Below, piece by piece: positions 1 to 64,000 of a stretch of DNA of 64,000 nucleotides (its first letter is position 1; each line of letters starts with the position of its first letter). The translations under genes were made by a program, and so were the position numbers. The stretch lies in NCBI GenBank assembly GCA_013823945.1, contig PNMZ01000002.1:496001-560000 (forward strand). Reading direction: 5' to 3'. Source of the stretch: a bacterium (GTDB taxonomy: Bacteria > Armatimonadota > Fimbriimonadia > Fimbriimonadales > Fimbriimonadaceae). The notes beneath the pieces are model-generated. The model was not told the DNA's origin, did no database searches, and saw only the letters and a program-made list of their open reading frames with translations.

Positions 1-329
1 GTCAAGCGCAAGTAACCGCCCGAAGAACTCTTGAGGAAGCATCTCGTATGATGGCGAACCGGGATCAGCTGGTTCAGCTCGCCCGAAGATTAGAGGCGCA
101 AAAACTTGATCCCGCTTCCCCACTCGATACAATCGATTCAATTGACCAACGCATTCACGAAGCCACTCGCGCCGTGGATCAGCTCACTCTTAAAATCACC
201 CAAGCGGCAACCCAAACAGAAATCCCTACGTTGGACAATGAGAACGATCTTGATGACCTCGTTTCTCGTCTCCAAAACATTAGCCAATCATTTGACGAAG
301 TCAATCAGTCCATCAATCAAACATCATGA
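1..329 (+). CDS. C-terminal part of a coiled-coil protein (5' truncated by window)
   Basis: The reading frame is open from the first bases of the window to a stop at 327-329, so the start lies outside; the ATG at 48 is probably internal. The visible part of about 109 residues is rich in Gln, Asp, Ala and Leu with heptad-like spacing and looks like a long helical coiled coil. No catalytic motif is visible. Its stop overlaps the start of the next gene (ATGA), so the two are translationally coupled. I do not recognise the family. A chaperone-like or scaffold role beside the J-like protein would be guesswork. Confidence 0.7.
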   Translation, partial: QAQVTARRTLEEASRMMANRDQLVQLARRLEAQKLDPASPLDTIDSIDQRIHEATRAVDQLTLKITQAATQTEIPTLDNENDLDDLVSRLQNISQSFDEVNQSINQTS

Positions 330-736
330 GCGAAGCAAAACGCGCCTATAACGTCCTCCGAGCCTTCGTCAACAATGAATGGGAACGAGTCAAAGGGCTC
401 GACCTCCAAAACGCTTGGCGAGAACTCGATGCCCCTATCGGTGAACAACCGCACCAAACAGAAGAACAAGCCAACCCAATCTCTAGCATGGAACCAACAG
501 AACTCGAAGCCAATGCACGCACTATTCTAAACGTCACCGCAAAAGCGAGTTTTGATGAAATCCGCAAAGCTTTTGAAAAAATCAATCACCGAGTCCAACC
601 GCAGAACTTTGAAAGTGGCACCGACGAAGCCCGCCACGCCCAAGAGCTCCTGCGAAAAGCAACCTGGGCTTACCAATATCTCACGAAAGACATGAGTGCC
701 GCCGAACGACGATTCCGCAGTTTGGAACTCGATTAA
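326..736 (+). CDS. Small protein with a degenerate J-like domain
   Basis: This 136-residue protein has an N-terminal helical part (1-30), an acidic linker (35-60) and a C-terminal region (about 62-130) that follows the J-domain pattern: ILNVTAKASFDEIRKAFEKI, then a loop, then a helix with AQELLRKATWAYQYL. The HPD tripeptide that activates Hsp70 is missing; HRVQP stands in its place. If it is a J-domain relative it cannot stimulate DnaK in the usual way and would act as a J-like binding module. It overlaps the upstream coiled-coil gene by 4 bases and is followed after 2 bases by a membrane protein gene. The assignment rests on pattern only. Confidence 0.7.
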   Translation: MSEAKRAYNVLRAFVNNEWERVKGLDLQNAWRELDAPIGEQPHQTEEQANPISSMEPTELEANARTILNVTAKASFDEIRKAFEKINHRVQPQNFESGTDEARHAQELLRKATWAYQYLTKDMSAAERRFRSLELD

Positions 737-738
737 CC

Positions 739-1170
739 ATGAAAAAAGAAAACTTGATTCTTGTTGTCATCGCGCTTGGATTCCTCTTTCTGGTGTTGGA
801 AACTCGCCATTCCCATGCGGGTACGTGGGGTAACCACCCGACAGCGTACATCCCGGTCGCCGCGTGTGGCCTGGGATTCCTTGTTTGCCTTGCTGGGCTA
901 GCTGCTGAGAAAAAGCTGGCCACTGCTCTTGGATTCATCATGATCGGCTTATCCGCCGTCGGCCCCTTGGGAGTTTTCTATCACACCAAAGGGGATTTTC
1001 AACAGCTCCAAACTATGCTCACGTCAAATGTCAGAGAAGAGCGACTGCTCCGACAAGATAATCAAATGGGTGGCCCATTCGCCGAAAAACCCTTACTGGC
1101 ACCGATGAGCATTAGCGGACTTGCCCTTATTTCTGGGATTCTAATCCTCGGAAATCGGCGGAAAAGTTAG
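739..1170 (+). CDS. Small polytopic membrane protein, unknown function
   Basis: A 143-residue protein with a hydrophobic N-terminal segment (about 5-22), two central segments (about 36-56 and 62-80) and a C-terminal segment (about 120-137), ending in a short basic tail (NRRKS). A hydrophilic loop of roughly 30 residues with Gln and Arg lies between the third and last segments. There is no motif I recognise. It begins 2 bases after the stop of the J-like gene, so it is most likely the last gene of that operon. Confidence 0.65.
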
Positions 1171-1183
1171 CCTTCCCGAATGC

Positions 1184-1189
1184 CATAAT
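1184..1189 (+). promoter_or_regulatory. -10 box of leuB, leaderless type
   Basis: CATAAT ends 6 bases before the leuB ATG, so transcription should begin at or next to the start codon. No Shine-Dalgarno sequence and no clear -35 box are visible. Confidence 0.55.
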
Positions 1190-1195
1190 CCAGGC

Positions 1196-2269
1196 ATGTC
1201 ATTTAAGGTTGCCGTTTTGCCCGGCGATGGAATTGGACCGGAAGTAACGGCGGAGGCCGTCAAAGTTCTCAAAGCAACGGGCCTCAGCATAGAGTTTGAA
1301 GAAGCCCCCTTCGGTGGAGCCGGGTACGACGACTGCGGTGAACCTCTCCCGACCAAAACCCTTGATCTCTGCAAGGCGAGCGATGCAATCCTTCTTGGCG
1401 CAGTGGGCGGACCAAAATGGGACAACCTCGAACCCATCACAAAACGCCCGGAGATCGGAGGGCTTCTTCCTATTCGCCGAGAACTCAATCTTTACGCTAA
1501 CCTCCGCCCCGCCAAAACCCTCAAACCGCTGATCCACGCTTCACCGCTTAAGGAAGGCCGAAGCATGATGGATTTGATTGTCGTCCGCGAATTAACTGGG
1601 GGTATTTATTTTGGTGAGCCGCGAGGTCGGAGAGACAACGGCGATACGGCATATGATACATGCCTCTACACTCGTGCCGAAGTTGACCGAATCACCCGAC
1701 GAGGATTTGAAATCGCTTTGCAACGGGGTCGAAAACTTTGTGCAGTAGACAAAAGCAATGTCCTAGAAACCAGCCGGCTTTGGCGAGAAGTCGTCACCGA
1801 AATAGCCACCGAATTTCCCCAAGTCTCAACCAGTTTCATGCTGATTGACAACTGTGCCATGCAATTGATCCGGGATCCCGGTCAGTTCGATGTCATTCTC
1901 ACTGAGAATATGTTCGGCGACATTTTGAGCGACGAAGCGTCAATGATTACTGGATCACTTGGGCTCCTTCCGAGCGCATCCATCAGCGATCCGAAAAACG
2001 GTGTTGTTTTTGGTCTTTATGAGCCAGTTCATGGTTCAGCACCCGATATTGCTGGTCAGGGCCGAGCAAACCCCTTAGCCGCAATCCTGAGCGCGGCGAT
2101 GATGCTTCAGTACACTTTCAACGATACAGAGTCAGCATTGCGAATAGAAAATGCGGTTGAGGCTGCCCTCAATCAGAAGCTCCGCACGGCGGACATATTT
2201 GAAAAAGGAACCGAGATCATCACCACTTCCGAGATGGGTGATGCCATTGTCCGAGAATTAATGGCCTAA
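1196..2269 (+). CDS. leuB: 3-isopropylmalate dehydrogenase
   Basis: This enzyme oxidises and decarboxylates 3-isopropylmalate to 2-oxoisocaproate with NAD in leucine synthesis (cytosol). The 357 residues match the family length. Visible signatures are the N-terminal GDGIGPEV, the substrate-loop [13 protein letters not shown], the metal-binding region [19 protein letters not shown] and the NAD-binding [19 protein letters not shown]. The ATG at 1196 is preceded at 6 bases by CATAAT, which favours a leaderless mRNA. No other leu gene is adjacent; ilvE lies about 58 kb away in the window, so the branched-chain pathway is dispersed. Confidence 0.97.
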
Positions 2270-2284
2270 GGATTCAAAGTGAAG

Positions 2285-2311
2285 TGGGGTGCCTTACTCA
2301 AGGGCACCCCA
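2285..2311. terminator. Hairpin between convergent genes, possible bidirectional terminator
   Basis: A 9-bp perfect stem (TGGGGTGCC and its complement, 2285-2293 with 2303-2311) lies between the stop of leuB and the stop of the convergent sponge-like gene. A clear T-run is absent on either side, so it may be a Rho-assisted or weak terminator. Confidence 0.5.
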
Positions 2312-2338
2312 ACAACACTGGATGGGGATGAAATCAAT

Positions 2339-2653
2339 CTAATCTGTGCTGGAGTGTTTTGAGCGAGAGCCGATCAACCCCTGTTTTTCGCGTCGTCTTC
2401 GCCGCAAAAGCAATGCTTCCCTTGCCAGATCAAGGTGGTACAGAGCCGTTGCATTTTCCTCGCACGAAAGCTCGCGCCCCTGGAAATCCAACAGCTTTTC
2501 TTGCAGAACTCCGATGACATCTTCAATTCGACATCCGTTCGTTCCAACATGATCAGGGTCACCCCCATGTTGAAATTGTATTCTGATGAACTCCGACTCG
2601 ATGAGGGCATCGCTGCCGTCCATGTGACGGAACTTCTCCATGTTTTCACTCAT
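2339..2653 (-). CDS. Small protein resembling the Acb2/Tad1 cyclic-nucleotide sponge family
   Basis: The 104-residue product has, from about residue 24, the order IRIQFQHGG, VGTNGCRIEDVIGVL, SCEENATALYHLDLAREAL and a final R-R-R-x-x-x-G-x-x-G segment. This is the layout I know from phage-type Acb2/Tad1 helical-hairpin proteins: FQHG, VGxNG, a Cys-x-x-Asn before a Leu-rich helix, then Arg-rich and Gly-x-x-Gly near the end. Phage members bind cyclic di- or trinucleotides (Acb2) or cyclic ADP-ribose isomers (Tad1) and so block CBASS or Thoeris defence. No phage genes surround this one. It lies 26 bases after an 88-residue gene and both are downstream of a c-di-AMP riboswitch. Function here is inference; the family call is from pattern memory. 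Confidence 0.72.
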   Translation of the reverse strand: MSENMEKFRHMDGSDALIESEFIRIQFQHGGDPDHVGTNGCRIEDVIGVLQEKLLDFQGRELSCEENATALYHLDLAREALLLRRRRREKQGLIGSRSKHSSTD

Positions 2654-2679
2654 ATTCGCAACTAGCGCTAATGAGCTCG

Positions 2680-2946
2680 TTAGTGGATTGTCTCAGATCG
2701 GAATTCTTTCCGTTTCGACTTCAGTTTCAAGATCGTTTCAGTAAGCTGAGCAATCTCTTTTCGTCGTCCCGGGCCAAGCGTTTCCATTTCGTTTGAAGAC
2801 AGTCGCTTAAACGATGCTTCCATCCGGTCGCGGATCATGCCGGCTTCATCAACCAATTCTTCAAACTTTGTTGCCTTTTCTTGCGTTGGGACTTCAGATC
2901 GCTCAACAATGCTGGCTTTCCGCATAATCTGGCTCACGAAGCTCAT
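2680..2946 (-). CDS. 88-residue helical protein of unknown function, first gene after the c-di-AMP riboswitch
   Basis: A highly charged, Glu/Lys/Arg-rich helical protein with no transmembrane segment, no Cys pairs and no known motif; residues 20-80 probably form two helices (a hairpin) broken around LGPGRRKE. The ATG at 2946 follows GAGGTG at a spacing of about 8 bases, so unlike many neighbours it has a leader and a ribosome-binding site. It is the first gene of a two-gene transcript with the Acb2/Tad1-like protein. A role as partner of that protein, or in c-di-AMP physiology, is suggested only by the shared riboswitch. Confidence 0.65.
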   Translation of the reverse strand: MSFVSQIMRKASIVERSEVPTQEKATKFEELVDEAGMIRDRMEASFKRLSSNEMETLGPGRRKEIAQLTETILKLKSKRKEFRSETIH

Positions 2947-2996
2947 CTGGTCACCTCAACAACTACGAACGGGCCTGATTGTTTTGTGGTTTTCAT
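2943..2996 (-). CDS. Possible 17-residue upstream peptide between riboswitch and 88-residue gene
   Basis: An ATG just after the aptamer opens a 17-codon frame (MKTTKQSGPFVVVEVTR) whose TGA overlaps the ATG of the next gene as ATGA. This arrangement would couple translation of the 88-residue gene to the peptide. There is no strong Shine-Dalgarno sequence before it, so it may be chance. Confidence 0.3.
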   Translation of the reverse strand: MKTTKQSGPFVVVEVTR

Positions 2997-3002
2997 GGTG
3001 TC

Positions 3003-3129
3003 TTGATTGCGCCTACGAGGTTAGCTGCCGGGTTAGGTTCAAGATTGACCTGAGCGAATCCTTCGCTCTTCACCCCTGCTAGTTCCTAGCGGTGGTTCCC
3101 CCGTTCTGGGCATTGCCCAAATTCGACGT
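3003..3129 (-). promoter_or_regulatory. c-di-AMP riboswitch (ydaO-yuaA type)
   Basis: Read on the minus strand, the segment contains in order a small GGGC-AAT-GCCC hairpin, GAACGGGGGAACCA, a hairpin, GGGGTGAA, a GAGCGAA/TTCGCTC hairpin, an AGGT/ACCT stem and CAGCTAACCTCGTAGGCG. These are the conserved blocks of the ydaO-yuaA aptamer, in the right order and spacing; CGTC at the 5' end can pair with GGCG at the 3' end to close P1. A TAGAAT box just upstream would start transcription at the aptamer edge. Known members are mostly OFF switches that bind c-di-AMP. I see no strong terminator between aptamer and the first gene, so the expression platform is unclear; it may act on translation. Confidence 0.9.
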
Positions 3130-3135
3130 ACCTAA

Positions 3136-3141
3136 ATTCTA
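3136..3141 (-). promoter_or_regulatory. -10 box upstream of the riboswitch
   Basis: TAGAAT on the minus strand, about 7 bases before the first base of the aptamer near 3129. It identifies the riboswitch and the two small genes as their own transcript, separate from the VirK-like gene. Confidence 0.5.
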
Positions 3142-3158
3142 CCAGATTTCAATCAAGT

Positions 3159-3614
3159 TTAGTTTGCAACGAAAAAGGATATGCCCTGCTCGTCCTTCCC
3201 GTTGCTGATCTTGCCCTGGAACGACTCGTCCATCAAAATTTCGTAATCCTTGGTCGCCAAGTACCGGGCCGTGATCTCAACCAAGTTGTCTTCATAGATG
3301 CGGAATCGAACATAGTTGTGAACGGTTCCGTAGCTAGGATGTGCAATCAAAACGGTCTTAGATGTCGCGATGTAGGCTTTTTCATTCTTCACAACCCCAC
3401 GATCAAACCACTCCCAACTGTCAATTTTCATCCCACCAATCGCCTTGGGTGCGGGCACCACGTCATCGCCCAAAAACAAGAACGTTTTGGAGTAATCCAC
3501 GACAACCTTGACCTCATTTCCAGCTTTCAGAGCCGATAGGACATCCTCAAATGAGTTGAGTCGAGAAGGTGCCAGTGCAACCGCTGCCAAAACAAGGGGA
3601 AGTGTGGAAATCAC
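3159..3614 (-). CDS. VirK-family exported protein
   Basis: The product has an N-terminal signal-like stretch (ISTLPLVLAAVALA) and then the VirK pattern: SFEDVLSALKAGNEVKVVVDY, PKAIGGMKIDSWEWFDRG, KAYIATSKTVLIAHP and YVRFRIYEDNLVEITARYL. VirK family proteins are small, probably periplasmic or exported, and their biochemical role is not settled. A longer frame could start at a TTG at 3629, but CATAAT ends 6 bases before the GTG at 3614, and that start also gives a clean signal peptide, so I chose 3614 (about 151 residues). It is divergent from the hydrolase at 3661 and separated by a tiny shared promoter region. Confidence 0.85.
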   Translation of the reverse strand: MISTLPLVLAAVALAPSRLNSFEDVLSALKAGNEVKVVVDYSKTFLFLGDDVVPAPKAIGGMKIDSWEWFDRGVVKNEKAYIATSKTVLIAHPSYGTVHNYVRFRIYEDNLVEITARYLATKDYEILMDESFQGKISNGKDEQGISFFVAN

Positions 3615-3619
3615 AGTTG

Positions 3620-3626
3620 CATTATG
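3620..3626 (-). promoter_or_regulatory. -10 box of the VirK-like gene, leaderless type
   Basis: CATAAT on the minus strand (3621-3626) ends 6 bases before the GTG chosen as start at 3614. It lies inside the longer reading frame that would begin with TTG at 3629, arguing against that longer start. Confidence 0.5.
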
Positions 3627-3648
3627 CAACGGATTCCCATGAGTCCTG

Positions 3649-3654
3649 TATAAT
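3649..3654 (+). promoter_or_regulatory. -10 box of the alpha/beta hydrolase, leaderless type
   Basis: A perfect TATAAT ends 6 bases before the GTG at 3661. It is divergent from the CATAAT of the VirK-like gene; the two boxes are only 22 bases apart. Confidence 0.6.
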
Positions 3655-3660
3655 TAGACA

Positions 3661-4647
3661 GTGATCAAAATACGTGAACTGCTTCCCGCCTGCATCCTCG
3701 TCATGGTGACTTGCCAAGGATGGGCAAGTTCTGCTCCTCAAGAAGTCACATTTCCAGGAAAAGGTATGGAACTGAGTGGAACATTGACTATCTCCTCAGA
3801 TGCCAAACAAGCTCCTGCAGTCCTCCTTATGCCCGGCAGCGGCCCAACGGATCGGAATGGCAACCAACCCGGATTGCAGACCAATCTTCTCTTGGATCTC
3901 AGCGGTTCACTTGTAAAGAATGGCTATGCCACACTTCGATTCGACAAGCGACCGGTGGCTCGGTACCAGAGCGTTTGGCCGAAAACGAATCCGGAGATCA
4001 GCAAATTTTTCAGCTTTGAAAATCACCTTGCCGATGCCAAAGCCGCCTACGAATTTCTCAAATCCCGCCCCGAAGTAAACCCCGAAAGGATTTATATCCT
4101 CGGTCACAGCGAAGGTGGATTAATCGCCAATCAAATTGCTCCTGATCTCAAACCCGCCGGACTCATTCTCCTTGGATCTCCGGGCCGCTCTATGGCAGAA
4201 ATTCTTCGCGACCAGCTGATGAGAAGCATTTCCGCTATCCAAGACGAATCGCTCAAGAAAACACTGACATCCGACCTTGATCGAGCATTGACCCAACTCA
4301 CAAAGGAACCGGTAAGTCCAACTGATTTACATCCAGGATTGCAATCACTGTTCAGTCCTACAAACGCAGATATCCTCCACGGCTACTTCACGTCCGATCC
4401 GATCGCAAAGGCAAAGCACTATGCAGGCCGTGTGTTCATCGCGAACGGTGAAATGGACGTTCAAATCAGCGCCATCTCAGACGCTCAGCCGCTTCACGAA
4501 GCCTACGGAGCAAAATCCCATCTTGAAGTTATTCCCAATGCCAGCCATAACTTCAAATCCGTGACCAAACCGACAGACCCCGGCTTCGCCGGTCCAGTTC
4601 ATCCCAAACTCATTACAAGTCTGCTCGATTGGCTAAAAGTCAAATAG
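3661..4647 (+). CDS. Exported alpha/beta hydrolase
   Basis: A 328-residue protein with a signal peptide (about 1-23, ending near WASSA). Family features are the oxyanion-side motif MPGSGPTDRNGN, the nucleophile elbow GHSEGG (Ser150), an acid in NGEMD (Asp266) and the catalytic His in NASHNF (His296). This is the layout of bacterial serine hydrolases related to S33/DLH-like esterases; the true substrate cannot be read from sequence. The GTG start is supported by TATAAT six bases upstream. The pseudopilin gene follows after 21 bases and could share the transcript. Confidence 0.9.
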   Translation: MIKIRELLPACILVMVTCQGWASSAPQEVTFPGKGMELSGTLTISSDAKQAPAVLLMPGSGPTDRNGNQPGLQTNLLLDLSGSLVKNGYATLRFDKRPVARYQSVWPKTNPEISKFFSFENHLADAKAAYEFLKSRPEVNPERIYILGHSEGGLIANQIAPDLKPAGLILLGSPGRSMAEILRDQLMRSISAIQDESLKKTLTSDLDRALTQLTKEPVSPTDLHPGLQSLFSPTNADILHGYFTSDPIAKAKHYAGRVFIANGEMDVQISAISDAQPLHEAYGAKSHLEVIPNASHNFKSVTKPTDPGFAGPVHPKLITSLLDWLKVK

Positions 4648-4668
4648 AAAACCACCGAAAATCAGCTC

Positions 4669-5349
4669 GTGCCCCAAACTAAACGAGCCGGTTTCACTCT
4701 CACGGAGATGCTCTACGCGTCGTTTGTGGGCACAATTTTGCTCGGAAGTTCTTCGAGTCTCTACTTCCTTGTCTCAAAGCGTACAAATGAAGACGCTGGT
4801 CTCAACCTCGCAATCGCTCAATCCACTCAGCTCGCAGATGAAATGCAGGAAGTCATCGAAAACGCCTTGACCTGTTCAGTTGGTTCTTCGGGTAAGCGGA
4901 GTTACATGAGCTGCACTTTGCCCACCAACGGAACAGATCAAGACAACGACGGGGTCATGGATCGTTTTCCGCCAGCCTCAATCACGCCGGATGGACTGCC
5001 CCAATATATGGCAGGTCAAACTGTCGCCTTTTACTGGAGCGACAATTCTGGAGAAATCTCCACAGGAGGCACCTTCAAAGATGGCCCGGACTTGTGGCGA
5101 AGTTTCAGTGCTTCAACGGGTGGGAATACCGGAGCCGATCGATTCTGGTCACGAATCGGTGATACCACGCGTTGGACTCTAATTGACGATGTCAACTTAA
5201 TGACCGACTTTGGCAACCGATCGACCACCATAACGATCAAATCTCGGGTCCTCAACCGATCCCCTCGCCGAGCGACTTCCTCCGACGCTCCAGATCAAAA
5301 AGCCGAATACACCCTGACCCGAGTCATCCCGTGGCGCAACGCTAATTAA
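4669..5349 (+). CDS. Prepilin-type (pseudopilin) protein
   Basis: The N-terminus RAGFTLTEMLYASFVGTILL is a type III signal: cleavage by prepilin peptidase would fall after Gly8, leaving Phe1 and Glu5 (numbered in the mature protein), followed by one hydrophobic helix. The remaining about 190 residues form a globular domain with few hydrophobic stretches and acidic patches, one of them (DQDNDGVMD) like a calcium-binding turn. It probably belongs to a type IV pilus or type II secretion pseudopilus; no other pilus gene is in the window. Start is GTG. The last 4 bases overlap the convergent oppC-like gene. Confidence 0.88.
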   Translation: MPQTKRAGFTLTEMLYASFVGTILLGSSSSLYFLVSKRTNEDAGLNLAIAQSTQLADEMQEVIENALTCSVGSSGKRSYMSCTLPTNGTDQDNDGVMDRFPPASITPDGLPQYMAGQTVAFYWSDNSGEISTGGTFKDGPDLWRSFSASTGGNTGADRFWSRIGDTTRWTLIDDVNLMTDFGNRSTTITIKSRVLNRSPRRATSSDAPDQKAEYTLTRVIPWRNAN

Positions 5350-6167
5350 ATCGCCTGATTCTTCTTAGGATCAACCAAGGCGCGCAAGCCATCGCCGACA
5401 AAATTTAGCGCAAAGATCGTCAGCGAGAGGATCAAACAAGGCCACAAAAGCATCAGAGGATAGGAGTTCTTGTTCAAGTTCCCCACCGCAATCATTTGTC
5501 CCCAACTCGGTTCGGGAGGCTGAACTCCAATCCCAAGAAAACTTAGCGTACTCTCCGCCAAGATGGTCGCAGCAACATCCACCATCATGACCGCGAGAAT
5601 GACCCCCCAGAGGTGCGGCAAGATGTGCTTGATAACTAAGTAAGGGGTTTTCGCACCCATCGCCTGAGCCGCCACAACAAATTCCCGATCTTTAAGCGTG
5701 GCAATCTGGTTCTTCACCAACCGGGCCATCGCGGGCCATGCCGTGAATGACAAACCTATGATTACCGGGCCAACACCCATCTGGAAGACACCAACGATCA
5801 TGATCGCAAGTAGCAAATCTGGGAATGCAAACATTCCATCTGTGAACCGCTGAATCGGAATGCTGATCCATTTCGGCGCATAAACACTTGCAACGCCAAC
5901 GATCAAGCCCACTGTCACCGCAATACTTTGAACAACCAGTCCAATGACCAACGAGGTTCGCGCACCGTATGCCAACCTCGCAAAAATGTCCCGACCTTGC
6001 TCATCGGTTCCAAACCAGAACTGATCGCTCGGATAAAGGAATGGCCCTCCGACTTTAACGTCAAAAGGATGCCGCATGTTCGGCCCGACAATGGCAAAAA
6101 TCACGAGCAAAACCAAGTAACCAACCCCAATCCAGAAAAGTGGACTCAAACCGGACTTCCGCTTCAT
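5346..6167 (-). CDS. Peptide/nickel-type ABC transporter permease (DppC/OppC family)
   Basis: This 273-residue inner-membrane protein has the N-terminal OppC helix (about 9-28), then a periplasmic part ending in FGTDEQGRDIFARLAYGARTSL, a hallmark of DppC/OppC, and the EAA-like cytoplasmic loop AAQAMGAKTPYLVIKHILPH. With the OppB-type partner, which it overlaps by 4 bases, it should form the channel of an oligopeptide or similar importer. The periplasmic binding protein and ATPases are not in this window, so substrate cannot be assigned. Confidence 0.94.
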   Translation of the reverse strand: MKRKSGLSPLFWIGVGYLVLLVIFAIVGPNMRHPFDVKVGGPFLYPSDQFWFGTDEQGRDIFARLAYGARTSLVIGLVVQSIAVTVGLIVGVASVYAPKWISIPIQRFTDGMFAFPDLLLAIMIVGVFQMGVGPVIIGLSFTAWPAMARLVKNQIATLKDREFVVAAQAMGAKTPYLVIKHILPHLWGVILAVMMVDVAATILAESTLSFLGIGVQPPEPSWGQMIAVGNLNKNSYPLMLLWPCLILSLTIFALNFVGDGLRALVDPKKNQAI

Positions 6168-7165
6168 ACCTGACTCTCCCGAATTCTTGGGTCGACCATG
6201 GGAAGAACGAGATCAACCAGAAGATTTACAATAATAAACAAGAATCCCGTCACCAACGTTGTCGCCAAGATGAGAGGCGTATCTTTCTTTGTGATCGCAT
6301 CAATCGCCAGGAACCCAATTCCTTTCACCAAGTAGGCGGTCTCAACGACAAAGGAACCAGTCAGCAAGTAGCCAAATGATGTCCCGATAGCGGTCAAAAC
6401 TGGAATCAAAGCATTCCGAAAACAATGCACCGCATAAAGGCGAAATGGCGGCGTTCCTTTTGCTACTGAAAGCCGGACGAACTCCTGCTTCAACGTGTCA
6501 ACCATGCTTGCCCGCATCAATCGAGTCAACGTCGCCATGGGACGAAGAGCGAGAACCACGACCGGAATAATCAAATAGAAAATCTCCGGCGCAACCTGCC
6601 GGTCAGGGAGTTCATAACTCGTGGGCAAAACATCAAGCTGCAAGGCAAATACGTAAACGAGAATTGGGAGAAGTACATAGTTTGGGATTGTCACCCCAAG
6701 AGTAGAAAAACTCAAGATCCCGCGATCCGCCAGCTTATTCTCACGGATCGCGGCGATCGTACCAAACAAAATCCCGAAGAAGGCAGCAAGACAAATCGCC
6801 ATAACGGCTATCTTCATCGAAATCGGAAGCGATTCCGCCAACAGTTTGTTGATCGGAGTCGGAACGCCAACGGTTGTCTCACCAAATTCAAGTCGCGACG
6901 CATTTCCCAGGAATTCAACATAGCGAATCGGCCATGGCCGGTTGAGGCCCATTTCCTCACGCAGCTTTTCAACCTGAGCAAGCGAAGCTTTGTCCCCAGC
7001 TCGGGCGGTCGCTGCATCTCCAGGGGCAATCTCATCCGCAACAAACGTGATTAATGAAATAAACAGAAGGCTAACGAGCCCATAAAGGAGCCTCAACAAA
7101 ATGGGCCGAGCAAAGCTCCAAAACTTTGCTCGGCTCCGATTCTGGGTCAGGGCAACTTCACTCAC
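6164..7165 (-). CDS. Peptide/nickel-type ABC transporter permease (DppB/OppB family)
   Basis: 333 residues. The first transmembrane helix (about 22-45) is followed by the periplasmic region with LREEMGLNRPWPIRYVEFLG, typical of DppB/OppB, and by five further helices. The EAA loop is seen as VRLSVAKGTPPFRLYAVHCFRNALIPVLTAIG. It is the second gene of a PPIase-oppB-oppC operon: its start overlaps the PPIase stop by 8 bases and its stop overlaps oppC by 4. Pairing of a peptide-type transporter with a proline isomerase is uncommon but may simply be cotranscription. Confidence 0.94.
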   Translation of the reverse strand: MSEVALTQNRSRAKFWSFARPILLRLLYGLVSLLFISLITFVADEIAPGDAATARAGDKASLAQVEKLREEMGLNRPWPIRYVEFLGNASRLEFGETTVGVPTPINKLLAESLPISMKIAVMAICLAAFFGILFGTIAAIRENKLADRGILSFSTLGVTIPNYVLLPILVYVFALQLDVLPTSYELPDRQVAPEIFYLIIPVVVLALRPMATLTRLMRASMVDTLKQEFVRLSVAKGTPPFRLYAVHCFRNALIPVLTAIGTSFGYLLTGSFVVETAYLVKGIGFLAIDAITKKDTPLILATTLVTGFLFIIVNLLVDLVLPMVDPRIRESQV

Positions 7166-7712
7166 CGGATATCGAGACGGAAGTTACCTGATCACCGACC
7201 TCGATTCCTTCAACAATCTCCATCCCACGGACAACTTGCCCAAAAACTGTATAGCTTCCATCCAAAAACGGCTTCTTGTCCAGCATGATGTAGAACTGAC
7301 TGTCCCCGTTCTTCGGATCATTCGGGGGAGTTGCCAGCCCAACTGCACCTTTGACGTGAGACTTGCCGGAATTCTCAACCGGAATTTTTGCCCCGCTACC
7401 ACCTTGACCAATTGATGGATCCGTCATCGGCTTAGATTTTGTGTTCGGATCGCCAAATCTCACCAAGAACGGCCGAGGCTTATTTAAGACATCAAAGAAC
7501 TTCTGCCCATTGTAAAAGCCGCTCTTGCTTAAACGAATGACGTGCCCCACGGTTTGCGGTGCCTCCGCGCGGAAAAGCTCGATGACGACTTGCCCCTTCC
7601 CTTCAACAGTCAACGTCATTTGCGGATTAGCCATCTTCAAGGGCGATGAAGAAAATCCCACCGGTGCGATCATCATCGCGACAGTTGCAATCGAGAGCAT
7701 TCGGAAGTTCAC
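7158..7712 (-). CDS. Exported cyclophilin-type peptidyl-prolyl isomerase
   Basis: An 184-residue protein with a signal-like N-terminus (residues 1-22). The cyclophilin fold is shown by VVIELFRAEAPQTVGHVIRL, FYNGQKFFDVL, GSGAKIPVEN, KGAVGLATPPNDPKNGDSQF and FLDGSYTVFGQVVRGMEIVE. The active-site Arg/Phe signature (FHRV in classical cyclophilins) reads FFDVL here, so activity may be reduced or altered. It probably acts in the periplasm. GTG start at 7712 is preceded at 6 bases by TAAAAA. It heads the operon with the two OppB/OppC-type permeases. Confidence 0.92.
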   Translation of the reverse strand: MNFRMLSIATVAMMIAPVGFSSSPLKMANPQMTLTVEGKGQVVIELFRAEAPQTVGHVIRLSKSGFYNGQKFFDVLNKPRPFLVRFGDPNTKSKPMTDPSIGQGGSGAKIPVENSGKSHVKGAVGLATPPNDPKNGDSQFYIMLDKKPFLDGSYTVFGQVVRGMEIVEGIEVGDQVTSVSISGE

Positions 7713-7718
7713 GGCTGT

Positions 7719-7724
7719 TTTTTA
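7719..7724 (-). promoter_or_regulatory. Candidate -10 box of the PPIase operon
   Basis: TAAAAA on the minus strand ends 6 bases before the GTG at 7712. The last base deviates from TAnnnT, so this is a weaker case than others in the window. Confidence 0.35.
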
Positions 7725-7830
7725 CCCCTAGTTACAGTTGAGACGACCCGCAACCCCAACTCGCATCACGGACTCAGCCAAACGGACTAACCCGGAACGG
7801 AGCAATCGAGCTTGGTATTCTGGTTTCATC

Positions 7831-8718
7831 ATGGGTGCTTTTTCCGGGCCACGCGACTGGGGCCGTCTTTTGACCGCAATGCTCACGCCATTCAATTCGG
7901 ATGGCTCACTTAACGAGTCAGAAGTGAAACGAATTGCCACGCACCTTGTTGATGTTCAAAAAAACGATGGAATCGTCGTAGCAGGAACCACCGGAGAATC
8001 TCCTACTTTGAGTGACGAAGAAAAACTTCGCCTACTTGAATTGACGCTTGAAGCCGTAGGTGACCGGGCAGCGGTTGTGATGGGAACAGGCAGTTACGAC
8101 ACACAGCATTCAATCCACCTCACTAAAAAAGCTGAAAAAACTGGAGCACACGGGATCATGCTCGTCAACCCGTACTACAGTCGCCCAGGACAGCGCGGAC
8201 TTCACGCCCACTTTTCAACTATCGCCGGCGAAACGAGTCTCCCAGTGATGCTTTATAACATCCAACCTCGGTCGGCGATCAACTTGGACACCATCACCCT
8301 ATTGGAACTCGCCCAAATCCCCAATATCGTTGCTGTGAAAGAAGCAAGCGGCAACATCGCTCAAATCAGTGATGTCATTCGCCTTGCCCCCGCCGGATTT
8401 AGAGTTTATAGTGGAGATGATGCTCTTCTGCTCCCCCTTCTCGCACTCGGCGGCTACGGTCTGGTGAGCGTTTCAGCTCATGCAGTAGGTCATCAGTTCA
8501 AAGAAATGATCGAGGTTTTTGCGAGCGATCCAGCTCGGGCTCGAGCGATTCACCACCATCTCACCCCATTTATTCAGGCCGTCTTTAGTGCCCCCAGCCC
8601 AACCCCAATCAAAGCCGTTCTCGCCAGTCAAGGGTTTGACTGCGAAAGAGTTCGGCTGCCCCTTGTCGAATTGACCCCTGAAGAAAAAGCCACGATCATC
8701 AGTTCTCTTCCCAGTTAA
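7831..8718 (+). CDS. dapA: 4-hydroxy-tetrahydrodipicolinate synthase
   Basis: This cytosolic aldolase condenses pyruvate with aspartate semialdehyde, the first step of lysine and diaminopimelate synthesis. With the ATG at 7831 it has 295 residues, the family length; an upstream extension to TTG at 7738 adds 31 residues not seen in the family. The Schiff-base lysine is Lys170 (VAVKEASGN), the catalytic Tyr is Tyr142 (LYNIQPR), and the GTTGESPTL substrate loop is present. A TATTCT lies 9 bases before the ATG. It stands alone between convergent-divergent neighbours, with no other dap gene nearby. Confidence 0.95.
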   Translation: MGAFSGPRDWGRLLTAMLTPFNSDGSLNESEVKRIATHLVDVQKNDGIVVAGTTGESPTLSDEEKLRLLELTLEAVGDRAAVVMGTGSYDTQHSIHLTKKAEKTGAHGIMLVNPYYSRPGQRGLHAHFSTIAGETSLPVMLYNIQPRSAINLDTITLLELAQIPNIVAVKEASGNIAQISDVIRLAPAGFRVYSGDDALLLPLLALGGYGLVSVSAHAVGHQFKEMIEVFASDPARARAIHHHLTPFIQAVFSAPSPTPIKAVLASQGFDCERVRLPLVELTPEEKATIISSLPS

Positions 8719-8768
8719 GTGAGACCTAACTCTGCGAATTTTTTCGCATCCAAGCCGTCTTCAACTCT

Positions 8769-8782
8769 AGTACAATCGTACT
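8769..8782. promoter_or_regulatory. Perfect 14-base dyad overlapping the -10 box of the BAX-inhibitor gene
   Basis: AGTACAATCGTACT is a 5-bp perfect inverted repeat with a 4-base centre, and TACAAT (8771-8776) inside it is the probable -10 box. A repressor bound here would block transcription. Read on the minus strand it fits the cyanobacterial LexA-box form RGTACNNNDGTWCB. Confidence 0.45.
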
Positions 8783-8798
8783 GAACGGTAGGTCAATT

Positions 8799-9551
8799 AT
8801 GAGTCAATGGTTTAGAACACAAAGTCCTGCAATGAAAGAAGAGTTTTTCACCCAGGCAACGCCGATGGCGGGCGCGGGCGAAATGTCCCTAAATGGCACA
8901 ATCGCCAAGTCGGGGCTCCTTCTCGCCATCACGATGGTCATGGCAGTTGTAGGCTATGTCGCCCAACAACCTGCGATTGGAATCGGATGTTTCTTCATCG
9001 CTCTGGTCATCGGAATCGCCGGAGTTTTCAAACGCGAATGGGCAATGCCAATCAGCCTGGTCTACGCCCCGCTTATGGGTTTCGCTTTGGGAACAATTTC
9101 CATGTTCTATGCCATGGAATTTGCAGATACACAATATAAAGGAATCGTCCCCATGGCGGTCGCGGCAACCTTCGTCGTTTTTGGGACAATGTTGACGCTC
9201 TATGCAACTCGGGTCATTCGGGTAACCGAAACCTTCCGAACGGTCGTCATGGGTGCAACCCTAGCCATCTGTGTTTTCTACTTAGGAACCCTTGCAATCA
9301 GCTTCTTCAACCCTGGCATATACAATGCATTGCCGGTGTTCGGCTCTGGTCCTATCGGAATAGGCTTTAGCGTTTTCGTGATCATTCTTGCCGCCATGAA
9401 TCTTGCAACAGACTTTGATCTGATCGAGCGTGGCGTTCAAGCCCGAGCCCCCAAGTACATGGAGTGGTACGGAGCATTTGCCCTCCTCATCACACTCGTC
9501 TGGCTCTATATCGAAATTCTTCGATTGATCAGCAAGCTTGCCCGAAGATAG
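8799..9551 (+). CDS. BAX inhibitor-1/YccA family membrane protein
   Basis: A 250-residue inner-membrane protein with a cytoplasmic N-terminus and about seven hydrophobic segments from residue 33 to 245. The family is recognisable from MSLNGTIAKSGLLLAITM, PISLVYAPLMGFALG and the C-terminal NLATDFDLIERGVQARAPKY, which contains the conserved Asp residues near the last helices. Members are thought to be pH-dependent Ca2+ leak channels or modulators of FtsH-type proteolysis; the role here is unknown. It has a short leader with GGTAGG before the ATG and a strong terminator immediately after the stop. Confidence 0.93.
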   Translation: MSQWFRTQSPAMKEEFFTQATPMAGAGEMSLNGTIAKSGLLLAITMVMAVVGYVAQQPAIGIGCFFIALVIGIAGVFKREWAMPISLVYAPLMGFALGTISMFYAMEFADTQYKGIVPMAVAATFVVFGTMLTLYATRVIRVTETFRTVVMGATLAICVFYLGTLAISFFNPGIYNALPVFGSGPIGIGFSVFVIILAAMNLATDFDLIERGVQARAPKYMEWYGAFALLITLVWLYIEILRLISKLARR

Positions 9552-9561
9552 TCGCTGTAAT

Positions 9562-9600
9562 AAAAGCCCCGCTGACCCATTGCGATCAGCGGGGCTTTTT
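9562..9600. terminator. Strong bidirectional Rho-independent terminator
   Basis: A 14-bp perfect stem (9562-9575 with 9586-9599) and a 10-base loop, with A-run on the left and T-run on the right, so it can stop transcription from the BAX-inhibitor gene and from the convergent MacB-like gene. Confidence 0.92.
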
Positions 9601-9610
9601 CATGTCTGAG

Positions 9611-10837
9611 TTACTCAGTTCTCAGGGCTTCGATCGGGCTCAAACTACTTGCCCGGGCCGCGGGATAGAGTCCAAAGATCACTCCAATAATCGCCGAAAT
9701 CGTGGTCGAAGTTATTGCCGCTCCCAAGGGGAAGATCATTTGCAAACCACCTTCGCTCGGAATTTTTGCCTGTGCCGTACCGAAAGAAATCAACTGGCCA
9801 AAGACAAACGCCACACCCATCCCAATAAACCCGCCGACAATCGAGAGCATCACTGCTTCGACCAGGAACTGAATCATGATGCTTCCGCGCTTGGCCCCCA
9901 CCGCTTTTCGAAGACCAACTTCGCGAGTCCGCTCGGTGACCGAGACAAGCATGATATTCATAATCCCAATTCCGCCGACCAGCAACGATAACGCCGCAAT
10001 CCCGGCGAGAACGGCTCCTGCACCGCCCAGAATGCCGCCGAAGACATTCATGATGGATTCTCGACTATCCAGCCGATAGACGCGCTTTCCGCCCGATTTC
10101 TGCATCAACACGCGCCAAGCATCATCCATTGCGGCATTGACAGAAATTCCCGGTTTCGGGCGAGTCATCAAGTAACTGATCTGATTCCCACCAATCCACT
10201 TATCCTGCGCGGTCGTGAGTGGAACATAGATATCTTTTTTCGTGCTCCGGCCCATCATCTCAACGGACTCACTGATCCCAACAACTTCAAGCGTGATGCC
10301 TGGAAAAGTAATCATCTTTCCCAAAGCATTCTCGCCGGGGAAAAGTTTGTTTGCAACATCTTCCCCTATCACACAAACGTTAGCTCGATTGATTGAGTCT
10401 TCTTCAGTAAGCTGTCGCCCTTCTTGGGCACCAAGTCGGTTGAGCTCCGCATAGTACTGGTCAACACCTTGTACACTTGCATCTTTCATGCTGCGATCAA
10501 GGTAGCTCGCCTTCTGATTGCCTACCTGAAAAATAGCCGAAACGATGTCAAGGGTCGTGGCCTGAGACATCAGTAATGCAAGATCCGAATTTTCCATCCC
10601 TTCTATCTGAGAATTTCGATCAACTCGGTCAGACCCACCATCATAAAACATAAAGATCGTATCTGAGCCTAGCTTCTGAAACTCGTTCTTGATGTAGAAC
10701 TGAAACCCGTTCGAGATCATCGAAATCAGAGTAACGCTCATAACCCCGATAATCACACCAAGCATCGTCAAGAATGCCCGCAGTTTGTGAAGCCGGAGCA
10801 TATCGAACGCAATTCGGAATGATTCAAAAACATTCAT
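9611..10837 (-). CDS. MacB-type ABC transporter permease (FtsX domain), no ATPase domain
   Basis: A 408-residue inner-membrane protein. The N-terminal helix region LRAFLTMLGVIIGVMSV is the MacB start, residues about 45-250 form the periplasmic MacB_PCD domain, and three helices follow with LLVGGIGIMNIMLVSVTERTRE (a conserved MacB/FtsX signature) and GLYPAARASSLSPIEALR at the end. MacB proper carries its own ATPase; here the ATPase must come from a separate gene, which is not in this operon or window. It starts 3 bases after the membrane fusion protein gene and ends just before a terminator. Confidence 0.94.
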   Translation of the reverse strand: MNVFESFRIAFDMLRLHKLRAFLTMLGVIIGVMSVTLISMISNGFQFYIKNEFQKLGSDTIFMFYDGGSDRVDRNSQIEGMENSDLALLMSQATTLDIVSAIFQVGNQKASYLDRSMKDASVQGVDQYYAELNRLGAQEGRQLTEEDSINRANVCVIGEDVANKLFPGENALGKMITFPGITLEVVGISESVEMMGRSTKKDIYVPLTTAQDKWIGGNQISYLMTRPKPGISVNAAMDDAWRVLMQKSGGKRVYRLDSRESIMNVFGGILGGAGAVLAGIAALSLLVGGIGIMNIMLVSVTERTREVGLRKAVGAKRGSIMIQFLVEAVMLSIVGGFIGMGVAFVFGQLISFGTAQAKIPSEGGLQMIFPLGAAITSTTISAIIGVIFGLYPAARASSLSPIEALRTE

Positions 10838-10840
10838 GGA

Positions 10841-12565
10841 TTACTCTGCCGCCTGACCAGATGACTCTTCGCCTTCGGCCGGCGCTTCCTCTTCCTCGTC
10901 GCCATCATTAAATTGCATGACCCCTTGCCTTTCTGGCCCGTTAAAAGGTGGTCGGACAAGCTTTTGCCCTACCTTCAACCCTTTTGTAACTTCAATAAAG
11001 GCAAGGTCACGAACTCCAATCTCAATATATTGTTTATCCCCCTCCAAAGTCGGGGGGGCACCCATCACGCCTGGTTTGGGCTTCTCGTTCGGATCAAAAA
11101 GCATGACAAACGCTCCCTTTCCATCTTCTCCAAGATAAGCAAGTGGAACCCGTAGTACATTCGTTGCTTTCTGCGGTGTCATCTCGCACTTAGCCGACAT
11201 CCCACTTTTTAGGCTATCACTGACCCGATCCAATGTCACTTCAACCTCATACTTGACAACCGGATCGCCACCGACCCCGGCAGCATTCTCAATTTGCGCT
11301 GGAGAAATCTTGGTCACTCGTCCTGAAAAATCAGTTCCCGGCAAGGCATCCACCGTTATTTTTGAGTCCATATCCTCCTCAAGCCGAGCAACATCAATTT
11401 CGTTGATCTGCAAGCGAACAAACATCTTGGAGCGATCTTCTACCTTCACAATGGGTGAACCGGCGGAGAATGAACTCAATGCGTTGACCAATTCGCCTTG
11501 CTGAACAAATCGTCTTGTAACAATGCCTGTAATGGGAGCGCGCACTTCAGTTTCTCCCAATAATCGCATAGAGTCGTCAAGCGAAGATTGAATTTGAGAG
11601 ACGTTTGCCTGCGATCCACGCTTTTGTTCCAACAGCGAGTCAACATCCCTCAACGCAACTTCTGCATCGCGAACATTCTGCAAAGCAGTTTCGTAATCCT
11701 GCCGCTTGGTTACATCAACAATGGAGTTTGCCTTCGCACGATCCAAGTCGGCCTTCGCTTGCTTGACTCTTTCTTGCTGCTGTTCTCGCTCAAGCCGTTG
11801 CTCGTTGTCCAAACGCTGCAGAGCTTCCCGAGCCTGCCGAGCTCGTGTTTGCGCAAGTTCGAGATTCAACTGCGATTGCTCGACTTCACGCTTACTGACA
11901 TATCCCTTTTCGAACAGCCCTTTCTGCCGGTCATTCTCAATGGTTGCATTCCTAAGATTATTCTCTGCATCCTCTTTGGCATTCTCCCCTTGGGTGCGGG
12001 CATTCGGATGAGTGACTTTAGATAGCACTTCAAGTGCCTTTTGAGCATTTGCAAGCCCAGTCTCGGCGGAGCGCACATTTGCATTGGTAAGTTGCGGCTG
12101 AGCTTTCAACTCCGCTTCCAGTTGTTTTACACGAAGACGAGCACGCTGCAGACTCGTCTGAACGGTGACTCTTCGTTGGGCAATCTCAACATCTAGTCTT
12201 CGAACTGAGCTAACCGCTCCATCTAGTTGAGCTCGATTTTGCTCAACTTGTAATTCGGTTTGTTGTGGATCAATAACCGCAATCAAATCACCCTTTTGAA
12301 CATAATCGCCTTCATCAACCAGCAATTTAGCGACCCGACCCCCCACTTGGCTTTTCACCTCAACCGTGGTCAGCGCTTCTAATGAGCCTGTCTCAACTAC
12401 TTTGATTGAGACATCGCCTTGGGTCACCTGGACAACATTCGACTTTAACAAGTCCTCTTTCTGTTTCGCTTGGGCCGCCTTCTGACCATTCATGACTGAC
12501 GCACCCAATGCAATTAAGATGAGCAGTGGAATCAGGATCATCAATGCAAGTTTTATTTTCTTCAT
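10841..12565 (-). CDS. Long periplasmic membrane fusion protein (MacA/HlyD-like)
   Basis: With the ATG at 12565 the protein has 574 residues; the longer frame to 12619 overlaps the upstream gene and lacks a signal. An N-terminal helix (about 5-26) is followed by a biotinyl-lipoyl half (VKSQVGGRVAKLLVDEGDYVQKGDLI), a very long alpha-helical coiled-coil hairpin (about 75-310, rich in Glu, Gln and Arg) and a second lipoyl half with VRAPITGIVTRRFVQQGELV, then beta-barrel domains. The C-terminus is an acidic Glu-rich tail. It pairs with the MacB-like permease and may reach an outer-membrane channel. The coiled coil is longer than in typical MacA. Confidence 0.93.
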   Translation of the reverse strand: MKKIKLALMILIPLLILIALGASVMNGQKAAQAKQKEDLLKSNVVQVTQGDVSIKVVETGSLEALTTVEVKSQVGGRVAKLLVDEGDYVQKGDLIAVIDPQQTELQVEQNRAQLDGAVSSVRRLDVEIAQRRVTVQTSLQRARLRVKQLEAELKAQPQLTNANVRSAETGLANAQKALEVLSKVTHPNARTQGENAKEDAENNLRNATIENDRQKGLFEKGYVSKREVEQSQLNLELAQTRARQAREALQRLDNEQRLEREQQQERVKQAKADLDRAKANSIVDVTKRQDYETALQNVRDAEVALRDVDSLLEQKRGSQANVSQIQSSLDDSMRLLGETEVRAPITGIVTRRFVQQGELVNALSSFSAGSPIVKVEDRSKMFVRLQINEIDVARLEEDMDSKITVDALPGTDFSGRVTKISPAQIENAAGVGGDPVVKYEVEVTLDRVSDSLKSGMSAKCEMTPQKATNVLRVPLAYLGEDGKGAFVMLFDPNEKPKPGVMGAPPTLEGDKQYIEIGVRDLAFIEVTKGLKVGQKLVRPPFNGPERQGVMQFNDGDEEEEAPAEGEESSGQAAE

Positions 12566-12570
12566 AGGAT

Positions 12571-13650
12571 TCAGTTCTCTTTCGATTCTGGCCAAGGGCC
12601 GTTTTTTGGAATCACCCACCCTTTAGGATGAATGATATAAACCGTATTTTTGGAATTGGCCCAGGCACGCTCAAAATCGGCCCGCTGATAAGTGAGCCGA
12701 ACAACACTTTGTCCTGGATCATTGAAAATCGGCGTTCCGTCATCCTCGAACCCAACAATGACCACAAGGTGACCATCATTATTTTCTACCGATGGCTTAC
12801 CTTTGAGCAATGCATAGCTCACTGAGGTCGCAACTGGTACCCCACAGGCTACAAATGCCTCGATATCAGCGACCGAACGCAATCGTGTTACATATCCCGT
12901 CATCCCGGGGAGCGATCCTGCAAATGCAACATTGAAGGCCCAGTTTCCCGTACCGTTCCAGCCTGGATCAAAAACGCCTGATTGGACAAGGGGGACATCA
13001 TGGTCGAGAGTTGGGGTCTCCATGCGCTTAGCCCAATACGCCAAGATCATGGAAACACTTGTCGGGCTGCACAGAACATTGCCACCCTCGTAGTTCATCT
13101 GCGCCCGCAAAGGTACGTTTAACAATGTCCCTCTTAGAGGCAAACTGGTCGGAAATGGTCGTGGAGTTGGCTCGGTTAAGATCAAGTTGAGCCGGTCTAG
13201 TTTAGGGAGCATTCCGTCTGTTCCACGTGTTCCTGTAACGACCACACGAACCTTGGAAATTGGACTCGACAAACTAAGAGTATCGGTATAAACCGTGCCT
13301 TGGTCGGTTTGCTGATCATTCACACTAGTCCGTCCGACTGCATCCGCAATGCCTTCGGACCAGTGTCCTAATTCAAACCCAACAGAGTCAAATCCGTCTG
13401 ATCCTTCCGGAATCAAGCGAAATGACAGCTTTGCTCCATTTTTTGCATCACCCGTCCAACTCGGAATAACTTCTTTAAATCGACGAGCTTCTACGATTGC
13501 TTCGTAGATCACGCCGCTATTGGATTCTGACTTGGACATAGCATCGCCGGAGACAGAAATGAAATTCCATTCATTCGCCCGAACTTCTGCAACTGCCTGC
13601 CCTGTCTGCATCGCCAATATCCCAATGAGTGGAGTCATCCAAACGCTCAT
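12571..13650 (-). CDS. Exported C39-like cysteine peptidase family protein
   Basis: A 359-residue protein with an N-terminal hydrophobic signal (about 1-20), a beta-rich region of unknown type (about 25-180) and a C-terminal Peptidase_C39_2-type domain (about 190-350). Candidate catalytic residues are Cys in NVLCSPTSVSM, His in NDGHLVVIVGF and Asp in PIFNDPG. Proteins of this kind are often found as exported proteases or lectin-like hydrolases. It is the first gene of a minus-strand operon with the fusion protein and MacB-like permease, so it might process or be a cargo of that export system; this is inference. Confidence 0.88.
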   Translation of the reverse strand: MSVWMTPLIGILAMQTGQAVAEVRANEWNFISVSGDAMSKSESNSGVIYEAIVEARRFKEVIPSWTGDAKNGAKLSFRLIPEGSDGFDSVGFELGHWSEGIADAVGRTSVNDQQTDQGTVYTDTLSLSSPISKVRVVVTGTRGTDGMLPKLDRLNLILTEPTPRPFPTSLPLRGTLLNVPLRAQMNYEGGNVLCSPTSVSMILAYWAKRMETPTLDHDVPLVQSGVFDPGWNGTGNWAFNVAFAGSLPGMTGYVTRLRSVADIEAFVACGVPVATSVSYALLKGKPSVENNDGHLVVIVGFEDDGTPIFNDPGQSVVRLTYQRADFERAWANSKNTVYIIHPKGWVIPKNGPWPESKEN

Positions 13651-13758
13651 TTCAAAACCTGATTACTGCTGAAGGACGGATGGGTTGCATCATTATTTTC
13701 GTTTTGGGCCAACCGGAACTCGATTCCCCAAAAAAAGCATCCATTGACTTGTTTCAGA

Positions 13759-13764
13759 TAGAAT
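13759..13764 (+). promoter_or_regulatory. Candidate -10 box of livF
   Basis: TAGAAT ends 9 bases before the livF ATG. Leader would be at most a few bases. A matching -35 is not evident. Confidence 0.4.
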
Positions 13765-13773
13765 GAGTGATTC

Positions 13774-14475
13774 ATGCTGAAGATCGAAGGCCTTAACGTT
13801 TTCTACGGCGCAATTCAGGCTCTCAACGAAGTCAATCTCGAAGTCAACCAAGGCGAAGTTGTGTCAATCATCGGTTCCAACGGAGCCGGTAAATCAACCC
13901 TTCTTCGGGCGATCAGTGGTCTTGTTCGACCGCGAACCGGAAGCATTGAATTTGAAGGTCAGGATCTTCTCAGCATTTCCGCCGACAAAATCGTCAAAGC
14001 AGGGATTAGTCAAACCCCAGAAGGCAGGCGCATTTTCACTAACATGTCCGTACTGGAAAACCTCCAACTCGGTGCCTTCACTCGCAAAGACGGGGATATC
14101 CAAAAAGATATGGATCGATTTCTAGACCGCTTTCCGCGGGTCAGAGAACGCCTCAAGCAAAACGCTGGAACAATGTCGGGCGGCGAACAACAAATGCTCG
14201 CCATGTGCCGCGCGCTCATGTCTCGACCTCGATTGCTCCTTCTTGATGAACCAAGCATGGGACTTGCCCCCAACCTCGTCGCCGAGATTTTTAGCGTGAT
14301 CAAAGACCTCCATGCGGAAGGCACAACCATTCTTCTTGTCGAACAAAACGCCGTTCGCGCCCTTGAAGTCGCGGATCGAGCGTATGTCCTCGAAACCGGA
14401 AACATTGTTCTGAGCGACACCGGAAAGGCTCTCCTCACCAACCCCAAAGTCAAAGAAGCCTATCTCGGCGGATAG
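13774..14475 (+). CDS. livF: Branched-chain amino acid-type ABC transporter ATP-binding protein
   Basis: A 233-residue ATPase of the LivF type. Walker A is GSNGAGKST (about residues 35-43), the Q-loop lies in SQTPEGRRIF (a LivF hallmark), the signature is MSGGEQQM and Walker B is LLLLDEPSMGLAP, followed by the H-loop region with LLVEQNAVRAL, in which Gln stands for the usual His, as is normal for LivF. It normally partners LivG, LivH, LivM and a binding protein; none is nearby, so the other parts are elsewhere. rimI begins 4 bases after its stop. Confidence 0.93.
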   Translation: MLKIEGLNVFYGAIQALNEVNLEVNQGEVVSIIGSNGAGKSTLLRAISGLVRPRTGSIEFEGQDLLSISADKIVKAGISQTPEGRRIFTNMSVLENLQLGAFTRKDGDIQKDMDRFLDRFPRVRERLKQNAGTMSGGEQQMLAMCRALMSRPRLLLLDEPSMGLAPNLVAEIFSVIKDLHAEGTTILLVEQNAVRALEVADRAYVLETGNIVLSDTGKALLTNPKVKEAYLGG

Positions 14476-14479
14476 TCTC

Positions 14480-14950
14480 ATGGCCGCCCTCCGCATTTCA
14501 TCGCTCGAAGAACGTCACCTTACCGAAGTCGTTACGATTGAAAACGCCGCTCAAACTTGCCCCTGGTCTGAGCAATCATTCCGCAATGAACTTGCCCAAG
14601 ATCACGGCATATTCATCGTGGGCGAACTCGGACAAGAACTCATCGGATTTGCCGGTCAATGGATCATGATTGATGAAGCCCACATCATCACAGTCGCAAT
14701 AAAAGATTCATACCGGCGGCAAGGACATGCGGAAACCCTGATCAACGAACTCCTCCTCCGTGCAAAGGATCAGGGAGCGACATGCGCCACTCTCGAAGTC
14801 CGCGCGGGCAACGCTCCGGCAATTGCCCTTTACGAAAAACTCGGATTTCAAACGACTGGAAAGCGAAAAAACTACTATCCTGACAATAAAGAAGACGCCC
14901 TCATCATGTGGCTCTACGATCTTAAATCATGGACCCCGCCGAAAAGTTGA
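14480..14950 (+). CDS. rimI: Ribosomal-protein-alanine N-acetyltransferase (GNAT)
   Basis: A 156-residue GNAT enzyme with the acetyl-CoA loop YRRQGHAETLINELL and the C-terminal LEVRAGNAPAIALYEKLGFQTTGKRKNYYPDN, the typical RimI ending. It should acetylate the N-terminal alanine of ribosomal protein S18, or have wider substrates. The neighbouring gene, which it overlaps by 22 bases, is tsaD; rimI next to tsaD is a widely conserved pair in bacteria and strengthens the call. Confidence 0.92.
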   Translation: MAALRISSLEERHLTEVVTIENAAQTCPWSEQSFRNELAQDHGIFIVGELGQELIGFAGQWIMIDEAHIITVAIKDSYRRQGHAETLINELLLRAKDQGATCATLEVRAGNAPAIALYEKLGFQTTGKRKNYYPDNKEDALIMWLYDLKSWTPPKS

Positions 14951-15963
14951 AATTCTGGCCCAGCCCGCTCCTCGCAATCGAAACAAGTTGCGATGAGACA
15001 TCCATTGCCATTCTGCAAGGTCGAGAAATTTTGGCGAACGTTGTCGCGAGCCAAATTGAAATGCACCAAAAGTGGGGCGGGGTTGTTCCAGAGGCCGCTG
15101 CACGAGCTCATGTTGAAAGCATAATTCCTGTCTATCGCGAGGCATTACAGATTGCTGGAGTGTCCGAAATTACCGCAGTTGCCGTAACAAACCGTCCGGG
15201 GCTTGTTGGCGCACTCAGTGTTGGGCTTTCCGCAGCAAAAGCAATTGCCTACGCAAAGAAAATTCCCCTGATAGGTGTTCACCATTTAGAAGGCCACCTT
15301 ATGTCACCACTCGGTGATCCAGATTTAGACCTTCCATTTCCCCACATCAGCCTCATCGTGAGTGGGGGCCATACCGAGCTTGTCCGCGTCAATGAACCCG
15401 GTGATTCTGAAATCCTCGGTGAAACACGGGATGATGCCGCCGGTGAAGCATTCGATAAAGGGGCTCGACTCCTCGGCCTCGGCTACCCCGGTGGTCGAGC
15501 AATTCAGCAAGCCGCCGAAGCCGGCGACCCGACACGTTACAACTTACCGCGTTCTATGATGAGTAGCCCTCGAGAGTTCAGTTTTAGCGGACTCAAAACG
15601 GCAATGCTCCGGCTCGTTCAAACTGAAAGTGCAAACATTTCAGTTCCCGATGCGGCTGCGAGTCTCCAAGCCGCAATCGTCGATGTTCTGGTTGCCAAGG
15701 CGATTCAGGCTTGTGAAGACACTGGACTCAAAACCCTGACATTGGTCGGTGGAGTCAGCGCCAACAAACCCTTGCGAGAAACCTTGCATCAAAAAGCGCA
15801 TCAACAAGGCATAACCCTCATTGTTCCTCCCCTCCATCTTTCAACAGATAATGCAGCAATGATTGGACTCGCCGGATCCATTCGGCTCTCCCGGGGGGAA
15901 CGAGATCAGTTCGACCTCGATGTCAATCCCAATGCGGATTTGCCGACCAAAACGCTACAATAG
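14929..15963 (+). CDS. tsaD: tRNA threonylcarbamoyladenosine transferase subunit TsaD
   Basis: This metalloprotein of the Kae1/Qri7 family transfers the threonylcarbamoyl group to A37 of tRNAs that read ANN codons, together with TsaB and TsaE. 344 residues. Near the N-terminus LAIETSCDETSIAIL gives the ASKHA start; the metal ligands are two His in HLEGHL, the glycine-rich region is SLIVSGGHTELV, and the C-terminal DNAAMIGLAG carries the final ligand Asp. TsaB and TsaE genes are not in the window. It overlaps rimI by 22 bases, so the two are cotranscribed. Confidence 0.97.
   Translation: MDPAEKLKFWPSPLLAIETSCDETSIAILQGREILANVVASQIEMHQKWGGVVPEAAARAHVESIIPVYREALQIAGVSEITAVAVTNRPGLVGALSVGLSAAKAIAYAKKIPLIGVHHLEGHLMSPLGDPDLDLPFPHISLIVSGGHTELVRVNEPGDSEILGETRDDAAGEAFDKGARLLGLGYPGGRAIQQAAEAGDPTRYNLPRSMMSSPREFSFSGLKTAMLRLVQTESANISVPDAAASLQAAIVDVLVAKAIQACEDTGLKTLTLVGGVSANKPLRETLHQKAHQQGITLIVPPLHLSTDNAAMIGLAGSIRLSRGERDQFDLDVNPNADLPTKTLQ
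15956..15961 (+). promoter_or_regulatory. Candidate -10 box at the end of tsaD
   Basis: TACAAT spans the last codon and first base of the tsaD stop and ends 8 bases before the ATG of the next gene, so that gene may have its own near-leaderless transcript. Confidence 0.4.
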
Positions 15964-15969
15964 GCCACT

Positions 15970-16449
15970 ATGAGCGAAGAAATGGCCCCTCCTGCTCCTG
16001 AAGCAGAACCCTCCCAAGCCAAAGCAGTTGACCCCCGACTTCGCCCCATCATCCTTGCAGCTATCGGAATTTTCCTTCTATTGCTCGTTGCATGGGGAGG
16101 CAATCTTCGTGTCAATCAAACGCGCATTTCCGAACTCGAACGATCTGTAGATGCCCTCAGCGAGGCGATTGAGCCAACGGTTCTCGTCGGAGATCATGCC
16201 AAGCTCGAACGTTTGGCAACCGATATCGCCAAAGCTGGCGGCTATCGCGAAGTCACGATCGCTGATAACGCTGGCCAAATCATTGCCACAACAAATGCCA
16301 CGCGTCAAGGCAAAAAATCGGAAGCGCTTCGCGTGGCGACAAGCAAAGCAAAAGCCGAAAAACAAGATGGACAGATAAAAATCCGTCGGGCAATTGTCCT
16401 CGCCGGCGATACCCGTTATGGCAACTTGGAAGTAGTCATCGCAGAATAG
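15970..16449 (+). CDS. Membrane-anchored protein with a possible small sensor-like domain
   Basis: 159 residues: a Pro/Ala/Glu-rich cytoplasmic N-terminus (1-24), one transmembrane helix (about 27-44), a short coiled coil (about 50-65) and an extracytoplasmic domain of about 90 residues. The part with KAGGYREVTIADNAGQIIAT looks like the beta-hairpin of PAS-like or Cache-type sensor domains, but there is no output domain such as a kinase or HAMP. It could be a structural or stress protein. It follows tsaD by 6 bases. Confidence 0.65.
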   Translation: MSEEMAPPAPEAEPSQAKAVDPRLRPIILAAIGIFLLLLVAWGGNLRVNQTRISELERSVDALSEAIEPTVLVGDHAKLERLATDIAKAGGYREVTIADNAGQIIATTNATRQGKKSEALRVATSKAKAEKQDGQIKIRRAIVLAGDTRYGNLEVVIAE

Positions 16450-17352
16450 CTATTTGCGCGGGTGGGCTGATTCATACACTCGCTGAACATGCTCCATATC
16501 AAGTTGCGTATAAACCTGAGTTGTGCCGATACTAGCATGGCCTAGTAGCTCCTGAACAACCCTCAAGTCGGCACCGCCCTGAATGAGATGCACGGCATAA
16601 GTGTGCCGAAGAGTATGCGGGCTAACTTCAGTCGCAATTCCGACATTTCTTCGATGAAAATCCAAAATGGCATAAGCAGATTGCCGGCTTAATTTTCTCC
16701 CTCTGGCCCCCACAAAGACTTCAGCCACTCCAGATTTCACAAGTTTTGGCCTTGCTTCTGACAAATACCGCTCAATCCAAGGCGTTGTATGCATCGGGAT
16801 CGGCACCCAGCGTGTCTTACCCCGCTTCCCGGTCACCCGGAACGCCGCCTGGTCGAGTTCAATCTCTTCGATCCTCAGCCCGACGACCTCACTAGCCCGC
16901 AACCCAGTTCCATAGACAAGTTCCATCAAAGTTCGATCACGAATTCCCGTCGCCTCGCTCAAATCCGGCGAATTCAAGAGTCGCTCTAAGACATCCATCG
17001 TCAATGCCTTCGGAACCCGTTTGGGCAACCTCATTCCACCCGCAGTAGGCAAATCAACATTCGGACCTTCGCCATTCTTTTTCAGAAACTTGAGCAGAGA
17101 CCTTAAGGCACTCACGCGTCGCCGCGCCGTTGAAATTGCAAATCCGTTTTTAGCCGCCGTCACAAATACTGATAGATCTTCCGCACCTAATTCGTGCCAC
17201 CCTATCCGTCCTCGCTTTCCGAAGAAGTCGGCGGCGAACTGGAGGTCACGTCCGTAGGCGGCGAGGGTGTGCTCGCTGGCTCCTCGCTCGAATTTGAGGG
17301 CATCGAGGTACCACTCGATCCCGTTGTCGAATCCTTTCGTTTCCAAATCCAT
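16450..17352 (-). CDS. xerC: Tyrosine recombinase XerC/XerD
   Basis: A 300-residue site-specific recombinase that resolves chromosome dimers at dif. The N-terminal SAM-like domain (FDNGIEWYLDALKFERGA, HTLAAYGRDL) is intact, and the catalytic set is visible: Arg in TGLRASEV, Lys in the beta-hairpin TGKRGKTR, His-x-x-Arg in PHTLRHTYAVHL, His in LLGHASI and Tyr in TQVYTQLD. The first 50 codons overlap the end of the upstream glycosyltransferase gene in another frame; because the SAM-like domain needs these residues the start is not a mistake. XerC versus XerD cannot be told from sequence alone. Confidence 0.93.
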   Translation of the reverse strand: MDLETKGFDNGIEWYLDALKFERGASEHTLAAYGRDLQFAADFFGKRGRIGWHELGAEDLSVFVTAAKNGFAISTARRRVSALRSLLKFLKKNGEGPNVDLPTAGGMRLPKRVPKALTMDVLERLLNSPDLSEATGIRDRTLMELVYGTGLRASEVVGLRIEEIELDQAAFRVTGKRGKTRWVPIPMHTTPWIERYLSEARPKLVKSGVAEVFVGARGRKLSRQSAYAILDFHRRNVGIATEVSPHTLRHTYAVHLIQGGADLRVVQELLGHASIGTTQVYTQLDMEHVQRVYESAHPRK

Positions 17353-19073
17353 AGTTGAGGACGGATGTAAGCCAGGTCATGGATGCGCGCTGTGAAAGCA
17401 AGGCCTTCACCACCCACCCAAGGTGCCCGCTGGCCATTCGCCAAAACCACCGGGATTCGATCATAAGACGCTTTTAACTCCTTTAAGAATTCCTGATATT
17501 GAGCAAGCTGCACCCCAAACTCCTCCGAACCCTTGCCTGCTCCATCTAATACCTCGAGTCCCTCGTATTCAAAGCTACTAAAAATCACGTAATCCGGCTT
17601 GGAAATCGTCAGAAGTCGCACATCCCAGTCCTGCCGGGCATTGATATCCTCGGGCACAAATCGGATAACCGGGTGACCAGGCACCTGCGCCAAGAATTCT
17701 AACCGCCGTTCAATCGGAATTTGCGCTGGACCAGCCTGGATCAAAGGATGAAGATTTGGCGAGTAGAACCAGGGGTCTTTTACAATGCCAATCGATGCAC
17801 CCTCCGGCAAATGCTCGAATACAAAATCTGCCATCTCTTGACGGGGATCGGGTTGAGTCATCCAACGTGTCATATTCACCGTTGAGGCCAATCCACCCCC
17901 AAAGCCACCCAGCGATGCAATCCCGAGTGCCACCACCGCTTTCGCCTTCATAGTTCCATTCTTATGCGCTTGACCCATTGCCCAACCAAATCCCATCCCC
18001 AAAACCGGAATCATGGGAAAAACGTAGCGCAAGAACTTCACTTCTGCCCGTCCAATCAAGATATAAATCAAAATCATAAAAACCGTTGGCCCGATCAGCC
18101 AACCATGACGCCGCCAGCATCCCCGTCCGATCCCGGCTAGGCTCATTAAGAATAGGAGTCCTCCGTATCCCACAACCAAGTTAGAAATGTGATAAATCCA
18201 GCCAGGTGCTGTTCCCGCAAAAACTAAGCCGTGTCCAGTAGAAGTGTGGGCGATTTCATACTGAAAATCCTGCATGAACTTCGCTGAATCCGTGACGATT
18301 CCTGGTGTAACCGCAATGAAAACCACAATCATCACCGCAAACGATGCCAGTTTGATCTTTGCAATCTCCCCGATTCGCTTCAAACCCAAGGCCATTGCCA
18401 CGCAAATCCCGATTGCCGCAAAAGAGAGTACGCCTGTGTACTTCGTCCCCGCGCTCAATCCAGCAAAAACTCCCGCCCAAATTGCTGCTTTCATTAGGAG
18501 TGCCGCCGGAACATCTTCACCATCTTCGCCCGGAAACATCCGTGAACATTGATAGAAGCACCACGCCAAAAACATCATCGCGAGCACGTCAACTGTCTGA
18601 AAGCGCGAGTGGACAACTAGCCCCGGCGTCAATCCAACCGCAAGGCCACCCATCAATCCGCCAACCCAATGGGTATGGCGAATCAACGTTAAGTAAACCG
18701 CGAGTGCCGCCAAGGCCCCTGCCAGCGAGCTAATCACCCGCCCGGCGAGCATCCGATTCTTCCGAACTTCCGGCGAACGTGCTTTGAGTTCCTCCGACGT
18801 TGCTCCAGAATATGTATCAACAATATCCGAAGCCACGCTCAGGACGCTGAGATAGAGCGTTCCATAGTTGTAAAAACCGGGAGCCATCTTTCCTTGAAAC
18901 GGCTTGACCTGCTCTGATACCTGCTGAATAAAGTCTTCATCCGGATGATAACTAAAAAACTTGTCCTCATTTGGCAGACCCCATCCGATTCCGATCAGAC
19001 GGAGTCCCAGCGCAACAACAAAAACGCCCAGACCAACGAGAAATGGAATCTTGTTGATCTGGACGTTTTTCAC
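17202..19073 (-). CDS. GT39-like integral membrane glycosyltransferase with overprinted C-terminal tail
   Basis: A 623-residue GT-C protein. After the first helix (about 10-30) comes FFSYHPDEDFI, the HPDE form of the Asp/Glu motif that binds lipid-linked sugar in GT39/ArnT/PMT-type enzymes. At least ten further hydrophobic segments follow to about residue 420, then a soluble domain of about 150 residues and a Ser/Thr/Pro-rich tail (575-623). That tail is encoded in a different frame over the start of xerC. The GTG start is supported by TAATAT six bases upstream. The sugar and acceptor are unknown. Confidence 0.88.
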   Translation of the reverse strand: MKNVQINKIPFLVGLGVFVVALGLRLIGIGWGLPNEDKFFSYHPDEDFIQQVSEQVKPFQGKMAPGFYNYGTLYLSVLSVASDIVDTYSGATSEELKARSPEVRKNRMLAGRVISSLAGALAALAVYLTLIRHTHWVGGLMGGLAVGLTPGLVVHSRFQTVDVLAMMFLAWCFYQCSRMFPGEDGEDVPAALLMKAAIWAGVFAGLSAGTKYTGVLSFAAIGICVAMALGLKRIGEIAKIKLASFAVMIVVFIAVTPGIVTDSAKFMQDFQYEIAHTSTGHGLVFAGTAPGWIYHISNLVVGYGGLLFLMSLAGIGRGCWRRHGWLIGPTVFMILIYILIGRAEVKFLRYVFPMIPVLGMGFGWAMGQAHKNGTMKAKAVVALGIASLGGFGGGLASTVNMTRWMTQPDPRQEMADFVFEHLPEGASIGIVKDPWFYSPNLHPLIQAGPAQIPIERRLEFLAQVPGHPVIRFVPEDINARQDWDVRLLTISKPDYVIFSSFEYEGLEVLDGAGKGSEEFGVQLAQYQEFLKELKASYDRIPVVLANGQRAPWVGGEGLAFTARIHDLAYIRPQLWIWKRKDSTTGSSGTSMPSNSSEEPASTPSPPTDVTSSSPPTSSESEDG

Positions 19074-19079
19074 GTCGGA

Positions 19080-19085
19080 ATATTA
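19080..19085 (-). promoter_or_regulatory. -10 box of the GT39-like gene, leaderless type
   Basis: TAATAT on the minus strand ends 6 bases before the GTG at 19073 and sits in the 16-base gap after the upstream gene. Confidence 0.5.
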
Positions 19086-19089
19086 CCGA

Positions 19090-20043
19090 TTACTTGACCG
19101 AAACCAGAGTCAAAGTACCACGTCCCGTGATCTTTTCCTCTTGAACCGCCGTGTTCAATCCTGTTACAAAAATGGACCAACCACCCTTCGTCCGTGTAGT
19201 CGCTCTCAAGGTCGCTTTGGTCTTGGGATCAATCTCAAAGTCAACCGTAGTGTCTAATTTTAGTGGTAGCTTTGCCAGTCCAGACTCATTCGCCGACATG
19301 CGCATTGCCTGGTTAATGTAAATCGCCGCATCTGAATCGAGTTTAAGCGTCCCAATAATGTTGTAGACCTTCTTACCCCCGCGATCGACCAAACCATTGA
19401 ACTTGAGATCCATATCCAATCGTTGCATCTCAAATTTACCGCCGGAACCCTTGAGTTCCATTGGCTGGTAGCTCATAGTTTGTCGCCAAGTTTCGCCCAC
19501 TTCAACTTCCGATAGCGGAAGCTTCGGGGCGAAGTCAAGCGAACTGTCAAAGCTTCCTACAAACAATGCCAACCTCTGCAACTCTCCTCCAAGTTCAGAA
19601 ATAATGTCCTGCCGAGCCATTGGAGACATCAAATTGAGCTTTCGGAATGGTCGGATTCCCTGTGCGGTTGCCGAAGGAGAAAGATCTTTCAGGCCGGTAA
19701 TCGCATTGACCGGAGAAACATCCATTTCCAAGTTGTAATTCACCGGAATCTTTGTGGAAACTGGCCCTCGATCGGCGGTTTCCCCATCGATCTGAGTCAT
19801 TGTCGGTCGTTTGTAGTGAACCCGAGCAATCCCAGAATTCTTGACGTCCAAGACCTTGTAATTGAAGTCATAGTTGATATCAACATCGCTGGGGATAAAC
19901 GTCGTCAACCCTTGCTCCCGATTCTCAGTTTGCATGTGAGTGCGAACAGCGTAGCTGTACGTCTTGCCCTTCTCAAAAGAGCGATATAGTTCAACCGGAT
20001 CCGCTTGGGCAAGAACCGCAGAGGCAATAAGGGTACTGATCAT
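19090..20043 (-). CDS. Exported protein of unknown function
   Basis: A 317-residue protein with a short signal peptide ending at ASAVLAQA (about 1-15). The rest is beta-rich with alternating hydrophobic residues (for example KTYSYAVRTHMQTENREQG) and no Cys or catalytic motif, as in periplasmic lipid-binding or carrier-like proteins. The ATG follows AAGGAA at a usual spacing, so it has a leader. It lies between the acyl-CoA dehydrogenase (23 bases upstream) and the glycosyltransferase (16 bases downstream). Family unknown to me. Confidence 0.75.
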   Translation of the reverse strand: MISTLIASAVLAQADPVELYRSFEKGKTYSYAVRTHMQTENREQGLTTFIPSDVDINYDFNYKVLDVKNSGIARVHYKRPTMTQIDGETADRGPVSTKIPVNYNLEMDVSPVNAITGLKDLSPSATAQGIRPFRKLNLMSPMARQDIISELGGELQRLALFVGSFDSSLDFAPKLPLSEVEVGETWRQTMSYQPMELKGSGGKFEMQRLDMDLKFNGLVDRGGKKVYNIIGTLKLDSDAAIYINQAMRMSANESGLAKLPLKLDTTVDFEIDPKTKATLRATTRTKGGWSIFVTGLNTAVQEEKITGRGTLTLVSVK

Positions 20044-20066
20044 GGCAATTTCCTTATTTTGACGCC

Positions 20067-21227
20067 TCAGCCACGCAAAAGTTGCTTGCTGATCACGAGC
20101 CGCTGAATTTCAGAGCAACCTTCACCGATTTCTGTAAGCTTCGCATCGCGCCACAGCTTTTCGACCAGGTAATCAAAAGTCATTCCGCGACCACCGTGAA
20201 TCTGTATGGCACGATTTGTCACCCGATTTGCGGTTTCACTTGCGTAGAGCTTGGCATAGCTGGACTGAAGCACGATGCTTTCACCCCGGTCAAACATTGC
20301 TGCCCCTTTAAACAGAAGCAACTTAGCGGCTTCAATTTCCATCGCTGAATCCGCAAGCATATTCTGAACCGACTGCATATCTGCTAAGCGACGATTGAAC
20401 TGCTCCCGCTCTTGCGAGTACTCAAGGGCAAGCTCAAATGCCTTTTCGGCAATCCCAACTGCCATTGCGGCAATTCCAAGGCGACCGCGGTACAGCAACC
20501 CAATTGCCTGCTCAAAGGTGCAGGGGGTGTGCCATGCCCGCGCATTTGTCAAGGAAAATCGAACGGTATTGCTTGCACGGACTCCAACCGTATGGATTCG
20601 CTCTGTTAATTCAAAACCTGGCTGATCAGTTTCCAGTAGGAATGCTGACAGCTCTTTTTCTCCTGTTCGAGCCACCAATACGATAAGGTCAGCTTTTCCT
20701 CCGTTGGTGATGAACATCTTTTCTCCATTGACCTGCCACCAACCTTCTTCGCCGCTAATGGGAGTCGCAACTGTCTTAACTCGTCGAGCATCTGAACCAG
20801 CATCTGGTTCCGTCAGTCCCCAGGCCAGCTTCAATGTCCCTTCCATTGCACGCTTCAGATACTTGTCGCGCTGCTCTTGACTTCCAAAGTGAACGAGGTG
20901 CCCTATTACCAGGGCATTGATTGCCGCCACGTTCATCGAAAGTGCAGGGTCGCCTTTCGCAAGTTCCAAACACATTTCCACATAGGCTCGGCAACTTCGG
21001 TAAGTACCCCCCATTTCCGCCGGAACGACCATATCCAACATTCCCGCTTTCCCTAGTTTCGGCCAGATGTCATCAGGGAACGCTGTGTTATCTTCCCATT
21101 CGCGTGTATTCGGTAAAACTTCTTTGGCTACGAACTCACGCACTGAGTCCATAAAAGCCGCTTCATCGCCATTGATGTTTGGGATAATCGCATCCTGCGA
21201 TTCTGCTCCCACAAGTGTTTGAGCCAT
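20067..21227 (-). CDS. Acyl-CoA dehydrogenase
   Basis: This 386-residue flavoenzyme introduces the alpha,beta-double bond into an acyl-CoA and passes electrons to the electron transfer flavoprotein (ETF), which is encoded at 25941-27568. Signatures are AWGLTEPDAGSDA and GEKMFITNGGKADLIV in the FAD/substrate middle domain, and QSSYAKLYASETANRVTNRAIQIHGGRGMTFDYLVEKLWRDA-type C-terminal residues (seen across 315-360), with the base Glu near EIGEGCSEIQ. The chain-length class cannot be read. TAGAAT lies 8 bases before the ATG, with GGGGAAG between. It is divergent from the B12-domain regulator, which is a candidate controller. Confidence 0.94.
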   Translation of the reverse strand: MAQTLVGAESQDAIIPNINGDEAAFMDSVREFVAKEVLPNTREWEDNTAFPDDIWPKLGKAGMLDMVVPAEMGGTYRSCRAYVEMCLELAKGDPALSMNVAAINALVIGHLVHFGSQEQRDKYLKRAMEGTLKLAWGLTEPDAGSDARRVKTVATPISGEEGWWQVNGEKMFITNGGKADLIVLVARTGEKELSAFLLETDQPGFELTERIHTVGVRASNTVRFSLTNARAWHTPCTFEQAIGLLYRGRLGIAAMAVGIAEKAFELALEYSQEREQFNRRLADMQSVQNMLADSAMEIEAAKLLLFKGAAMFDRGESIVLQSSYAKLYASETANRVTNRAIQIHGGRGMTFDYLVEKLWRDAKLTEIGEGCSEIQRLVISKQLLRG

Positions 21228-21235
21228 ACTTCCCC

Positions 21236-21241
21236 ATTCTA
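21236..21241 (-). promoter_or_regulatory. -10 box of the acyl-CoA dehydrogenase gene
   Basis: TAGAAT on the minus strand, 8 bases before the ATG at 21227. Confidence 0.45.
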
Positions 21242-21310
21242 CTGGGTCAATTCCTTCGATATCTGCATGGCCCCGGTCAACAATTCAGCAATTCACACAT
21301 CTATCCGAAC

Positions 21311-21316
21311 TATAAT
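21311..21316 (+). promoter_or_regulatory. -10 box of the B12-domain regulator gene
   Basis: TATAAT about 43 bases before the ATG at 21360. The leader of roughly 37 bases contains an imperfect dyad (CCCGAA...TTCCGGG), which could be an operator or a small hairpin. Confidence 0.5.
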
Positions 21317-21359
21317 ATAAGTCCCGAATGATTCACCGTTCCGGGCAAATGAGTGAAAC

Positions 21360-22334
21360 ATGATTGATTTGATCAAGGAACTAGGCGAACCTTCCAAGCG
21401 CACCATCCTCGCGCTGATCAAAGCATCACCAAAAAGTGTTACGGATATTGTTGATGCAACCGGTATGAAGCAGCCGAATGTTTCAAATCATTTGGCTCGC
21501 ATGAAGCAAAAGGGCATCGTTCGCTCATCGAAAGTTGGACGCCAGGTCTTTTATTCCCTTGCTTCAATTGAAATCGCCGAAGCGCTGCAGGGTCTCGTCA
21601 ATGCCGATTTCGATTCTGCCAATTACCAAATCGAACTCAATGATGATCTAGTTAAGCAATTTTGCCGCTCTGCCACGAATGGTGACGAGCTAGAATGCAC
21701 CGCTATCGTTGACCGGCTCCTTGGAACCCGTCATGAAATCATCGACATTTACGAAGAGTTGTTCGGCAGTTCTCTCCAACTCATCGGAACCTGGTGGCAA
21801 GTCGGGGCAATTGATGTCGGCCAAGAGCATTTGGCGAGTGCAATTGTTGAACGGCTCATGGCCCGAGCACTCCATCACAGCGCACCACCAAAAACAACCG
21901 CCCTAGCAGCTGTCCTCGGTTGCCCTCCCGGCAACTGGCACTCCCTCGGACTTCGCATGGTGAGTGACATGCTCCGACTGAGCGGCTGGCGGAGCTACTT
22001 CCTCGGTGCAAATGTCCCAATCGATTCGTTCATCAGTGCGATTCGAGAGCATAAACCCAAAGCCGCAATGTTCAGCTGTCCGATCGCAGAACAACTCCCA
22101 GAGGTTGATGAGCTACTGGCTGCCCTCGTGAAATACAGATCAGAGAATTTTCCATTCACCATTGTTGCCGGTGGCTTTGCAATCATTGAGCGAAAAGACC
22201 ACTACCTTTCCAGCGGAGTTGATTTCGTCGGAGAAAACCTTAAGCACTTTCGTTCTGGGTTCATCGAACAGATTAGGACTGCCGATGATTCTATCTCTGA
22301 AGCACCGAAAGTCCGAAACGGTCATAAAAATTAG
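21360..22334 (+). CDS. ArsR-type HTH regulator fused to a CarH-like B12-binding photoreceptor module
   Basis: Residues about 1-85 form an ArsR-type winged helix (TDIVDATGMKQPNVSNHLARM as recognition region, then GRQVFYSLA wing). Residues about 100-180 form a helical bundle containing W146-x9-E156-H157, exactly the Wx9EH motif of CarH/CarA photoreceptors that contacts adenosylcobalamin. Residues about 180-300 are a Rossmann-type B12-binding domain with H194 in GNWHSLGLRMVSDML as the likely lower axial ligand. Known CarH proteins have a MerR-type HTH; here an ArsR-type domain takes that place. It should release DNA in light when AdoCbl is photolysed. The divergent gene is an acyl-CoA dehydrogenase. 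324 residues. Confidence 0.9.
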   Translation: MIDLIKELGEPSKRTILALIKASPKSVTDIVDATGMKQPNVSNHLARMKQKGIVRSSKVGRQVFYSLASIEIAEALQGLVNADFDSANYQIELNDDLVKQFCRSATNGDELECTAIVDRLLGTRHEIIDIYEELFGSSLQLIGTWWQVGAIDVGQEHLASAIVERLMARALHHSAPPKTTALAAVLGCPPGNWHSLGLRMVSDMLRLSGWRSYFLGANVPIDSFISAIREHKPKAAMFSCPIAEQLPEVDELLAALVKYRSENFPFTIVAGGFAIIERKDHYLSSGVDFVGENLKHFRSGFIEQIRTADDSISEAPKVRNGHKN

Positions 22335-22349
22335 GTGAACAACAAATCA

Positions 22350-22384
22350 AATGACCCTGAATCATCAACTGATTCAAGGTCATT
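22350..22384. terminator. Bidirectional terminator between regulator and rplT
   Basis: A 15-bp stem with a single mismatch (AATGACC-C-TGAATCA with its complement) lies between the two stop codons. The flanks are A/T-rich on both sides, so it can end both transcripts. Confidence 0.75.
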
Positions 22385-22404
22385 GAATTTAATCAATTGT
22401 CGAC

Positions 22405-22752
22405 TTAGCCGACAACGGTCTTAACGAATGAGCTGAATGCTTTGGGATCGTGGATCGCCATTTCACTCAGCATTTTGCGGTTCACATCAATCCCTTTGGA
22501 TGACATCGCATGGATCAATTGACCATACTTAACGCCTTCAAGTCGGCAAGCCGCCGAAATTCGGGCAATCCAAAGGCGACGAAAATCGCGCTTCTTTGCT
22601 CTTCGGTCTCGAAAAGCGTATTGACCGCTTTTCATTACCTGTTCGTGGGCATTCTTAAAAACGTTCTTCTTGCGACCGTAATAACCTTTGGCCTGCGAGA
22701 GAAGTTTCTTATGCCGTTTGTGGCGCATCAATCCGCGCTTTACACGTGCCAT
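22405..22752 (-). CDS. rplT: 50S ribosomal protein L20
   Basis: A 115-residue, strongly basic ribosomal protein. The typical N-terminus ARVKRGLMRHKRHKKLLSQA and LWIARISAACRLEGVKYGQLIHAM are seen. L20 binds 23S rRNA early in large-subunit assembly and in several bacteria represses its own operon by binding the mRNA. It is the last gene of infC-rpmI-rplT, and the ATG is preceded by a GAGGATA-type site. A 92-base spacer separates it from rpmI. Confidence 0.98.
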   Translation of the reverse strand: MARVKRGLMRHKRHKKLLSQAKGYYGRKKNVFKNAHEQVMKSGQYAFRDRRAKKRDFRRLWIARISAACRLEGVKYGQLIHAMSSKGIDVNRKMLSEMAIHDPKAFSSFVKTVVG

Positions 22753-22844
22753 TTCTTCTGTATATCCTCGTTTGTTTCTTGTTTGTCGTACCAGTTCCCA
22801 GCCAATTGGCGGTGATGGTAGAGGTCGGGGCTAAGCAACCTGAA

Positions 22845-23042
22845 TTACTTCAGGGCGAGCAGTCGCTTAATGCGCGGTAACTCGGTTTTGCTGAGCGGTT
22901 GGGCTTGATCCAGACGGCGCTTTTGGCTTCCCGACTTGTGGAAGAACATGTGATTATTGCCGGAACTACGGCGCATGATCTTCCCCGAACCGGTGATCTT
23001 AAACCTCTTCGCTGCTGTCTTGTGTGTCTTCAGCTTTGGCAT
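22845..23042 (-). CDS. rpmI: 50S ribosomal protein L35
   Basis: 65 residues, very basic: [20 protein letters not shown] at the start and the usual [16 protein letters not shown]-like ending. The ATG at 23042 lies 44 bases inside the end of infC in another frame, so the start of L35 overprints the acidic tail of IF3 and their translation is linked. Confidence 0.97.
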
Positions 23043-23604
23043 CTTTCTTTTGGCTCCCGCCGGTTGACTTGGGGCTAATGACCATAACCATCTCTCGACC
23101 GTTCAAGATCGGAGCCTTTTCTGGCTTGCCGTACTCCTCAAGTTCTTTCGCCAACCACAACATCTTCTCTTCCCCAATTTTGGGGTGAGCAAGCTGTCGG
23201 GGTCGGAATCGACAGACGACGCGCACCTTATCTCCGTTGGTCAAGAACTTTTTGCCCTTCACCATGGCCGTGTGCAAGTCATTCTCTGCGATGACCGGAC
23301 TTATCTTTATACCCTTAACTTCCTGCGTCTTTTTCTTAGAGTCCTTCTTTAGCTTGTCTTGTTCGTATTTATACTTGCCGTAATCGACAATTTTAGCCAC
23401 CGGCGGTGAGGCATTTGGCGCAACAAGTACCAAGTCAAGCCCCGCAGCTTCCGCAGCACGTAACGCATCTCGTGATGTCATCACCCCCAACTGGTCACCC
23501 GTGCCACCAATCACCCGAAGGTCGTCATAGCGCAAAAGACGCTTATTGATCGGAGGGCCTGGTTCAGGACGGGGACGTCCACGCCCGCGGAATCCCTTCT
23601 TAAT
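22999..23604 (-). CDS. infC: Translation initiation factor IF-3, ATT start
   Basis: IF-3 keeps the 30S subunit free and checks the start codon-anticodon pairing. Residues about 20-90 form the N-terminal domain ([38 protein letters not shown]) and about 100-180 the C-terminal domain ([20 protein letters not shown]). An automatic start at the TTG of 23535 would remove the conserved PINK-type segment; the frame continues upstream to an ATT at 23604 with GAGGTG 7 bases before it. ATT is the start codon of infC in many bacteria and permits autoregulation by IF-3 itself. The product then has 201 residues, with a basic Gly/Arg/Pro extension at its start. Confidence 0.93.
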
Positions 23605-23739
23605 GGCTACGCACCTCGAGGCACACTCTCAAAATTGTCATGTTGACCACACAGTATATCGTCGGCGAGCAATCACTGTCAAACAGGGCTCAGACTCAAA
23701 ATAATCACAAATTACTCTCCCACCGCTACCCACCCGCTC

Positions 23740-25935
23740 ATGGGTAACATCACCCAAGCCGTTATGATGGATCATTGCCGCCGCGTCTGCGTCATCGGAG
23801 CCGGGACGATGGGGTCAGGGATTGCCGCCCACCTCGCCAATCTTGGTTTCGATGTAACCATTCTTGAACAAACAAAGCATCTCGCCGACGAAAAGTTGGC
23901 TCACGCGGCAAAGCTTCGCCCGCCCCATTTCTTCCTTCCCGGAACCGCAAACACAATCAAAACAGGTTCGATTTCTGATGACCTCGACGCCATCTGCAAT
24001 GCAGATTGGGTCTGCGAAGCAATCATCGAAAAGCTTGACGCAAAAAAGTCCCTCTTTGAACTCATTGACCCACTCATTCGCGAAGAAGCATTCATATCCA
24101 CCAACACCAGCGGACTTGAAATCAATCTCCTCATTGAAGGACGCTCCGATTCATTCCGGCGCAAGTTCGTCGGTACTCACTTCTTTAACCCCCCTCGCTA
24201 CCTCAAGCTCCTTGAATTGATCCCGACCCAAGAAACAGACCCGGCCGTGATTGATGCGTATGTTAAATTTTTCCACGACTCAGCGGCCCGACGATGTGTC
24301 GTTGTCAAAGACACCCCTGGGTTTATTGCCAACCGCTACGGTATGTGGAGCATGTATCACGCCGTCCAAGTGGCAGAAAAACTTGGTCTTACAATTGAAG
24401 AAGTTGATGCCATCACAGGCCCATTCATTGGTCGACCAAAATCTGCCAGCTTCCGGCTCAATGATCTTGTCGGACTCGACATCATGGAAGATATCGCCAG
24501 GAACTTGATCGAGCGATGCCCTCATGATCCGCATACTGATGTCCTCAATACTCCCAAAAGCATTGCCTATCTCATCGAGAAAGGATGGATCGGATCGAAA
24601 GCGGGACAAGGCTTCTATAAAAAAGAGGGCAATCAATTTGTCAGTTTTGATCTCAAGACCCACGCTTATCGCGAAACCCTAGCTCCCAAACTGCCAACCC
24701 TGGATGAACTCGGTCGCCTTCCGTTTGGAGAACGCCTCCGAACCGCTTTAGCTGATAAGTCCGAAGTGGGAGAATTTCTCCGGCTCTATCTCAAGCCTGC
24801 CCTTCAATACGCTGACTCAATAAAAGCTGAAATCGCCCATAACGTACGCGATTTTGACCGAGTGATGCAGTGGGGATTCGGCTGGGAGCATGGTCCCTTC
24901 GCAACGATTGATGCGATTGGAGCCGAAAATCTCGAAATCTCCGCGAAGCCTTACTTTCAAGGCCCGGAAATCCAAAGTAACGCGGGAATATACTTCACTC
25001 CAGTTTCCGAACCAGAATTCGCGTCCATTCAGGACTTCCCCATCCTGAGTCAACACGAAGGATTTAATGTTCGTGACATGGGAGACGGAGTCCATGCTAT
25101 TACCACAACATCGAAAATGGGGGTCATCGCCCCAGCTTTGGTCAAGTCACTTACCGAATATCTTGATTCTGGATCGAGCCAGAGGTTTGTTCTGACCAGC
25201 GAAGCCCGAGTATTCAGTGCTGGATTTGATCTGAAATTCTTTGTCGACCGCATCGAAGCAAACGATTTCGACGCCATTGACCAAGCAATCGCTGACTTTC
25301 AAAATCTCAACTCCACAATCGGTCGATTCCCCTCCGTTGCTGCCGTTTGGGGCTTCTGTATCGGTGGCGGATTCGAGCTCGCCGCGGGATGCACTTTTAT
25401 CGCCGCTTCGCCAGAGACTCAAATTGGGCTACCCGAAGCGTTGGTTGGCCTTATTCCGGGCGGCGCCGGTAATGCGGTCATGCGCCTGCGTGCTCAAGCC
25501 GGCGGAGCAAAAAGACTTGTCGAAGCGGCCCAGCTCCTCGCGACTGGCACCTTGTCCACCAATGCTGACGACGCCCGGCGAATTGGATACCTTCGAGACG
25601 AAGACATCACCGTATACCACCCCGACCGCCTTCTGACCGAAGCCAAATCCCTCGTCCTCAAAGCAGAACCGCTTGTCCGAGCAAGTTGGCAAGAAATTAA
25701 CGGCCCCGTCAAAGGCATGATCGATCGAATGCAGCAGGAACTCGTAAAACTAGGTGTCCTCAGCAATCACGACCAAGTCATCAATGATAAAGTGAAGCAC
25801 GTCTTCGCTGATGCAACCAGCTGGGAAGATGCAAACGATCGAGAGCGAAAGGCTTTTGTTGAGCTTTGTCGCGAAGGTCTCAGTCTGGCTCGAATGCGTC
25901 ACATGTTGGAAAACAACAAGCCCCTCCGGAACTAA
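23740..25935 (+). CDS. fadN: Fused 3-hydroxyacyl-CoA dehydrogenase and enoyl-CoA hydratase (FadN type)
   Basis: This 731-residue protein performs two steps of beta-oxidation. The HAD half is first (about 12-400): VCVIGAGTMGSGIAAHLANL is the NAD-binding loop, followed by FVGTHFFNPPRYLKLLELIP with the catalytic His and PGFIANRYG. The hydratase half (about 440-650) has FSAGFDLKF (oxyanion hole), FCIGGGFELAAGCTFIAA and LPEALVGLIPGGAGN with both catalytic Glu positions. The order dehydrogenase-then-hydratase matches Bacillus FadN, opposite to E. coli FadB. A thiolase gene is not adjacent; etfB follows after 5 bases. The first ATG (23740) or one at 23764 may be the start. Confidence 0.94.
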   Translation: MGNITQAVMMDHCRRVCVIGAGTMGSGIAAHLANLGFDVTILEQTKHLADEKLAHAAKLRPPHFFLPGTANTIKTGSISDDLDAICNADWVCEAIIEKLDAKKSLFELIDPLIREEAFISTNTSGLEINLLIEGRSDSFRRKFVGTHFFNPPRYLKLLELIPTQETDPAVIDAYVKFFHDSAARRCVVVKDTPGFIANRYGMWSMYHAVQVAEKLGLTIEEVDAITGPFIGRPKSASFRLNDLVGLDIMEDIARNLIERCPHDPHTDVLNTPKSIAYLIEKGWIGSKAGQGFYKKEGNQFVSFDLKTHAYRETLAPKLPTLDELGRLPFGERLRTALADKSEVGEFLRLYLKPALQYADSIKAEIAHNVRDFDRVMQWGFGWEHGPFATIDAIGAENLEISAKPYFQGPEIQSNAGIYFTPVSEPEFASIQDFPILSQHEGFNVRDMGDGVHAITTTSKMGVIAPALVKSLTEYLDSGSSQRFVLTSEARVFSAGFDLKFFVDRIEANDFDAIDQAIADFQNLNSTIGRFPSVAAVWGFCIGGGFELAAGCTFIAASPETQIGLPEALVGLIPGGAGNAVMRLRAQAGGAKRLVEAAQLLATGTLSTNADDARRIGYLRDEDITVYHPDRLLTEAKSLVLKAEPLVRASWQEINGPVKGMIDRMQQELVKLGVLSNHDQVINDKVKHVFADATSWEDANDRERKAFVELCREGLSLARMRHMLENNKPLRN

Positions 25936-25940
25936 TCCCC

Positions 25941-26681
25941 ATGAAAATTCTTGTTCCCATCAAACGGGTCATTGACCCCTATGCGAAAGTAAAACCTCTG
26001 GATGACGGTACCGGCCTCAACCTCTCCGGAGTCAAATTCGAGATCAACCCGTTCGATGAAATTGCTGTTGAAGAAGCCGTTCGCCAGAAAGAAAAGAACC
26101 CTGAAATCCAAATCATTGTCGTAAGTATTGGCGGTCCAGAATCCGAGGAGCAACTACGAAAAGCCTTGGCTATGGGAGCCGATGAGGCTCTCCACGTTGA
26201 AACAACCGACCAACTCGATCCCAGCATCGTTGCAAAAGAACTCACCGCGGTGGTCAAAGAGCAAAATCCGACCGTGATTCTCTTGGGCAAGCAGGCAACC
26301 GATAACGACAACAATCAAACCGCTCAAATGCTTGCCGCCCAGCTCGAATGGCCACAAGCCACTTTTGCCAGCAAAATTGAGTTCAATGATGGCAAGGCCA
26401 ATGTCACGCGAGAAACGGATACGGGCGAAGAAGTCCTCGCCATCCCTCTCCCATGCGTGATCACGACTGACCTCCGATTGAATGAACCCCGATTCATCCC
26501 CCTGCCCGGAATTATCAAAGCTCGCAGCAAACCGTTGACCAAATTAGAGAGACAAACCTCAGATCAGCCCCGAGTAGAAGTCCTGTCATATACAGCACCC
26601 CCAACTCGATCTGCTGGCAAAAAAGTCGCGACAGTTGACGAACTTATTGCCGAACTCAAATCAAAAGGAGCGTTGGCGTGA
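25941..26681 (+). CDS. etfB: Electron transfer flavoprotein, beta subunit
   Basis: Starts at the ATG of 25941 (MKILVPIKRVIDP), the family-typical N-terminus, not at the longer upstream frame that overlaps fadN. 246 residues. The AMP-binding ETF domain is shown by VGVKQ-like VPIKRVIDPYAKVKPLDDG, INPFDEIAVEEAVRQKEK and LLGKQATDNDNNQTAQMLA. It accepts electrons from acyl-CoA dehydrogenases, such as the one at 20067. It ends with GTGA, overlapping the etfA start by 4 bases; fadN, etfB and etfA form one operon. Confidence 0.96.
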   Translation: MKILVPIKRVIDPYAKVKPLDDGTGLNLSGVKFEINPFDEIAVEEAVRQKEKNPEIQIIVVSIGGPESEEQLRKALAMGADEALHVETTDQLDPSIVAKELTAVVKEQNPTVILLGKQATDNDNNQTAQMLAAQLEWPQATFASKIEFNDGKANVTRETDTGEEVLAIPLPCVITTDLRLNEPRFIPLPGIIKARSKPLTKLERQTSDQPRVEVLSYTAPPTRSAGKKVATVDELIAELKSKGALA

Positions 26682-27568
26682 ATCTCCTCCTGATTGCTTT
26701 CGACTCTGAAGATGCCGTCACATGTGCCGCTTTCGGGCAATCGTCTAATCACCCATTCGACATTCTCCAACTGACCGGATTGCCCGCAACAAATCTGGGA
26801 GCGGGAAAAGTCATCAGCTTGGATCTGCCTTCCCTGCCGCCTGCTGACTATTTTGCCGCTGCTCTCAAACCAATCGCCGAATCCTATGATCGGGTCGCGG
26901 CTGTTAGCTCCATGCGCGGTAAAGATGCCCTCCCACGTCTTGCTGGACTCCTCGACTGGCCCATGATCTCCGACATAACAGAAATTGTCGATGAAAAGAC
27001 CTTTATCCGGCCAATTCTTGCCGGATCAATCCTAACCAAGGTCCAACTCAACCATCCCAAGGCATTCCTTACATTCCGACCCGCCGGATTCCCCGCTCCA
27101 AATCTAGCGGGAGAAAGCTCAGTCGAATCGGTAAGCCCAGGGTGGAAGGGTACTTCTAAACGGCTTTCCGAATCACTCAGCGAAGGAGGTCGACCAGACC
27201 TCGCCACTGCAAAAGTTGTCGTCAGCGGAGGACGTCCACTCAAGGACGCCGAGACTTTTGAGAATCTCGTTGGTGGATTAGCAGACGCTTTGGGCGGAGC
27301 TGTCGGAGCTACTCGCGCCGCCGTCGACTCCGGAATCGCCGCGAACGAACTTCAAGTTGGTCAAACTGGCAAGATCGTTGCTCCTGATCTTTACATCGCG
27401 GCTGGGATCAGTGGATCAACTCAGCATATGGCGGGAATCAAAGACTCAAAAATCATTGTTGCGATCAACATCGACGGCGATGCACCCATCTTTGATATTG
27501 CGGATTATGGGCTGGTAGCTGATCTTTTTGATGCCCTACCCGAGCTTACGCAAAAGCTCCAGAAGTAG
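26678..27568 (+). CDS. etfA: Electron transfer flavoprotein, alpha subunit
   Basis: A 296-residue partner of EtfB that holds FAD. The N-terminal part is the ETF domain; the C-terminal FAD domain is clear: VVSGGRPLKDAETFENLVGG, GAVGATRAAVDSGIAA, QVGQTGKIVAPDLYIAAGISG and STQHMAGIKDSKIIVAINID. The GTG start overlaps the stop of etfB. With EtfB it forwards electrons from beta-oxidation to the quinone pool through an ETF dehydrogenase that is not present here. The last 23 bases overlap the convergent serine hydrolase gene. Confidence 0.96.
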   Translation: MNLLLIAFDSEDAVTCAAFGQSSNHPFDILQLTGLPATNLGAGKVISLDLPSLPPADYFAAALKPIAESYDRVAAVSSMRGKDALPRLAGLLDWPMISDITEIVDEKTFIRPILAGSILTKVQLNHPKAFLTFRPAGFPAPNLAGESSVESVSPGWKGTSKRLSESLSEGGRPDLATAKVVVSGGRPLKDAETFENLVGGLADALGGAVGATRAAVDSGIAANELQVGQTGKIVAPDLYIAAGISGSTQHMAGIKDSKIIVAINIDGDAPIFDIADYGLVADLFDALPELTQKLQK

Positions 27569-28613
27569 CCGCTTCCCAAGCCAAATCAAAGAACTCAGGT
27601 CGTACTTGGCTGATCTGCATGTCACCATCGACAGGATGAACCCGGTTGGTAAGCAAAGCCGCAAAAACCATAGCGTCAGGATCAACCCAAAGACACGTTC
27701 CCGTGTAGCCCGTATGTCCAAAGCTCCTCAGCCCGAACTTAACTCCTGCACTCGATCCAGATGGTGATTTTGTATCAAATCCAAGTGCCCTCGAAGATGC
27801 CGATGAGCCAATATCAATCCATTCGCCAAATTCTGATCCCAAGACGTCTTGCCCCGATACTAGCACTTGTCCAAACTTTGCAACTCCTCCGATTGGCGAA
27901 AATAACCCCGCGTTGCCACTCACCCCTCCCAAGATATAAGCAATCGGGTCATGTACCGTTCCACAGATGAACTCGCCGACACTCCACTCCTCTCCGCGCT
28001 CCCGAGCCAATTCTCTTCGCCAACCCGGAGTTGCCTCCGTCGGAGCAATTTGACCGACCATGTGTGGCCCCGGTCTATAAAACGCTTCAATTCCATGCGG
28101 GGAATGAAACTCCGAATGAACAAACTCAGCCAGATTTTTTCCCGATATCCGCTCAACAATCGCCATTAAATTAACGAACCCAAGGCATGAATAAGCCATT
28201 TTCTCGCCCGGTTTTGCCACAGGACTTGAACCTAATATCCTCGTTCTCGCCTCCGATGCATCAGTGACCTTCCCTGCCAATGCATCGTACGGCTTGAGCC
28301 CGCAATCATGGAGAAGCAGGTTCCGGATTGTCCCATCTCCGAGCTTAGATTCCGGCAAAACATCGCGCACGGGCGTATCGAGTCGAACTTCACTCTTTCG
28401 GACAAGCTCATAAACTGCCATAGTCGTACTCATCACTTTAGTGACGCTCGCCATATCCCACCAGGTCGAGCCGTCAACCCACTCCCCTCCGTACGTCCGA
28501 GTGCCAACCCAACCCACACCAATCTTGTCGGGAGTTCCGTAGCAATAGGCTGCTCCCGGAAAGGCCCGCTTCTCAATCCACCGCGTTAACGCCTCATTGA
28601 TGACTTCATTCAT
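27546..28613 (-). CDS. Beta-lactamase-family serine hydrolase (class C/PBP-like fold)
   Basis: 355 residues, no clear signal peptide. Active-site Ser56-x-x-Lys59 is in MASVTKVMST; Tyr is present in MAYSCLGF (the usual YxN reads YSC, so the Asn is replaced by Cys) and the third motif HTG is in FGHTGYTGT. Family members are esterases, D-aminopeptidases or peptidoglycan-related hydrolases rather than resistance enzymes in most cases. It is the last gene of the minus-strand envelope cluster, overlapping the stop of the GH20-like gene by a single base. Confidence 0.9.
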   Translation of the reverse strand: MNEVINEALTRWIEKRAFPGAAYCYGTPDKIGVGWVGTRTYGGEWVDGSTWWDMASVTKVMSTTMAVYELVRKSEVRLDTPVRDVLPESKLGDGTIRNLLLHDCGLKPYDALAGKVTDASEARTRILGSSPVAKPGEKMAYSCLGFVNLMAIVERISGKNLAEFVHSEFHSPHGIEAFYRPGPHMVGQIAPTEATPGWRRELARERGEEWSVGEFICGTVHDPIAYILGGVSGNAGLFSPIGGVAKFGQVLVSGQDVLGSEFGEWIDIGSSASSRALGFDTKSPSGSSAGVKFGLRSFGHTGYTGTCLWVDPDAMVFAALLTNRVHPVDGDMQISQVRPEFFDLAWEAATSGAFA

Positions 28614-31144
28614 TACAGAATCGTCACCCCGTGCAATCGCAACCCCGCCGCCGAATGTGACGCAACCAGTTCTACGGACTTCACCCGCTTTCCACCAGTT
28701 TCAATCCGAACCGCACTCACTGTGTTCTTTCGTGGGGACGCCATGGTCGCCTTGGTATCTCTTACCGAGCGAACATGCATCCCGTACCGAATCTCGTGAT
28801 CCGATTTTGTCCCATCGGTGTAATGAACAATGGCATGACCAGCCAGGGCTACGTCGGTGATTGTCGCCGCCGAATCCATCGCGAGTATGATCGCTTTCGC
28901 GGTCTGATCAATCGGCAAGGTTAGATGATGAGGCGATGCAAATGCTCGCGAAGTAGTCACCCCAAACAACTGCTGAGGTTCCATCTTCTGAATCTTGTAT
29001 GGACCTATTTTCTCAACTTCGCCCCCCGCAGGGCCAAGGGCAAATCCGTCGACTGCCTTCACGATCTGGCGTCCGCCAAAGTACCAACGTTGCATCAATT
29101 CCGCTGGATCATAGCCAAGCTTATCAGGCATTTCTGTCCGGCCACTCCAAGCATATTCAGCCATCAAAATAAATGCCGAAAACTGTTGAAACTCACGAAC
29201 CATATTCGCTTCGCTCGATTCATATCCTGCCCAAGTAGTTTGTAACACCCCCGCATCGTTCCGAATTGCGCTGAGCGTAAATCCACGGATATTGTTCGGG
29301 CGATACCAAGTGCTTGCGATCGGGCGCAAGCCCAAATCCTTAAAGAGCTTCAATGAGCGATCAAACACATCTGGATTGGGATCATTTCGGTAGTGCCAGT
29401 CCGCCACATATGTCCCTTTTTTGAGCATTTTCCGCCGCACCACAGCCGCTTCTTTGCTTGGGGCATGCATGGCATCGACCGCCTCCCCTTGCGCCAACAG
29501 CATATCTCCCCAAAGCATCATTTCCGCGTTGTTATCTTCCGCAATCTTCTGCAAAAGCGGCACCCCTTGTTGCCACAATCGAGTCGTTAAATTCTTATCA
29601 TCAATCCCCCGATTGTCAATCTCGTCGAGACCAAAGTGAAAGACTTTCGGCTTGGTGAGATCTGCAACCTCACCCCACAACTGGTTCAAAATCTCTCGAG
29701 TACGCGCTTTGCGAACGTCAATTGTGTACGGGATTTTTGGATTCACTGCCAGATCCAAGTTCTTGTCATTGCGGAAAAACCACTCCATGTGCCCCATGCT
29801 CTGCACAAGCGGGATGAACTGAAATCCAATAGACCGATAATGCTCGACGAGCTTCACCAAGTCAGGTGTTTTCATCGTGATCGGGTTCTCGATTCCCGGC
29901 AACGCTTTCCATTGAGTTTGCTCGGCTTGCAGAACGATCTTATTGAGCTTGACGGGGGCTAAAACCCGATCACTCAACTTCCCCTGAAATGCCACTGCCG
30001 TCGGTCCAACAAACAAATGCGCCCCGCGCCATTGTGCGCTCGGCCAATCAGTGACCGTCGCTCTGGGCAAAACAATGGACTGCCCTTGAAACTGCACTAT
30101 CTGCGCCAAAGTTCGGAGTCCATAACGCGCTCCGTCCAAACTTTGCCCTACGATCATAACTCCCGAATCACCCACTTCCAAGCGATAACCATTGGACTTA
30201 GTAACTCCCGGTGAAACACTCACCCGAACTGATACAGGCTGGCCTGCTTTCTCCCAATCCCAACTTCCGCCAATGAATCTTTCAAACCAAGCCTTTTCTC
30301 CTTCCAAACCTGCAGGCAGTGTTAAGTCAAATCCTCCTCCACAGGCCAGGTAACCGGATCCGCGATCGAAAATCTTCGGTTTCGGGACAATTGGAAACCG
30401 CTTCACATCAGGCCCTTGAGCAGATTGAATGGGTTGCTTTGCCAGAGCGAGTTCAGTTCTATCCGTACCCGGTTGCCCGACGGGATCAATCGTCAGCTCA
30501 TATTCAAATTGCACCGTGCCCTGAGGCTTGATCTCCTGGTTATTCAATCCCAGCCAAAACAGTTCTTTTCCGTCTGCCCATTCGATTGTGTAGTTCCGAG
30601 CATCCATCACATAAACTGGTTGTCGCGAGGTCATAGTCACGCGAGCTGCCGGAGCATTAAATACCAGTTGCCGACCTTGACCAAAGACTCGCTGTTCAAA
30701 AGTTGAACCCTCCTTCACAGGCTTATCTAACATGGGAACCTGGGCGCCATCCATGGCAAGACTTCCTTGGTCTACAAACGGTGCCCAAAGCCGCCCCAGC
30801 GTGTACTCCAGCATTACAGGCTTTTCGCCCCGCCATCGAAACTCCGCAGTTGCCCGAAAACCCTTTTCTGTCGGATAAAACGTTTGCCGGTTTGCAACCT
30901 CACCATCATCTGAATCTGCAATAACAGTAAAGGAGCCATTCTCTCCCGGATACACCTTGACCGGCTTCCAAGCTGAACTGAAGTATCCCTTTGTCCAGCC
31001 CTTCTCATAATATTGAAACCCCGATCCTTCAATAAGGGCAACTTCGCCGACCTTGACTTCTAAACCTCGAAACGAGGTGTAACTCAATGAAACTGGCGGC
31101 ACAGCCGAAATCGTTGAAATCCCAAAAACCAAAGCCGCAAACAT
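28613..31144 (-). CDS. Exported family 20-like glycoside hydrolase (beta-N-acetylhexosaminidase-like)
   Basis: A 843-residue protein with a signal peptide (1-15). The N-terminal 270 residues are beta-rich; the GH20b-like part precedes DGARYGLRTLAQIVQ, a conserved segment before the TIM barrel. Barrel features are HLFVGPTAV, GFQFIPLVQSMGHMEWFF and the catalytic Asp-Glu pair in VFHFGLDEIDNRG; one Gly of the classical HxGGDE motif is Leu here. It likely removes N-acetylhexosamine from glycans such as peptidoglycan fragments, but the changed motif leaves substrate open. Transcribed as part of the envelope cluster, with its own TAGAAT box. Confidence 0.85.
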   Translation of the reverse strand: MFAALVFGISTISAVPPVSLSYTSFRGLEVKVGEVALIEGSGFQYYEKGWTKGYFSSAWKPVKVYPGENGSFTVIADSDDGEVANRQTFYPTEKGFRATAEFRWRGEKPVMLEYTLGRLWAPFVDQGSLAMDGAQVPMLDKPVKEGSTFEQRVFGQGRQLVFNAPAARVTMTSRQPVYVMDARNYTIEWADGKELFWLGLNNQEIKPQGTVQFEYELTIDPVGQPGTDRTELALAKQPIQSAQGPDVKRFPIVPKPKIFDRGSGYLACGGGFDLTLPAGLEGEKAWFERFIGGSWDWEKAGQPVSVRVSVSPGVTKSNGYRLEVGDSGVMIVGQSLDGARYGLRTLAQIVQFQGQSIVLPRATVTDWPSAQWRGAHLFVGPTAVAFQGKLSDRVLAPVKLNKIVLQAEQTQWKALPGIENPITMKTPDLVKLVEHYRSIGFQFIPLVQSMGHMEWFFRNDKNLDLAVNPKIPYTIDVRKARTREILNQLWGEVADLTKPKVFHFGLDEIDNRGIDDKNLTTRLWQQGVPLLQKIAEDNNAEMMLWGDMLLAQGEAVDAMHAPSKEAAVVRRKMLKKGTYVADWHYRNDPNPDVFDRSLKLFKDLGLRPIASTWYRPNNIRGFTLSAIRNDAGVLQTTWAGYESSEANMVREFQQFSAFILMAEYAWSGRTEMPDKLGYDPAELMQRWYFGGRQIVKAVDGFALGPAGGEVEKIGPYKIQKMEPQQLFGVTTSRAFASPHHLTLPIDQTAKAIILAMDSAATITDVALAGHAIVHYTDGTKSDHEIRYGMHVRSVRDTKATMASPRKNTVSAVRIETGGKRVKSVELVASHSAAGLRLHGVTIL

Positions 31145-31150
31145 GAACTC

Positions 31151-31156
31151 ATTCTA
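31151..31156 (-). promoter_or_regulatory. -10 box of the GH20-like gene, leaderless type
   Basis: TAGAAT on the minus strand ends 6 bases before the ATG at 31144. Confidence 0.55.
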
Positions 31157-31167
31157 CTCAAGCCAAC

Positions 31168-31875
31168 TCAGCGGTAACTTGACCCGTCCAGCACGCGATT
31201 CATAACCGGATAGCTATCTGTGCTGAGTTTCTGCCGGACTCCATTCACCGACCGCCATGTTTCAACAACATGACCTGCTTTTCCCGGATTGCGCACCCAG
31301 GTCTTCGGTTCACCGCTAATCCGCACGATGCGGGGTTCAATCCTCGCGAGCGGTTTTTGCCAAATATCGACTTTCCTCAGTACCGCCGACTGCGCTCTAA
31401 GTTCAACGCGCAGATACTTCCCTTCGGCCCGAACAACCAATTTGACCGGCACGCCGAGATCGTTCCGCCATTTCAAATCGATATTGGGATAAGCGACCGC
31501 CGCATCACGACCCGGTGAAATGTAATTGGGCGCATAGTGGTGAGCGTGCCGTTCAATGACAGGAAACCCCGCTTCTAAAGCCGCGTTATAGATCGTTGTG
31601 CTGGTTTGGCAAACGCCGCCTCCCCAAGCATCAATTAACTGCCCGCCGTAGCTGACCGGAGCCCTTCGATACCCTCGATCGCGACTCCATGGCCCATTCA
31701 GCGAGTTAAAACTAAACTCAGATCCAGGCGCGATCAATTTGCCGTTCAATCGCTCAGCACAGATGCGAGCATTGTGCACTTGGGCCTCCGACCGTCCATC
31801 GAGTTCCGTCACAAAACTGCCCAGAATCCTCTCCGGTTCTTGACGACCTTGAGCAACAAAAACCGCCCCTATCAT
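31168..31875 (-). CDS. VanW family protein (short form)
   Basis: A 235-residue protein with an N-terminal hydrophobic start and the VanW domain: LIAPGSEFSFNSLNGPWSRDRGY, GGGVCQTSTTIYNAALEAG, ERHAHHYAPNYISPGRDAAVAYPNIDLKW-type residues spanning about 110-150 and a C-terminal beta-rich part. VanW proteins occur in envelope and vancomycin-associated clusters, but their chemistry is not settled; the Cys in GGGVCQTS and the His cluster are the most conserved residues. Here it lies between an alpha-2-macroglobulin and the GH20-like enzyme. A second VanW protein is at 59145. Confidence 0.88.
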   Translation of the reverse strand: MIGAVFVAQGRQEPERILGSFVTELDGRSEAQVHNARICAERLNGKLIAPGSEFSFNSLNGPWSRDRGYRRAPVSYGGQLIDAWGGGVCQTSTTIYNAALEAGFPVIERHAHHYAPNYISPGRDAAVAYPNIDLKWRNDLGVPVKLVVRAEGKYLRVELRAQSAVLRKVDIWQKPLARIEPRIVRISGEPKTWVRNPGKAGHVVETWRSVNGVRQKLSTDSYPVMNRVLDGSSYR

Positions 31876-31904
31876 CAGAAATACGAGTGCAATTGCAAAC
31901 GCTT

Positions 31905-34900
31905 TTATCTTCTCACCTCCGCTTTGTTTTGGGCACTCCCTGCTTCAACACCGCGAAGGTACATCGGATAGGCCGTCGTCGGCAAAGCATTCGCAACACC
32001 GGGAGCTTCAGCACGAATCGCATATTCAATAACGTGCTCTCCTTTTCCGAGGCGATGAATGAAAAACGCGGCTTTATCGTCGCCGAAAGTGCTGTTACTC
32101 CACCAATTTGCCCAGTCATATCCTGGCTCTGGTGAGTCCGCATCAACGATTCGACAGTTACTCGGAATCGGATCTTCGATTGCGACGTACTCCAAAGCAT
32201 TGTCAACCGTGATAGTCAATCGACACCGAAATACTTCGCCGGACTTAAACTGTTCAGAAGCCCGCTTTCCTGGCAATAACCGCAGCGAACCGTCTTCTAG
32301 CCGGGTGGCAGCCATCGGTAAGTACTCCCGCTTGATTCGGAAACCTGGTGGGTTCGCTACTGGCTGAGAAGCTTGGGCATAAACCCCTTGGCTGAGGTCA
32401 ATCGCATACTGGCCCTCTCCTTCGCCCTCAAATTGAAGTCTCACTTCGTTTGCACCAGATCGAAGCTCCTTGAGCGGAACAGAGATCATTCTGGCTTTTG
32501 CACCGTAGGCAGCAAATTCAACTGTTTCCAGAATTCGACCATTCAGAGACACGGTGACCGTGCCTTGAGCCGATTGGATGCCCATCTGATCAATGTAAGC
32601 CATCGCGGCTTTGATCGCTTGGCTCGTGCGCCAGGTATCTCCCCATCCCTGAGAAGTCCGCACTTTCATGAGTTGCCGCACGATTTTCGTCGCAAGTTCT
32701 GGTTCAAAGATGAGAGAAGCTTCCAAAGCCCAGCTATCACCTAGCGCATCTCCAACAGTGGCTTCACTCGCGGTGATCGTCATCTCCTTTTTCAGTGCCG
32801 CCCAAACAGTTCTTGCGCGCTGTTTCCATTTTGCAGAGTCACCCCCGCCCGTGTTCGCAACTCTCTCACACCCAATTGCGAGCTGGGCAAGGGAATCGGC
32901 TTCGAAATCGTCATATTTTGATTCGAGTGCCTTACGTACGCCCGCACTCACCGAAAACCGTGATTGCGCCGCAGCCAAAGCCACCATTTCCTGCCGCTGC
33001 CATTGATTTTCTAGCTTTGCCGTTTTCAGGACATCTTCGGCGGCTGGCAGAATACGATCAATCATCGGTTGACCTCCCGTTACACCCGCTTGCCCAACTC
33101 GGAACAGTCCATCAAGAACCAATGCCATCATGCGAGGATCACTTTGGTCATAAGCAAACCATCCGAATCCTCCATCGCCGCGCTGAAGCTCTCTCAGACG
33201 AGCAAAACCTCGCTGAACAACTTCATCAACTTTTGCATCCATTTCTGGACGACTTTGGCCTGTCCGTCGCCAATAATCGCGCACTAAAACCGAAGGAACA
33301 AACCGACTCATAGTTTGTTCAACGCATCCATATGGATAATCAACGAGGCCATCCAATGTTGGTTCAATTGCCGAAAATAAGTTTGGTGAGACTTCTATTC
33401 TCAAATCACCCGTAATCGCTTTAGAATCAATTTCCAAAGCCGCAACAAAGTTATCACCAGTTCGGAGCGCCCCCGCTTGACCAAGACGCCGTGTTTCAAC
33501 GCGAGGCTGAATCCGAACTCTCTGCTCCAATCCATCTGAAAATTGCCCGCCGCGACCCACAATCTTGAGAACACCTTCTCCCATTCCCAAAGCCCGCACT
33601 GTTCGAGTTACAACCTCACGACTTCGCGCCGGAACTTTGACTGTTCCACGAGAATCTCCTTTTAATTCAAGACCAGTTACCGATAAATCATAGGCGACTG
33701 CCATTTCAGCATCCGTCGCATTAGTCAACGTGAACGCCACCTCCTGCTCATCATCCTGAGTTAAGAATTGCGGAAGCGACATCCTGAGCATTAGTTCCTT
33801 CCTTGAAACCACTGAACTGATCCCTTTACCTACACGTGTCTCACGGTCAAAACCAGAGCCAGTAACCCGCCAACTTGTCAAGTTATCAGGCACCCTCACC
33901 GGAATTGTCGCCGTCCCATCCGCCCCGGTCTTGATCGAAGGCGCCCAAAAAGCGGTGTCGGCGAAATCTTTCCGGATCGCCACATTGCTGCCGCCTTTGT
34001 CTTCCCCATCAAGATACAAGTCTGGGAACGAATAGTTGGTAGAAACCACCGTCCACCGTCGAGGATAGAACGAGTCAACGGGGTCTTCCTGATCTTCTCG
34101 AATCTGATAAATCCCTTCATCAACAACTCGCAACGCAACATCTGCTTGGACAGGTCGACCGGATTGATCCTGAGTGGAAACGAGCAGATTGACCGTTTCG
34201 CCCGGGCGCATCTCGTTCCGATCTGGAGTGATCGAAACCTTGAGTTCACGGTTGTCTAACCCAACTTTTGCTCCGCGCTGAGTCTGATAAAACTCCTTTC
34301 CGGCAACTTGAGTGACCGAGACCGTGAAGTTAGGTGAAAAGGCATCGGTAACCGGGATTGAGACCACAGCTTCCGGGCCATCCATCCGAACCACTTGTGA
34401 ACTGAGAATTCCTTCACCTTCGACGGTGAGCCAAATCGCCGCATCATTCATATCTGAGCGGACAACAACTTGAGCGGTATCCCCCACCTTATATTCACGC
34501 GAGTCAAGCGAAACGGACAATCCCGAAGGGCCCTGGTATTCGTCACCTCCGGCTACCCACACATAAGCCTCCGTGCTAATTTCGTTACCACGCCGGTCCA
34601 CGGCAGTGATAACAGCTTTGTAACTTCCACTCTTTTTGGGAGCAAAATCTAAATCTGTCGTCACCCCGGTGAGCCGAACTTTTTGCTTGGTTTCTGTCAC
34701 GAAAGTCCAACCTTCCTTGGAATACAACTCTCGTCCAAATTCAACCGTTGCTTCACCAGCAAGTTCCGCGCTCGAATCACTCGGCTGATTCACTTTGAGA
34801 CTCAAAGCTTGGCCCGGATTGGCAACGTACCGATCAAATTCTGCTTGAAGATCATATTCGCCTCGACTTGCTACTGCCGCACCATCTGCCGAATAGTAAC

Positions 34901-36578
34901 GACCTCCTTCATCACTCACACTTGCCGAGAGTTTGAACTTCGTATCGGCAAAATCAGCATATTCTCCGTCGCCTCCAACTCGGGCCGTGTTGACCGTAAC
35001 TTGCGCCCTGCCCTGCTCATCCGTGACGAGTTCGAACTGACGATTGAACTCCAGTGCATAATCAGAACCATCATCTTCATAGTAATACTCTTCATCGAAC
35101 GGCGAACTCCAGTAATCGTATCCAGAGAACAAATCGGCCTGAACTTTTGCTCCCACTATTGGCTCTCCCGTAAAACTCGTGCACTGAATTGTAAAGGTCA
35201 AGTCATCGCCTCTGACGACCCTTGTCTTTTCGGCTGAAACGTCTATCTCAAATTGTGGTTTTCGGTAGCTCGCGAGCGGAACGTAACCGTATTCTGTTTG
35301 TCCCCCGGCTTCAATCTCCACCGAATAAGTCCCCTGTAAATCAGACTCATTCATTCGGAATTCGCCAGAGATGCTTCCCCAGTCATCCACGACTGCCGGG
35401 ATTGTTGTGATTCGATCCCCATTCGGATTAAAAACCTGAATGCTTGCCGCCATCCCCGCAGGGATCGTATATGAGCCCGGTTTGCCTTTCCGAATCACCG
35501 ACTTAAACTGAACCAAGTCCCCGGGGCGATAGATCGGGCGATCGGTGACAAAGTGAGAAGTCAAAACATCCTGTTCTTGAGAAGGCTTGTAAAACCAAGT
35601 GTGTGCCCGCGCTTCTCCTCTCTTTGCCGAGACAAGGGTGAGTCTTTCACCCCCTGCCATTGAATCAAAGCTGATCAAGCCATCATTGTTCGTTTTTCCT
35701 AGGTCAACTTGACTCGCTCCCCTGGTGATCGAAACTGAAACATCGGGTAGCGGTTGACCTGAATCAATATCAACGACAAACGCTTCACCCTTCTTCGGTT
35801 CTGTCTTGGTGACGAGTGCAATATCAGTCACAGTCAGCCAGGCATAATCAACCTGCTCTGCAACCTGAGCTTTTACAAGATAAATCCCGTACGGCAGGCC
35901 CTTCAAATTCTGCTCATGAACATAAACCCCTTCAATGTCCTTCGTCTGCAAGGACGTTTTCTCTGATTGAACTTCAGAAAGCTTGGCCAATTCCGTCGGA
36001 GATTGTCGATTTCGGTTCGTTGCGATTCCATAAAGTAAATCCCCCAAATCACGGTTGGCATCAAATGAACTCTCGTCAACTTTCAAAACGGTGAGTTGCA
36101 GAGAGTCGCCTTTAGTGCTCCCATCTGCCCGCAACGTAATGTCTTCTCCTGGGCGGAAGACTCGCGATCCAAGATTGAGCCCCAAATAATCTGGCTGACG
36201 TTTTGCTTCCCAATCAACCGCGAGTTTTTGACCCTCAAATATTTGTACAGATACTGACTCAACCCGATGCGCTTTGCCAAAAACATTTGCCGAATAAACC
36301 CCGGTTGGCAAACTCGGAATTTCAAAAACCCCGCTTTCATCAGTCTCTGCACGCCAAGTAGAGTCCCCTTCCCAACCATCATTTGTTTGGCGATAAAGAA
36401 TGACATCCGCACCCGGAAGCCCAACTTGGCCCCCCTCCATTACCACCTTTCCAGAGACTGATCCCACTGGAACCTCAGCCGTAATCCCAACGCTGAACAA
36501 ACCAACCGTCACCCCGACAATGAGAAGGAGACTGAGCAACCCTCCGGGCTTGACCCAATTCTTAAGCAACATCAACAA
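31905..36578 (-). CDS. Bacterial alpha-2-macroglobulin with intact thioester motif
   Basis: A very large protein of 1557 residues. The N-terminal hydrophobic segment (about 13-35) is a signal or anchor; there is no lipobox Cys, unlike the classical E. coli form. The chain carries repeated beta-sandwich (macroglobulin) domains, with YRPGDLVQFKSVIRKGKPGSY typical of the MG region, a bait-like segment in the middle, and the thioester site YPYGCVEQTMSRFVPSVL near residue 1090. Such proteins trap attacking proteases in the periplasm. Normally they are next to pbpC; here the upstream partner is a polytopic membrane protein with which it overlaps by 17 bases. VanW follows after 29 bases. Confidence 0.93.
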   Translation of the reverse strand: MLMLLKNWVKPGGLLSLLLIVGVTVGLFSVGITAEVPVGSVSGKVVMEGGQVGLPGADVILYRQTNDGWEGDSTWRAETDESGVFEIPSLPTGVYSANVFGKAHRVESVSVQIFEGQKLAVDWEAKRQPDYLGLNLGSRVFRPGEDITLRADGSTKGDSLQLTVLKVDESSFDANRDLGDLLYGIATNRNRQSPTELAKLSEVQSEKTSLQTKDIEGVYVHEQNLKGLPYGIYLVKAQVAEQVDYAWLTVTDIALVTKTEPKKGEAFVVDIDSGQPLPDVSVSITRGASQVDLGKTNNDGLISFDSMAGGERLTLVSAKRGEARAHTWFYKPSQEQDVLTSHFVTDRPIYRPGDLVQFKSVIRKGKPGSYTIPAGMAASIQVFNPNGDRITTIPAVVDDWGSISGEFRMNESDLQGTYSVEIEAGGQTEYGYVPLASYRKPQFEIDVSAEKTRVVRGDDLTFTIQCTSFTGEPIVGAKVQADLFSGYDYWSSPFDEEYYYEDDGSDYALEFNRQFELVTDEQGRAQVTVNTARVGGDGEYADFADTKFKLSASVSDEGGRYYSADGAAVASRGEYDLQAEFDRYVANPGQALSLKVNQPSDSSAELAGEATVEFGRELYSKEGWTFVTETKQKVRLTGVTTDLDFAPKKSGSYKAVITAVDRRGNEISTEAYVWVAGGDEYQGPSGLSVSLDSREYKVGDTAQVVVRSDMNDAAIWLTVEGEGILSSQVVRMDGPEAVVSIPVTDAFSPNFTVSVTQVAGKEFYQTQRGAKVGLDNRELKVSITPDRNEMRPGETVNLLVSTQDQSGRPVQADVALRVVDEGIYQIREDQEDPVDSFYPRRWTVVSTNYSFPDLYLDGEDKGGSNVAIRKDFADTAFWAPSIKTGADGTATIPVRVPDNLTSWRVTGSGFDRETRVGKGISSVVSRKELMLRMSLPQFLTQDDEQEVAFTLTNATDAEMAVAYDLSVTGLELKGDSRGTVKVPARSREVVTRTVRALGMGEGVLKIVGRGGQFSDGLEQRVRIQPRVETRRLGQAGALRTGDNFVAALEIDSKAITGDLRIEVSPNLFSAIEPTLDGLVDYPYGCVEQTMSRFVPSVLVRDYWRRTGQSRPEMDAKVDEVVQRGFARLRELQRGDGGFGWFAYDQSDPRMMALVLDGLFRVGQAGVTGGQPMIDRILPAAEDVLKTAKLENQWQRQEMVALAAAQSRFSVSAGVRKALESKYDDFEADSLAQLAIGCERVANTGGGDSAKWKQRARTVWAALKKEMTITASEATVGDALGDSWALEASLIFEPELATKIVRQLMKVRTSQGWGDTWRTSQAIKAAMAYIDQMGIQSAQGTVTVSLNGRILETVEFAAYGAKARMISVPLKELRSGANEVRLQFEGEGEGQYAIDLSQGVYAQASQPVANPPGFRIKREYLPMAATRLEDGSLRLLPGKRASEQFKSGEVFRCRLTITVDNALEYVAIEDPIPSNCRIVDADSPEPGYDWANWWSNSTFGDDKAAFFIHRLGKGEHVIEYAIRAEAPGVANALPTTAYPMYLRGVEAGSAQNKAEVRR

Positions 36579-37944
36579 CCTCCTCTTTCTGACGGTCGGA
36601 AAATACCAAGTTCAGAGCTACGATCAGCCCTCCAAGCCCAACCACACTCCAAACGAAAATCTGCATTTTCTGATCTCTTGTAAATTCAAACGCTTGACTC
36701 ACTTCGCCGTAACTTGCCGCCGCCAAACCTGCTAATCCCACCAGGGGCGCAATACCAAATGCCGACCTTTCTGAGCTCAAAGCTGCCAGCCAGGCTCCCA
36801 ATCCTAACCCCACCAACAGACCCACTCCACCCTTCACCCCAAAGAAGAACAAACCAATCACCGCTGCTCCGCCTGCAATTAAGCTCAATGCGCCAAATCG
36901 CCCCCAGTTCTTCCAACCAGACTCGATACGTGGCATCCCCAAAAGCAACACAAGGAGTCCTGCTCCAATCATCACCCCAACCATTCCATAGTGCTGAGCA
37001 ATATCAAAGCTCCGTGTGCTCTCAGGGAAATCAATCCGCAAAGTGCGATACGCGAGCATCCCTAAAACCGGACCGATTACTGCTGAGAGGTCAGTTCGAC
37101 CAAGCAAAACAAACGCGGCCAACCCAACCAACGCCGAAACAGCAACTCCAAACGACTGGTCTTGAGCAAAAGCAAACGTCGCAAGCCCCATAAAGATCAA
37201 ACCTCCGAGAACAAGTTGCGTCGTGCGTTTTTGTGTTTGCGCTCCGCCAATATCCATCCATGCCGTTGCGAACGCCCCCAAAATCGACGCAAAAATCGTC
37301 ACGGGCAGAGTCGAATCGTCACCGCCCCATTGGGCGACAAAGAATCCTGCTCCCGCAACGAGTACCGCGCCCAATCCACCAGCCAGAATTGGGCTTGGAC
37401 CACCTTTACCCCGGCTCAAAACCAAAACCAATAAACCTGCCGCAACCACCGCGACTGCCAGCATCGACCCGACTGCGTTCGGAATTTTGCCAAATCCGTC
37501 CGGAGTCCATCGATTCGCGAGGAGAACCAGAGCTCCGAGTCCCGCAAAGGCCGTGCCACCCCGAGCGTTCCCGCCCCAAGCGATGACTCCCCCCACTAAA
37601 CCAAGAACTGCCATCGCAACAAAATGACTTCCCATGAAGCTGGCATTTGCGGTGGCTGCGGTTTGCACGGTCTGCCCCGCCAGAGCCCCCGCCGCCGCCA
37701 ATCCAAAGACGCTCTGCTTCCGCCAGAGTGAGAGCCCCAACGCAACCATCGAACCAATGAGTGCCCCGACCGGAAATTCACGCATCCCCAATAGTTGGAA
37801 TGCCAAACCCAGCAAAACTGAAACTCCAAAAATCCCCAAGATTGGACCAAACCAATCTAGCTTTTCCCCATCAAAGTCGCGCTCCAGCCAGGCACAAACA
37901 ACTGCCACCAAGCCGAAGACCAAAAGAAATGCCCCGTTCGTCAT
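36562..37944 (-). CDS. Polytopic membrane protein upstream of alpha-2-macroglobulin, unknown function
   Basis: A 460-residue, Gly/Ala/Val/Leu-rich protein with about 14 hydrophobic segments and almost no charged loops, ending in a short cytoplasmic tail (SDRQKEEVVDVA). No transporter signature is recognised. Its first codons (ATG ACG AAC GGG GCA) form the 3' arm of a terminator-like hairpin. It overlaps the alpha-2-macroglobulin gene by 17 bases, so the two are translationally coupled and probably work in the same envelope system. Confidence 0.75.
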   Translation of the reverse strand: MTNGAFLLVFGLVAVVCAWLERDFDGEKLDWFGPILGIFGVSVLLGLAFQLLGMREFPVGALIGSMVALGLSLWRKQSVFGLAAAGALAGQTVQTAATANASFMGSHFVAMAVLGLVGGVIAWGGNARGGTAFAGLGALVLLANRWTPDGFGKIPNAVGSMLAVAVVAAGLLVLVLSRGKGGPSPILAGGLGAVLVAGAGFFVAQWGGDDSTLPVTIFASILGAFATAWMDIGGAQTQKRTTQLVLGGLIFMGLATFAFAQDQSFGVAVSALVGLAAFVLLGRTDLSAVIGPVLGMLAYRTLRIDFPESTRSFDIAQHYGMVGVMIGAGLLVLLLGMPRIESGWKNWGRFGALSLIAGGAAVIGLFFFGVKGGVGLLVGLGLGAWLAALSSERSAFGIAPLVGLAGLAAASYGEVSQAFEFTRDQKMQIFVWSVVGLGGLIVALNLVFSDRQKEEVVDVA

Positions 37945-37975
37945 ATCCGTTACAACTCGGACGACAGAACGGGGC
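37931..37975 (-). terminator. Terminator-like hairpin containing the start of the polytopic protein gene
   Basis: A 9-bp GC-rich stem (37931-37939 with 37967-37975) is extended by GTC/GAC with one bulged base. On the minus strand it follows the metY stop and is followed by ATTTCTTTT. The ATG at 37944 lies in the loop side and the 3' arm codes for residues 3-5 of the next protein, so terminator and gene start share bases. Confidence 0.55.
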
Positions 37976-37988
37976 CAATCGAATCAAA

Positions 37989-39308
37989 TTACCCTTGCGA
38001 GGCGCTTAAAGCTCTTTCCAAGTCCGCCTTCAAGTCCTCGACATTCTCAAGGCCAACACTCAAACGAATGTAGTCAGAAGTCACCCCAGTTGCCAATTGC
38101 TCCTCCGGATTCAACTGCTGGTGCGTTGTACTTGCCGGGTGGATCACCAACGACTTCGCGTCGCCAATATTTGCGAGGAGACTAAATATCTCAAGGGAGT
38201 TAATAAACTTTTTAGCTGCTTCGAAACCGCCTTTGACGCCAAATCCAAGAATTGCTCCGAATTTCCCACGCGCGTGGTATTTCGCCGCCAATTTGTGGCC
38301 CGGATTGCTATCGAGACCAGGATAATTCACCCAAGAAACGAGCGGATGACCCTCCAAAAACTGAGCAATTGCAAGGGCATTATCAGAATGGCGATCCATC
38401 CGGACATGCAGAGTCTCGATCCCCTGAAGCAGGAGAAAAGCATTGAACGGTGACAAGCATTGACCCTGGTCCCGGAGCCCTTGCAGACGGGCTTTGATCG
38501 CAAAAGCTACATTTCCTAGGCCAGGAAAGTTTCCGAACGTTTCCCATATCTTCAAACCGTGGTAGCTCGGATCAGGCTCCGTGAAGTTCGCAAAACGCCC
38601 CTGACCCCAGTCAAACTTTCCAGAATCCACGAGAATCCCGCCAATACTTGTCCCGTGCCCACCCATGAATTTCGTGAGCGACTCGACAACGACTGCTGCA
38701 CCAAAATCAAAGGGCCTGACTAAGTAGGCAGTTGGCAAAGTGTTATCTACGATCAACGGAATTCCGTGCGAATGCCCGATCGTCGCAACTTCCTCAATTG
38801 GGAACTGATCAACTTTCGGATTTCCTACGGTTTCTCCGTAGAACAACTTTGTCTTTTCGTTAACATGCTTCTTAAAATTCTCCGGATCACTCGAATCAAC
38901 AAAGTGAACTTTCACACCAAGTTTGGGAAGGGTGTAATGAAAAAGATTGTAAGTTCCGCCATAGAGGCTACTTCCTGAAATGATCTCGTCACCCGCTTCG
39001 ACGATGTTTGTGATCGCTAAAACTTGAGCCGCTTGACCACTCGCCGCCGCAACCGCCATAGAGCCTCCGTGAAGAGCCGCTACCCTTCGTTCCAATACAT
39101 CGGTCGTTGGATTCATTAATCGAGTGTAGATATTCCCAAATTCCTCCAAACCAAAAAGCCTTGCTGCATGATCAGCATCATCAAATAGGTAGCTCGTTGT
39201 CTGATAGATCGGAACCGCCCGCGATTTGGTCGTCGGATCGCCTGAATGACCTGCATGAAGGGCCAATGTCTCGAAGCTTTGCTGAATGCTGTTCTCGGTC
39301 GTTGCCAT
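37989..39308 (-). CDS. metY: O-acetylhomoserine sulfhydrylase (PLP-dependent)
   Basis: A 439-residue PLP enzyme of the Cys/Met-metabolism family that forms homocysteine from O-acetylhomoserine and sulfide. The N-terminal [20 protein letters not shown] and [19 protein letters not shown] are typical of MetY rather than cystathionine synthases, as is the length. The PLP-binding Lys is in [17 protein letters not shown] and [16 protein letters not shown] is the C-terminal signature. TAGAAT six bases before the ATG suggests a leaderless mRNA. metH lies 153 bases upstream on the same strand. Confidence 0.95.
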
Positions 39309-39314
39309 GAGCCA

Positions 39315-39320
39315 ATTCTA
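39315..39320 (-). promoter_or_regulatory. -10 box of metY, leaderless type
   Basis: TAGAAT on the minus strand ends 6 bases before the ATG at 39308. The 153-base region between metH and metY also contains three small hairpins (for example ACGGGGG/CCTCCGT near 39430-39450), but I do not recognise any known methionine or SAM riboswitch in it. Confidence 0.55.
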
Positions 39321-39461
39321 CGTCATTATCAAAAGATCATTAGGACATTGAGATACTCATAGTTCTTTGTTGGAATTACGTTAGTTGTAATGACGACTCT
39401 GACTCACGATGTAATATCTCGCCATCGTTCCAGCTAACGGAGGCTCGCCCCCGTGATGGGA

Positions 39462-41405
39462 CTAATTTGCCACGGTATATTTCCGGCGATCAAACACCAA
39501 ATCTGACCCGATTTGCCAGACATCGGAATCAATTCGGTTCTCGGGCAGAATCTTACTGGAATGGACAATTGCACTGGTCAACCCAGCTTCGCGGGCGTAA
39601 TGCAAAAACACCGAATTCAAGATCACTCGCGCCGAAGCTTTCAGACCAAAGCTCACATTGCTTACGCCAAGGATTGAGTTCACCCGAGGGTGCCGCAAAT
39701 GCAACTCCTTGATTGCATCGATTGTTGCCATCGCCGATTCCCGGAACTCTTCATCTCCCGAACCCAAAGTGAAGGTCAAGCAATCAATGAATACATCTGA
39801 ATCCGGCAATCCATAGGCTCGAGTTCGATCCAATATGCGCTCCGCAATTTGAACCTTCTTTTCGGCAGATTTCGCCATCCCATCCTCATCAATCGTCAAT
39901 CCAACCACAGCGGCACCGTATCGCTGACACAAACTGAGTACCGCTTCAGTCCGACCTTCTCCATCCTCAAAGTTGATCGAATTGATCACCGGCTTTCCCG
40001 CAACACATTGAAGCGCCGCCTCAATCACCTCAACTTCCGTCGAATCAATCATAATCGGCACGGTGATGTGCTGATTGTAAGCCTTCAATAGCGTCGTCAT
40101 ATCTCTGACTTCATCCCGCCCGACATAGGCGGTGCAGACATCAATGAGGTGGGAACCCTCACCCTCAAGTTCCCGCGCCAGTTCGGTCATTCCCTCCCAA
40201 TTTTCCGCCGCAAGCATGTCACGGAAGGCCTTGCTTCCGTTGGCGTTCGTTCGCTCGCCTACAATCAGATAGGAGTTGTCTTGAACCCATGGCACAAAAT
40301 CATACAAGCTTGAGGCGCCTTGGAGTTTGACCGCGTCTGCTTGCTCATCCGTCCGGTAGCTAAAATCAAATCCGGGAAAAACCGTCCGGCAAGCCACCCA
40401 ATGCCCTGCCGAATGAGAACGGCCTTTGACGCGCTCTGCCACCTGCCGGATATGCTCGGGAGTCGTCCCGCAACATCCACCACAAATGGCCACACCGCTT
40501 TCCGAAACAAACTTCTCGTGAGCATCAGCCAACTCGCCCGGAGTCAATTTATAGACTGCTTGCCCACCCTCCATCATTGGCAGTCCCGCATTCGGCTGAA
40601 TTGAAATCGGACGTGTTGAGTTCTCACCCAGAAACTTAACAAACGGTGCCATCTCAGCTGGCCCAGTCGCACAATTCATCCCAATTGCCACTACCTCAGG
40701 GAAACATTCAATCATATTCAAAGCCGCGGATATATCGGATCCAACCAGCATTGTTCCGGTCTGTTCCATCGTCACCTGAACGACAATCGGCACTTTGCGT
40801 CCCGTTGCCGCCATCGCATCTTTTGCCGCTACTATCCCCGCCTTAACCATGAGCAAATCCTGAAGTGTCTCTAGCAGTAAGAAATCTGCCCCGCCGTCCA
40901 AAACACCTCGAAAGGAGTCGGCATAAGTTTCTAGCAGAGTCGCCCAATCGGTTTGCCCAAGGGAAATCAACTTGGTTCCGGGCCCAACTGCCCCGGCTAC
41001 ATACTTTGGCGAGTCAGGCGTTTCGCACCGGTTCGCCGCCGACCGGGCAATCTGCGCCGCTGCAAAACTGGTTTCGTAAACAAGCTCGGAAATCCCATAT
41101 TCCGCCAAGACAATCGATGTCGAACCAAAGCTGTTCGATTCAACAATATCACTTCCGGCTTCAAAGTAACGAACGTGTATTTCCTCGACCAAATCAGGAC
41201 GTGTGAAATTCAGTATTTCGTTGCACCCTTCCAAGAATTCCCCGCCAAGTCGATCCGCCGCCGCTCTGACTGAATCGGGCAAATGCGATTCCGCTTTAAG
41301 TATGAATGCATCGTCCGACAAACCCGCGTTTTGATATTCAGTTCCCGTCGCCCCATCAAAGATCATGACGCCTTTGGCAAGTTGTTCGAGAAAAGTCGGC
41401 TTCAT
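39462..41405 (-). CDS. metH: Truncated methionine synthase: homocysteine-binding and pterin-binding halves only
   Basis: 647 residues. Residues about 1-330 are the homocysteine S-methyltransferase domain: MIFDGATGTEYQNAG, zinc ligands in GMNCATGP and CGGCCGTTPEHI. Residues about 365-620 are the pterin-binding (methyltetrahydrofolate) domain: YLIVGERTNANGSKAFRDML, MIDSTEVEVIEAAL and PVINSINFEDGEGR. The B12-binding and reactivation domains of the about 1,200-residue enzyme are absent, so a separate B12-binding protein is needed. The stop is clean with no frameshift evident. AATAAT lies 6 bases before the ATG. Confidence 0.92.
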   Translation of the reverse strand: MKPTFLEQLAKGVMIFDGATGTEYQNAGLSDDAFILKAESHLPDSVRAAADRLGGEFLEGCNEILNFTRPDLVEEIHVRYFEAGSDIVESNSFGSTSIVLAEYGISELVYETSFAAAQIARSAANRCETPDSPKYVAGAVGPGTKLISLGQTDWATLLETYADSFRGVLDGGADFLLLETLQDLLMVKAGIVAAKDAMAATGRKVPIVVQVTMEQTGTMLVGSDISAALNMIECFPEVVAIGMNCATGPAEMAPFVKFLGENSTRPISIQPNAGLPMMEGGQAVYKLTPGELADAHEKFVSESGVAICGGCCGTTPEHIRQVAERVKGRSHSAGHWVACRTVFPGFDFSYRTDEQADAVKLQGASSLYDFVPWVQDNSYLIVGERTNANGSKAFRDMLAAENWEGMTELARELEGEGSHLIDVCTAYVGRDEVRDMTTLLKAYNQHITVPIMIDSTEVEVIEAALQCVAGKPVINSINFEDGEGRTEAVLSLCQRYGAAVVGLTIDEDGMAKSAEKKVQIAERILDRTRAYGLPDSDVFIDCLTFTLGSGDEEFRESAMATIDAIKELHLRHPRVNSILGVSNVSFGLKASARVILNSVFLHYAREAGLTSAIVHSSKILPENRIDSDVWQIGSDLVFDRRKYTVAN

Positions 41406-41411
41406 GGCCCT

Positions 41412-41417
41412 ATTATT
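41412..41417 (-). promoter_or_regulatory. -10 box of metH, leaderless type
   Basis: AATAAT on the minus strand ends 6 bases before the ATG at 41405. The first base deviates from TAnnnT. Confidence 0.4.
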
Positions 41418-41478
41418 GCGTTATCGAAATACGGCGAATAAGCCTCGAGCAAACTCGGATCAAACCTACCCAGCATAA

Positions 41479-42912
41479 ATGCGCGTCTACCAACCTAGAA
41501 CCGAATATTCAAAAGCGAGCAATTCCCGCATCGCGAGCATCGACATGCTTCGAGGATTGGCTATTTTGGGCATAGCTTTGAGTGGAGTGCTTCCGTGGGG
41601 CACTTTGCCTGCGTGGATGTATCACGCGCAGCTCCCGCCCCCCGAAATGAAATTCAATGCCGAGGTGCCTGGAATCACCTGGGTCGATTGGGTCTTTCCA
41701 TTCTTTCTCTTTGCTTTGGGAGCGGCTATTCCTCTCAACCTGTCAAAGAAGCTTGAACAAGCTAAATCTTGGAAACCACTCATCCCCGATATTCTTCGCC
41801 GATACGGCTTGCTCCTTGCCTTTGCGTATTTGAGCCAGCATCTTCGACCACTTTCGATTAACTCAAGTCCTGACCAATCAACTTGGATGTTAGCCCTGCT
41901 CTTCTTTTTTGCGACTTTCCTCGCCTTCGTAAGACTCCCAATAAGTTGGTCAGCAAGTCACCGAAATTGCTTCAATTTAACCGGGTGGATGATTCTCATC
42001 GCCGCACTCATCTCGCTCCCGGCGCAAGATGACCAAGTTTTTTACTTCCTCAACACCCGAGTCGACATCATATTGTTTGTCCTCGCTAATGTTTCGCTCA
42101 GTGGAACGATCATCTGGATAATGACCCGTAATTCACCTCAAACCCGGTGGGCAATCACGGCGATCATCACTGCTGCTTTTATTGCTAAAGGGTTCGATGG
42201 GCCGATCAAAGAACTCTGGAATTTCAATCCCATACCCTGGTTCTGGCAAAACGAATTCCACAAATATCTTCTTATCGTTTTGCCCGCCACGATCTGCGGC
42301 GAGGCGCTTCTCAATCATTCCAATTTCAAAGAGCCGATTGAACACACGCCCGGTGCCGAATGGACAGTTACCGTCACCGCAATTTTCTCGCTCCTTTCGA
42401 TCACCGCTGCCCTCTTTCTCCGAGAAATCGAATTCGCGCTTTTCTGCGCAATCATAACAGGTGCCCTTGGCTCCCTGATTGCATCAAGAGCCTGCCACTT
42501 TTCGCCCGGGATGAAGTCAATGATTCGACTAGCCGCTTTACTCGTCATCATCGGGGTAATCCTTGACCCAACCGCCGGAGGAATCAAGAAAGACCCCGCA
42601 AATCTAAGCTATTTCTTCACTTTGACCGGACTCGCTTTTTGGTTAACGATCGCTTTCACAAATCTTTCCAAATACCGTTTCATTGAAAGAGCACTTAGCC
42701 CTCTCACCCTGACGGGAATGAACCCGCTCCTGGGATATGTTGCTATCACTAACTTTGTTCCGGCGGTGATTCGTCTCACTCAAATCCACTCGTGGGTCGG
42801 AAATCACGGATGGACTCCCTGGCAACTCGCGGCGTACGGACTATTCCAAACCGTCATTGTCGCTCTTGTGTGCATCATTGCATCGCGATCAAGACTTTTT
42901 CTTCGAGCCTAA
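41479..42912 (+). CDS. DUF5009/NagX-like membrane acyltransferase family protein
   Basis: A 477-residue protein with about ten hydrophobic helices. The start RIASIDMLRGLAILGIALSG is characteristic of acyltransferases related to heparan-alpha-glucosaminide N-acetyltransferase (HGSNAT/NagX), and WVDWVFPFFLFALGAAIPL is the conserved DUF5009 segment. Members may transfer acetyl groups to sugars across the membrane. The ending LTGMNPLLGYVAITNFVP also fits. It is divergent from metH and is followed 56 bases later by an SLBB protein. Confidence 0.88.
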   Translation: MRVYQPRTEYSKASNSRIASIDMLRGLAILGIALSGVLPWGTLPAWMYHAQLPPPEMKFNAEVPGITWVDWVFPFFLFALGAAIPLNLSKKLEQAKSWKPLIPDILRRYGLLLAFAYLSQHLRPLSINSSPDQSTWMLALLFFFATFLAFVRLPISWSASHRNCFNLTGWMILIAALISLPAQDDQVFYFLNTRVDIILFVLANVSLSGTIIWIMTRNSPQTRWAITAIITAAFIAKGFDGPIKELWNFNPIPWFWQNEFHKYLLIVLPATICGEALLNHSNFKEPIEHTPGAEWTVTVTAIFSLLSITAALFLREIEFALFCAIITGALGSLIASRACHFSPGMKSMIRLAALLVIIGVILDPTAGGIKKDPANLSYFFTLTGLAFWLTIAFTNLSKYRFIERALSPLTLTGMNPLLGYVAITNFVPAVIRLTQIHSWVGNHGWTPWQLAAYGLFQTVIVALVCIIASRSRLFLRA

Positions 42913-42968
42913 TTTAGAAGGAACCCTGACAACTTCGATCAGGCTCAAACGTCCAAATCCGCAGAACC

Positions 42969-44132
42969 ATGGCTGTCAAACGGGTCTTATCCGTCCTCCT
43001 CACGCTCTTTGCGATCACCGGGATTCTCCTGGCTCAGGCTGCACCCCTTATCAAAGCTGGCGACACTCTCCAGCTCATCTGCTCCGAAGAGCCGAGCATC
43101 AACCAGGACTACCGTGTGACCAGTGACGGGCTCATCCTGGTGGACTTTCTTGGTGCCGTCAAAGTCGCAGGGCTCACTGAAGCTCAAGCCGCTGACAAAA
43201 TTGCCAAACAGCTCCTCGACGAAAAAATCCTCAAAAAAGCCACAGTCAGCGTAAAGCTTGTTAGCCCCGAAATCAAAATGGTCAAATTCAGCGGCGCGGT
43301 CAAACTCGCCGCCGAAACAGCGTGGAAAAATGGAATGACTCTCGCCGATGTCATTCGGCTCGCCGAGATCCTTCCCGAAACCGATCTGACCAAAGTTCAA
43401 ATCAAATCCGCTGATAACAAAATTCAAATTGCCGATACAACCAAAGGTGAAAATCCCGTACTTCAGCCCGGAGATGAAATCACATTCTTCAAGAAAGTCG
43501 AAACAACTCCCCCAGTAGATCCAAAGAATCCTCCGACAGACCCCGAAGTACCGGTTCAGCAAGGAGATGCCACCAAGGTCACGCTGAAAGGCAAAGTCAC
43601 CCTTCCTGGAACCTATGACATAACCGCGGACCTCACCCTACGAGAACTGCTGGTTCGAGCAGGTGGATTCACCGAGGGCGCAAATTTGAACTCAATCAGT
43701 CTTGAACGAAGCGGAGCAAAGCGTAGCCTCACCCTTCCTACTGATAATGACTTCCGGATTCAAGCTGGCGACATCATCACCGTAGACGACCGACCTAAGT
43801 CGACGCTCTTCGTCATTCTGGATGGTTCAGTTCGCCGACCGGGTCGGTACGAGATTACCGAAGGAACCAAACTCTCGGACTTGATCAAACTTGCCGGTGG
43901 CTTTAACAACGGAGCCCAAACCAACAAGATCAAAATTTACTCAACCGGAAACGAACGCCCTCGCGAGATTAACTTTGAGGATATCATTCTCGGCTATCGA
44001 GGAGACATCAACCTCACCTCTGGTCAAACCATTGAAGTCCCCGGCCCGCGAACGGAAACATCTCTAAAATTTGGCGCAAAGGAACGAACCGCCGCCGGGG
44101 CAATCGCACTCCTCCTTCTCTTTGGGTCATAG
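42969..44132 (+). CDS. Exported SLBB-domain protein (polysaccharide export-like)
   Basis: A 387-residue protein with a signal peptide (1-24) and a Poly_export-type N-terminal part (IKAGDTLQLICSEEPSINQDYRVTSDGLILV). Three SLBB-like beta-grasp repeats follow (about 100-165, 195-265 and 270-340), for example KVTLPGTYDITADLTLRELL and VRRPGRYEITEGTKLSDLIK with the intervening LAGGFNNGAQ-type loops. A hydrophobic C-terminus (TAAGAIALLLLFGS) may anchor it in a membrane. Such proteins are components of exopolysaccharide export channels; no polymerase or Wzx-like gene is adjacent. Confidence 0.85.
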   Translation: MAVKRVLSVLLTLFAITGILLAQAAPLIKAGDTLQLICSEEPSINQDYRVTSDGLILVDFLGAVKVAGLTEAQAADKIAKQLLDEKILKKATVSVKLVSPEIKMVKFSGAVKLAAETAWKNGMTLADVIRLAEILPETDLTKVQIKSADNKIQIADTTKGENPVLQPGDEITFFKKVETTPPVDPKNPPTDPEVPVQQGDATKVTLKGKVTLPGTYDITADLTLRELLVRAGGFTEGANLNSISLERSGAKRSLTLPTDNDFRIQAGDIITVDDRPKSTLFVILDGSVRRPGRYEITEGTKLSDLIKLAGGFNNGAQTNKIKIYSTGNERPREINFEDIILGYRGDINLTSGQTIEVPGPRTETSLKFGAKERTAAGAIALLLLFGS

Positions 44133-44141
44133 TGAAAGCAT

Positions 44142-44900
44142 ATGCCTTGGGATAAAAGCAAAGGCCGGCCTGAACCCATTCGCGCCTTAAATAAAGTCCG
44201 CGAGGTTGAAAACTTCGAACCTCTCGTTGATATTCGGACAGCCTGCCCAACATGCGTCATCCATCGCGGCTCCGTCATCCCGTATCTTCGCAAATCTGTC
44301 GCCGAGAAACTCGAGACTGCCGCCAGATCCCTTCCCCAGAACGTCAAAATTGCCGTCGTTGATGCGTGGAGACCATTTGATCGTCAAGTCCGCATATGGG
44401 AGTGGATGTGGGGCTGTTTGGAAGAAGCTCGACCCGACCTCACCTATGCTGCCAAACGACGGATGATCTGCCGATTTGTCGCTCCCATTGATCAAAAAGC
44501 CCCTCCCGGCCACACGACTGGGGCAGCAGTAGACGTCTGGCTGATTGACGAGAACGGCGAAGAAATTGACGTTACTTCTCCTTTTGAGCGCCTTGCCGGA
44601 GCTCCAACTTACGTGTTCGGCTTGAATCCCGAAGCCCAGCGCAATCGCGTGATGCTGGTTGACTCCATGCTTGGCGCCGGGTTCAGCAATTGCCGCGACG
44701 AGTGGTGGCATTACAGCTATGGCGATGCTGGGTGGGCCGTCCGCATGGATTTAGATGAGTGCTTTTTCGGCCGTATTGACCAAGACCTGGAACTTTACAA
44801 AGCCCAAGAACGCGAGTGGAACATCCGCATGCTCAGTCGCGAGAACCCGTTCTTGCAGGCGGGCGCGCCTGGCTTAAAGCCTCCCAAACCCACTCGGTAG
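44142..44900 (+). CDS. D-alanyl-D-alanine dipeptidase (VanX/DdpX-like, M15)
   Basis: This 252-residue zinc peptidase should hydrolyse D-Ala-D-Ala. The metal site His-x6-Asp is in PPGHTTGAAVDVWL, and EWWHYSYGD contains the catalytic Glu and final His. No signal peptide, so cytoplasmic, as for VanX. Family members serve in peptidoglycan recycling (DdpX) or in vancomycin resistance (VanX); absence of vanH and vanA makes recycling more likely. CATAGT lies 8 bases before the ATG. The last 68 bases overlap the convergent secreted-protein gene. Sequence is longer than VanX by about 50 residues. Confidence 0.9.
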   Translation: MPWDKSKGRPEPIRALNKVREVENFEPLVDIRTACPTCVIHRGSVIPYLRKSVAEKLETAARSLPQNVKIAVVDAWRPFDRQVRIWEWMWGCLEEARPDLTYAAKRRMICRFVAPIDQKAPPGHTTGAAVDVWLIDENGEEIDVTSPFERLAGAPTYVFGLNPEAQRNRVMLVDSMLGAGFSNCRDEWWHYSYGDAGWAVRMDLDECFFGRIDQDLELYKAQEREWNIRMLSRENPFLQAGAPGLKPPKPTR

Positions 44901-47202
44901 GCGGAAGCACTCCATTCGGTCGAAATTCTCCGGGCGCAACCATGATCACGTCAATCTGGCAATTGATCGGCTCGTCGGTTTCCGCACGAATCCACATGCG
45001 CGTTTGACCTGGCGGAAGCGTCAACTGCCCCGCTCGGTACCACGCAAAACCCGAACCATAGAAGCTCACAGGATTTGGTTCCATCTCCATGGCCTGACCC
45101 GCCAAACTGATCTTAAGTGCTTTTCTCGCTGGCTCGTCCATTTTCGCCGCAATCCAAATACTATGCGTTCCCCCCAATCGGTTTTGAACGACGTACTCGG
45201 AAGCATACGGTGCAACTGTCTTGACCTTCGGATTCAATTCCAAAACCTTTCCGCCCGAAGTGCCGGACACTTCAAGCATATCGCTGAAATTGGATGCCAC
45301 CGGATTCTCTGCTTCCAACCAGTTGTAAGGAGCGGCGCGAACCGCCATGCTTTGAAACTGATTGCGGATCGCCAAATAAGATGCCAGAGGAGTCCGCTCA
45401 AATCCACTCGTTGTCCGCTTCAAGTTGGTGAGTTCCGTCCCCGAAAGGTCAATCAATTTTCCAAACGTATCTATCAAGTATGAGACAGCAGCTTGGTTGG
45501 CGTAAAACCCATCAAGTGGAACTGGAATATCTGTTGACCCTTCAACAATCACTGGCGTTGTTGGAATCGTCAATTCAACTTCGTTTTTCTTCGCCTTGAT
45601 CAGCAAGTCACTGCCATCAATCGCCACCATAGTTGGTACAACCTCAGAAGACATTCGCATTTTCACCCTCTGCGGTTGACTGATTGCCCAAAAAACAAAC
45701 GTGGTGATTCCCCGGTCGACAAATCGGTAACCCTCAATCGTTGGCCCCAAATCAAGTCGTTCACCGGAAACTGGCGACGGTATCCAAACCATTCCACCGG
45801 GCAATCTTCCAGTAACCGCTGGATTTGTCGCCGCAAAAGGATAATACAGCGGCCTGACGCCGTTCCGCGCCATGCTCCCTTGGTCACGGTACGTCTCGGC
45901 TGCATCCGCAACCGCCGTCCGCAATTCTTGCGTCGAAGCATTGAAAAACCACCCACGGGTTCCGATCGACTCACTTTGGCGAATGATCCGACCCGCATCA
46001 AGAGCTGTTTCTCCCTCTTGCAATTGAACCGAAACCGCTAATCCCGCCATAGGGCGACCTCTTCGGAGGGCACTACTCATCGGGCCAGCCGCCATGTCCA
46101 AAACATCCACCGCCGATCTCGGATCCATGCGGAAGCTGATCCCGGCTAGAGCACCGTCTGCATCCTCATACAAACCGCCCCAACCCGACCAATCCTGAAA
46201 AACTGGACGACCAGTAGTATCTGAAATTACATCAACCAAGCGATTCAGCCGCCGAGCCGCCCCGCTCCGTACAACCGTCCGAATGTCACTCCAAATCTCA
46301 TCGCGTCGTTCGGAACTTGTAACTTTCCCCGAATTCAGATTCAAAATTGAATCTACACCCCGACTACCTTGCCAAAGTGGCACACACGCCGCAAAATCTT
46401 CAAAACTGCGATTGTGGTGAAGCCCGACGTGCCAAGATGCCGCAACCAGGTCGGGTGTGCCGTATTTCTGGCGAAGATACGTTTCAAGTTCTAGCCGGAA
46501 AAGTTTGCTTGTCGGAACCAAAGTATCGTCTACTTGAAAGCTCCGAACGGTTTTTCCCGCCGGATTCACCAACCCCCGATATCCCGAACCAAGCGGAGCG
46601 TTCTGCAAGATGGTCAAAAGCTGATCGCGATAAAGATCAAAACCTTCCCAATAATCTGCCATCCGTTGATCCTTGACTTCCGGATAAAGCACCAGTACAT
46701 GCGGAAAATCTGAACCCAAATCGTATCGAAATGGCAACTTCCCTGCCTGGATTGGGAGCCATCCTTCCCAAATCACGGCCCCATTGCGCTCATTTGCAAA
46801 AATCCCATAGGCGCGCTCTCCGCTCGGGATTTCAACCTTGATATCAACCCGACCCATCAGCCCAGAAACCCGGTAGCTTTTTGGCTCAATCGCGACCACA
46901 GATGCCGACGGTGCCAATGCGGAAACTCCGATCAAATAGCGAAAGCCCCGGGATTCCAGCTCGGGTAAAACCCTCCGCCATGTACCCAAGTCGAGCGGTA
47001 ATTCAACAAATACATCCGTAACCCCTGCTTGAACAGCCTGATCCATCGCCTCGACGGTCGGGTCGATGTGCAGTCCCACCGGGATATAAGGCGACCCATC
47101 GAACGACAATGATCGCTCGCGAGTCACCTCCCATTTTCGATCTTGAACAACCGGTTCAACCTGCCCCAACCCCAAAACGACCGTCAATAAAGCAGAAACC
47201 AC
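44833..47202 (-). CDS. Exported beta-galactosidase-like (GH-related) protein of unknown specificity
   Basis: A 789-residue protein with a signal-like start (VSALLTVVLGLGQVEP). Residues about 20-430 have features of TIM-barrel glycoside hydrolases (PYIPVGLHIDPTVEAMDQAVQ, GFRYLIGVSALAP, LETYLRQKYGTPDLVAASW like beta-galactosidases); the rest is beta-rich, ending in a carbohydrate-binding-like LGGTHSIWIAAKM part. I do not recognise a specific family. The GTG start lies in the 3' arm of a 15-bp perfect hairpin, with TAAACT 6 bases before it. Overlaps the VanX-like gene end to end by 68 bases. Confidence 0.75.
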   Translation of the reverse strand: MVSALLTVVLGLGQVEPVVQDRKWEVTRERSLSFDGSPYIPVGLHIDPTVEAMDQAVQAGVTDVFVELPLDLGTWRRVLPELESRGFRYLIGVSALAPSASVVAIEPKSYRVSGLMGRVDIKVEIPSGERAYGIFANERNGAVIWEGWLPIQAGKLPFRYDLGSDFPHVLVLYPEVKDQRMADYWEGFDLYRDQLLTILQNAPLGSGYRGLVNPAGKTVRSFQVDDTLVPTSKLFRLELETYLRQKYGTPDLVAASWHVGLHHNRSFEDFAACVPLWQGSRGVDSILNLNSGKVTSSERRDEIWSDIRTVVRSGAARRLNRLVDVISDTTGRPVFQDWSGWGGLYEDADGALAGISFRMDPRSAVDVLDMAAGPMSSALRRGRPMAGLAVSVQLQEGETALDAGRIIRQSESIGTRGWFFNASTQELRTAVADAAETYRDQGSMARNGVRPLYYPFAATNPAVTGRLPGGMVWIPSPVSGERLDLGPTIEGYRFVDRGITTFVFWAISQPQRVKMRMSSEVVPTMVAIDGSDLLIKAKKNEVELTIPTTPVIVEGSTDIPVPLDGFYANQAAVSYLIDTFGKLIDLSGTELTNLKRTTSGFERTPLASYLAIRNQFQSMAVRAAPYNWLEAENPVASNFSDMLEVSGTSGGKVLELNPKVKTVAPYASEYVVQNRLGGTHSIWIAAKMDEPARKALKISLAGQAMEMEPNPVSFYGSGFAWYRAGQLTLPPGQTRMWIRAETDEPINCQIDVIMVAPGEFRPNGVLPPTEWVWEALSQARPPARTGSRD

Positions 47203-47227
47203 GCTGGTAGTTTACCAGCGTGGTTTC
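47195..47227 (-). terminator. 15-bp perfect hairpin containing a leaderless promoter and a start codon
   Basis: GAAACCACGCTGGTA (47195-47209) pairs with 47213-47227 around a 3-base loop. On the minus strand it lies 24 bases after the stop of the 192-residue gene and is followed by T-rich sequence, so it should terminate that transcript. Inside it, TAAACT (47209-47214) ends 6 bases before the GTG at 47202, the start of the 789-residue protein. Confidence 0.8.
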
Positions 47228-47251
47228 CTGTTTCCAAATTGGTTGAATGAC

Positions 47252-47830
47252 TTACCGCTTACGCTTCTTTCCGCCGGGGCCGAGTTCCATGCCCACATGC
47301 GGCTCTAAGAAGTCCGCACGGAATTTAATGTGGCGCTTCATTTCCCCGGACTTTGTGGTCCAGTTTACTCTCTCTAGAGTCCACTGCCATCCAATATCTG
47401 TAGTCGAATAAAGGAATTCAACACCTTCTTGCAGAATATCTCCCATCAAAGTCTTCAGGTCGTTTCGATCTCCCAAAATGCGTTCGCCTGCCGCCATTGA
47501 AGGCTTCAAATGAACAGTCAGAGTCACGGCTTCTTCTTCAGCTGCTTTCAGCTTCGCCTTCTTCGTATCCTCAACTGTATCTTGAACCTGAGTTACTTCT
47601 CTCGAAACAGCCGTCGTCATCGCATCATAGGTATCAGATTTCCAGGCGTAACTCTGATTATCATAAACTGCATCCGCCATCCGCCCCGCTTCCACAAGGG
47701 CAGTTGCGAGCAACGCCGCATCCGTCGGCTTCAAATCTTTGTATGTCTTCCGAATCGTGTCGAAAGTGCTTTCCGGTTTGGTCAAGTTGCAAGTAATCAA
47801 ACTTCGTGTGTCCTTCCCACGCATTTTCAT
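47252..47830 (-). CDS. 192-residue hypothetical protein with a basic tail
   Basis: No signal peptide or transmembrane helix. The N-terminal half is helical (for example TFDTIRKTYKDLKPTDAALL) with an Lys/Glu-rich stretch around 100-115; the C-terminus LGPGGKKRKR is strongly basic and may contact nucleic acid or phospholipid. I do not recognise a family. Either ATG at 47830 or the one at 47824 could be the start. It is divergent from the BMP gene and is followed by the hairpin at 47195. Confidence 0.7.
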   Translation of the reverse strand: MKMRGKDTRSLITCNLTKPESTFDTIRKTYKDLKPTDAALLATALVEAGRMADAVYDNQSYAWKSDTYDAMTTAVSREVTQVQDTVEDTKKAKLKAAEEEAVTLTVHLKPSMAAGERILGDRNDLKTLMGDILQEGVEFLYSTTDIGWQWTLERVNWTTKSGEMKRHIKFRADFLEPHVGMELGPGGKKRKR

Positions 47831-47839
47831 GCCTGGTCT

Positions 47840-47845
47840 ATAATT
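47840..47845. promoter_or_regulatory. Palindromic -10 element shared by divergent genes
   Basis: TATAAT read on the plus strand is 2 bases before the first ATG of the BMP gene (47848) and 14 before the second (47860); the same six bases read ATTATA on the minus strand toward the 192-residue gene. If the plus box is used, the second ATG is the more likely start. Confidence 0.35.
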
Positions 47846-47859
47846 GAATGATTCTACCT

Positions 47860-48939
47860 ATGCGAAGCATCACCTTCAACCGACCTTGGGCGACTTGGGC
47901 CCTTTCATCACTGCTTGTCCTGGGAACACTGGGACTCATGACGGGATGCACTCCATCCAGTCCGACGGATTCTGAGCAAAAGCCAGCAACCGGAGAAACT
48001 AAACCCACAGAGGGCAAAACCATCAGCGTGGGCATTGTTTTCGATAGCGGTGGACTCGGTGATAAATCATTCAACGACTCTGCTTGGCGCGGAATCCAAA
48101 AAGCTGAAACCGAATTCGGCATCAAAGTCAGCAAAGTTGAATCCAAAGAGGAGAAAGACTACGAAACCAATCTTGCCGCGATGGCAGATGATGGCAACGA
48201 TCTTGTGATCGCCGTTGGGCTCAACCAAGGCAAGGCTCTCGAAAAAGTCGCCCCGATGTACCCGGATACCAAATTCGCCATTGTTGACGGAACCGTCGAT
48301 GCTCCCAACGTCCGAATGCTCAAGTTTAAGGAGGAAGAAGGGTCTTACCTCGTCGGCTTCCTCGCCGGAAAAATGACGAAAACAGGCAAAGTAGGTTTCG
48401 TAGGCGGGCAAGAACTTGATCTCATTAAGAAGTTTGAATACGGTTTTGCCGCCGGAGTTAATGCTGCCAACCCGCAAGCTGAATTGCTCCCCGCAAAATA
48501 TATTGGAAGCTGGGATAACATTGACGAAGCCAAGATCGCCGCGAATGTCTTATTCGATTCCGGCGCGGATATCGTCTATCATGCGGCGGGTCGTGCCGGC
48601 CTTGGCGTCATCAGAGCAGCCAAGGATCGTAACCTGTTCGCCATCGGTGTCGATAGCGACCAAGACGGAGAAGCTCCTGGCAATGTTCTGACCTCAATGA
48701 TCAAGAATGTTGACGAAGCGGTCTATAGCACGATCAAAGATATGGTTGATGGCAAATTTGAATCTGGAGAGAAAATCTATGACGTTGCTCAAAATGGCGT
48801 TGGTATCTCCGAACTCACCCACACCCGCGACAAAGTCGGCCCAGATCTACTCGCAGAAATCATGGCGGTCAAACAAGCAATTGCTGACGGGACAACAAAA
48901 GTTCCGGCAACCAAGGCTGAGTTCGACGCTATGAAGTAG
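47860..48939 (+). CDS. BMP-family substrate-binding lipoprotein (nucleoside-type ABC importer)
   Basis: The protein begins at 47848 or, more likely, at the ATG of 47860. The signal peptide has a positively charged start and a lipobox LGLMTGC, so it is a lipoprotein, followed by a Ser/Pro/Thr/Glu linker. The mature Bmp domain has VGIVFDSGGLGDKSFNDSAW, VAPMYPDTKFAIVDG and EEEGSYLVGFLAGKMTKTGK, then the C-terminal VDSDQDGEAPGNVLTSMIK. Family members bind nucleosides or related compounds and feed a YufO/P/Q-type transporter; these genes are not present here. Followed by the 139-residue protein convergently. Confidence 0.93.
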   Translation: MRSITFNRPWATWALSSLLVLGTLGLMTGCTPSSPTDSEQKPATGETKPTEGKTISVGIVFDSGGLGDKSFNDSAWRGIQKAETEFGIKVSKVESKEEKDYETNLAAMADDGNDLVIAVGLNQGKALEKVAPMYPDTKFAIVDGTVDAPNVRMLKFKEEEGSYLVGFLAGKMTKTGKVGFVGGQELDLIKKFEYGFAAGVNAANPQAELLPAKYIGSWDNIDEAKIAANVLFDSGADIVYHAAGRAGLGVIRAAKDRNLFAIGVDSDQDGEAPGNVLTSMIKNVDEAVYSTIKDMVDGKFESGEKIYDVAQNGVGISELTHTRDKVGPDLLAEIMAVKQAIADGTTKVPATKAEFDAMK

Positions 48940-48951
48940 ATCGGTCACAAG

Positions 48952-49021
48952 TTTGCCCTCATGGTTCCAAAAGTTCACGGGTTTGCTTTAGCAGCTTCCC
49001 GTCCAGAACCATGAGGGCAAA
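48952..49021. repeat. 16-bp perfect inverted repeat with 38-base spacer at the end of a gene
   Basis: TTTGCCCTCATGGTTC (48952-48967) is repeated as its exact complement at 49006-49021. It lies within the last codons of the 139-residue gene and just downstream of the BMP gene. The long spacer makes it a weak terminator; it may be a protein-binding site or mRNA structure between convergent genes. Confidence 0.7.
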
Positions 49022-49378
49022 TCCTTGCAGGGCCACCGCAAACCCCGAACCCCTCCAGTCAGGACTCTCTCCAAACAGCCCCAGCCCAATCCCCATCAAT
49101 ACATAAAAATAGTTCGCAACCTGATTCGCCGCCAAGAGCCGGACAAAATGGGCAACCGACTTAGGTGGGGGTGCTTTTTTACCAATGAGTGCAATTGCAA
49201 TATTCACGGCAGCCCAGCCCGCTGAAACAATACCAAACATCAGTACTTGGCGATTCTGGATCAAAAGCGGCATCGCTAGACCACCGATCACCGAGAAGAA
49301 CGACCAATGTTCTAATCGGTCTAAGTGCCCCATCATCAAGGGACGTAACTTGGCAACTCCGCCTTGCCACTCAGACAT
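48959..49378 (-). CDS. Small membrane protein downstream of the Pup-type ligase gene
   Basis: With the ATG at 49378 the protein has 139 residues; a longer frame upstream is within the ligase gene. Four hydrophobic segments are seen (about 27-45, 48-65, 82-100, 112-130) with a Lys/Pro loop (GKKAPPPKS) after the second. The start overlaps the ligase stop by 8 bases, so the two are coupled. Family unknown. The last codons are part of a 16-bp inverted repeat. Confidence 0.7.
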   Translation of the reverse strand: MSEWQGGVAKLRPLMMGHLDRLEHWSFFSVIGGLAMPLLIQNRQVLMFGIVSAGWAAVNIAIALIGKKAPPPKSVAHFVRLLAANQVANYFYVLMGIGLGLFGESPDWRGSGFAVALQGFALMVLDGKLLKQTRELLEP

Positions 49379-50837
49379 CCACAACCCCAAGCCCCTCGTA
49401 TGAATCAAACGGATCAGGCATTTCATAGAACTCCTTTCTGCCCAACACCGCGTTGCTCCAATCAAACATATACGGCATTCCATATCCTCGCTCTACAGCC
49501 CGACCAACCAGCCGCCCGCGAGCTTTTGCCCGTGTATTTTGGGGAGGATCGGTCATCGCATCTAGAACCCCGAGCTCATCTAAATTCCTCAGCGGAGTTC
49601 CTTCGCCCAACGCATAGAACAAAGATTGCTCAGGGTTAATGTTGTGATATTCCAAGTCAAGACTATGCAAAACATCATCTCCCCACTGCGCCCCTCCATC
49701 GGCTACAAACTGATCCATCATATGCTTTTTCGCCACCCAATCTAGGCGATCTCCAAGAATCATTGGATCTTGCTTGAGCTGATCCAAAACAAAGCTCCAT
49801 TCCCTCAGAGTCCAGTCCGTATCGGGCGAATCTCCCGCAAATTTCTGGGCCAGTTCAAGAAGGCGATACTGAATATCTAAGGCCGATGTTTCTGTCCCAT
49901 CTGCCATGGTGACCCTCCAGTCGTACTTCCCATCTCGGGAGATATCCCGTAAAGCTTGCAAAGGTTCATAAAGTTCAGGCTCCAACATCAACTCACCATC
50001 TTCAAGCAACCTCAAAGCAAGGCATGTCGTCCCGACTTTCAGCTTGTAAGCATATGCGCTCTGGTTCGCTTCACCAAACAGCAAATGCAAGCGATTTTTT
50101 CCTTCATGCGCATAGAAGTGCTCCCATTTCGGGTTCACCAATGCCCGGTTAAACCGCACCCGGCTCGCAACCGTCCGCAAAATATGATCTGCCCTCTGCG
50201 ACAACTGGTATGCAATCTCATCATCTGGAAACACGTGGTACACCTGACTGACCCAAATGTAATCGATCGGATTCTCGTTTAAATCACGCATAGTTGGCGC
50301 GCCTCCCTCCGCCAAGATATGCCCACCTACCCGACCGACTCCAGCAAAAATCTGTCGCGTCACCAAAAACGAATAGAGAGCGTTGATGTCATGTGAGAAA
50401 AACTCCTCGTTCATCTGCACCATATAATTCTCATGACAACCAAATGTGTGACCCCCAAAATGATCTATCGAATTGTTGTAAATCTTAACCTGATCGGCAA
50501 GACCAAGCTCGTTGATCGCCCGAACAATAATCCGTTGACCCGCCCGATCATTAAGAACTACATCGTCCAGATCCCGGCACTCAGCCGTGGCGTATTCTAA
50601 GTGCGATCCAACTGCATCTACGTATAGCCGAGAACCATTCAACATGAATCCGCCGCTCGCCATCGGCTCAAAAACTTCATCCCGGGCATGCAGATCAATT
50701 GCCCCCAGGTTCAATTCAAGAAAAATATAGTTCTTGATATCCTCGACCATGCGCTCCGGACGAATGTCCGGATCTTCCACCAAACACCCAAACTCTGTCT
50801 CTATTCCAAAAATCCGATCTCCCGGTCGCCGATCCAT
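49371..50837 (-). CDS. pafA: Pup/UBact ligase or deamidase (PafA/Dop family)
   Basis: A protein of about 488 residues of the carboxylate-amine ligase fold. Motifs are IFGIETEFG at the start (nucleotide Glu residues), LNGSRLYVDAVGSHLEYATAEC, NNSIDHFGGHTFGCHENYMV and SFLVTRQIFAGVGRVGG. The SHLEYATAEC and GCHENY forms are closer to PafA than to Dop, but the distinction is not certain. It joins a Pup-like tag to target lysines for proteasomal degradation; the tag gene, proteasome and ARC are not in the window. I chose the ATG at 50837: TAGAAT ends 7 bases before it and overlaps the first in-frame ATG at 50846. Confidence 0.9.
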   Translation of the reverse strand: MDRRPGDRIFGIETEFGCLVEDPDIRPERMVEDIKNYIFLELNLGAIDLHARDEVFEPMASGGFMLNGSRLYVDAVGSHLEYATAECRDLDDVVLNDRAGQRIIVRAINELGLADQVKIYNNSIDHFGGHTFGCHENYMVQMNEEFFSHDINALYSFLVTRQIFAGVGRVGGHILAEGGAPTMRDLNENPIDYIWVSQVYHVFPDDEIAYQLSQRADHILRTVASRVRFNRALVNPKWEHFYAHEGKNRLHLLFGEANQSAYAYKLKVGTTCLALRLLEDGELMLEPELYEPLQALRDISRDGKYDWRVTMADGTETSALDIQYRLLELAQKFAGDSPDTDWTLREWSFVLDQLKQDPMILGDRLDWVAKKHMMDQFVADGGAQWGDDVLHSLDLEYHNINPEQSLFYALGEGTPLRNLDELGVLDAMTDPPQNTRAKARGRLVGRAVERGYGMPYMFDWSNAVLGRKEFYEMPDPFDSYEGLGVVDV

Positions 50838-50844
50838 CACCACC

Positions 50845-50850
50845 ATTCTA
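50845..50850 (-). promoter_or_regulatory. -10 box of pafA, overlaps an earlier ATG
   Basis: TAGAAT on the minus strand, 7 bases before the ATG at 50837. Because it includes two bases of the ATG at 50846, that earlier ATG cannot be on the main transcript. Confidence 0.55.
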
Positions 50851-50878
50851 CGACCCTAGGAGGAGAATCAGTCCATTT

Positions 50879-51811
50879 TTACCAATAACATCCACCCTCA
50901 ACTCGCTTATACCCAGGCGGAAACTCATTGCTCACTGGCGAACGCCACGATCCCTCAAACAACCTCGAAAAATCTTCACGCTCCGCCCACCTTGATCCTT
51001 TGACTCCAAAAAGAAGTTGGGTCGCACCACCCAAGTGAATAGCCGATCTTCCGGTAGATTTCAGATAACCGGCGAGCGGAAATCCGTAAGCTCCACAACC
51101 CAGAATCGCAACATCAAATTCCCGACTATCAATGTCTCTTTTGAGCTTATCAAACTCGGTGAACCAAGATGCAGCTCCATCTTCGCTGCCCGTATATGTG
51201 ACAGGAGGAATTACAACTTCAAGCTCAAAATCGGGGAGCAATCGGTCAAGAAAAGGCAATTCCTTCTTATCAGCATAGTTTTGGGGAATCGAAACCCCAA
51301 ATGGGCTAACGGCGACGACCCGCTTGCCTTCCAACGCAAGTGTCCATGGGTTTGCGGCAAAAAACGGCTCCAAGTTTCCCAAATCTGTGATCGCACAGTT
51401 GGGAGCATATTTTTCTAGAAGTGCATACTGGTAAGGAGTATTCCAATGACCAATCATGTCTACCAGAGACAAATCATTGAGTGTCATTTCGGTGTATCGC
51501 TGCAAATTCTCTGAAGTCGTGGGAAAGAAACCGGACAACGTTTTCATATTTTCGACCGAAGTCGGCGAAAACACTCCTGCCTTGAAAGCACCTTCTCCTA
51601 CAGCCCTGGCTTCGGTGTAGCCCAAGCGTCCAACAAAAAATGGATCACCTTTTCGGATACCGTTGGCAATAAAATCTTGAGCGGCTGATTGGTCAATAAG
51701 GCGATCAAAGACCTGGCGAAATTTGACTCTCTGAGACGGCTCCACAACATTACGAACGAGAAAATTGCGCCCTTTCCGAGCAACGTCCATCACACTTTTC
51801 TTAATCGCCAC
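50879..51811 (-). CDS. Conserved hypothetical protein, possibly glycosyltransferase-related
   Basis: 310 residues, no signal peptide. The pattern GRLGYTEARAV near residue 60, VVAVSPFGVSIPQNY, FDVAILGCGAYGFPLAGYLK and SAIHLGGATQLLFGVKGSRW resembles a family seen beside polysaccharide genes (possibly GT-D-like fold), but I cannot place it firmly. The GTG start at 51811 follows GAGGGGGG, a strong Shine-Dalgarno site, in contrast to the leaderless neighbours. It is divergent from hrcA and 41 bases upstream of pafA on the same strand. Confidence 0.75.
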   Translation of the reverse strand: MAIKKSVMDVARKGRNFLVRNVVEPSQRVKFRQVFDRLIDQSAAQDFIANGIRKGDPFFVGRLGYTEARAVGEGAFKAGVFSPTSVENMKTLSGFFPTTSENLQRYTEMTLNDLSLVDMIGHWNTPYQYALLEKYAPNCAITDLGNLEPFFAANPWTLALEGKRVVAVSPFGVSIPQNYADKKELPFLDRLLPDFELEVVIPPVTYTGSEDGAASWFTEFDKLKRDIDSREFDVAILGCGAYGFPLAGYLKSTGRSAIHLGGATQLLFGVKGSRWAEREDFSRLFEGSWRSPVSNEFPPGYKRVEGGCYW

Positions 51812-51930
51812 ACAACCCCCCTCTCATTGAACTCAAGTATACCGATCCCTTTTTCCTTCACTGAATACTGTGAGCAAAGTCCAACACTTTTCCCGGGGTC
51901 TCTGACTAAGCTCTATCTCCCAAAATGGAC

Positions 51931-51936
51931 TAAAAT
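51931..51936 (+). promoter_or_regulatory. -10 box of hrcA, leaderless type
   Basis: TAAAAT ends 7 bases before the ATG at 51944. I looked for a CIRCE element here and saw none. Confidence 0.5.
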
Positions 51937-51943
51937 CATCGCA

Positions 51944-52984
51944 ATGGATGACCAGACGATCAGCTCACGAAAGCAGCAAATCATTCGCGCCATCATCCTG
52001 GAATATATTGAAGGAGCTGAGCCCATCTCCTCCGATCTCATCGCCAATAAATACGATCTTGGCGTACGGAGCGCAACAATTCGCAACGAAATGGCGGAAA
52101 TCACCGATCTGGGCTTTCTAGATCAGCCTCATACCTCCGCCGGGAGAATCCCTAGCGATCAAGGCTATCGATACTTCGTCGACCATCTCCTCCTCCTCGG
52201 CAAACCAAACCAAGAAGAAAAACGAACGCTCAAAACCGCAACCAGAGACGAAGAAACTCTCCGCGACCTCGTTCAGGAAACCACCAAGGCTCTGAGTCGG
52301 ATGACAAAGTTGATGACGGCAGCCGTGACCGTTCGCGATGCCAAAGTTCGAATTCGGAATGCTATCGTCACCGCCCTCGGACCGGACCGCGCCTTATTCA
52401 TCCTGGTACTCGAAAATGGACACACCGAAAATCGCATCATCGACTGCCCAAGCGGATTGACGCTTGACCAGATTGGCCTCGTCAACGAAACTCTGCAGAA
52501 TTCACTTGCCGGACATCCCTTGGGTGATGTCCCAAAAATCAAACCTGCCTCGCTGGGTCATCCAACCGCCCAACAACTTTTGAACAATTCGCTTAATGCT
52601 CTCCGAACAACCGCAAAAGACCTCACCCGGGGTCATCTGATCGTCGAGGGCGAAGAATACGTTCTCTCTCAACCGGAATTCCAACGAGAAACAACAACTC
52701 TGAACCAGATCATTGATTCTCTTGCCGACGAAGATGCGGTGAGAGAGGAAATTTCATCTTTTAAGGCCGAAAACCAAATCACAATCGGTCGAGAAAACTC
52801 TGTCGAGCCCCACTACCCCCTCACTTTCATCCGACGAACGTTTAAAGTCGCCAATCAAGATGCTGGAGTCATCGCAATCATTGGACCGACCAGAATGAAC
52901 TACAGCCGAAACCTGGGTCTTCTCGATTACACCGCGGAGAGCATAACCGACGTTCTCACAAAACTGTTTCACCCCAACCTTTAG
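51944..52984 (+). CDS. hrcA: Heat-inducible transcription repressor HrcA
   Basis: Starts at 51944 (MDDQTISSRKQQIIRAIILE), which gives 346 residues as expected; the longer frame adds about 85 residues of unrelated sequence. The winged helix ends with LGVRSATIRNEMAEITDLGFL and QPHTSAGRIPSDQGYRYFVD, the HrcA hallmark; the middle and C-terminal dimerisation parts follow, ending IIGPTRMNYSRNLGLLDYTA. HrcA represses groESL and dnaK through CIRCE and needs GroEL for activity. None of the chaperone genes is adjacent, and grpE or dnaJ, which often follow hrcA, are missing here. Confidence 0.95.
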   Translation: MDDQTISSRKQQIIRAIILEYIEGAEPISSDLIANKYDLGVRSATIRNEMAEITDLGFLDQPHTSAGRIPSDQGYRYFVDHLLLLGKPNQEEKRTLKTATRDEETLRDLVQETTKALSRMTKLMTAAVTVRDAKVRIRNAIVTALGPDRALFILVLENGHTENRIIDCPSGLTLDQIGLVNETLQNSLAGHPLGDVPKIKPASLGHPTAQQLLNNSLNALRTTAKDLTRGHLIVEGEEYVLSQPEFQRETTTLNQIIDSLADEDAVREEISSFKAENQITIGRENSVEPHYPLTFIRRTFKVANQDAGVIAIIGPTRMNYSRNLGLLDYTAESITDVLTKLFHPNL

Positions 52985-53018
52985 GGTTAGGATTAAAAGG
53001 CACTTCTAGAGAACCAGA

Positions 53019-53735
53019 TCAGTTCGTCGCAAAAAGCGAACTAGCAAGGCCCGTGTTGACTTTCACGTTTTGATAGTTCGTGGTTCCTGCCAAAACATTC
53101 CCCGAATTGTAAACTTCAAGAACTGTTGGCATCCAGACTCCATTCACCTTCTGCGGGCTCTTGTAGCGGAAAATCGCGAGCAATGGCTTATTTCCGTTCT
53201 GGCTGTACCATTCCCTCTTCGTAACAAATTTCTGATCTGGATCAACCCAAATACGGTGACGTGAGTCATCACCCAAGCTCTTCATATAGGTCACATCAAA
53301 GATAGGCTCCTTGGTTGTTCGGTCAACTCGCACGAACTTAGCCTCCATAAAATTGTCAAACAACGCCGGAGTAATCAACCCAAAATCGAACACCGTCTGC
53401 CGCTTACCTGGAGACTTAGCCAAATTCTCACGGTTTCGGATTCCACTTTTCGGAATGCTGAGCAACCGGTTCGTTCCATTGATAATAAACCAGATTGACT
53501 GGTCTTCGACCTTCGATTCCAGGCGCAACATGAACGGCTCTTTCATCTGAACTTCGGTGTAATCAAACCGATACGACTGCGCAAAGTCTTTGTTGATCTT
53601 TTGCAATTCGCGCTGTGACGCCTTACCGACTTTTGCCGTAAAGCTTGCATCGCGCAAGCCTGATTGCCAGTATGAATTAATGGCAGTGGATTGTCCAACC
53701 AAAACTGTGCCGAGAACCGTCGCTGCTAGTGTCAT
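53019..53735 (-). CDS. Exported LolA/MucB-like lipoprotein-carrier fold protein
   Basis: A 238-residue protein with a signal peptide (1-16, ending VLVGQS). The rest is a half-barrel-like beta-rich protein: a series of amphipathic strands such as FMLRLESKVEDQSIWFIING and TYMKSLGDDSRHRIWVDPDQKFVTK, the latter typical of outer-membrane lipoprotein-sorting type proteins. The specific role (LolA or another lipid carrier) is not certain. The ATG follows AGGAGAG at 12 bases. It stands alone, convergent to hrcA. Confidence 0.8.
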   Translation of the reverse strand: MTLAATVLGTVLVGQSTAINSYWQSGLRDASFTAKVGKASQRELQKINKDFAQSYRFDYTEVQMKEPFMLRLESKVEDQSIWFIINGTNRLLSIPKSGIRNRENLAKSPGKRQTVFDFGLITPALFDNFMEAKFVRVDRTTKEPIFDVTYMKSLGDDSRHRIWVDPDQKFVTKREWYSQNGNKPLLAIFRYKSPQKVNGVWMPTVLEVYNSGNVLAGTTNYQNVKVNTGLASSLFATN

Positions 53736-53855
53736 TGTCCGAAAATCTCTCCTGCTGATCGCTCAGCCACATCCCAATAGACGAGCCAAATTGGCACCCG
53801 TATCCCTGGCTAGGTCAGAAGGTACGATAACAGCCCATAAGGACACGATCAAAGG

Positions 53856-54881
53856 ATGGAATTAAAAGACCCGATTGAACTCCACCTCAAGCGTGTGAAC
53901 AATCTTGATCGTCGGCAATTCCTCCGTCCGATGTCCGCAAGTGAACTTCTTGAGCGAGCCGCCCGGGTTTATCAACTCACGGCCCGGACAATCATTGCTC
54001 AATCCGCTATTCCCAGTCTGCTCTGCTTTATTGCCCTCGTTTTCGGAGCAACATTCCTTCTTCCCAGCTTCTTTGTCGTCGTCGGCGGTGATCAGCTCGG
54101 AGACGATCTCACTCGGGTGGCAATTGCCGGTTTGCTCACCCTCTTCCTAGCAGTGCCCCTTTTTGTATTCGGGCTAGGTCAGATTTACAGTAACGCCGTT
54201 CGTGAGTCCAACGAGTACATCTTGGGTGATCGGCTCTCCGGGGAACCTGCCAACAAAGTTCTTCCCTCCCCCAACCCCTGGCGATTTACTGTCCTTTTGA
54301 CTTTCGCTACCGCAGAATCACTTCTCCCGTTCTTCATCACTTCAGGACTTTTCATCGTTGGGGCAATCCTCCAATCGTTCACACCCGATTCGCTCTTACC
54401 AGGGTTCCTTGCCGTTTTGGGATTCATGATGGCGTTCCTGACGTTTTTCCTGACGCCGGTGCTTTTGCTTCGCAATTCGCTCATCCCAGTAACCGCGATT
54501 GTCGAACAAAACCTAACCAAATCATCGCGAACCCGGGGGCGAGAATTGACTAAGCGAAAAGGCCATGTTGGCGGCATCGGAGAAACCATGTTTTCCGCTC
54601 TTGTTACAACCTCCTTTATCGCCCTTGCATTGTTTATCTCTGCCCAAATCTTCACAAACCTCATTCTGGAATCAGCCCCCGTTAAAAGTTGGCTCGGCAG
54701 CATCCTTCTCGGCGACCTCTTCCGTTCAACACTTGAAATGCTCCCCGGTTTTACTGTCTTGTGGCTCATTACGCCGTTCTGGGCAATCTTCTGTACCGTC
54801 GCCTATTACGACCGCCGTATCCGGCTCGAAGGATTCGATATTCGGATACTTGCCCGAGATGTCCTGGAGGTTCGCGAATGA
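53856..54881 (+). CDS. Membrane protein, first gene of a DUF4129/DUF4350 operon
   Basis: 341 residues with a cytoplasmic N-terminal part (LLERAARVYQLTARTIIAQ) and about six hydrophobic helices. No family recognised with confidence; the position is that of a membrane component in MoxR/DUF58-type clusters. The stop overlaps the start of the DUF4129 gene (ATGA). Confidence 0.75.
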   Translation: MELKDPIELHLKRVNNLDRRQFLRPMSASELLERAARVYQLTARTIIAQSAIPSLLCFIALVFGATFLLPSFFVVVGGDQLGDDLTRVAIAGLLTLFLAVPLFVFGLGQIYSNAVRESNEYILGDRLSGEPANKVLPSPNPWRFTVLLTFATAESLLPFFITSGLFIVGAILQSFTPDSLLPGFLAVLGFMMAFLTFFLTPVLLLRNSLIPVTAIVEQNLTKSSRTRGRELTKRKGHVGGIGETMFSALVTTSFIALALFISAQIFTNLILESAPVKSWLGSILLGDLFRSTLEMLPGFTVLWLITPFWAIFCTVAYYDRRIRLEGFDIRILARDVLEVRE

Positions 54882-55666
54882 GGCTCCCTCTCGTACTTGC
54901 CAGTATTGTTCTCTTTTCAATGTCATTAGGGCAATCAGCAACTGAGGTTCGGGATCAGATCCTTGGCTCAGCTCCCACCGGATCGCCGACTCAGTCCATC
55001 TCAACGCCTATAGATTCCCCCCAGTCACAAGCCGAAAGAATTCTTCAGAATCCGCTCTATCGTGAAAGTCTGAACACCGCCGAAGGAGAGTCTTGGCTCA
55101 ATGAAGCCCTCAATAATTTCTTCGAGCGCATTGGGGAGTGGCTCGGCAATCTGTTTAACCGTCCCCAACAACAGAGAGGATCGCCCATCGTTGCCTCACA
55201 AGGCGTTACGCAGGTAATGATCGTCATTCTTCTCGCCGTCCTCGCCGCATTTGTAATTTACTTGGTCTCCCAAATCAAACTGAAGCGCCAACCTGATTCT
55301 GGAAATGCTGACAACTTGATGTCAGAGGAAGAGGCGCGTCGATCTGCAGATCAATGGCTCACCGAAGCCGATAAACTCGCCGCTCGAGGCGAATTCCGCG
55401 CCGCAGTTCGATGTCTCTATCTCGCCTGCCTGATTCGAATGGACGAGTCCAATACCCTTCGGTTTGAACGGCATCAAACCAACTGGGAACACCTTTATCG
55501 GTTCCGAGACCTGACGAATAAGCCTGGCAACTTCCAACTCGAACCCTTGACCCAAAAATTTGACAATGCTTGGTACGGCTTTATCCCCCAATCCCAGGCC
55601 GACGTGGATTGGTTCAAATCCGAATATCAAGCCCTTGTTGCAGGACTGAGAGGCGGACCCGCATGA
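54878..55666 (+). CDS. DUF4129-domain membrane protein
   Basis: Start is the ATG at 54878, which overlaps the upstream stop; a longer frame begins inside that gene and lacks a signal. 262 residues: signal peptide (1-19), a linker, one transmembrane helix (about 107-127) and the C-terminal DUF4129 domain (RAAVRCLYLACLIRMDES, TLRFERHQTNWEHLYRFRDL, LTQKFDNAWYGFIP). Such proteins are part of the MoxR-DUF58-DUF4129-DUF4350 membrane system of unknown function. ATGA overlap links it to the next gene. Confidence 0.9.
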   Translation: MRLPLVLASIVLFSMSLGQSATEVRDQILGSAPTGSPTQSISTPIDSPQSQAERILQNPLYRESLNTAEGESWLNEALNNFFERIGEWLGNLFNRPQQQRGSPIVASQGVTQVMIVILLAVLAAFVIYLVSQIKLKRQPDSGNADNLMSEEEARRSADQWLTEADKLAARGEFRAAVRCLYLACLIRMDESNTLRFERHQTNWEHLYRFRDLTNKPGNFQLEPLTQKFDNAWYGFIPQSQADVDWFKSEYQALVAGLRGGPA

Positions 55667-56862
55667 AAAACGCAAACCGCGTCGCTCTCATCCTCGCAAT
55701 CATCCTTATTGCCGCTTCGCTTCTTTTCGTTTACGGCGGATCCAACAACCGGGCTCAACCCAGCACAGTCAACACCCGAGGACTAGGATTAGCGGCCTTC
55801 GGAGAGCTCCTAAAACAATCAGGACTACCCCTCCAACAAGATCGTTCTGCTGTCCTCAACCCTGGTAAAAACGACCTCTTGATCGTGACAAACGAGGACG
55901 GCACGCTCAACCGAATTTTTGGTCGTGAATCAGAAGCCGACACCATCGAACCACCAGTATCGGAAGTTTTGAGCGAGGAAGTGACTCCTCCCGCACGCAA
56001 ACCCCGTGAACAAGTCCTTCTCGAACAATCCATCGAACGACACCTCAAACAAGGTGGACGAGTTCTCACCCTAGAATTCTTATCGCTCGATAACAAAGTC
56101 TCCCCCGAACCTCCGGTAACTCTTTCAACAACCGATAAATCAAAGAACTTCAAAGTCGCATTATCAGATGACCCGTACTTCTTCACCACTGATGATATTG
56201 CCGGAGCCATCCCCCTTATTGGGACATCTACCGAATTCCACACTTACTTGATCGACCACAAACCAGGCATCGAAATGGTTGTAACCGATGCCACTTTCCT
56301 GCGTAATCGGTTTATCGCTAAGGAACAAAACGCCGAACTTGGGCTTTGGCTGGTTCAAAGATTCCTTCCGAGTGGCGGGAAAATCATCTTCGCCGAAGCC
56401 TCTGCCGGCAACGTAGAACAACGAGGAGCCCTTGATGAGCTTGGCAAGTGGGCTCCCGCCGCTCTTTGGCAATTCTTGATCACTCTTGGTGTCGCACTGT
56501 TCACTCTGAACCGCCGATTTGGAATCCCATCTCGGGAGATCACAAAAGCCCGCGGAGTGAAAGAACTCATGTCCGCAATGAGCCTCACCCTCCAACGTGC
56601 CAACCGGCACGACCATGCCCTTCTGATCGTACGAGCAAACGCGATCGACCAAGTCCGACGAATCCTGAGGTTATCAGCCGGACTATCCGAAGCCGAAGTC
56701 ATCTCCCGAATGCACCCTGATGCCCAAGCGATCATGGCCAATATCATCCGCCTTCAAGGCCAGTACATTCCCAAAAAAGACGCCGTAAACATGGCTCACT
56801 TTTTGGAGCAACATCTGAAACAAATGGAATTTGAAGAAAAAGCCCGCCGCGCCCCCCAATAA
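55663..56862 (+). CDS. DUF4350-domain membrane protein
   Basis: 399 residues. N-terminal helix (about 8-26), an extracytoplasmic domain like a degenerate GATase-like fold (STVNTRGLGLAAFGELLKQS, then FLPSGGKIIFAEASAGN), a second transmembrane helix (about 265-283) and a cytoplasmic helical part. This is the DUF4350 arrangement and it follows DUF4129 with a 4-base overlap as in many bacteria. MoxR ATPase and DUF58 genes, usual partners, are not in this window. Confidence 0.9.
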   Translation: MKNANRVALILAIILIAASLLFVYGGSNNRAQPSTVNTRGLGLAAFGELLKQSGLPLQQDRSAVLNPGKNDLLIVTNEDGTLNRIFGRESEADTIEPPVSEVLSEEVTPPARKPREQVLLEQSIERHLKQGGRVLTLEFLSLDNKVSPEPPVTLSTTDKSKNFKVALSDDPYFFTTDDIAGAIPLIGTSTEFHTYLIDHKPGIEMVVTDATFLRNRFIAKEQNAELGLWLVQRFLPSGGKIIFAEASAGNVEQRGALDELGKWAPAALWQFLITLGVALFTLNRRFGIPSREITKARGVKELMSAMSLTLQRANRHDHALLIVRANAIDQVRRILRLSAGLSEAEVISRMHPDAQAIMANIIRLQGQYIPKKDAVNMAHFLEQHLKQMEFEEKARRAPQ

Positions 56863-56880
56863 TTGATTCAAAATCACATC

Positions 56881-57228
56881 ATGATTTCAGCACTTGTCGC
56901 CTTTGCCGTTATCACAGATTCCTTCACCTCTCAAAATCGGATCGAAGCGGCAGAATCAGAATTAGTAGCGGCAAAGCAAAACTATCTTGATGCGGTCAAG
57001 AATAAAAGTGATCTTGAATCCGCCGCGTTCAAGTACGCCGAGGTCGTCATGACTTCACCTGTTCTTGCTCCTATGGAGAAATACCCCCTGGCATTGGCCC
57101 TGTATCGCCAAACCCTAGCAATCAATCCAGACCACCGACAAGCCAAAGATCAAGCGCAACTCATTGTCGACATTTATGCTGGTCTCGGAAAAGAACCAAC
57201 TGAGTTCGATCTGTCCAAAATCAAGTAA
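56881..57228 (+). CDS. Small helical exported or membrane-attached protein
   Basis: From the ATG at 56881, 115 residues (a TTG six codons earlier is possible). An N-terminal hydrophobic segment (1-14) is followed by helices with the TPR-like pattern KYPLALALYRQTLAINPDHRQAKDQAQ, about 85-110. It might be a single-repeat scaffold for the DUF4129/DUF4350 complex. It begins 18 bases after the DUF4350 gene and precedes the GT-C gene by 24 bases. Confidence 0.7.
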   Translation: MISALVAFAVITDSFTSQNRIEAAESELVAAKQNYLDAVKNKSDLESAAFKYAEVVMTSPVLAPMEKYPLALALYRQTLAINPDHRQAKDQAQLIVDIYAGLGKEPTEFDLSKIK

Positions 57229-57252
57229 TCTCGCGTTCCTATACGTAATTCC

Positions 57253-59148
57253 ATGAACGATTCCAGCCAGTCCGAATATTCTCACATCATTCCTCGCTTT
57301 ACTTTGCGCCTCGCAATAATCTTAACCACAATTGCGGCGGTTCCCTGGCTCCTCGCTACCCTGACCGCTCCCTCGGGTTCTGTTTACATCGGCGCCCAAT
57401 TTTCTTCCGACGATCAAATGGTCTACAGCGCATGGATGTATCAAGCTATGCAAGGCCAGTTCTTGTTCGATAACCGATTTGCCATTGAACAGCAGCCCGG
57501 CCTCACTGTCCACCTCTATTTTTGGCTCCTAGGTACCGTTTCGATGCTTTTCAAAGGGGCGGGTGCACCATTTGCCCTTGTCTTGGTGAACAATCTTGCA
57601 CGTCTCGTTTTCACCTTTCTCTTCGTGATCCTTCTTGGTCGCTTCGTCCGCAAACTTGACCTTCCGATTTACGTTGCGAAAACCGGAATGATTCTCGCAA
57701 CGTTCGGCGGAGGACTCGGATTTATGGTATGGGAAGCGTTCGGACGGCTTACCTCGAAACAGAACTTTGTCGCCGGAATGCTGGAACAACGACTCCCCGT
57801 TGATATCTGGCAACCAGAAGTGTTCGTGTTTTCCTCAAGTCTGGTGAACGGGCTTTTTATGGTCAGCCTATGCTTAATCCTAACCGCTCTCACCCAAGTA
57901 TGGGAAGCCCAAAAGTCGTGGCGAGCTGTACCCCTCGGAGCGGGAGCGATGTTCCTCCTCATGAACATCCACAGCTACGATGTCCTCATTATTGCCTTCA
58001 CACTTATTGCTTTTGCGGTCATTCATCTCTGTCAAAAATCCCTTGACAAAACCTGGGCTATTCGCGCCTTGGTAATCGGCCTGGGTGCAATACCACCGGC
58101 GCTGTGGTTTATGAATGTCTTGCAGAGCGACCAAGTTTTCCAAGCACGGGCCGCCACACTTACCTACTCCGGCACATTTCGACAACTCTTGTGCGGAATC
58201 TTGCCACTTATCCTCCTTGGACTAGTTTCATTCCAAAACCAGGATGACAAATCGCCCAAACGATGGCTCGCCCCATCCGGGATTCTCATCGTCCTAGTTG
58301 GTTTGTTTCTGGGGGCGACTGGATATGACCCAGAAAAATCCTATTTCCTTTCCACCGACCTGTGGGGACTCGCCTTCGTCGCTCTGGTCGCTCCCCTCTT
58401 TTTCGCCCCCCGTGATCCCAAGTGGCAGATTCTTGCCGCATGGGGCTGTGTTGGCCTCATCATTCCCTATTTCCCTCAGCTCTTCCAGCGCAAGCTCGCC
58501 ATGGGCTTGGTGATCCCATGGGGTTTCCTTGCCGCATACGGATTTCAATGGCTAACCGCCCAAATCCCGATGGGCAAAACCACTTCCGAGGAGGGCATCC
58601 GCATCCGCCGCAATGTCATTTCGGGGGTTCTCTTCGTCCTGTGTTGCGCCAGTAGTGTGTTCTGGTTCCAAAGAGAACTCCTTTATATTCGTCATAACAT
58701 CACTTCGACGACCGTTCAACCCGTTTTTCTTCCGAGTGATGTCAACGATATCTCCCGGGAGCTTGCCAAGATTCCCGGTCGCAAAGTCGTCATTGCTCGC
58801 CCCGGCATCCCAGGTCGCACCGACGAAAACCCCTGGGCTGAACCCTATCTTCCTGACCTGAACCCAGTGTTTTCTGGCTTTGCTGGAGCCTACTCATTCG
58901 CTGGGCACTGGTCAGAAACCCCTAAGTACGACGAACGACGATACATCGCCGAAGGAATTTTTCGGCCCCTTGACCCTGCCCAAATCGATCAGTTTTTGCG
59001 TGATTCCCAAGCAACTCACATCGTTCAACCGATCCCAGAACTCTTCCCCGATCTCCCCGCCGGAGACCTTACTCAAATCGGCCGTGTGCTCTATGAAGGC
59101 CGCTCTTACCGACTCATTGAAGTGGATCGTAACCGTCTAGAAAATTAA
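57253..59148 (+). CDS. GT-C-type integral membrane glycosyltransferase-like protein
   Basis: A 631-residue protein with about 13 hydrophobic helices and a 130-residue C-terminal soluble domain. After the first helix comes IGAQFSSDDQMVYSAWMYQA, where the Asp pair matches the GT-C catalytic loop, and QPGLTVHLYFWLLG follows as in GT39/87-type proteins. A second GT39-like gene lies at 17202, but the two differ in their Asp/Glu motif. Overlaps the convergent VanW gene by 4 bases. Confidence 0.8.
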   Translation: MNDSSQSEYSHIIPRFTLRLAIILTTIAAVPWLLATLTAPSGSVYIGAQFSSDDQMVYSAWMYQAMQGQFLFDNRFAIEQQPGLTVHLYFWLLGTVSMLFKGAGAPFALVLVNNLARLVFTFLFVILLGRFVRKLDLPIYVAKTGMILATFGGGLGFMVWEAFGRLTSKQNFVAGMLEQRLPVDIWQPEVFVFSSSLVNGLFMVSLCLILTALTQVWEAQKSWRAVPLGAGAMFLLMNIHSYDVLIIAFTLIAFAVIHLCQKSLDKTWAIRALVIGLGAIPPALWFMNVLQSDQVFQARAATLTYSGTFRQLLCGILPLILLGLVSFQNQDDKSPKRWLAPSGILIVLVGLFLGATGYDPEKSYFLSTDLWGLAFVALVAPLFFAPRDPKWQILAAWGCVGLIIPYFPQLFQRKLAMGLVIPWGFLAAYGFQWLTAQIPMGKTTSEEGIRIRRNVISGVLFVLCCASSVFWFQRELLYIRHNITSTTVQPVFLPSDVNDISRELAKIPGRKVVIARPGIPGRTDENPWAEPYLPDLNPVFSGFAGAYSFAGHWSETPKYDERRYIAEGIFRPLDPAQIDQFLRDSQATHIVQPIPELFPDLPAGDLTQIGRVLYEGRSYRLIEVDRNRLEN

Positions 59149-60563
59149 CCTTCAGACGATCCTGGGAGTGAGGCGGGGGTTGACTCAACCGGAGGAGTTG
59201 CCTTCGGTGCTGGAGCCCGAGCAGATTTATTGACTGCGATGATCCTGGGGCCGCCCCGATATGTACTCAGTCCAAGATCAATTCGTTCGACCAGCTCACC
59301 GTCTTCGTAAACAAGTTTCCACGTTCGCACTTGGCGTCCAGAACCGCCTCGATCAACGACTTTCCTCACCCCGTAGCCGAGCGAAGGGTCATGAATGACT
59401 TTCTCTCCGTTCGACCAACTCTTTATCAGTTTTGATTCAAGTTTGATTTCCTGACCAATCGGTTTGTGCCCCAAAATTCTGAATGTAATTGCATTCTTTT
59501 CCGGAGCTGCTGCTATTGCAATCGGAAAATCAAAACTGTTTGTGACCTTAAAGTCTGGGTTGGGATAGCTCACCGCTGCATCTTGACCCAGCGGAACATA
59601 GGGCACAGGCAAAGAATGCGGAAAACGCATATCCACCTTCAGTCTTGTTCGCAGTGCGGCTCCATAAAGCGTTGTGCTGACCTGGCAAATCCCACCGCCG
59701 ACATCAAAATCATGCCGACCACTTACGTAAACCCCTGCAACTTTGAACCCTTTAGCGGTAGTTCGCTGACCTAAGTAACCATTGAAGCTAAACGTTTCCC
59801 CAGGCATCAAAACCAGTCCGTCAATCCGAGATGCCGCCAACCGTATATTCGCTGAACGTGCAAATTGACCCCCGTTGAATTTAGTTGTAAAGCTCGACAT
59901 CACTTCTTGAATCTTTTCAAGTTCATCATCGGGAACAGCTTTAGCGGCACGTTCCAAAGGAATTGTCCCCTTAAATCCATTTTTCACGGCTGCTGCAACG
60001 GCTTGGCCCACTCCTGCCACATCCAACTCCATAGAATTCTGTTCATAGGTCAGTTGAATCTTTCCACCCGCATACTTCGCTGCCGCTTTGCCAATTTTAG
60101 GATGATTTTTCTCTACGAACGCCCCTAATGCGGTCACATCTCCAGACTCACATATCCAATTCACTTCAACTGGCTTTTCCTGAATTTTGAGATTGTCATA
60201 CTCTTTCAAAATCTCTTTGAAGAAGTCGCGATACACGATTAATTCAACTTCCTCATCTACATTAAAATCGCAGCCAAAATCCGAAACTGTGGCTTTATAG
60301 GTTTTGTCGCCAAACGCCCTCTCTCCAAGAGCAACGTCTTTGCCCATAGTATCTACTTTAAACTGCTCAAAGACTTCTCCAACTGCCGACTTGCGCATAT
60401 TCAAAGCGAGACCGTCCAGAGAGTAGCCAGGCACCGGTAAAGGATCGTAAACAAATTCTGAATACCCGTACACACCACCCCCGGCAAGGAGTAGAGTTCC
60501 GAAAAGTCCCCAAAGGATTTTTGCGCTCTTCTTCACAACCTCAATCCAAATTGTGTCCGCCAA
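59145..60563 (-). CDS. VanW family protein, long form with N-terminal membrane anchor
   Basis: 472 residues. A transmembrane helix at about 15-33 is followed by about 180 residues of alpha/beta sequence like the YoaR/PG_binding_4 domain and by the VanW domain: LMPGETFSFNGYLGQRTTAK, GGGICQVSTTLYGAALRTRL, SLPVPYVPLGQDAAVSYPNP. A Pro/Ala/Ser-rich tail ends the protein. The start is TTG at 60563 if TAGAGT, 8 bases upstream, is the -10 box; a GTG at residue 10 is an alternative. Confidence 0.88.
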   Translation of the reverse strand: MADTIWIEVVKKSAKILWGLFGTLLLAGGGVYGYSEFVYDPLPVPGYSLDGLALNMRKSAVGEVFEQFKVDTMGKDVALGERAFGDKTYKATVSDFGCDFNVDEEVELIVYRDFFKEILKEYDNLKIQEKPVEVNWICESGDVTALGAFVEKNHPKIGKAAAKYAGGKIQLTYEQNSMELDVAGVGQAVAAAVKNGFKGTIPLERAAKAVPDDELEKIQEVMSSFTTKFNGGQFARSANIRLAASRIDGLVLMPGETFSFNGYLGQRTTAKGFKVAGVYVSGRHDFDVGGGICQVSTTLYGAALRTRLKVDMRFPHSLPVPYVPLGQDAAVSYPNPDFKVTNSFDFPIAIAAAPEKNAITFRILGHKPIGQEIKLESKLIKSWSNGEKVIHDPSLGYGVRKVVDRGGSGRQVRTWKLVYEDGELVERIDLGLSTYRGGPRIIAVNKSARAPAPKATPPVESTPASLPGSSEG

Positions 60564-60643
60564 CCGCGAATACTCTAGTAATTATGACGCCTCACCGGAC
60601 CAAAAGCCTCGCTCACGATCAAAGCCTCAACTCAAGTCCCCGG

Positions 60644-60649
60644 TAATAT
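60644..60649 (+). promoter_or_regulatory. -10 box of ilvE, leaderless type
   Basis: TAATAT ends 6 bases before the ATG at 60656. Confidence 0.55.
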
Positions 60650-60655
60650 CAACGA

Positions 60656-61543
60656 ATGCAAAAGCTTGTCTGGTTCAACGGCGAAGTTACTCCCCTCGAA
60701 AGCGCAACCGTTCCCGCCGCTGACCATGCTCACCTGTACGGTGATGGACTTTTTGAAGGAATCCGCATCTACGGTGGCAAAGTGTTCAAACTTGATGAGC
60801 ATCTTGATCGCCTCTATTTTGGATGCAAATTCCTCGGCTACAAAATGGAAATGGATTTGCCAACCCTCCGAGCCAAGATCCTCGAAGTCTGCGGAATGGC
60901 GCAAATCGAAGACGGCTATATTCGCCTCAACGTCACTCGCGGCACAGGGCTCGGATTGGATCCCAAAGCGGTCACAACCCCGCCCAACGTGATGATCATG
61001 ATTTCAACGTTGGCCCTCTATTCGCAAGATAAGTACGAAACTGGCCTCAATGTCATAACCACCAGCTACCGGGTGGCTCCCCCAAGCACCCTCGATCAAC
61101 GCCTCAAGTGCATTGGTCGGTATGCCTACCATATCTTGGCAAAAGAAGAAGCTAACCGCGCTGGGGCTGGTGAAGGACTCATGCTGAATCACGAAGGGTA
61201 TGTCTCCGAATGCACGGGTGACAACATTTTCATTTTCAAAGACGGAGTCCTCAAAACTCCACATCCGAGTCAGGGCCTCTTGATGGGAATCACTCGAAAC
61301 ACCGTCATCGAACTCGCCCGCGAAGCCGGAATTGAAGTCCGAGAAGAAATCATGACGCGATACGACATTCTGAGCGCGGATGAAGCATTCCTGACCGGAA
61401 CTGCCGCTGAAGTCATCCCAATGATCTCACTCGACGAGCGGCAAATTGGCGATGGCAAGCCAGGCACCAAAACCAAACACATTATCAGCCTCTTCCGTGC
61501 GGAAACCAAAAAAGGGACACCGTTCGCAGCAGTAACCGCTTAG
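60656..61543 (+). CDS. ilvE: Branched-chain amino acid aminotransferase
   Basis: A 295-residue fold-IV PLP enzyme that converts Leu, Ile, Val to the 2-oxo acids and back. YGDGLFEGIRIYGGKVFKLDEH is the N-terminal signature; the PLP Lys lies in TLDQRLKCIGRYAYH (like the SLDHKS/NYL-type loops of this class), SECTGDNIFIFKDGVL and LFLTGTAAEVIPM-like DEAFLTGTAAEVIPMISLDE give the phosphate-binding and C-terminal parts. Start is ATG at 60656, 6 bases after TAATAT. leuB at 1196 is the only other branched-chain gene in the window. Confidence 0.95.
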   Translation: MQKLVWFNGEVTPLESATVPAADHAHLYGDGLFEGIRIYGGKVFKLDEHLDRLYFGCKFLGYKMEMDLPTLRAKILEVCGMAQIEDGYIRLNVTRGTGLGLDPKAVTTPPNVMIMISTLALYSQDKYETGLNVITTSYRVAPPSTLDQRLKCIGRYAYHILAKEEANRAGAGEGLMLNHEGYVSECTGDNIFIFKDGVLKTPHPSQGLLMGITRNTVIELAREAGIEVREEIMTRYDILSADEAFLTGTAAEVIPMISLDERQIGDGKPGTKTKHIISLFRAETKKGTPFAAVTA

Positions 61544-61562
61544 CGAGCACGCGCAAAGATCA

Positions 61563-61835
61563 GTGAAAGTAAAGCGAGACCTCAAATTCACGATCACAGA
61601 TGAATACGGAAGTACGGCGGTCGTGCCTTCCCATTCACTGGATCGGATTACCGGCTCACAAGAAATCGCCAAACTCTTTCCTGAATTTTACGGCGAAGAA
61701 CTTTTTGACGCGTGTCCCGCTTGTGGACAGACTCCCGAACTTGCCCACAGATCAACTCTCATGGGATGCCCGATTTGCTACACCACCATCTATGCTGCTT
61801 ACCTAGCCCTTGCCCAAAACCCCAATTCTTCCTGA
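61563..61835 (+). CDS. Small protein with two CxxC zinc-ribbon motifs
   Basis: 90 residues, GTG start. The C-terminal half has DACPACGQTP and MGCPICYTTIY, two Cys pairs about 18 residues apart, which can hold one zinc ion. The N-terminal half is beta-like. It begins 19 bases after ilvE and may be in the same transcript, but its role is unknown. Confidence 0.65.
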   Translation: MKVKRDLKFTITDEYGSTAVVPSHSLDRITGSQEIAKLFPEFYGEELFDACPACGQTPELAHRSTLMGCPICYTTIYAAYLALAQNPNSS

Positions 61836-61842
61836 ATTCAGG

Positions 61843-61848
61843 TATCTT
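61843..61848 (+). promoter_or_regulatory. -10 box of the DUF4397 lipoprotein gene, leaderless type
   Basis: TATCTT ends 7 bases before the ATG at 61856. Confidence 0.45.
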
Positions 61849-61855
61849 ACTGGCG

Positions 61856-62590
61856 ATGATTAAGCGGGTCTCAACCCTTGCCCTCGGTTTAGTTGCTCTC
61901 ACCCTATGCGGGTGTGGCGGTAGCTCGGGCAATTCTGTTTCCTCCAAGCCAGAAGTGCTTTTCCTCAATGCTTCCGCTGATGCCCCTAATCTCACATTTC
62001 GTCTTGATGACGGCAATTTCGCTACCAATCTCGCCTACCTAGGTACGCCCGGGGCCCTTCGAGAAATTGATTTTCGCTCGCCCGCAGTAGATGGGTGGGA
62101 TGTTTCCCTGCATCTCGCAACAACAGGTGCAGAAATTGACCGAGCCGCCATCGTTTTCAACCAATTCACCGAGAACATAGTTGTCGCTCACGGTGTTCAG
62201 AACTTTGGAGCCGAACCCCTCAAACGGCTTCGCTTCTCAACATTCACTATCGACCGATCCCGCCCCAACGGCAACCGGGCAAAGCTCATCATCTTCCATG
62301 CCGCAGAACGAGAAGCCGGACTTGATACCGCTCAAATCACGTTCAAAACGCCTGGAGATAATGCTCTGTTTTCTGCATCTCCCATCAGCGCGGGGCAAAG
62401 CACAGTCCTCAATACAGATAGCGGCAACTTGACCTTCGAAGCCCGTAACACTGGTACCCAAGGCAATTTCACCACGGGATCCCAAACCCTTGCCCCTGGA
62501 GGCGTTTACCTGGTTCTCATTGCGGGTCTCGAAAATGATCCGACCCGGCCAATCAGCATCAATTTTTTCCAACTTCCATCCACTCTGTAA
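61856..62590 (+). CDS. DUF4397-domain lipoprotein
   Basis: Starting at the ATG of 61856 the protein has 244 residues with a signal peptide and lipobox LTLCGC (Cys at about position 19). The body has the DUF4397 beta-sandwich layout: VLFLNASADAPNLTFRLDDG as the first strand pair and GGVYLVLIAGLENDPTRPI near the end. The longer frame to 61712 is within the zinc-ribbon gene. Function of this family is not known; it may be an envelope structural or adhesion protein. Confidence 0.85.
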   Translation: MIKRVSTLALGLVALTLCGCGGSSGNSVSSKPEVLFLNASADAPNLTFRLDDGNFATNLAYLGTPGALREIDFRSPAVDGWDVSLHLATTGAEIDRAAIVFNQFTENIVVAHGVQNFGAEPLKRLRFSTFTIDRSRPNGNRAKLIIFHAAEREAGLDTAQITFKTPGDNALFSASPISAGQSTVLNTDSGNLTFEARNTGTQGNFTTGSQTLAPGGVYLVLIAGLENDPTRPISINFFQLPSTL

Positions 62591-62612
62591 AACTGTCCCC
62601 AATATGTGCAAA

Positions 62613-62652
62613 AGCTCAGGTCGCCCACAAGCTACCTGAGCTATAATTTTTT
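62613..62652 (+). terminator. Rho-independent terminator overlapping the sigma-factor promoter
   Basis: A 9-bp perfect stem (AGCTCAGGT, 62613-62621, with 62634-62642) is followed by ATAATTTTTT. The six bases TATAAT (62642-62647) at its T-run look like the -10 box for the next gene, giving a leader of about 30 bases. Confidence 0.8.
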
Positions 62653-62682
62653 GCGGCGAAACGCGCGCCCAATACGTCATTT

Positions 62683-63228
62683 ATGTCGAGCAATCCTCGC
62701 GAAGATTCACTTGCTGAAAAACGCTGGCTGAACGCCCTTGCAAAGGGCGATTCTTCTGCGATGAATGGGCTGTACCAGCTATATGGCGAAAAGATTTTTC
62801 GCTACACCTACCGAATGCTAGGCAATCGGGCGGATGCTGAAGATGCAACTGCAGAGACGTTTCTGCGGGTTCTCAAGCGGGCAAACGATCTGCGCGCCGA
62901 TGGAGCCTTCAAAACATGGCTGTTCCGCATCGCACGCAACCTATGCATCGACAAAATGCGCCAGCCGAAACTGCTTGAGATTTCGGGAGAAAGGTCATAC
63001 ACTGGAACTGAGGAACGCGCCGCCCTTCGGGTTACGGTTCAGAACGCTCTGAACGAACTCCCACTGGACTACCGCGAACCCCTCATCCTCTGTGACCTTG
63101 AGGATATATCGGCCAAGGAAGCGGCTGACACACTAGGGATTAGCGTCCCCGCTCTCAAATCGCGACTCTATCGCGGAAGAAGGGCTCTGCGCGAAAAGCT
63201 AGGTGGCTCACTGGAGAAACTGAAATGA
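62683..63228 (+). CDS. ECF-type RNA polymerase sigma factor
   Basis: 181 residues. Region 2 is MNGLYQLYGEKIFRYTYRML, ADAEDATAETFLRVL and FKTWLFRIARNLCIDKMR; region 4 is LNELPLDYREPLILCDLEDI and SAKEAADTLGISVPALKSRL, the helix-turn-helix that reads the -35 box. No region 1 or 3, as is normal for ECF factors. It overlaps the next gene by ATGA, a typical sigma/anti-sigma arrangement, and lies in the leader of dnaN. Confidence 0.94.
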   Translation: MSSNPREDSLAEKRWLNALAKGDSSAMNGLYQLYGEKIFRYTYRMLGNRADAEDATAETFLRVLKRANDLRADGAFKTWLFRIARNLCIDKMRQPKLLEISGERSYTGTEERAALRVTVQNALNELPLDYREPLILCDLEDISAKEAADTLGISVPALKSRLYRGRRALREKLGGSLEKLK

Positions 63229-63503
63229 ACGATCTATATCGCAAACTCGTGGACCTCTACGCGGACGACCAACTCACGGAAGAAATGGTTGCCGAACTCA
63301 CTGCTGCCGCCAAAGATGACGACATTCTCAAATCCGAAATGTCCACTCTCAAGCAAACCGTCGATCTTTTGAAGACCGATTCCGGACCTGAATTTAACGA
63401 ATCCGACTACCTGAGGATCATCTTCCGAATGCAAACCGCCGGAGCCGATATCAGCTTCGAAGAAAGAGAGTCGCATCCCGGACAGTACCAACTCCCCATG
63501 TAG
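63225..63503 (+). CDS. Small soluble protein paired with the ECF sigma factor
   Basis: 92 residues, acidic and helical, no transmembrane segment and no zinc motif (HxxxCxxC). It overlaps the sigma-factor gene by 4 bases and starts MNDLYRKLVDLYADDQLTEE, similar to the N-terminal helical part of anti-sigma domains. Most likely a soluble anti-sigma or adaptor; this is inference. It is followed 38 bases later by dnaN. Confidence 0.65.
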   Translation: MNDLYRKLVDLYADDQLTEEMVAELTAAAKDDDILKSEMSTLKQTVDLLKTDSGPEFNESDYLRIIFRMQTAGADISFEERESHPGQYQLPM

Positions 63504-63541
63504 TCAAAAAGCAAAATAATCATTAATCAACGAAGTGGGAA

Positions 63542-64000
63542 ATGAAAGTAACCGTTAACCGAAAAGACTTGAACGACGCACTCGCCATCGCGGCGGGTGC
63601 TTCGTCCGTTCGAACCGCCCTCCCCGTCCTTGCATCCATCCAGATCAAGGCCGCAAATGGCGGACTGACTCTCACCGGGTGTGATGGAGAAATGTGGGCC
63701 CAAGCAACTTGCCACGCCCAAATCGACGACGAAGGAACCGTTTGCGTCCAGCAAAAACTTCTCTCCGATGTCTCCAATCAACTCCCCGAGGGCGAAGTCG
63801 AAATCAGTCTTGAAGGCACTCAAGTTTTCCTTCGCATCGGCGTATCTGAGTGGAAGCTCATGGCTTATCCCGCCGATGAATTTCCTCCTGTGCCTGAAGT
63901 CAGCCCGGCTGGTTCACTCAATCTCAAGTTTGGTCAACTCACGAAAGGACTCGGTAGCGTCATGTACGCCGTCAGCGACGATACAAGTCGTCCCGTCCTG
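63542..64000 (+). CDS. dnaN: DNA polymerase III beta subunit (sliding clamp), 3' end outside the window
   Basis: The first 153 residues of DnaN: MKVTVNRKDLNDALAIAAGA, RTALPVLASIQIKAANGGLT, LTGCDGEMWAQATCHAQIDD and WKLMAYPADEFPPVPEVS are typical of the first domain of the clamp. The frame is open at the end of the window. AGTGGGAA lies 3 bases before the ATG and serves as ribosome-binding site. dnaA is not upstream; a sigma factor pair takes that position, so the usual dnaA-dnaN origin layout is not conserved here. Confidence 0.96.
   Translation, partial: MKVTVNRKDLNDALAIAAGASSVRTALPVLASIQIKAANGGLTLTGCDGEMWAQATCHAQIDDEGTVCVQQKLLSDVSNQLPEGEVEISLEGTQVFLRIGVSEWKLMAYPADEFPPVPEVSPAGSLNLKFGQLTKGLGSVMYAVSDDTSRPVL

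Follow-up and report, generated by a model that had tools for sequence, protein, structure and literature searches.

A Tad1-like protein encoded in a c-di-AMP riboswitch operon of Fimbriimonadales chromosomes

Phages are known to use Tad1 and Acb2 to counter nucleotide-based immunity. Why, then, would a bacterial chromosome carry a gene resembling them behind an RNA that senses c-di-AMP, in an operon with a second small protein? The question was raised by a locus in a 64,000-nucleotide stretch of a Fimbriimonadaceae genome (hereafter the window), for which a first-pass annotation had proposed a ydaO-type aptamer with its own −10 box, an 88-residue helical protein and a 104-residue protein of the Acb2/Tad1 family.

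The minus strand carries, in this order, a −10 promoter box (TAGAAT, 3136..3141), a complete c-di-AMP aptamer of the ydaO/yuaA type (2995..3138), a Shine-Dalgarno sequence (GAGGTG, 2952..2957), an 88-aa ORF (2680..2946) and a 104-aa ORF (2339..2653). When the covariance model RF00379 was run with Infernal (cmscan), the aptamer matched model positions 1–134 of 134 with 66.6 bits (E = 3e-13), against a gathering score of 38 bits, and it was the sole RF00379 match in the 3.16-Mb genome. The aptamer was found in all eight members of the genus. The −10 box lies directly before it, and TATAAT or a close variant abuts the aptamer in each of the eight species (exact TATAAT in four). The Shine-Dalgarno sequence belongs to a GGAGGTG-like block, 5–8 nt before the start codon, that is kept in the genus. 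Approximately 48 nt separate the end of the aptamer match from the start codon of the 88-aa gene, and 26 nt separate the two ORFs. The whole arrangement, including the −10 box, the aptamer and both ORFs, is retained in 8/8 species. These results bear out the proposed aptamer and promoter, and the coordinates given in the first-pass annotation proved correct.

The operon is flanked upstream by a VirK-domain gene (3159–3629) and downstream by a convergent leuB gene (1196–2269). The VirK-domain protein (PF06903, E = 7.6e-10) is encoded on the same strand and immediately precedes the riboswitch. At the other end, where leuB and the Tad1-like gene converge, we read from the sequence an inverted repeat between the two, GGGGTGCC...GGCACCCC (2286..2310, no strand assigned), which is probably the shared transcription end of both genes; the terminator scan missed it because it has no T-run. 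No intrinsic terminator was found between the aptamer and the 88-aa gene by the terminator scan or in the genus alignment, and folding the Shine-Dalgarno region with and without the aptamer in eight species did not distinguish an on switch from an off switch. A 6-base pairing of the aptamer segment AACCUCG with the Shine-Dalgarno sequence is possible in the genus but absent in a more distant linked genome (G018), and it was set aside because it is not kept there.

As an RNA, the aptamer is a typical representative of RF00379, comparable to those of the ydaO/yuaA, kdp and cell-wall peptidase operons. The known targets of c-di-AMP riboswitches, as given in part in PMC6488665 and PMC9960051, are K+ transport, osmolyte and cell-wall genes. 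In contrast to these operons, the target here is a homologue of a nucleotide sponge.

The 104-aa ORF contains the pattern FQHG / VGxNG / CxEN / RxxxR / GxxG, which had been noted in the first-pass annotation and is the Tad1 pattern. When the single sequence was searched against all PDB chains, only Tad1 proteins and the phage protein gp184 were retrieved (best E = 1.4e-4). A family profile built from 48 relatives matched CmTad1 (E = 9.3e-16), gp184 (2.4e-12) and CbTad1 (1.7e-10) among PDB chains. The 104-aa protein also matched PHROG 2428 (E = 4.6e-13), as did 48/48 host members (best E = 4.2e-21); PHROG 23843 was matched by 48/48 host proteins and PHROG 22140 by 44/48. We refer to the protein as Tad1-like, not as Tad1, because the HMM of PF24729 (Acb2_Tad1_hairpin) recognized 0/48 host members at E = 0.1 yet matched a phage Tad1, that of Bacillus phage SPG24, used as a positive control (E = 6e-8). 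No match above cut-off was obtained with Pfam, NCBIfam or PADLOC for either the 88-aa or the 104-aa protein.

AlphaFold2 models (pLDDT 73.6 and 78.4) consisted of two strands and two long helices, the latter corresponding to the two long C-terminal helices of the Tad1 protomer fold. Foldseek ranks 1–20 were all Tad1 (TM 0.66 on the query), after which the E-value rose to 3. VIA-align gave Z = 9.3 over 94–95 residues against CmTad1 and CbTad1, with unrelated rows at 6–7 and none above 6.7. The comparison with T4 Acb2 (anti-CBASS 2; Vs.4, PDB 7uq2) gave Z = 5.5 over 52 residues; the two proteins have a two-helix hairpin in common, but this score falls among those typical of helical hairpins in general, the structural match is much weaker than that to Tad1, and no sequence similarity to Acb2 was found. 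The proposed membership in an Acb2/Tad1 family is thus better read as likeness to Tad1, to which the sequence and the predicted fold both point; the sequence similarity is to Tad1 alone. The model matched Tad1 first and best and contained the hairpin. On this sequence and model evidence, the 104-aa protein is a genuine Tad1 homologue.

The likeness to the solved Thoeris anti-defence 1 proteins (CmTad1, PDB 8kbb/8kbc/8kbd; CbTad1, PDB 7uav/7uaw/8smd/8kbe/8kbf) extends over the last 75–80 residues of the host protein and comprises the helical hairpin preceded by two short strands, together with shared conserved residues that include the N, R and R of the putative pocket region. The N-terminus of the host protein is shorter, in contrast, and retains only part of the β-sheet region of Tad1 (β1–β4): strands are predicted only at residues 17–19 and 24–27, residues 1–13 are modelled with low confidence, and sequence homology starts at residues 16–22. 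The host start is conserved as MSENMExxRxxDGS, another difference from Tad1. Fourteen residues are invariant in five host and four phage proteins, including Q28, G31, G37, N39, G40, E44, Q58, C64, E66, N67, R84 and R88. N67, R84 and R88 are invariant in all 48 host proteins and four phage Tad1-like proteins, and position 57 is mostly F, H or Y. These four positions align with F82, N92, R109 and R113 of CbTad1, which we take to be its ligand contacts. The C-terminal tail reads QGVxGT in most hosts, replacing the RGVEGT of most phages. Because this tail has been described as contributing to the ligand pocket of Tad1 (PMC12043709), the ligand preference of the host proteins may differ from that of their phage relatives. 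The C-terminal domain of the host proteins is also common to phiKZ-type gp184 (PDB 8y6v) and to the members of PHROG 2428, 23843 and 22140; unlike the host proteins, these phage proteins are longer and are annotated as unknown or structural.

Building on the riboswitch, the Tad1 homology and fold, and the vertical inheritance and recurrent linkage in seven genera described below, we propose that this is a c-di-AMP riboswitch operon whose Tad1-like product oligomerizes and, as part of a feedback device, binds a cyclic nucleotide, with c-di-AMP or a coupled molecule as the likeliest ligand; we regard this proposal as evenly balanced between right and wrong. The riboswitch would set the level of the small helical protein and the host Tad1 homologue according to c-di-AMP. 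By analogy with Tad1, the Tad1-like protein may form oligomers, and these may bind c-di-AMP or a molecule whose level varies in step with it. The cell would then sense c-di-AMP by RNA, and the protein would buffer, store or read it; if c-di-AMP switches the genes on, the result would be a negative-feedback buffer. A buffer or receptor for c-di-AMP or a coupled molecule appears to be the simplest reading. We put forward a more specific form only tentatively: a housekeeping sponge in which the oligomer binds c-di-AMP itself and, its synthesis being set by the c-di-AMP riboswitch, serves as a dedicated buffer or receptor for this essential second messenger, so that the Tad1 fold would have a place in host physiology, either as the source of phage sponges or the reverse.

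The signal background of these bacteria bears on the nature of the ligand. A c-di-AMP cyclase is encoded in 60/61 relatives, including this genome, which also encodes a PgpH-type 7TM-HD protein. Tad1 ligands include cyclic dinucleotides, of which c-di-AMP (cAA) is bound weakly and others more strongly, as are cyclic trinucleotides (PMC12043709), and Acb2 binds 2′,3′-c-di-AMP with a Kd of ~62 nM (PMC12657218). It is conceivable, if rather unlikely, that the Tad1-like protein binds another signal, such as a cADPR isomer, a cyclic trinucleotide, or a signal made by a phage or used in host defence, with c-di-AMP simply adjusting its expression to stress or osmotic conditions in general. This would agree with published work in which characterized Tad1 prefers gcADPR and cyclic trinucleotides to c-di-AMP (PMC12043709), with the TIR_2 proteins present in 16/41 relatives and the SMODS nucleotidyltransferases present in 6/41, and with the fact that most Tad1-like copies have no riboswitch. 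However, a search of this genome with the two Pfam models for TIR_2 and the SMODS CD-NTase gave no match; the two most frequent sources of the signals targeted by phage Tad1 were thus not found here. Several other genomes with a Tad1-like gene are likewise without TIR_2 and SMODS matches; the protein is kept in all of these genomes, and within the scope of the same two models its presence does not track TIR_2 or SMODS genes.

A second alternative, which we consider distinctly unlikely, is that the Tad1 fold has been kept while its binding role was lost, so that the protein is now a helical scaffold acting together with the small helical protein. Some phage homologues are indeed annotated as virion or structural proteins (the Eowyn structural protein and putative structural proteins), and the neighbouring riboswitch-controlled genes also encode small helical proteins. 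The highest conservation, on the other hand, falls on a set shared by host and phage proteins (Q28, G31, G37, N39, G40, Q58, C64, E66, N67, A77, R84 and R88), and an identical conserved set in both is more in keeping with a retained function than with a free scaffold. In addition, the helical protein and the Tad1-like gene are not tied to each other, as each occurs without the other.

The 88-aa ORF itself is a real coding sequence, as proposed. When its first 72 codons were compared among species, the differences at codon positions 1/2/3 numbered 7/5/40, 12/9/41 and similar, and this third-position bias indicates that the ORF is translated and under purifying selection. A search of 61 genomes found the protein in 8/8 species of the genus and nowhere else. 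In the other genera of the linked set, the first-gene slot is filled by a small helical protein of another sequence family, except in two genomes, G018 and G069. Small helical proteins are the first gene behind 38 of the 118 riboswitches of the order (training sequences included), most of them without a Tad1-like gene, and they fall into class A (~100 aa; loci L079, L106, L119, L132, L136, L156, L160, L169 and L179, among others) and class B (~130 aa; L112, L173, L175, L184 and L185, among others). Several class B proteins have a conserved C-terminal tail of the EYPFMEYSS type. Neither class was seen at Tad1-like loci that lack a riboswitch. The N-terminus of the 88-aa protein, SFVSQIMRKASIVERSEVPTQEK, weakly resembles SFVTKIVDETRSLVRSEKPVHEK of class B, and its profile gave weak scores against the helical proteins of classes A and B (P = 0.006 and 0.015). 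Phasin and COX4 identities were considered and rejected, since their matches to the 88-aa protein were weak and far below cut-off. The first-pass annotation had cast the 88-residue protein as a partner of the sponge. Such a dedicated role is doubtful, because the protein is restricted to one genus and helical proteins of other sequence families fill its slot elsewhere, including behind riboswitches that have no Tad1-like gene.

The abundance of these helical proteins behind riboswitches would also fit a third alternative, in which the helical protein is the sole target of the riboswitch and the Tad1-like gene lies further along the operon by chance. We consider this very unlikely in view of how the riboswitch and the Tad1-like gene are linked. 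In 15 genomes from seven genera (g1, g8, g11, g12, g18, g22 and g25), a Tad1-like gene has RF00379 upstream on its own strand, no more than 1 kb away, whereas chance placement would give ~0.02 such linkages in the set. On the Tad1-like gene tree, which is short and has many unresolved forks, the linkage needs four changes, at least two of them forced by well-supported (starred) branches, indicating more than one gain or loss. The Tad1-like gene comes first in G018 and G069, lying 31–37 nt downstream of the aptamer with no gene between, which shows that the linkage is independent of the helical protein. Because the linkage recurs across these genomes and genera, changes repeatedly on the tree and places the Tad1-like gene first in two genomes, c-di-AMP control of the host Tad1-like protein is well supported. 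Such control is not universal, since no riboswitch lies within 1.5 kb of the genes for 43 of the 58 distinct Tad1-like proteins in the order. Conservation in relatives, which the first-pass annotation had made a check of its proposal, thus extends to the riboswitch with both genes in 8/8 species of the genus, and to the riboswitch with the Tad1-like gene in seven genera.

The same genome carries a second Tad1-like copy (G000:C7:24401-24703, locus L188), which is 80% identical and has no riboswitch. It adjoins a GH38 alpha-mannosidase gene, an arrangement kept in 22 loci.

The Tad1-like family was found in 68/291 Armatimonadota genomes, all from two families of one order (Fimbriimonadales) and representing 26 genera, mostly with one copy per genome and with two in the genus of the window. 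Its hosts are mostly uncultured bacteria. Among named genome contigs, 49 Tad1-like loci lie in Armatimonadota records with two exceptions by title, one named only 'bacterium' and another designated an archaeal MAG, the latter presumably a mislabelled bin. The neighbours of the gene include leuB, alpha-mannosidase, M14 and M3 peptidases, a Y-family DNA polymerase and DUF1800, and a scan of IMG/VR found no viral contig with a relative of the family. Given its distribution in one order, its housekeeping neighbours and the result of the IMG/VR scan, the Tad1-like gene is a vertically inherited host gene and not phage cargo, as the first-pass annotation had surmised from the lack of phage genes around it. 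A recently acquired phage anti-defence gene in a prophage remnant, which the phage or prophage origin of the closest solved relatives might suggest, is hardly credible and largely refuted by the presence of the gene in 26 genera of one order at one or two copies per genome, by the housekeeping context and by best phage matches below 42% identity. Chromosomal location, vertical inheritance and a c-di-AMP riboswitch set the host protein apart from Tad1.

Each part of the operon is of a known kind. In the open-licence literature searched, we found no description of a riboswitch joined to a nucleotide-sponge homologue, in line with the first-pass annotation, which knew of no such host system. We know of no earlier case of a Tad1/Acb2-type sponge domain in normal signalling. 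These observations suggest that a sponge-domain protein has moved into, or is native to, the second-messenger control of its host. If the proposed feedback device is real, it would add a new kind of c-di-AMP effector, from a phylum in which next to nothing is known of c-di-AMP biology, and would also inform the question of where phage sponges originated.

The survey of c-di-AMP riboswitches in Fimbriimonadales and relatives also revealed a separate group. The letters of the 16S anti-Shine-Dalgarno sequence, ACCTCCT, follow 41/118 of these riboswitches, mostly within CACCTCCT and in nearly all cases 60–190 nt downstream; a control region further along contained them in 1/118. These loci (L070, L072, L074, L103, L120, L121, L127, L128, L134, L140, L142, L144, L148, L152, L153, L159 and ~25 more) have no clear protein gene or ORF close behind the riboswitch, and only 1/41 also has a small helical protein. 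No other Rfam family was matched at the 20 loci scanned. The letters usually stand as AGCACCTCCTGTTG ahead of a terminator-like hairpin; in 16 aligned cases, this block was nearly the only one conserved and was followed by such a hairpin. The loci may encode a small RNA that is controlled by c-di-AMP and has a seed able to bind Shine-Dalgarno sequences. In other families of the phylum, at L082, L117 and L131, a c-di-AMP riboswitch lies directly before genes for small proteins that, judged by their letters only, resemble STAS/anti-sigma antagonists.

Follow-up and report, generated by a model that had tools for sequence, protein, structure and literature searches.

The window considered here, the whole stretch of 64,000 nucleotides, carries at positions 21360-22334 (+) an open reading frame with an ATG start that encodes a regulator of 324 residues, in which an ArsR-type DNA-binding head is joined to a B12-binding module (hereafter ArsR-B12). 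An intergenic region (21228-21359) is common to this gene and to a divergent acyl-CoA dehydrogenase gene (20067-21227, -; Pfam Acyl-CoA_dh_1/N/M), a conserved neighbour. The gene for ribosomal protein L20 (rplT, named by eye; 22405-22752, -) flanks the regulator gene in convergent orientation and is a marker of the conserved locus, and a FadB-like 3-hydroxyacyl-CoA dehydrogenase/enoyl-CoA hydratase is encoded nearby (23740-25935, +; Pfam and NCBIfam).

Three Pfam domains make up the protein. Residues 11-56 (21390-21527, +) form an ArsR winged helix (HTH_5, 40.9 bits against a cut-off of 22), residues 99-169 (21654-21866, +) the four-helix cap containing W146, E156 and H157 (B12-binding_2, 39.9 bits against 23), and residues 184-290 (21909-22229, +) a Rossmann domain with the axial ligand H194 in an NxHxxG motif (B12-binding, 61.2 bits against 32.1). 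The NCBIfam model for ArsR/SmtB regulators (NF033788) scores 68.8 bits against a cut-off of 55, while that for CarH (NF052513) matches residues 129-247 only, at 46.2 bits against 400. The MerR head of CarH is absent, and the protein is not a member of the CarH family.

The original prediction had described a CarH-like B12 module behind an ArsR-type instead of a MerR-type head, and had proposed structure prediction and comparison with CarH as a check. Both halves of that description are borne out by the domain scores and by an AlphaFold model (31-row alignment, mean pLDDT 89.6). Residues 1-89 of the model fit CzrA of the ArsR family (Z 15.4, 1.7 A over 87 residues), and residues 91-308 fit the photocobilin structure 8j2w (Z 25.8, 2.0 A over 207 residues), CtMerR (8jbt, Z 24.2) and CarH (Z 20.2). 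MetH and other corrinoid domains likewise fit the B12 module (Z about 16-21), and the fold alone is therefore no proof of light sensing.

Distribution and descent of the ArsR-B12 architecture

Among 291 genomes of the phylum, 60 are matched with an E-value of at most 1e-20, giving 61 rows. Six of these rows span the B12 part only, which leaves 55 genomes with the ArsR and B12 parts joined: 43 inside the family of the window and 12 outside it, the copy in G123 being cut by a contig end. Recurrence in 55 genomes confirms that the two-part protein is real and not a product of chance. In a tree of the B12 domain (60 rows) every ArsR-type row falls on one side of a branch with support of 90 and the MerR-type rows lie on another branch with support of 97, with two long-branch warnings. 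The ArsR-type rows form one clade, so that a single fusion is enough to account for the architecture.

Beyond this set, a search of genome contigs returned six loci, all from Armatimonadetes; the named relatives belong to Fimbriimonadaceae or Armatimonadetes, the nearest (CP021423.1) being 95% identical. Twenty plasmid records also matched, and in the 15 listed no match reaches the ArsR part, each beginning at residue 90 or later. A literature search found no paper on an ArsR-type CarH. Light-responsive cobalamin-binding domains (CBDs) fused to HTH domains are mentioned in PMC11796333, in whose main text the word ArsR does not occur.

A predicted palindromic operator and its putative targets

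Palindromic EM on 47 regulator promoters, with near-duplicates removed, produced de novo a predicted operator of the form ATATATCA-n8-TGATATAT. Its log-likelihood over 22 columns was 115.4, against 39.1-54.5 in six dinucleotide shuffles, with 25 start seeds for the real set and 12 for the shuffles. Of 54 regulator promoters, including those on which the matrix was trained, 24 score above the 99% level for random sequence, and the centre of the predicted operator often lies 25-27 bp before the regulator start. The recognition helix of the protein is equally constant (Q38, P39, N40, S42 and H44 are invariant in 54 of 54 aligned members), which fits a conserved operator. A 10-bp core, TGATATATCA, was considered as the whole operator and rejected: it occurs exactly in 3/54 promoters and with at most two mismatches in 19/54, and the inverted repeat with its n8 spacer explains more.

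A scan of 2.12 Mb (overlaps included) gave 19 distinct sites above 17 bits, of which 11 lie in promoters of the regulator and eight elsewhere. The count takes in loci chosen because a genome-wide model search had found a site there. Loci chosen for other reasons were the fasciclin locus (L083), the cassette locus of genome G129 (L206), crtB in G121 and folE2 in G151. Three shuffles of 1.51 Mb contained no site above 17 bits, and the best random match in 3.16 Mb at the GC content of the window reached 16.6 bits. Training of the matrix used regulator promoters alone; the sequence model R1 also included the fasciclin site. In L082 of G048 (851-5885) the genes divergent from the regulator look like nrdR and a class II (B12-dependent) ribonucleotide reductase, both judged by eye. 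A 16.8-bit match before this nrdR resembles an NrdR box and is left out of the targets.

Each of the eight sites outside regulator promoters precedes a photoprotection, redox or sigma-factor gene: folE2 in the genome of the window (G000) and its closest relative (G151), crtB in G121, an ECF sigma factor gene in G092 and in G097, and in G129 a fasciclin gene, an old yellow enzyme gene and an amine oxidase-DUF1365-CFA cassette of the furan-fatty-acid type. A genome-wide search of 16 genomes with the sequence model gave, among the matches listed, nine distinct places at E <= 1 in six genomes and none in the other ten. Three of the nine are regulator promoters, and six lie directly upstream of genes, namely the same three in G129, the ECF sigma genes of G092 and G097, and folE2 of G000. 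In G129 a 24.4-bit double palindrome stands between the regulator and the fasciclin gene and the cassette operator, at a locus also picked independently, scores 22.7 bits. The folE2 site is the strongest in the genome of the window (20.9 bits; 19.4 bits in G151), and is identical between the two genomes at 30/32 positions against 37/60 in the stretch just upstream. The ECF sigma site is similarly conserved between G092 and G097 (22/24 against 40/60), and the site in G121 (18.1 bits) lies directly before crtB. The two ECF sigma genes (L209 in G092 and L210 in G097, both 1508-2128, +) have operators of 19.4 and 21.4 bits just upstream.

Strong sites at targets of the light type (folate, carotenoid, furan-fatty-acid, sigma factor) are thus found in G000, G151, G092, G097, G121 and G129, with each target in few genomes. 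Control of folE2 was rejected as a family-wide trait (2/42 genomes with the regulator against 0/33 without, p 0.50, from 76 genomes found, G123 being dropped as too short). Operator control of carotenoid genes was likewise rejected as a general rule: among 40 phytoene synthase loci, 36 with the regulator and four without, only that of G121 has a crtB site (1/36). Genome G110 has regulator and cassette with no operator (best match 7.6 bits). In the genome of the window a carotenoid cluster (L136 on contig C5, 6519-13326; no operator match) contains phytoene synthase with two desaturase-like genes, along with a Caroten_synth protein, a glycosyltransferase and a gene that by eye is acyltransferase-like.

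In G129 all three operators share one register over promoter-like sequences (TTGACA-N18-AATAAT, TTGATA-N17-TATACT and TTGCAA-N17-TATAAT). Promoter scores of at least 10 of 12 are reached at 8/1000 random positions; the other five non-regulator operators lack a comparably clear promoter, scoring 7-8 of 12. Because the G129 operators overlie good promoters, a repressor is the simplest role there.

The original prediction had named the divergent acyl-CoA dehydrogenase, rather than carotenoid genes, as the target and suggested that light or B12 controls fatty-acid oxidation. The neighbour itself stands: a divergent acyl-CoA dehydrogenase lies within 300 bp of the regulator at 33/43 family loci (recounted by tblastn, as crude gene calling misplaces genes in GC-rich loci), relatives carry the palindromic operator inside the intergenic region common to both genes, and the FadB-like gene is close by. 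Against control of this gene and of the nearby beta-oxidation genes as the main function, the adjacency is found at 0/12 loci outside the family, and the dehydrogenase is kept without the regulator, being present in 78/85 family genomes against 43 for the regulator. Seventeen of 30 inspected loci are without the regulator, and in at least six of these the regulator slot is empty and rplT immediately precedes the dehydrogenase gene. The loci scanned show no strong operator at the FadB-like gene. The own intergenic match of the window, TAATATAAGTCCCGAATGATTCAC (21313-21336, adjoining TATAAT at 21311-21316), is a weak candidate: its 8.1 bits are close to the 95% level for random sequence, so that in this genome the acyl-CoA dehydrogenase is a putative target. 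The strong distant operators precede photoprotection, redox and sigma-factor genes, and the "rather than" of the prediction is not supported. Photoprotection targets have the better support. The evidence does not bear out fatty-acid oxidation as the main target, and we consider that reading unlikely.

Possible links to known light responses

Two sister genomes of the same genus that do not have ArsR-B12 (G153 and G154) encode a MerR-type CarH with the Wx9EH motif, divergent from a cassette ordered fasciclin - amine oxidase - DUF1365 - CFA synthase - peroxiredoxin-like - DUF1295 (the first four named from Pfam homology, the last two by eye). In G129 the last five genes of this cassette follow the operator in the same order, and the fasciclin gene adjoins the ArsR-B12 gene. 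DUF1365 is carried by UfaO of furan-fatty-acid synthesis, a pathway that PMC7380195 describes in an R. sphaeroides chrR deletion. Light-induced LitR targets reported in PMC9758184 include photolyase, UfaM and FolE, and Streptomyces LitR is described as acting through the sigma factor LitS (PMC12705666). As these sources present them, the folate, furan-fatty-acid and sigma-factor targets match what LitR/CarH systems are known to control, and the operators before the ECF sigma genes of G092 and G097 suggest a possible LitR-LitS-like relay.

Among 85 family genomes, phytoene synthase occurs in 36/43 with the regulator against 16/42 without (one phytoene synthase fragment left out), and photolyase in 41/43 against 24/42; in genomes at least 90% complete the figures are 35/40 against 9/30 and 38/40 against 20/30. 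MerR-type CarH tends to occur in genomes without the regulator (4/43 against 10/42, p 0.086). When the tree is controlled for (built from one gene, acyl-CoA dehydrogenase, in 76/85 genomes), only five independent pairs are available, and the association is not significant (phytoene synthase, 3.3 pairs in the same direction and 0.1 in the other).

Methylmalonyl-CoA mutase is also somewhat commoner with the regulator (16/43 against 5/42, p 0.011), which would suit a sensor of B12 availability rather than light, in which metabolism linked to B12 is adjusted by AdoCbl or by a different form of cobalamin. The intact B12 module, a MetH in the genome of the window and the by-eye nrdR and class II ribonucleotide reductase beside the G048 regulator point the same way. 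The genome of the window, however, has no methylmalonyl-CoA mutase, and its only two B12-binding (PF02310) proteins are the regulator and a MetH-like protein. The discounted nrdR match aside, no strong operator precedes a B12-linked gene, and the predicted targets are of light-regulon type. Such a sensor therefore seems quite improbable. The MetH-like gene (L134 on contig C4, 1084-2802, +) encodes 572 residues that by eye correspond to the C-terminal half of MetH as a separate gene, without EH at the corresponding place.

The predicted cobalamin site and the proposed mechanism

The published signature of light-responsive cobalamin domains comprises GxxW, EH, GxxH and GxxxP (PMC11796333), and is complete in the window protein as G143/W146, E156/H157, G191/H194 and G216/P220. 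W146, E156, H157 and H194 lie exactly where they were first placed, and in alignments W146 pairs with the signature Trp of the solved photocobilin and CtMerR B12 domains. AdoCbl binding and light sensing, judged plausible from these residues, remain so: an adenosyltransferase is encoded in 80/85 family genomes, that of the window among them, and the putative targets are of light type. Loss of Wx9EH or of the His in orthologues had been named as counter-evidence, and here the outcome is divided. E156 and H157 are each kept in 53/54 aligned members and H194 in 52/54, but Trp at position 146 is missing in 42/54 (Tyr 37, Trp 12, Phe 2, other 3), and an intact Wx9EH is not general in the family. 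Position 145 is Trp in 36/54, and most relatives read GxWY.

That loss of Trp recalls CarA, the Myxococcus CarH paralogue described as retaining EH, missing the Trp and being B12-independent (PMC9304148). Together with N192 in place of the classic Asp/Glu and a G083 member whose E, H and axial His are gone but whose DNA-binding helix stays, it could suggest an ArsR regulator that keeps its B12 domain for dimerisation or a protein partner; this is very improbable, as the window protein keeps its Trp, E, H and the axial His persist in 52-53/54 members (though CarA too keeps EH and the B12 motif), and G083, which also lacks phytoene synthase, shows what loss looks like.

We lean instead towards a B12-dependent, probably light-responsive repressor with an ArsR head, a palindromic operator and a regulon of LitR/CarH type, and the window protein probably works like CarH. 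The ArsR winged helix would read the palindrome where it overlaps core promoters, and the CarH/photocobilin-type module would bind AdoCbl through H194, while W146, E156 and H157 would surround the adenosyl group. If it behaves as CarH does, the protein with AdoCbl bound would keep promoters shut in the dark and let go of the DNA once light breaks the Co-C bond. Protective functions involving folate, carotenoids, membrane lipids and redox chemistry would make up the regulon, reached in some relatives by way of an ECF sigma factor; the regulator's own gene and the divergent acyl-CoA dehydrogenase probably belong to it too.

With CarH and LitR the window protein shares the fold of the B12 module and Wx9EH with the axial His, and its putative targets would be of the same type (folate, carotenoid, furan-fatty-acid, sigma factor). 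It differs in its HTH_5 head where they have a MerR head, in Gln147 after W146 where CarH has its light-state His, in NxH (N192, with H194 and G197 present) for the classic D/ExHxxG, and in a predicted operator that is an inverted repeat, whereas CarH is described as binding 11-bp direct repeats (PMC8156234; PMC9304148). The closest solved structures of the module are those of photocobilins and CtMerR, with which it shares the full signature. SasPcob is reported to have the same Gln after the signature Trp (PMC11796333); unlike the photocobilins (SasPcob, AbDPcob), the window protein has no bilin domain and is fused to an ArsR head. ArsR/SmtB proteins such as CzrA, NmtR and SmtB share the winged-helix head and the probable palindromic operator, but in the window protein residues 1-101 contain no Cys, so that the Cys metal ligands of ArsR/SmtB are not found, and a B12 module follows the head. 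Most of the ArsR-B12 family resembles CarA in keeping EH and losing Trp; the window protein differs from CarA in its Trp and its ArsR head.

More broadly, and here we see an even chance, ArsR-B12 may be a second family of B12 photoreceptor-repressors, in which a photocobilin-like module and an ArsR head were joined once in Armatimonadota and took over the photoprotection regulon of CarH/LitR, a palindrome replacing direct repeats; most members would have Tyr for the capping Trp and be missed by published light signatures. If so, neither the DNA-binding fold of MerR nor its operator geometry is required for a B12 light switch, and the needs of the photoreceptor module can be separated from what the MerR head adds. 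Members with Tyr for Trp would show whether the capping Trp is essential for the light response, optogenetics would gain a repressor that responds to green light and acts on simple palindromic operators, and Fimbriimonadaceae would have a first predicted light regulon. The G083 member (L080, 7679-8686, -), without E156, H157 and the axial His and with its ArsR helix intact, looks like a B12-free derivative, parallel to CarA.
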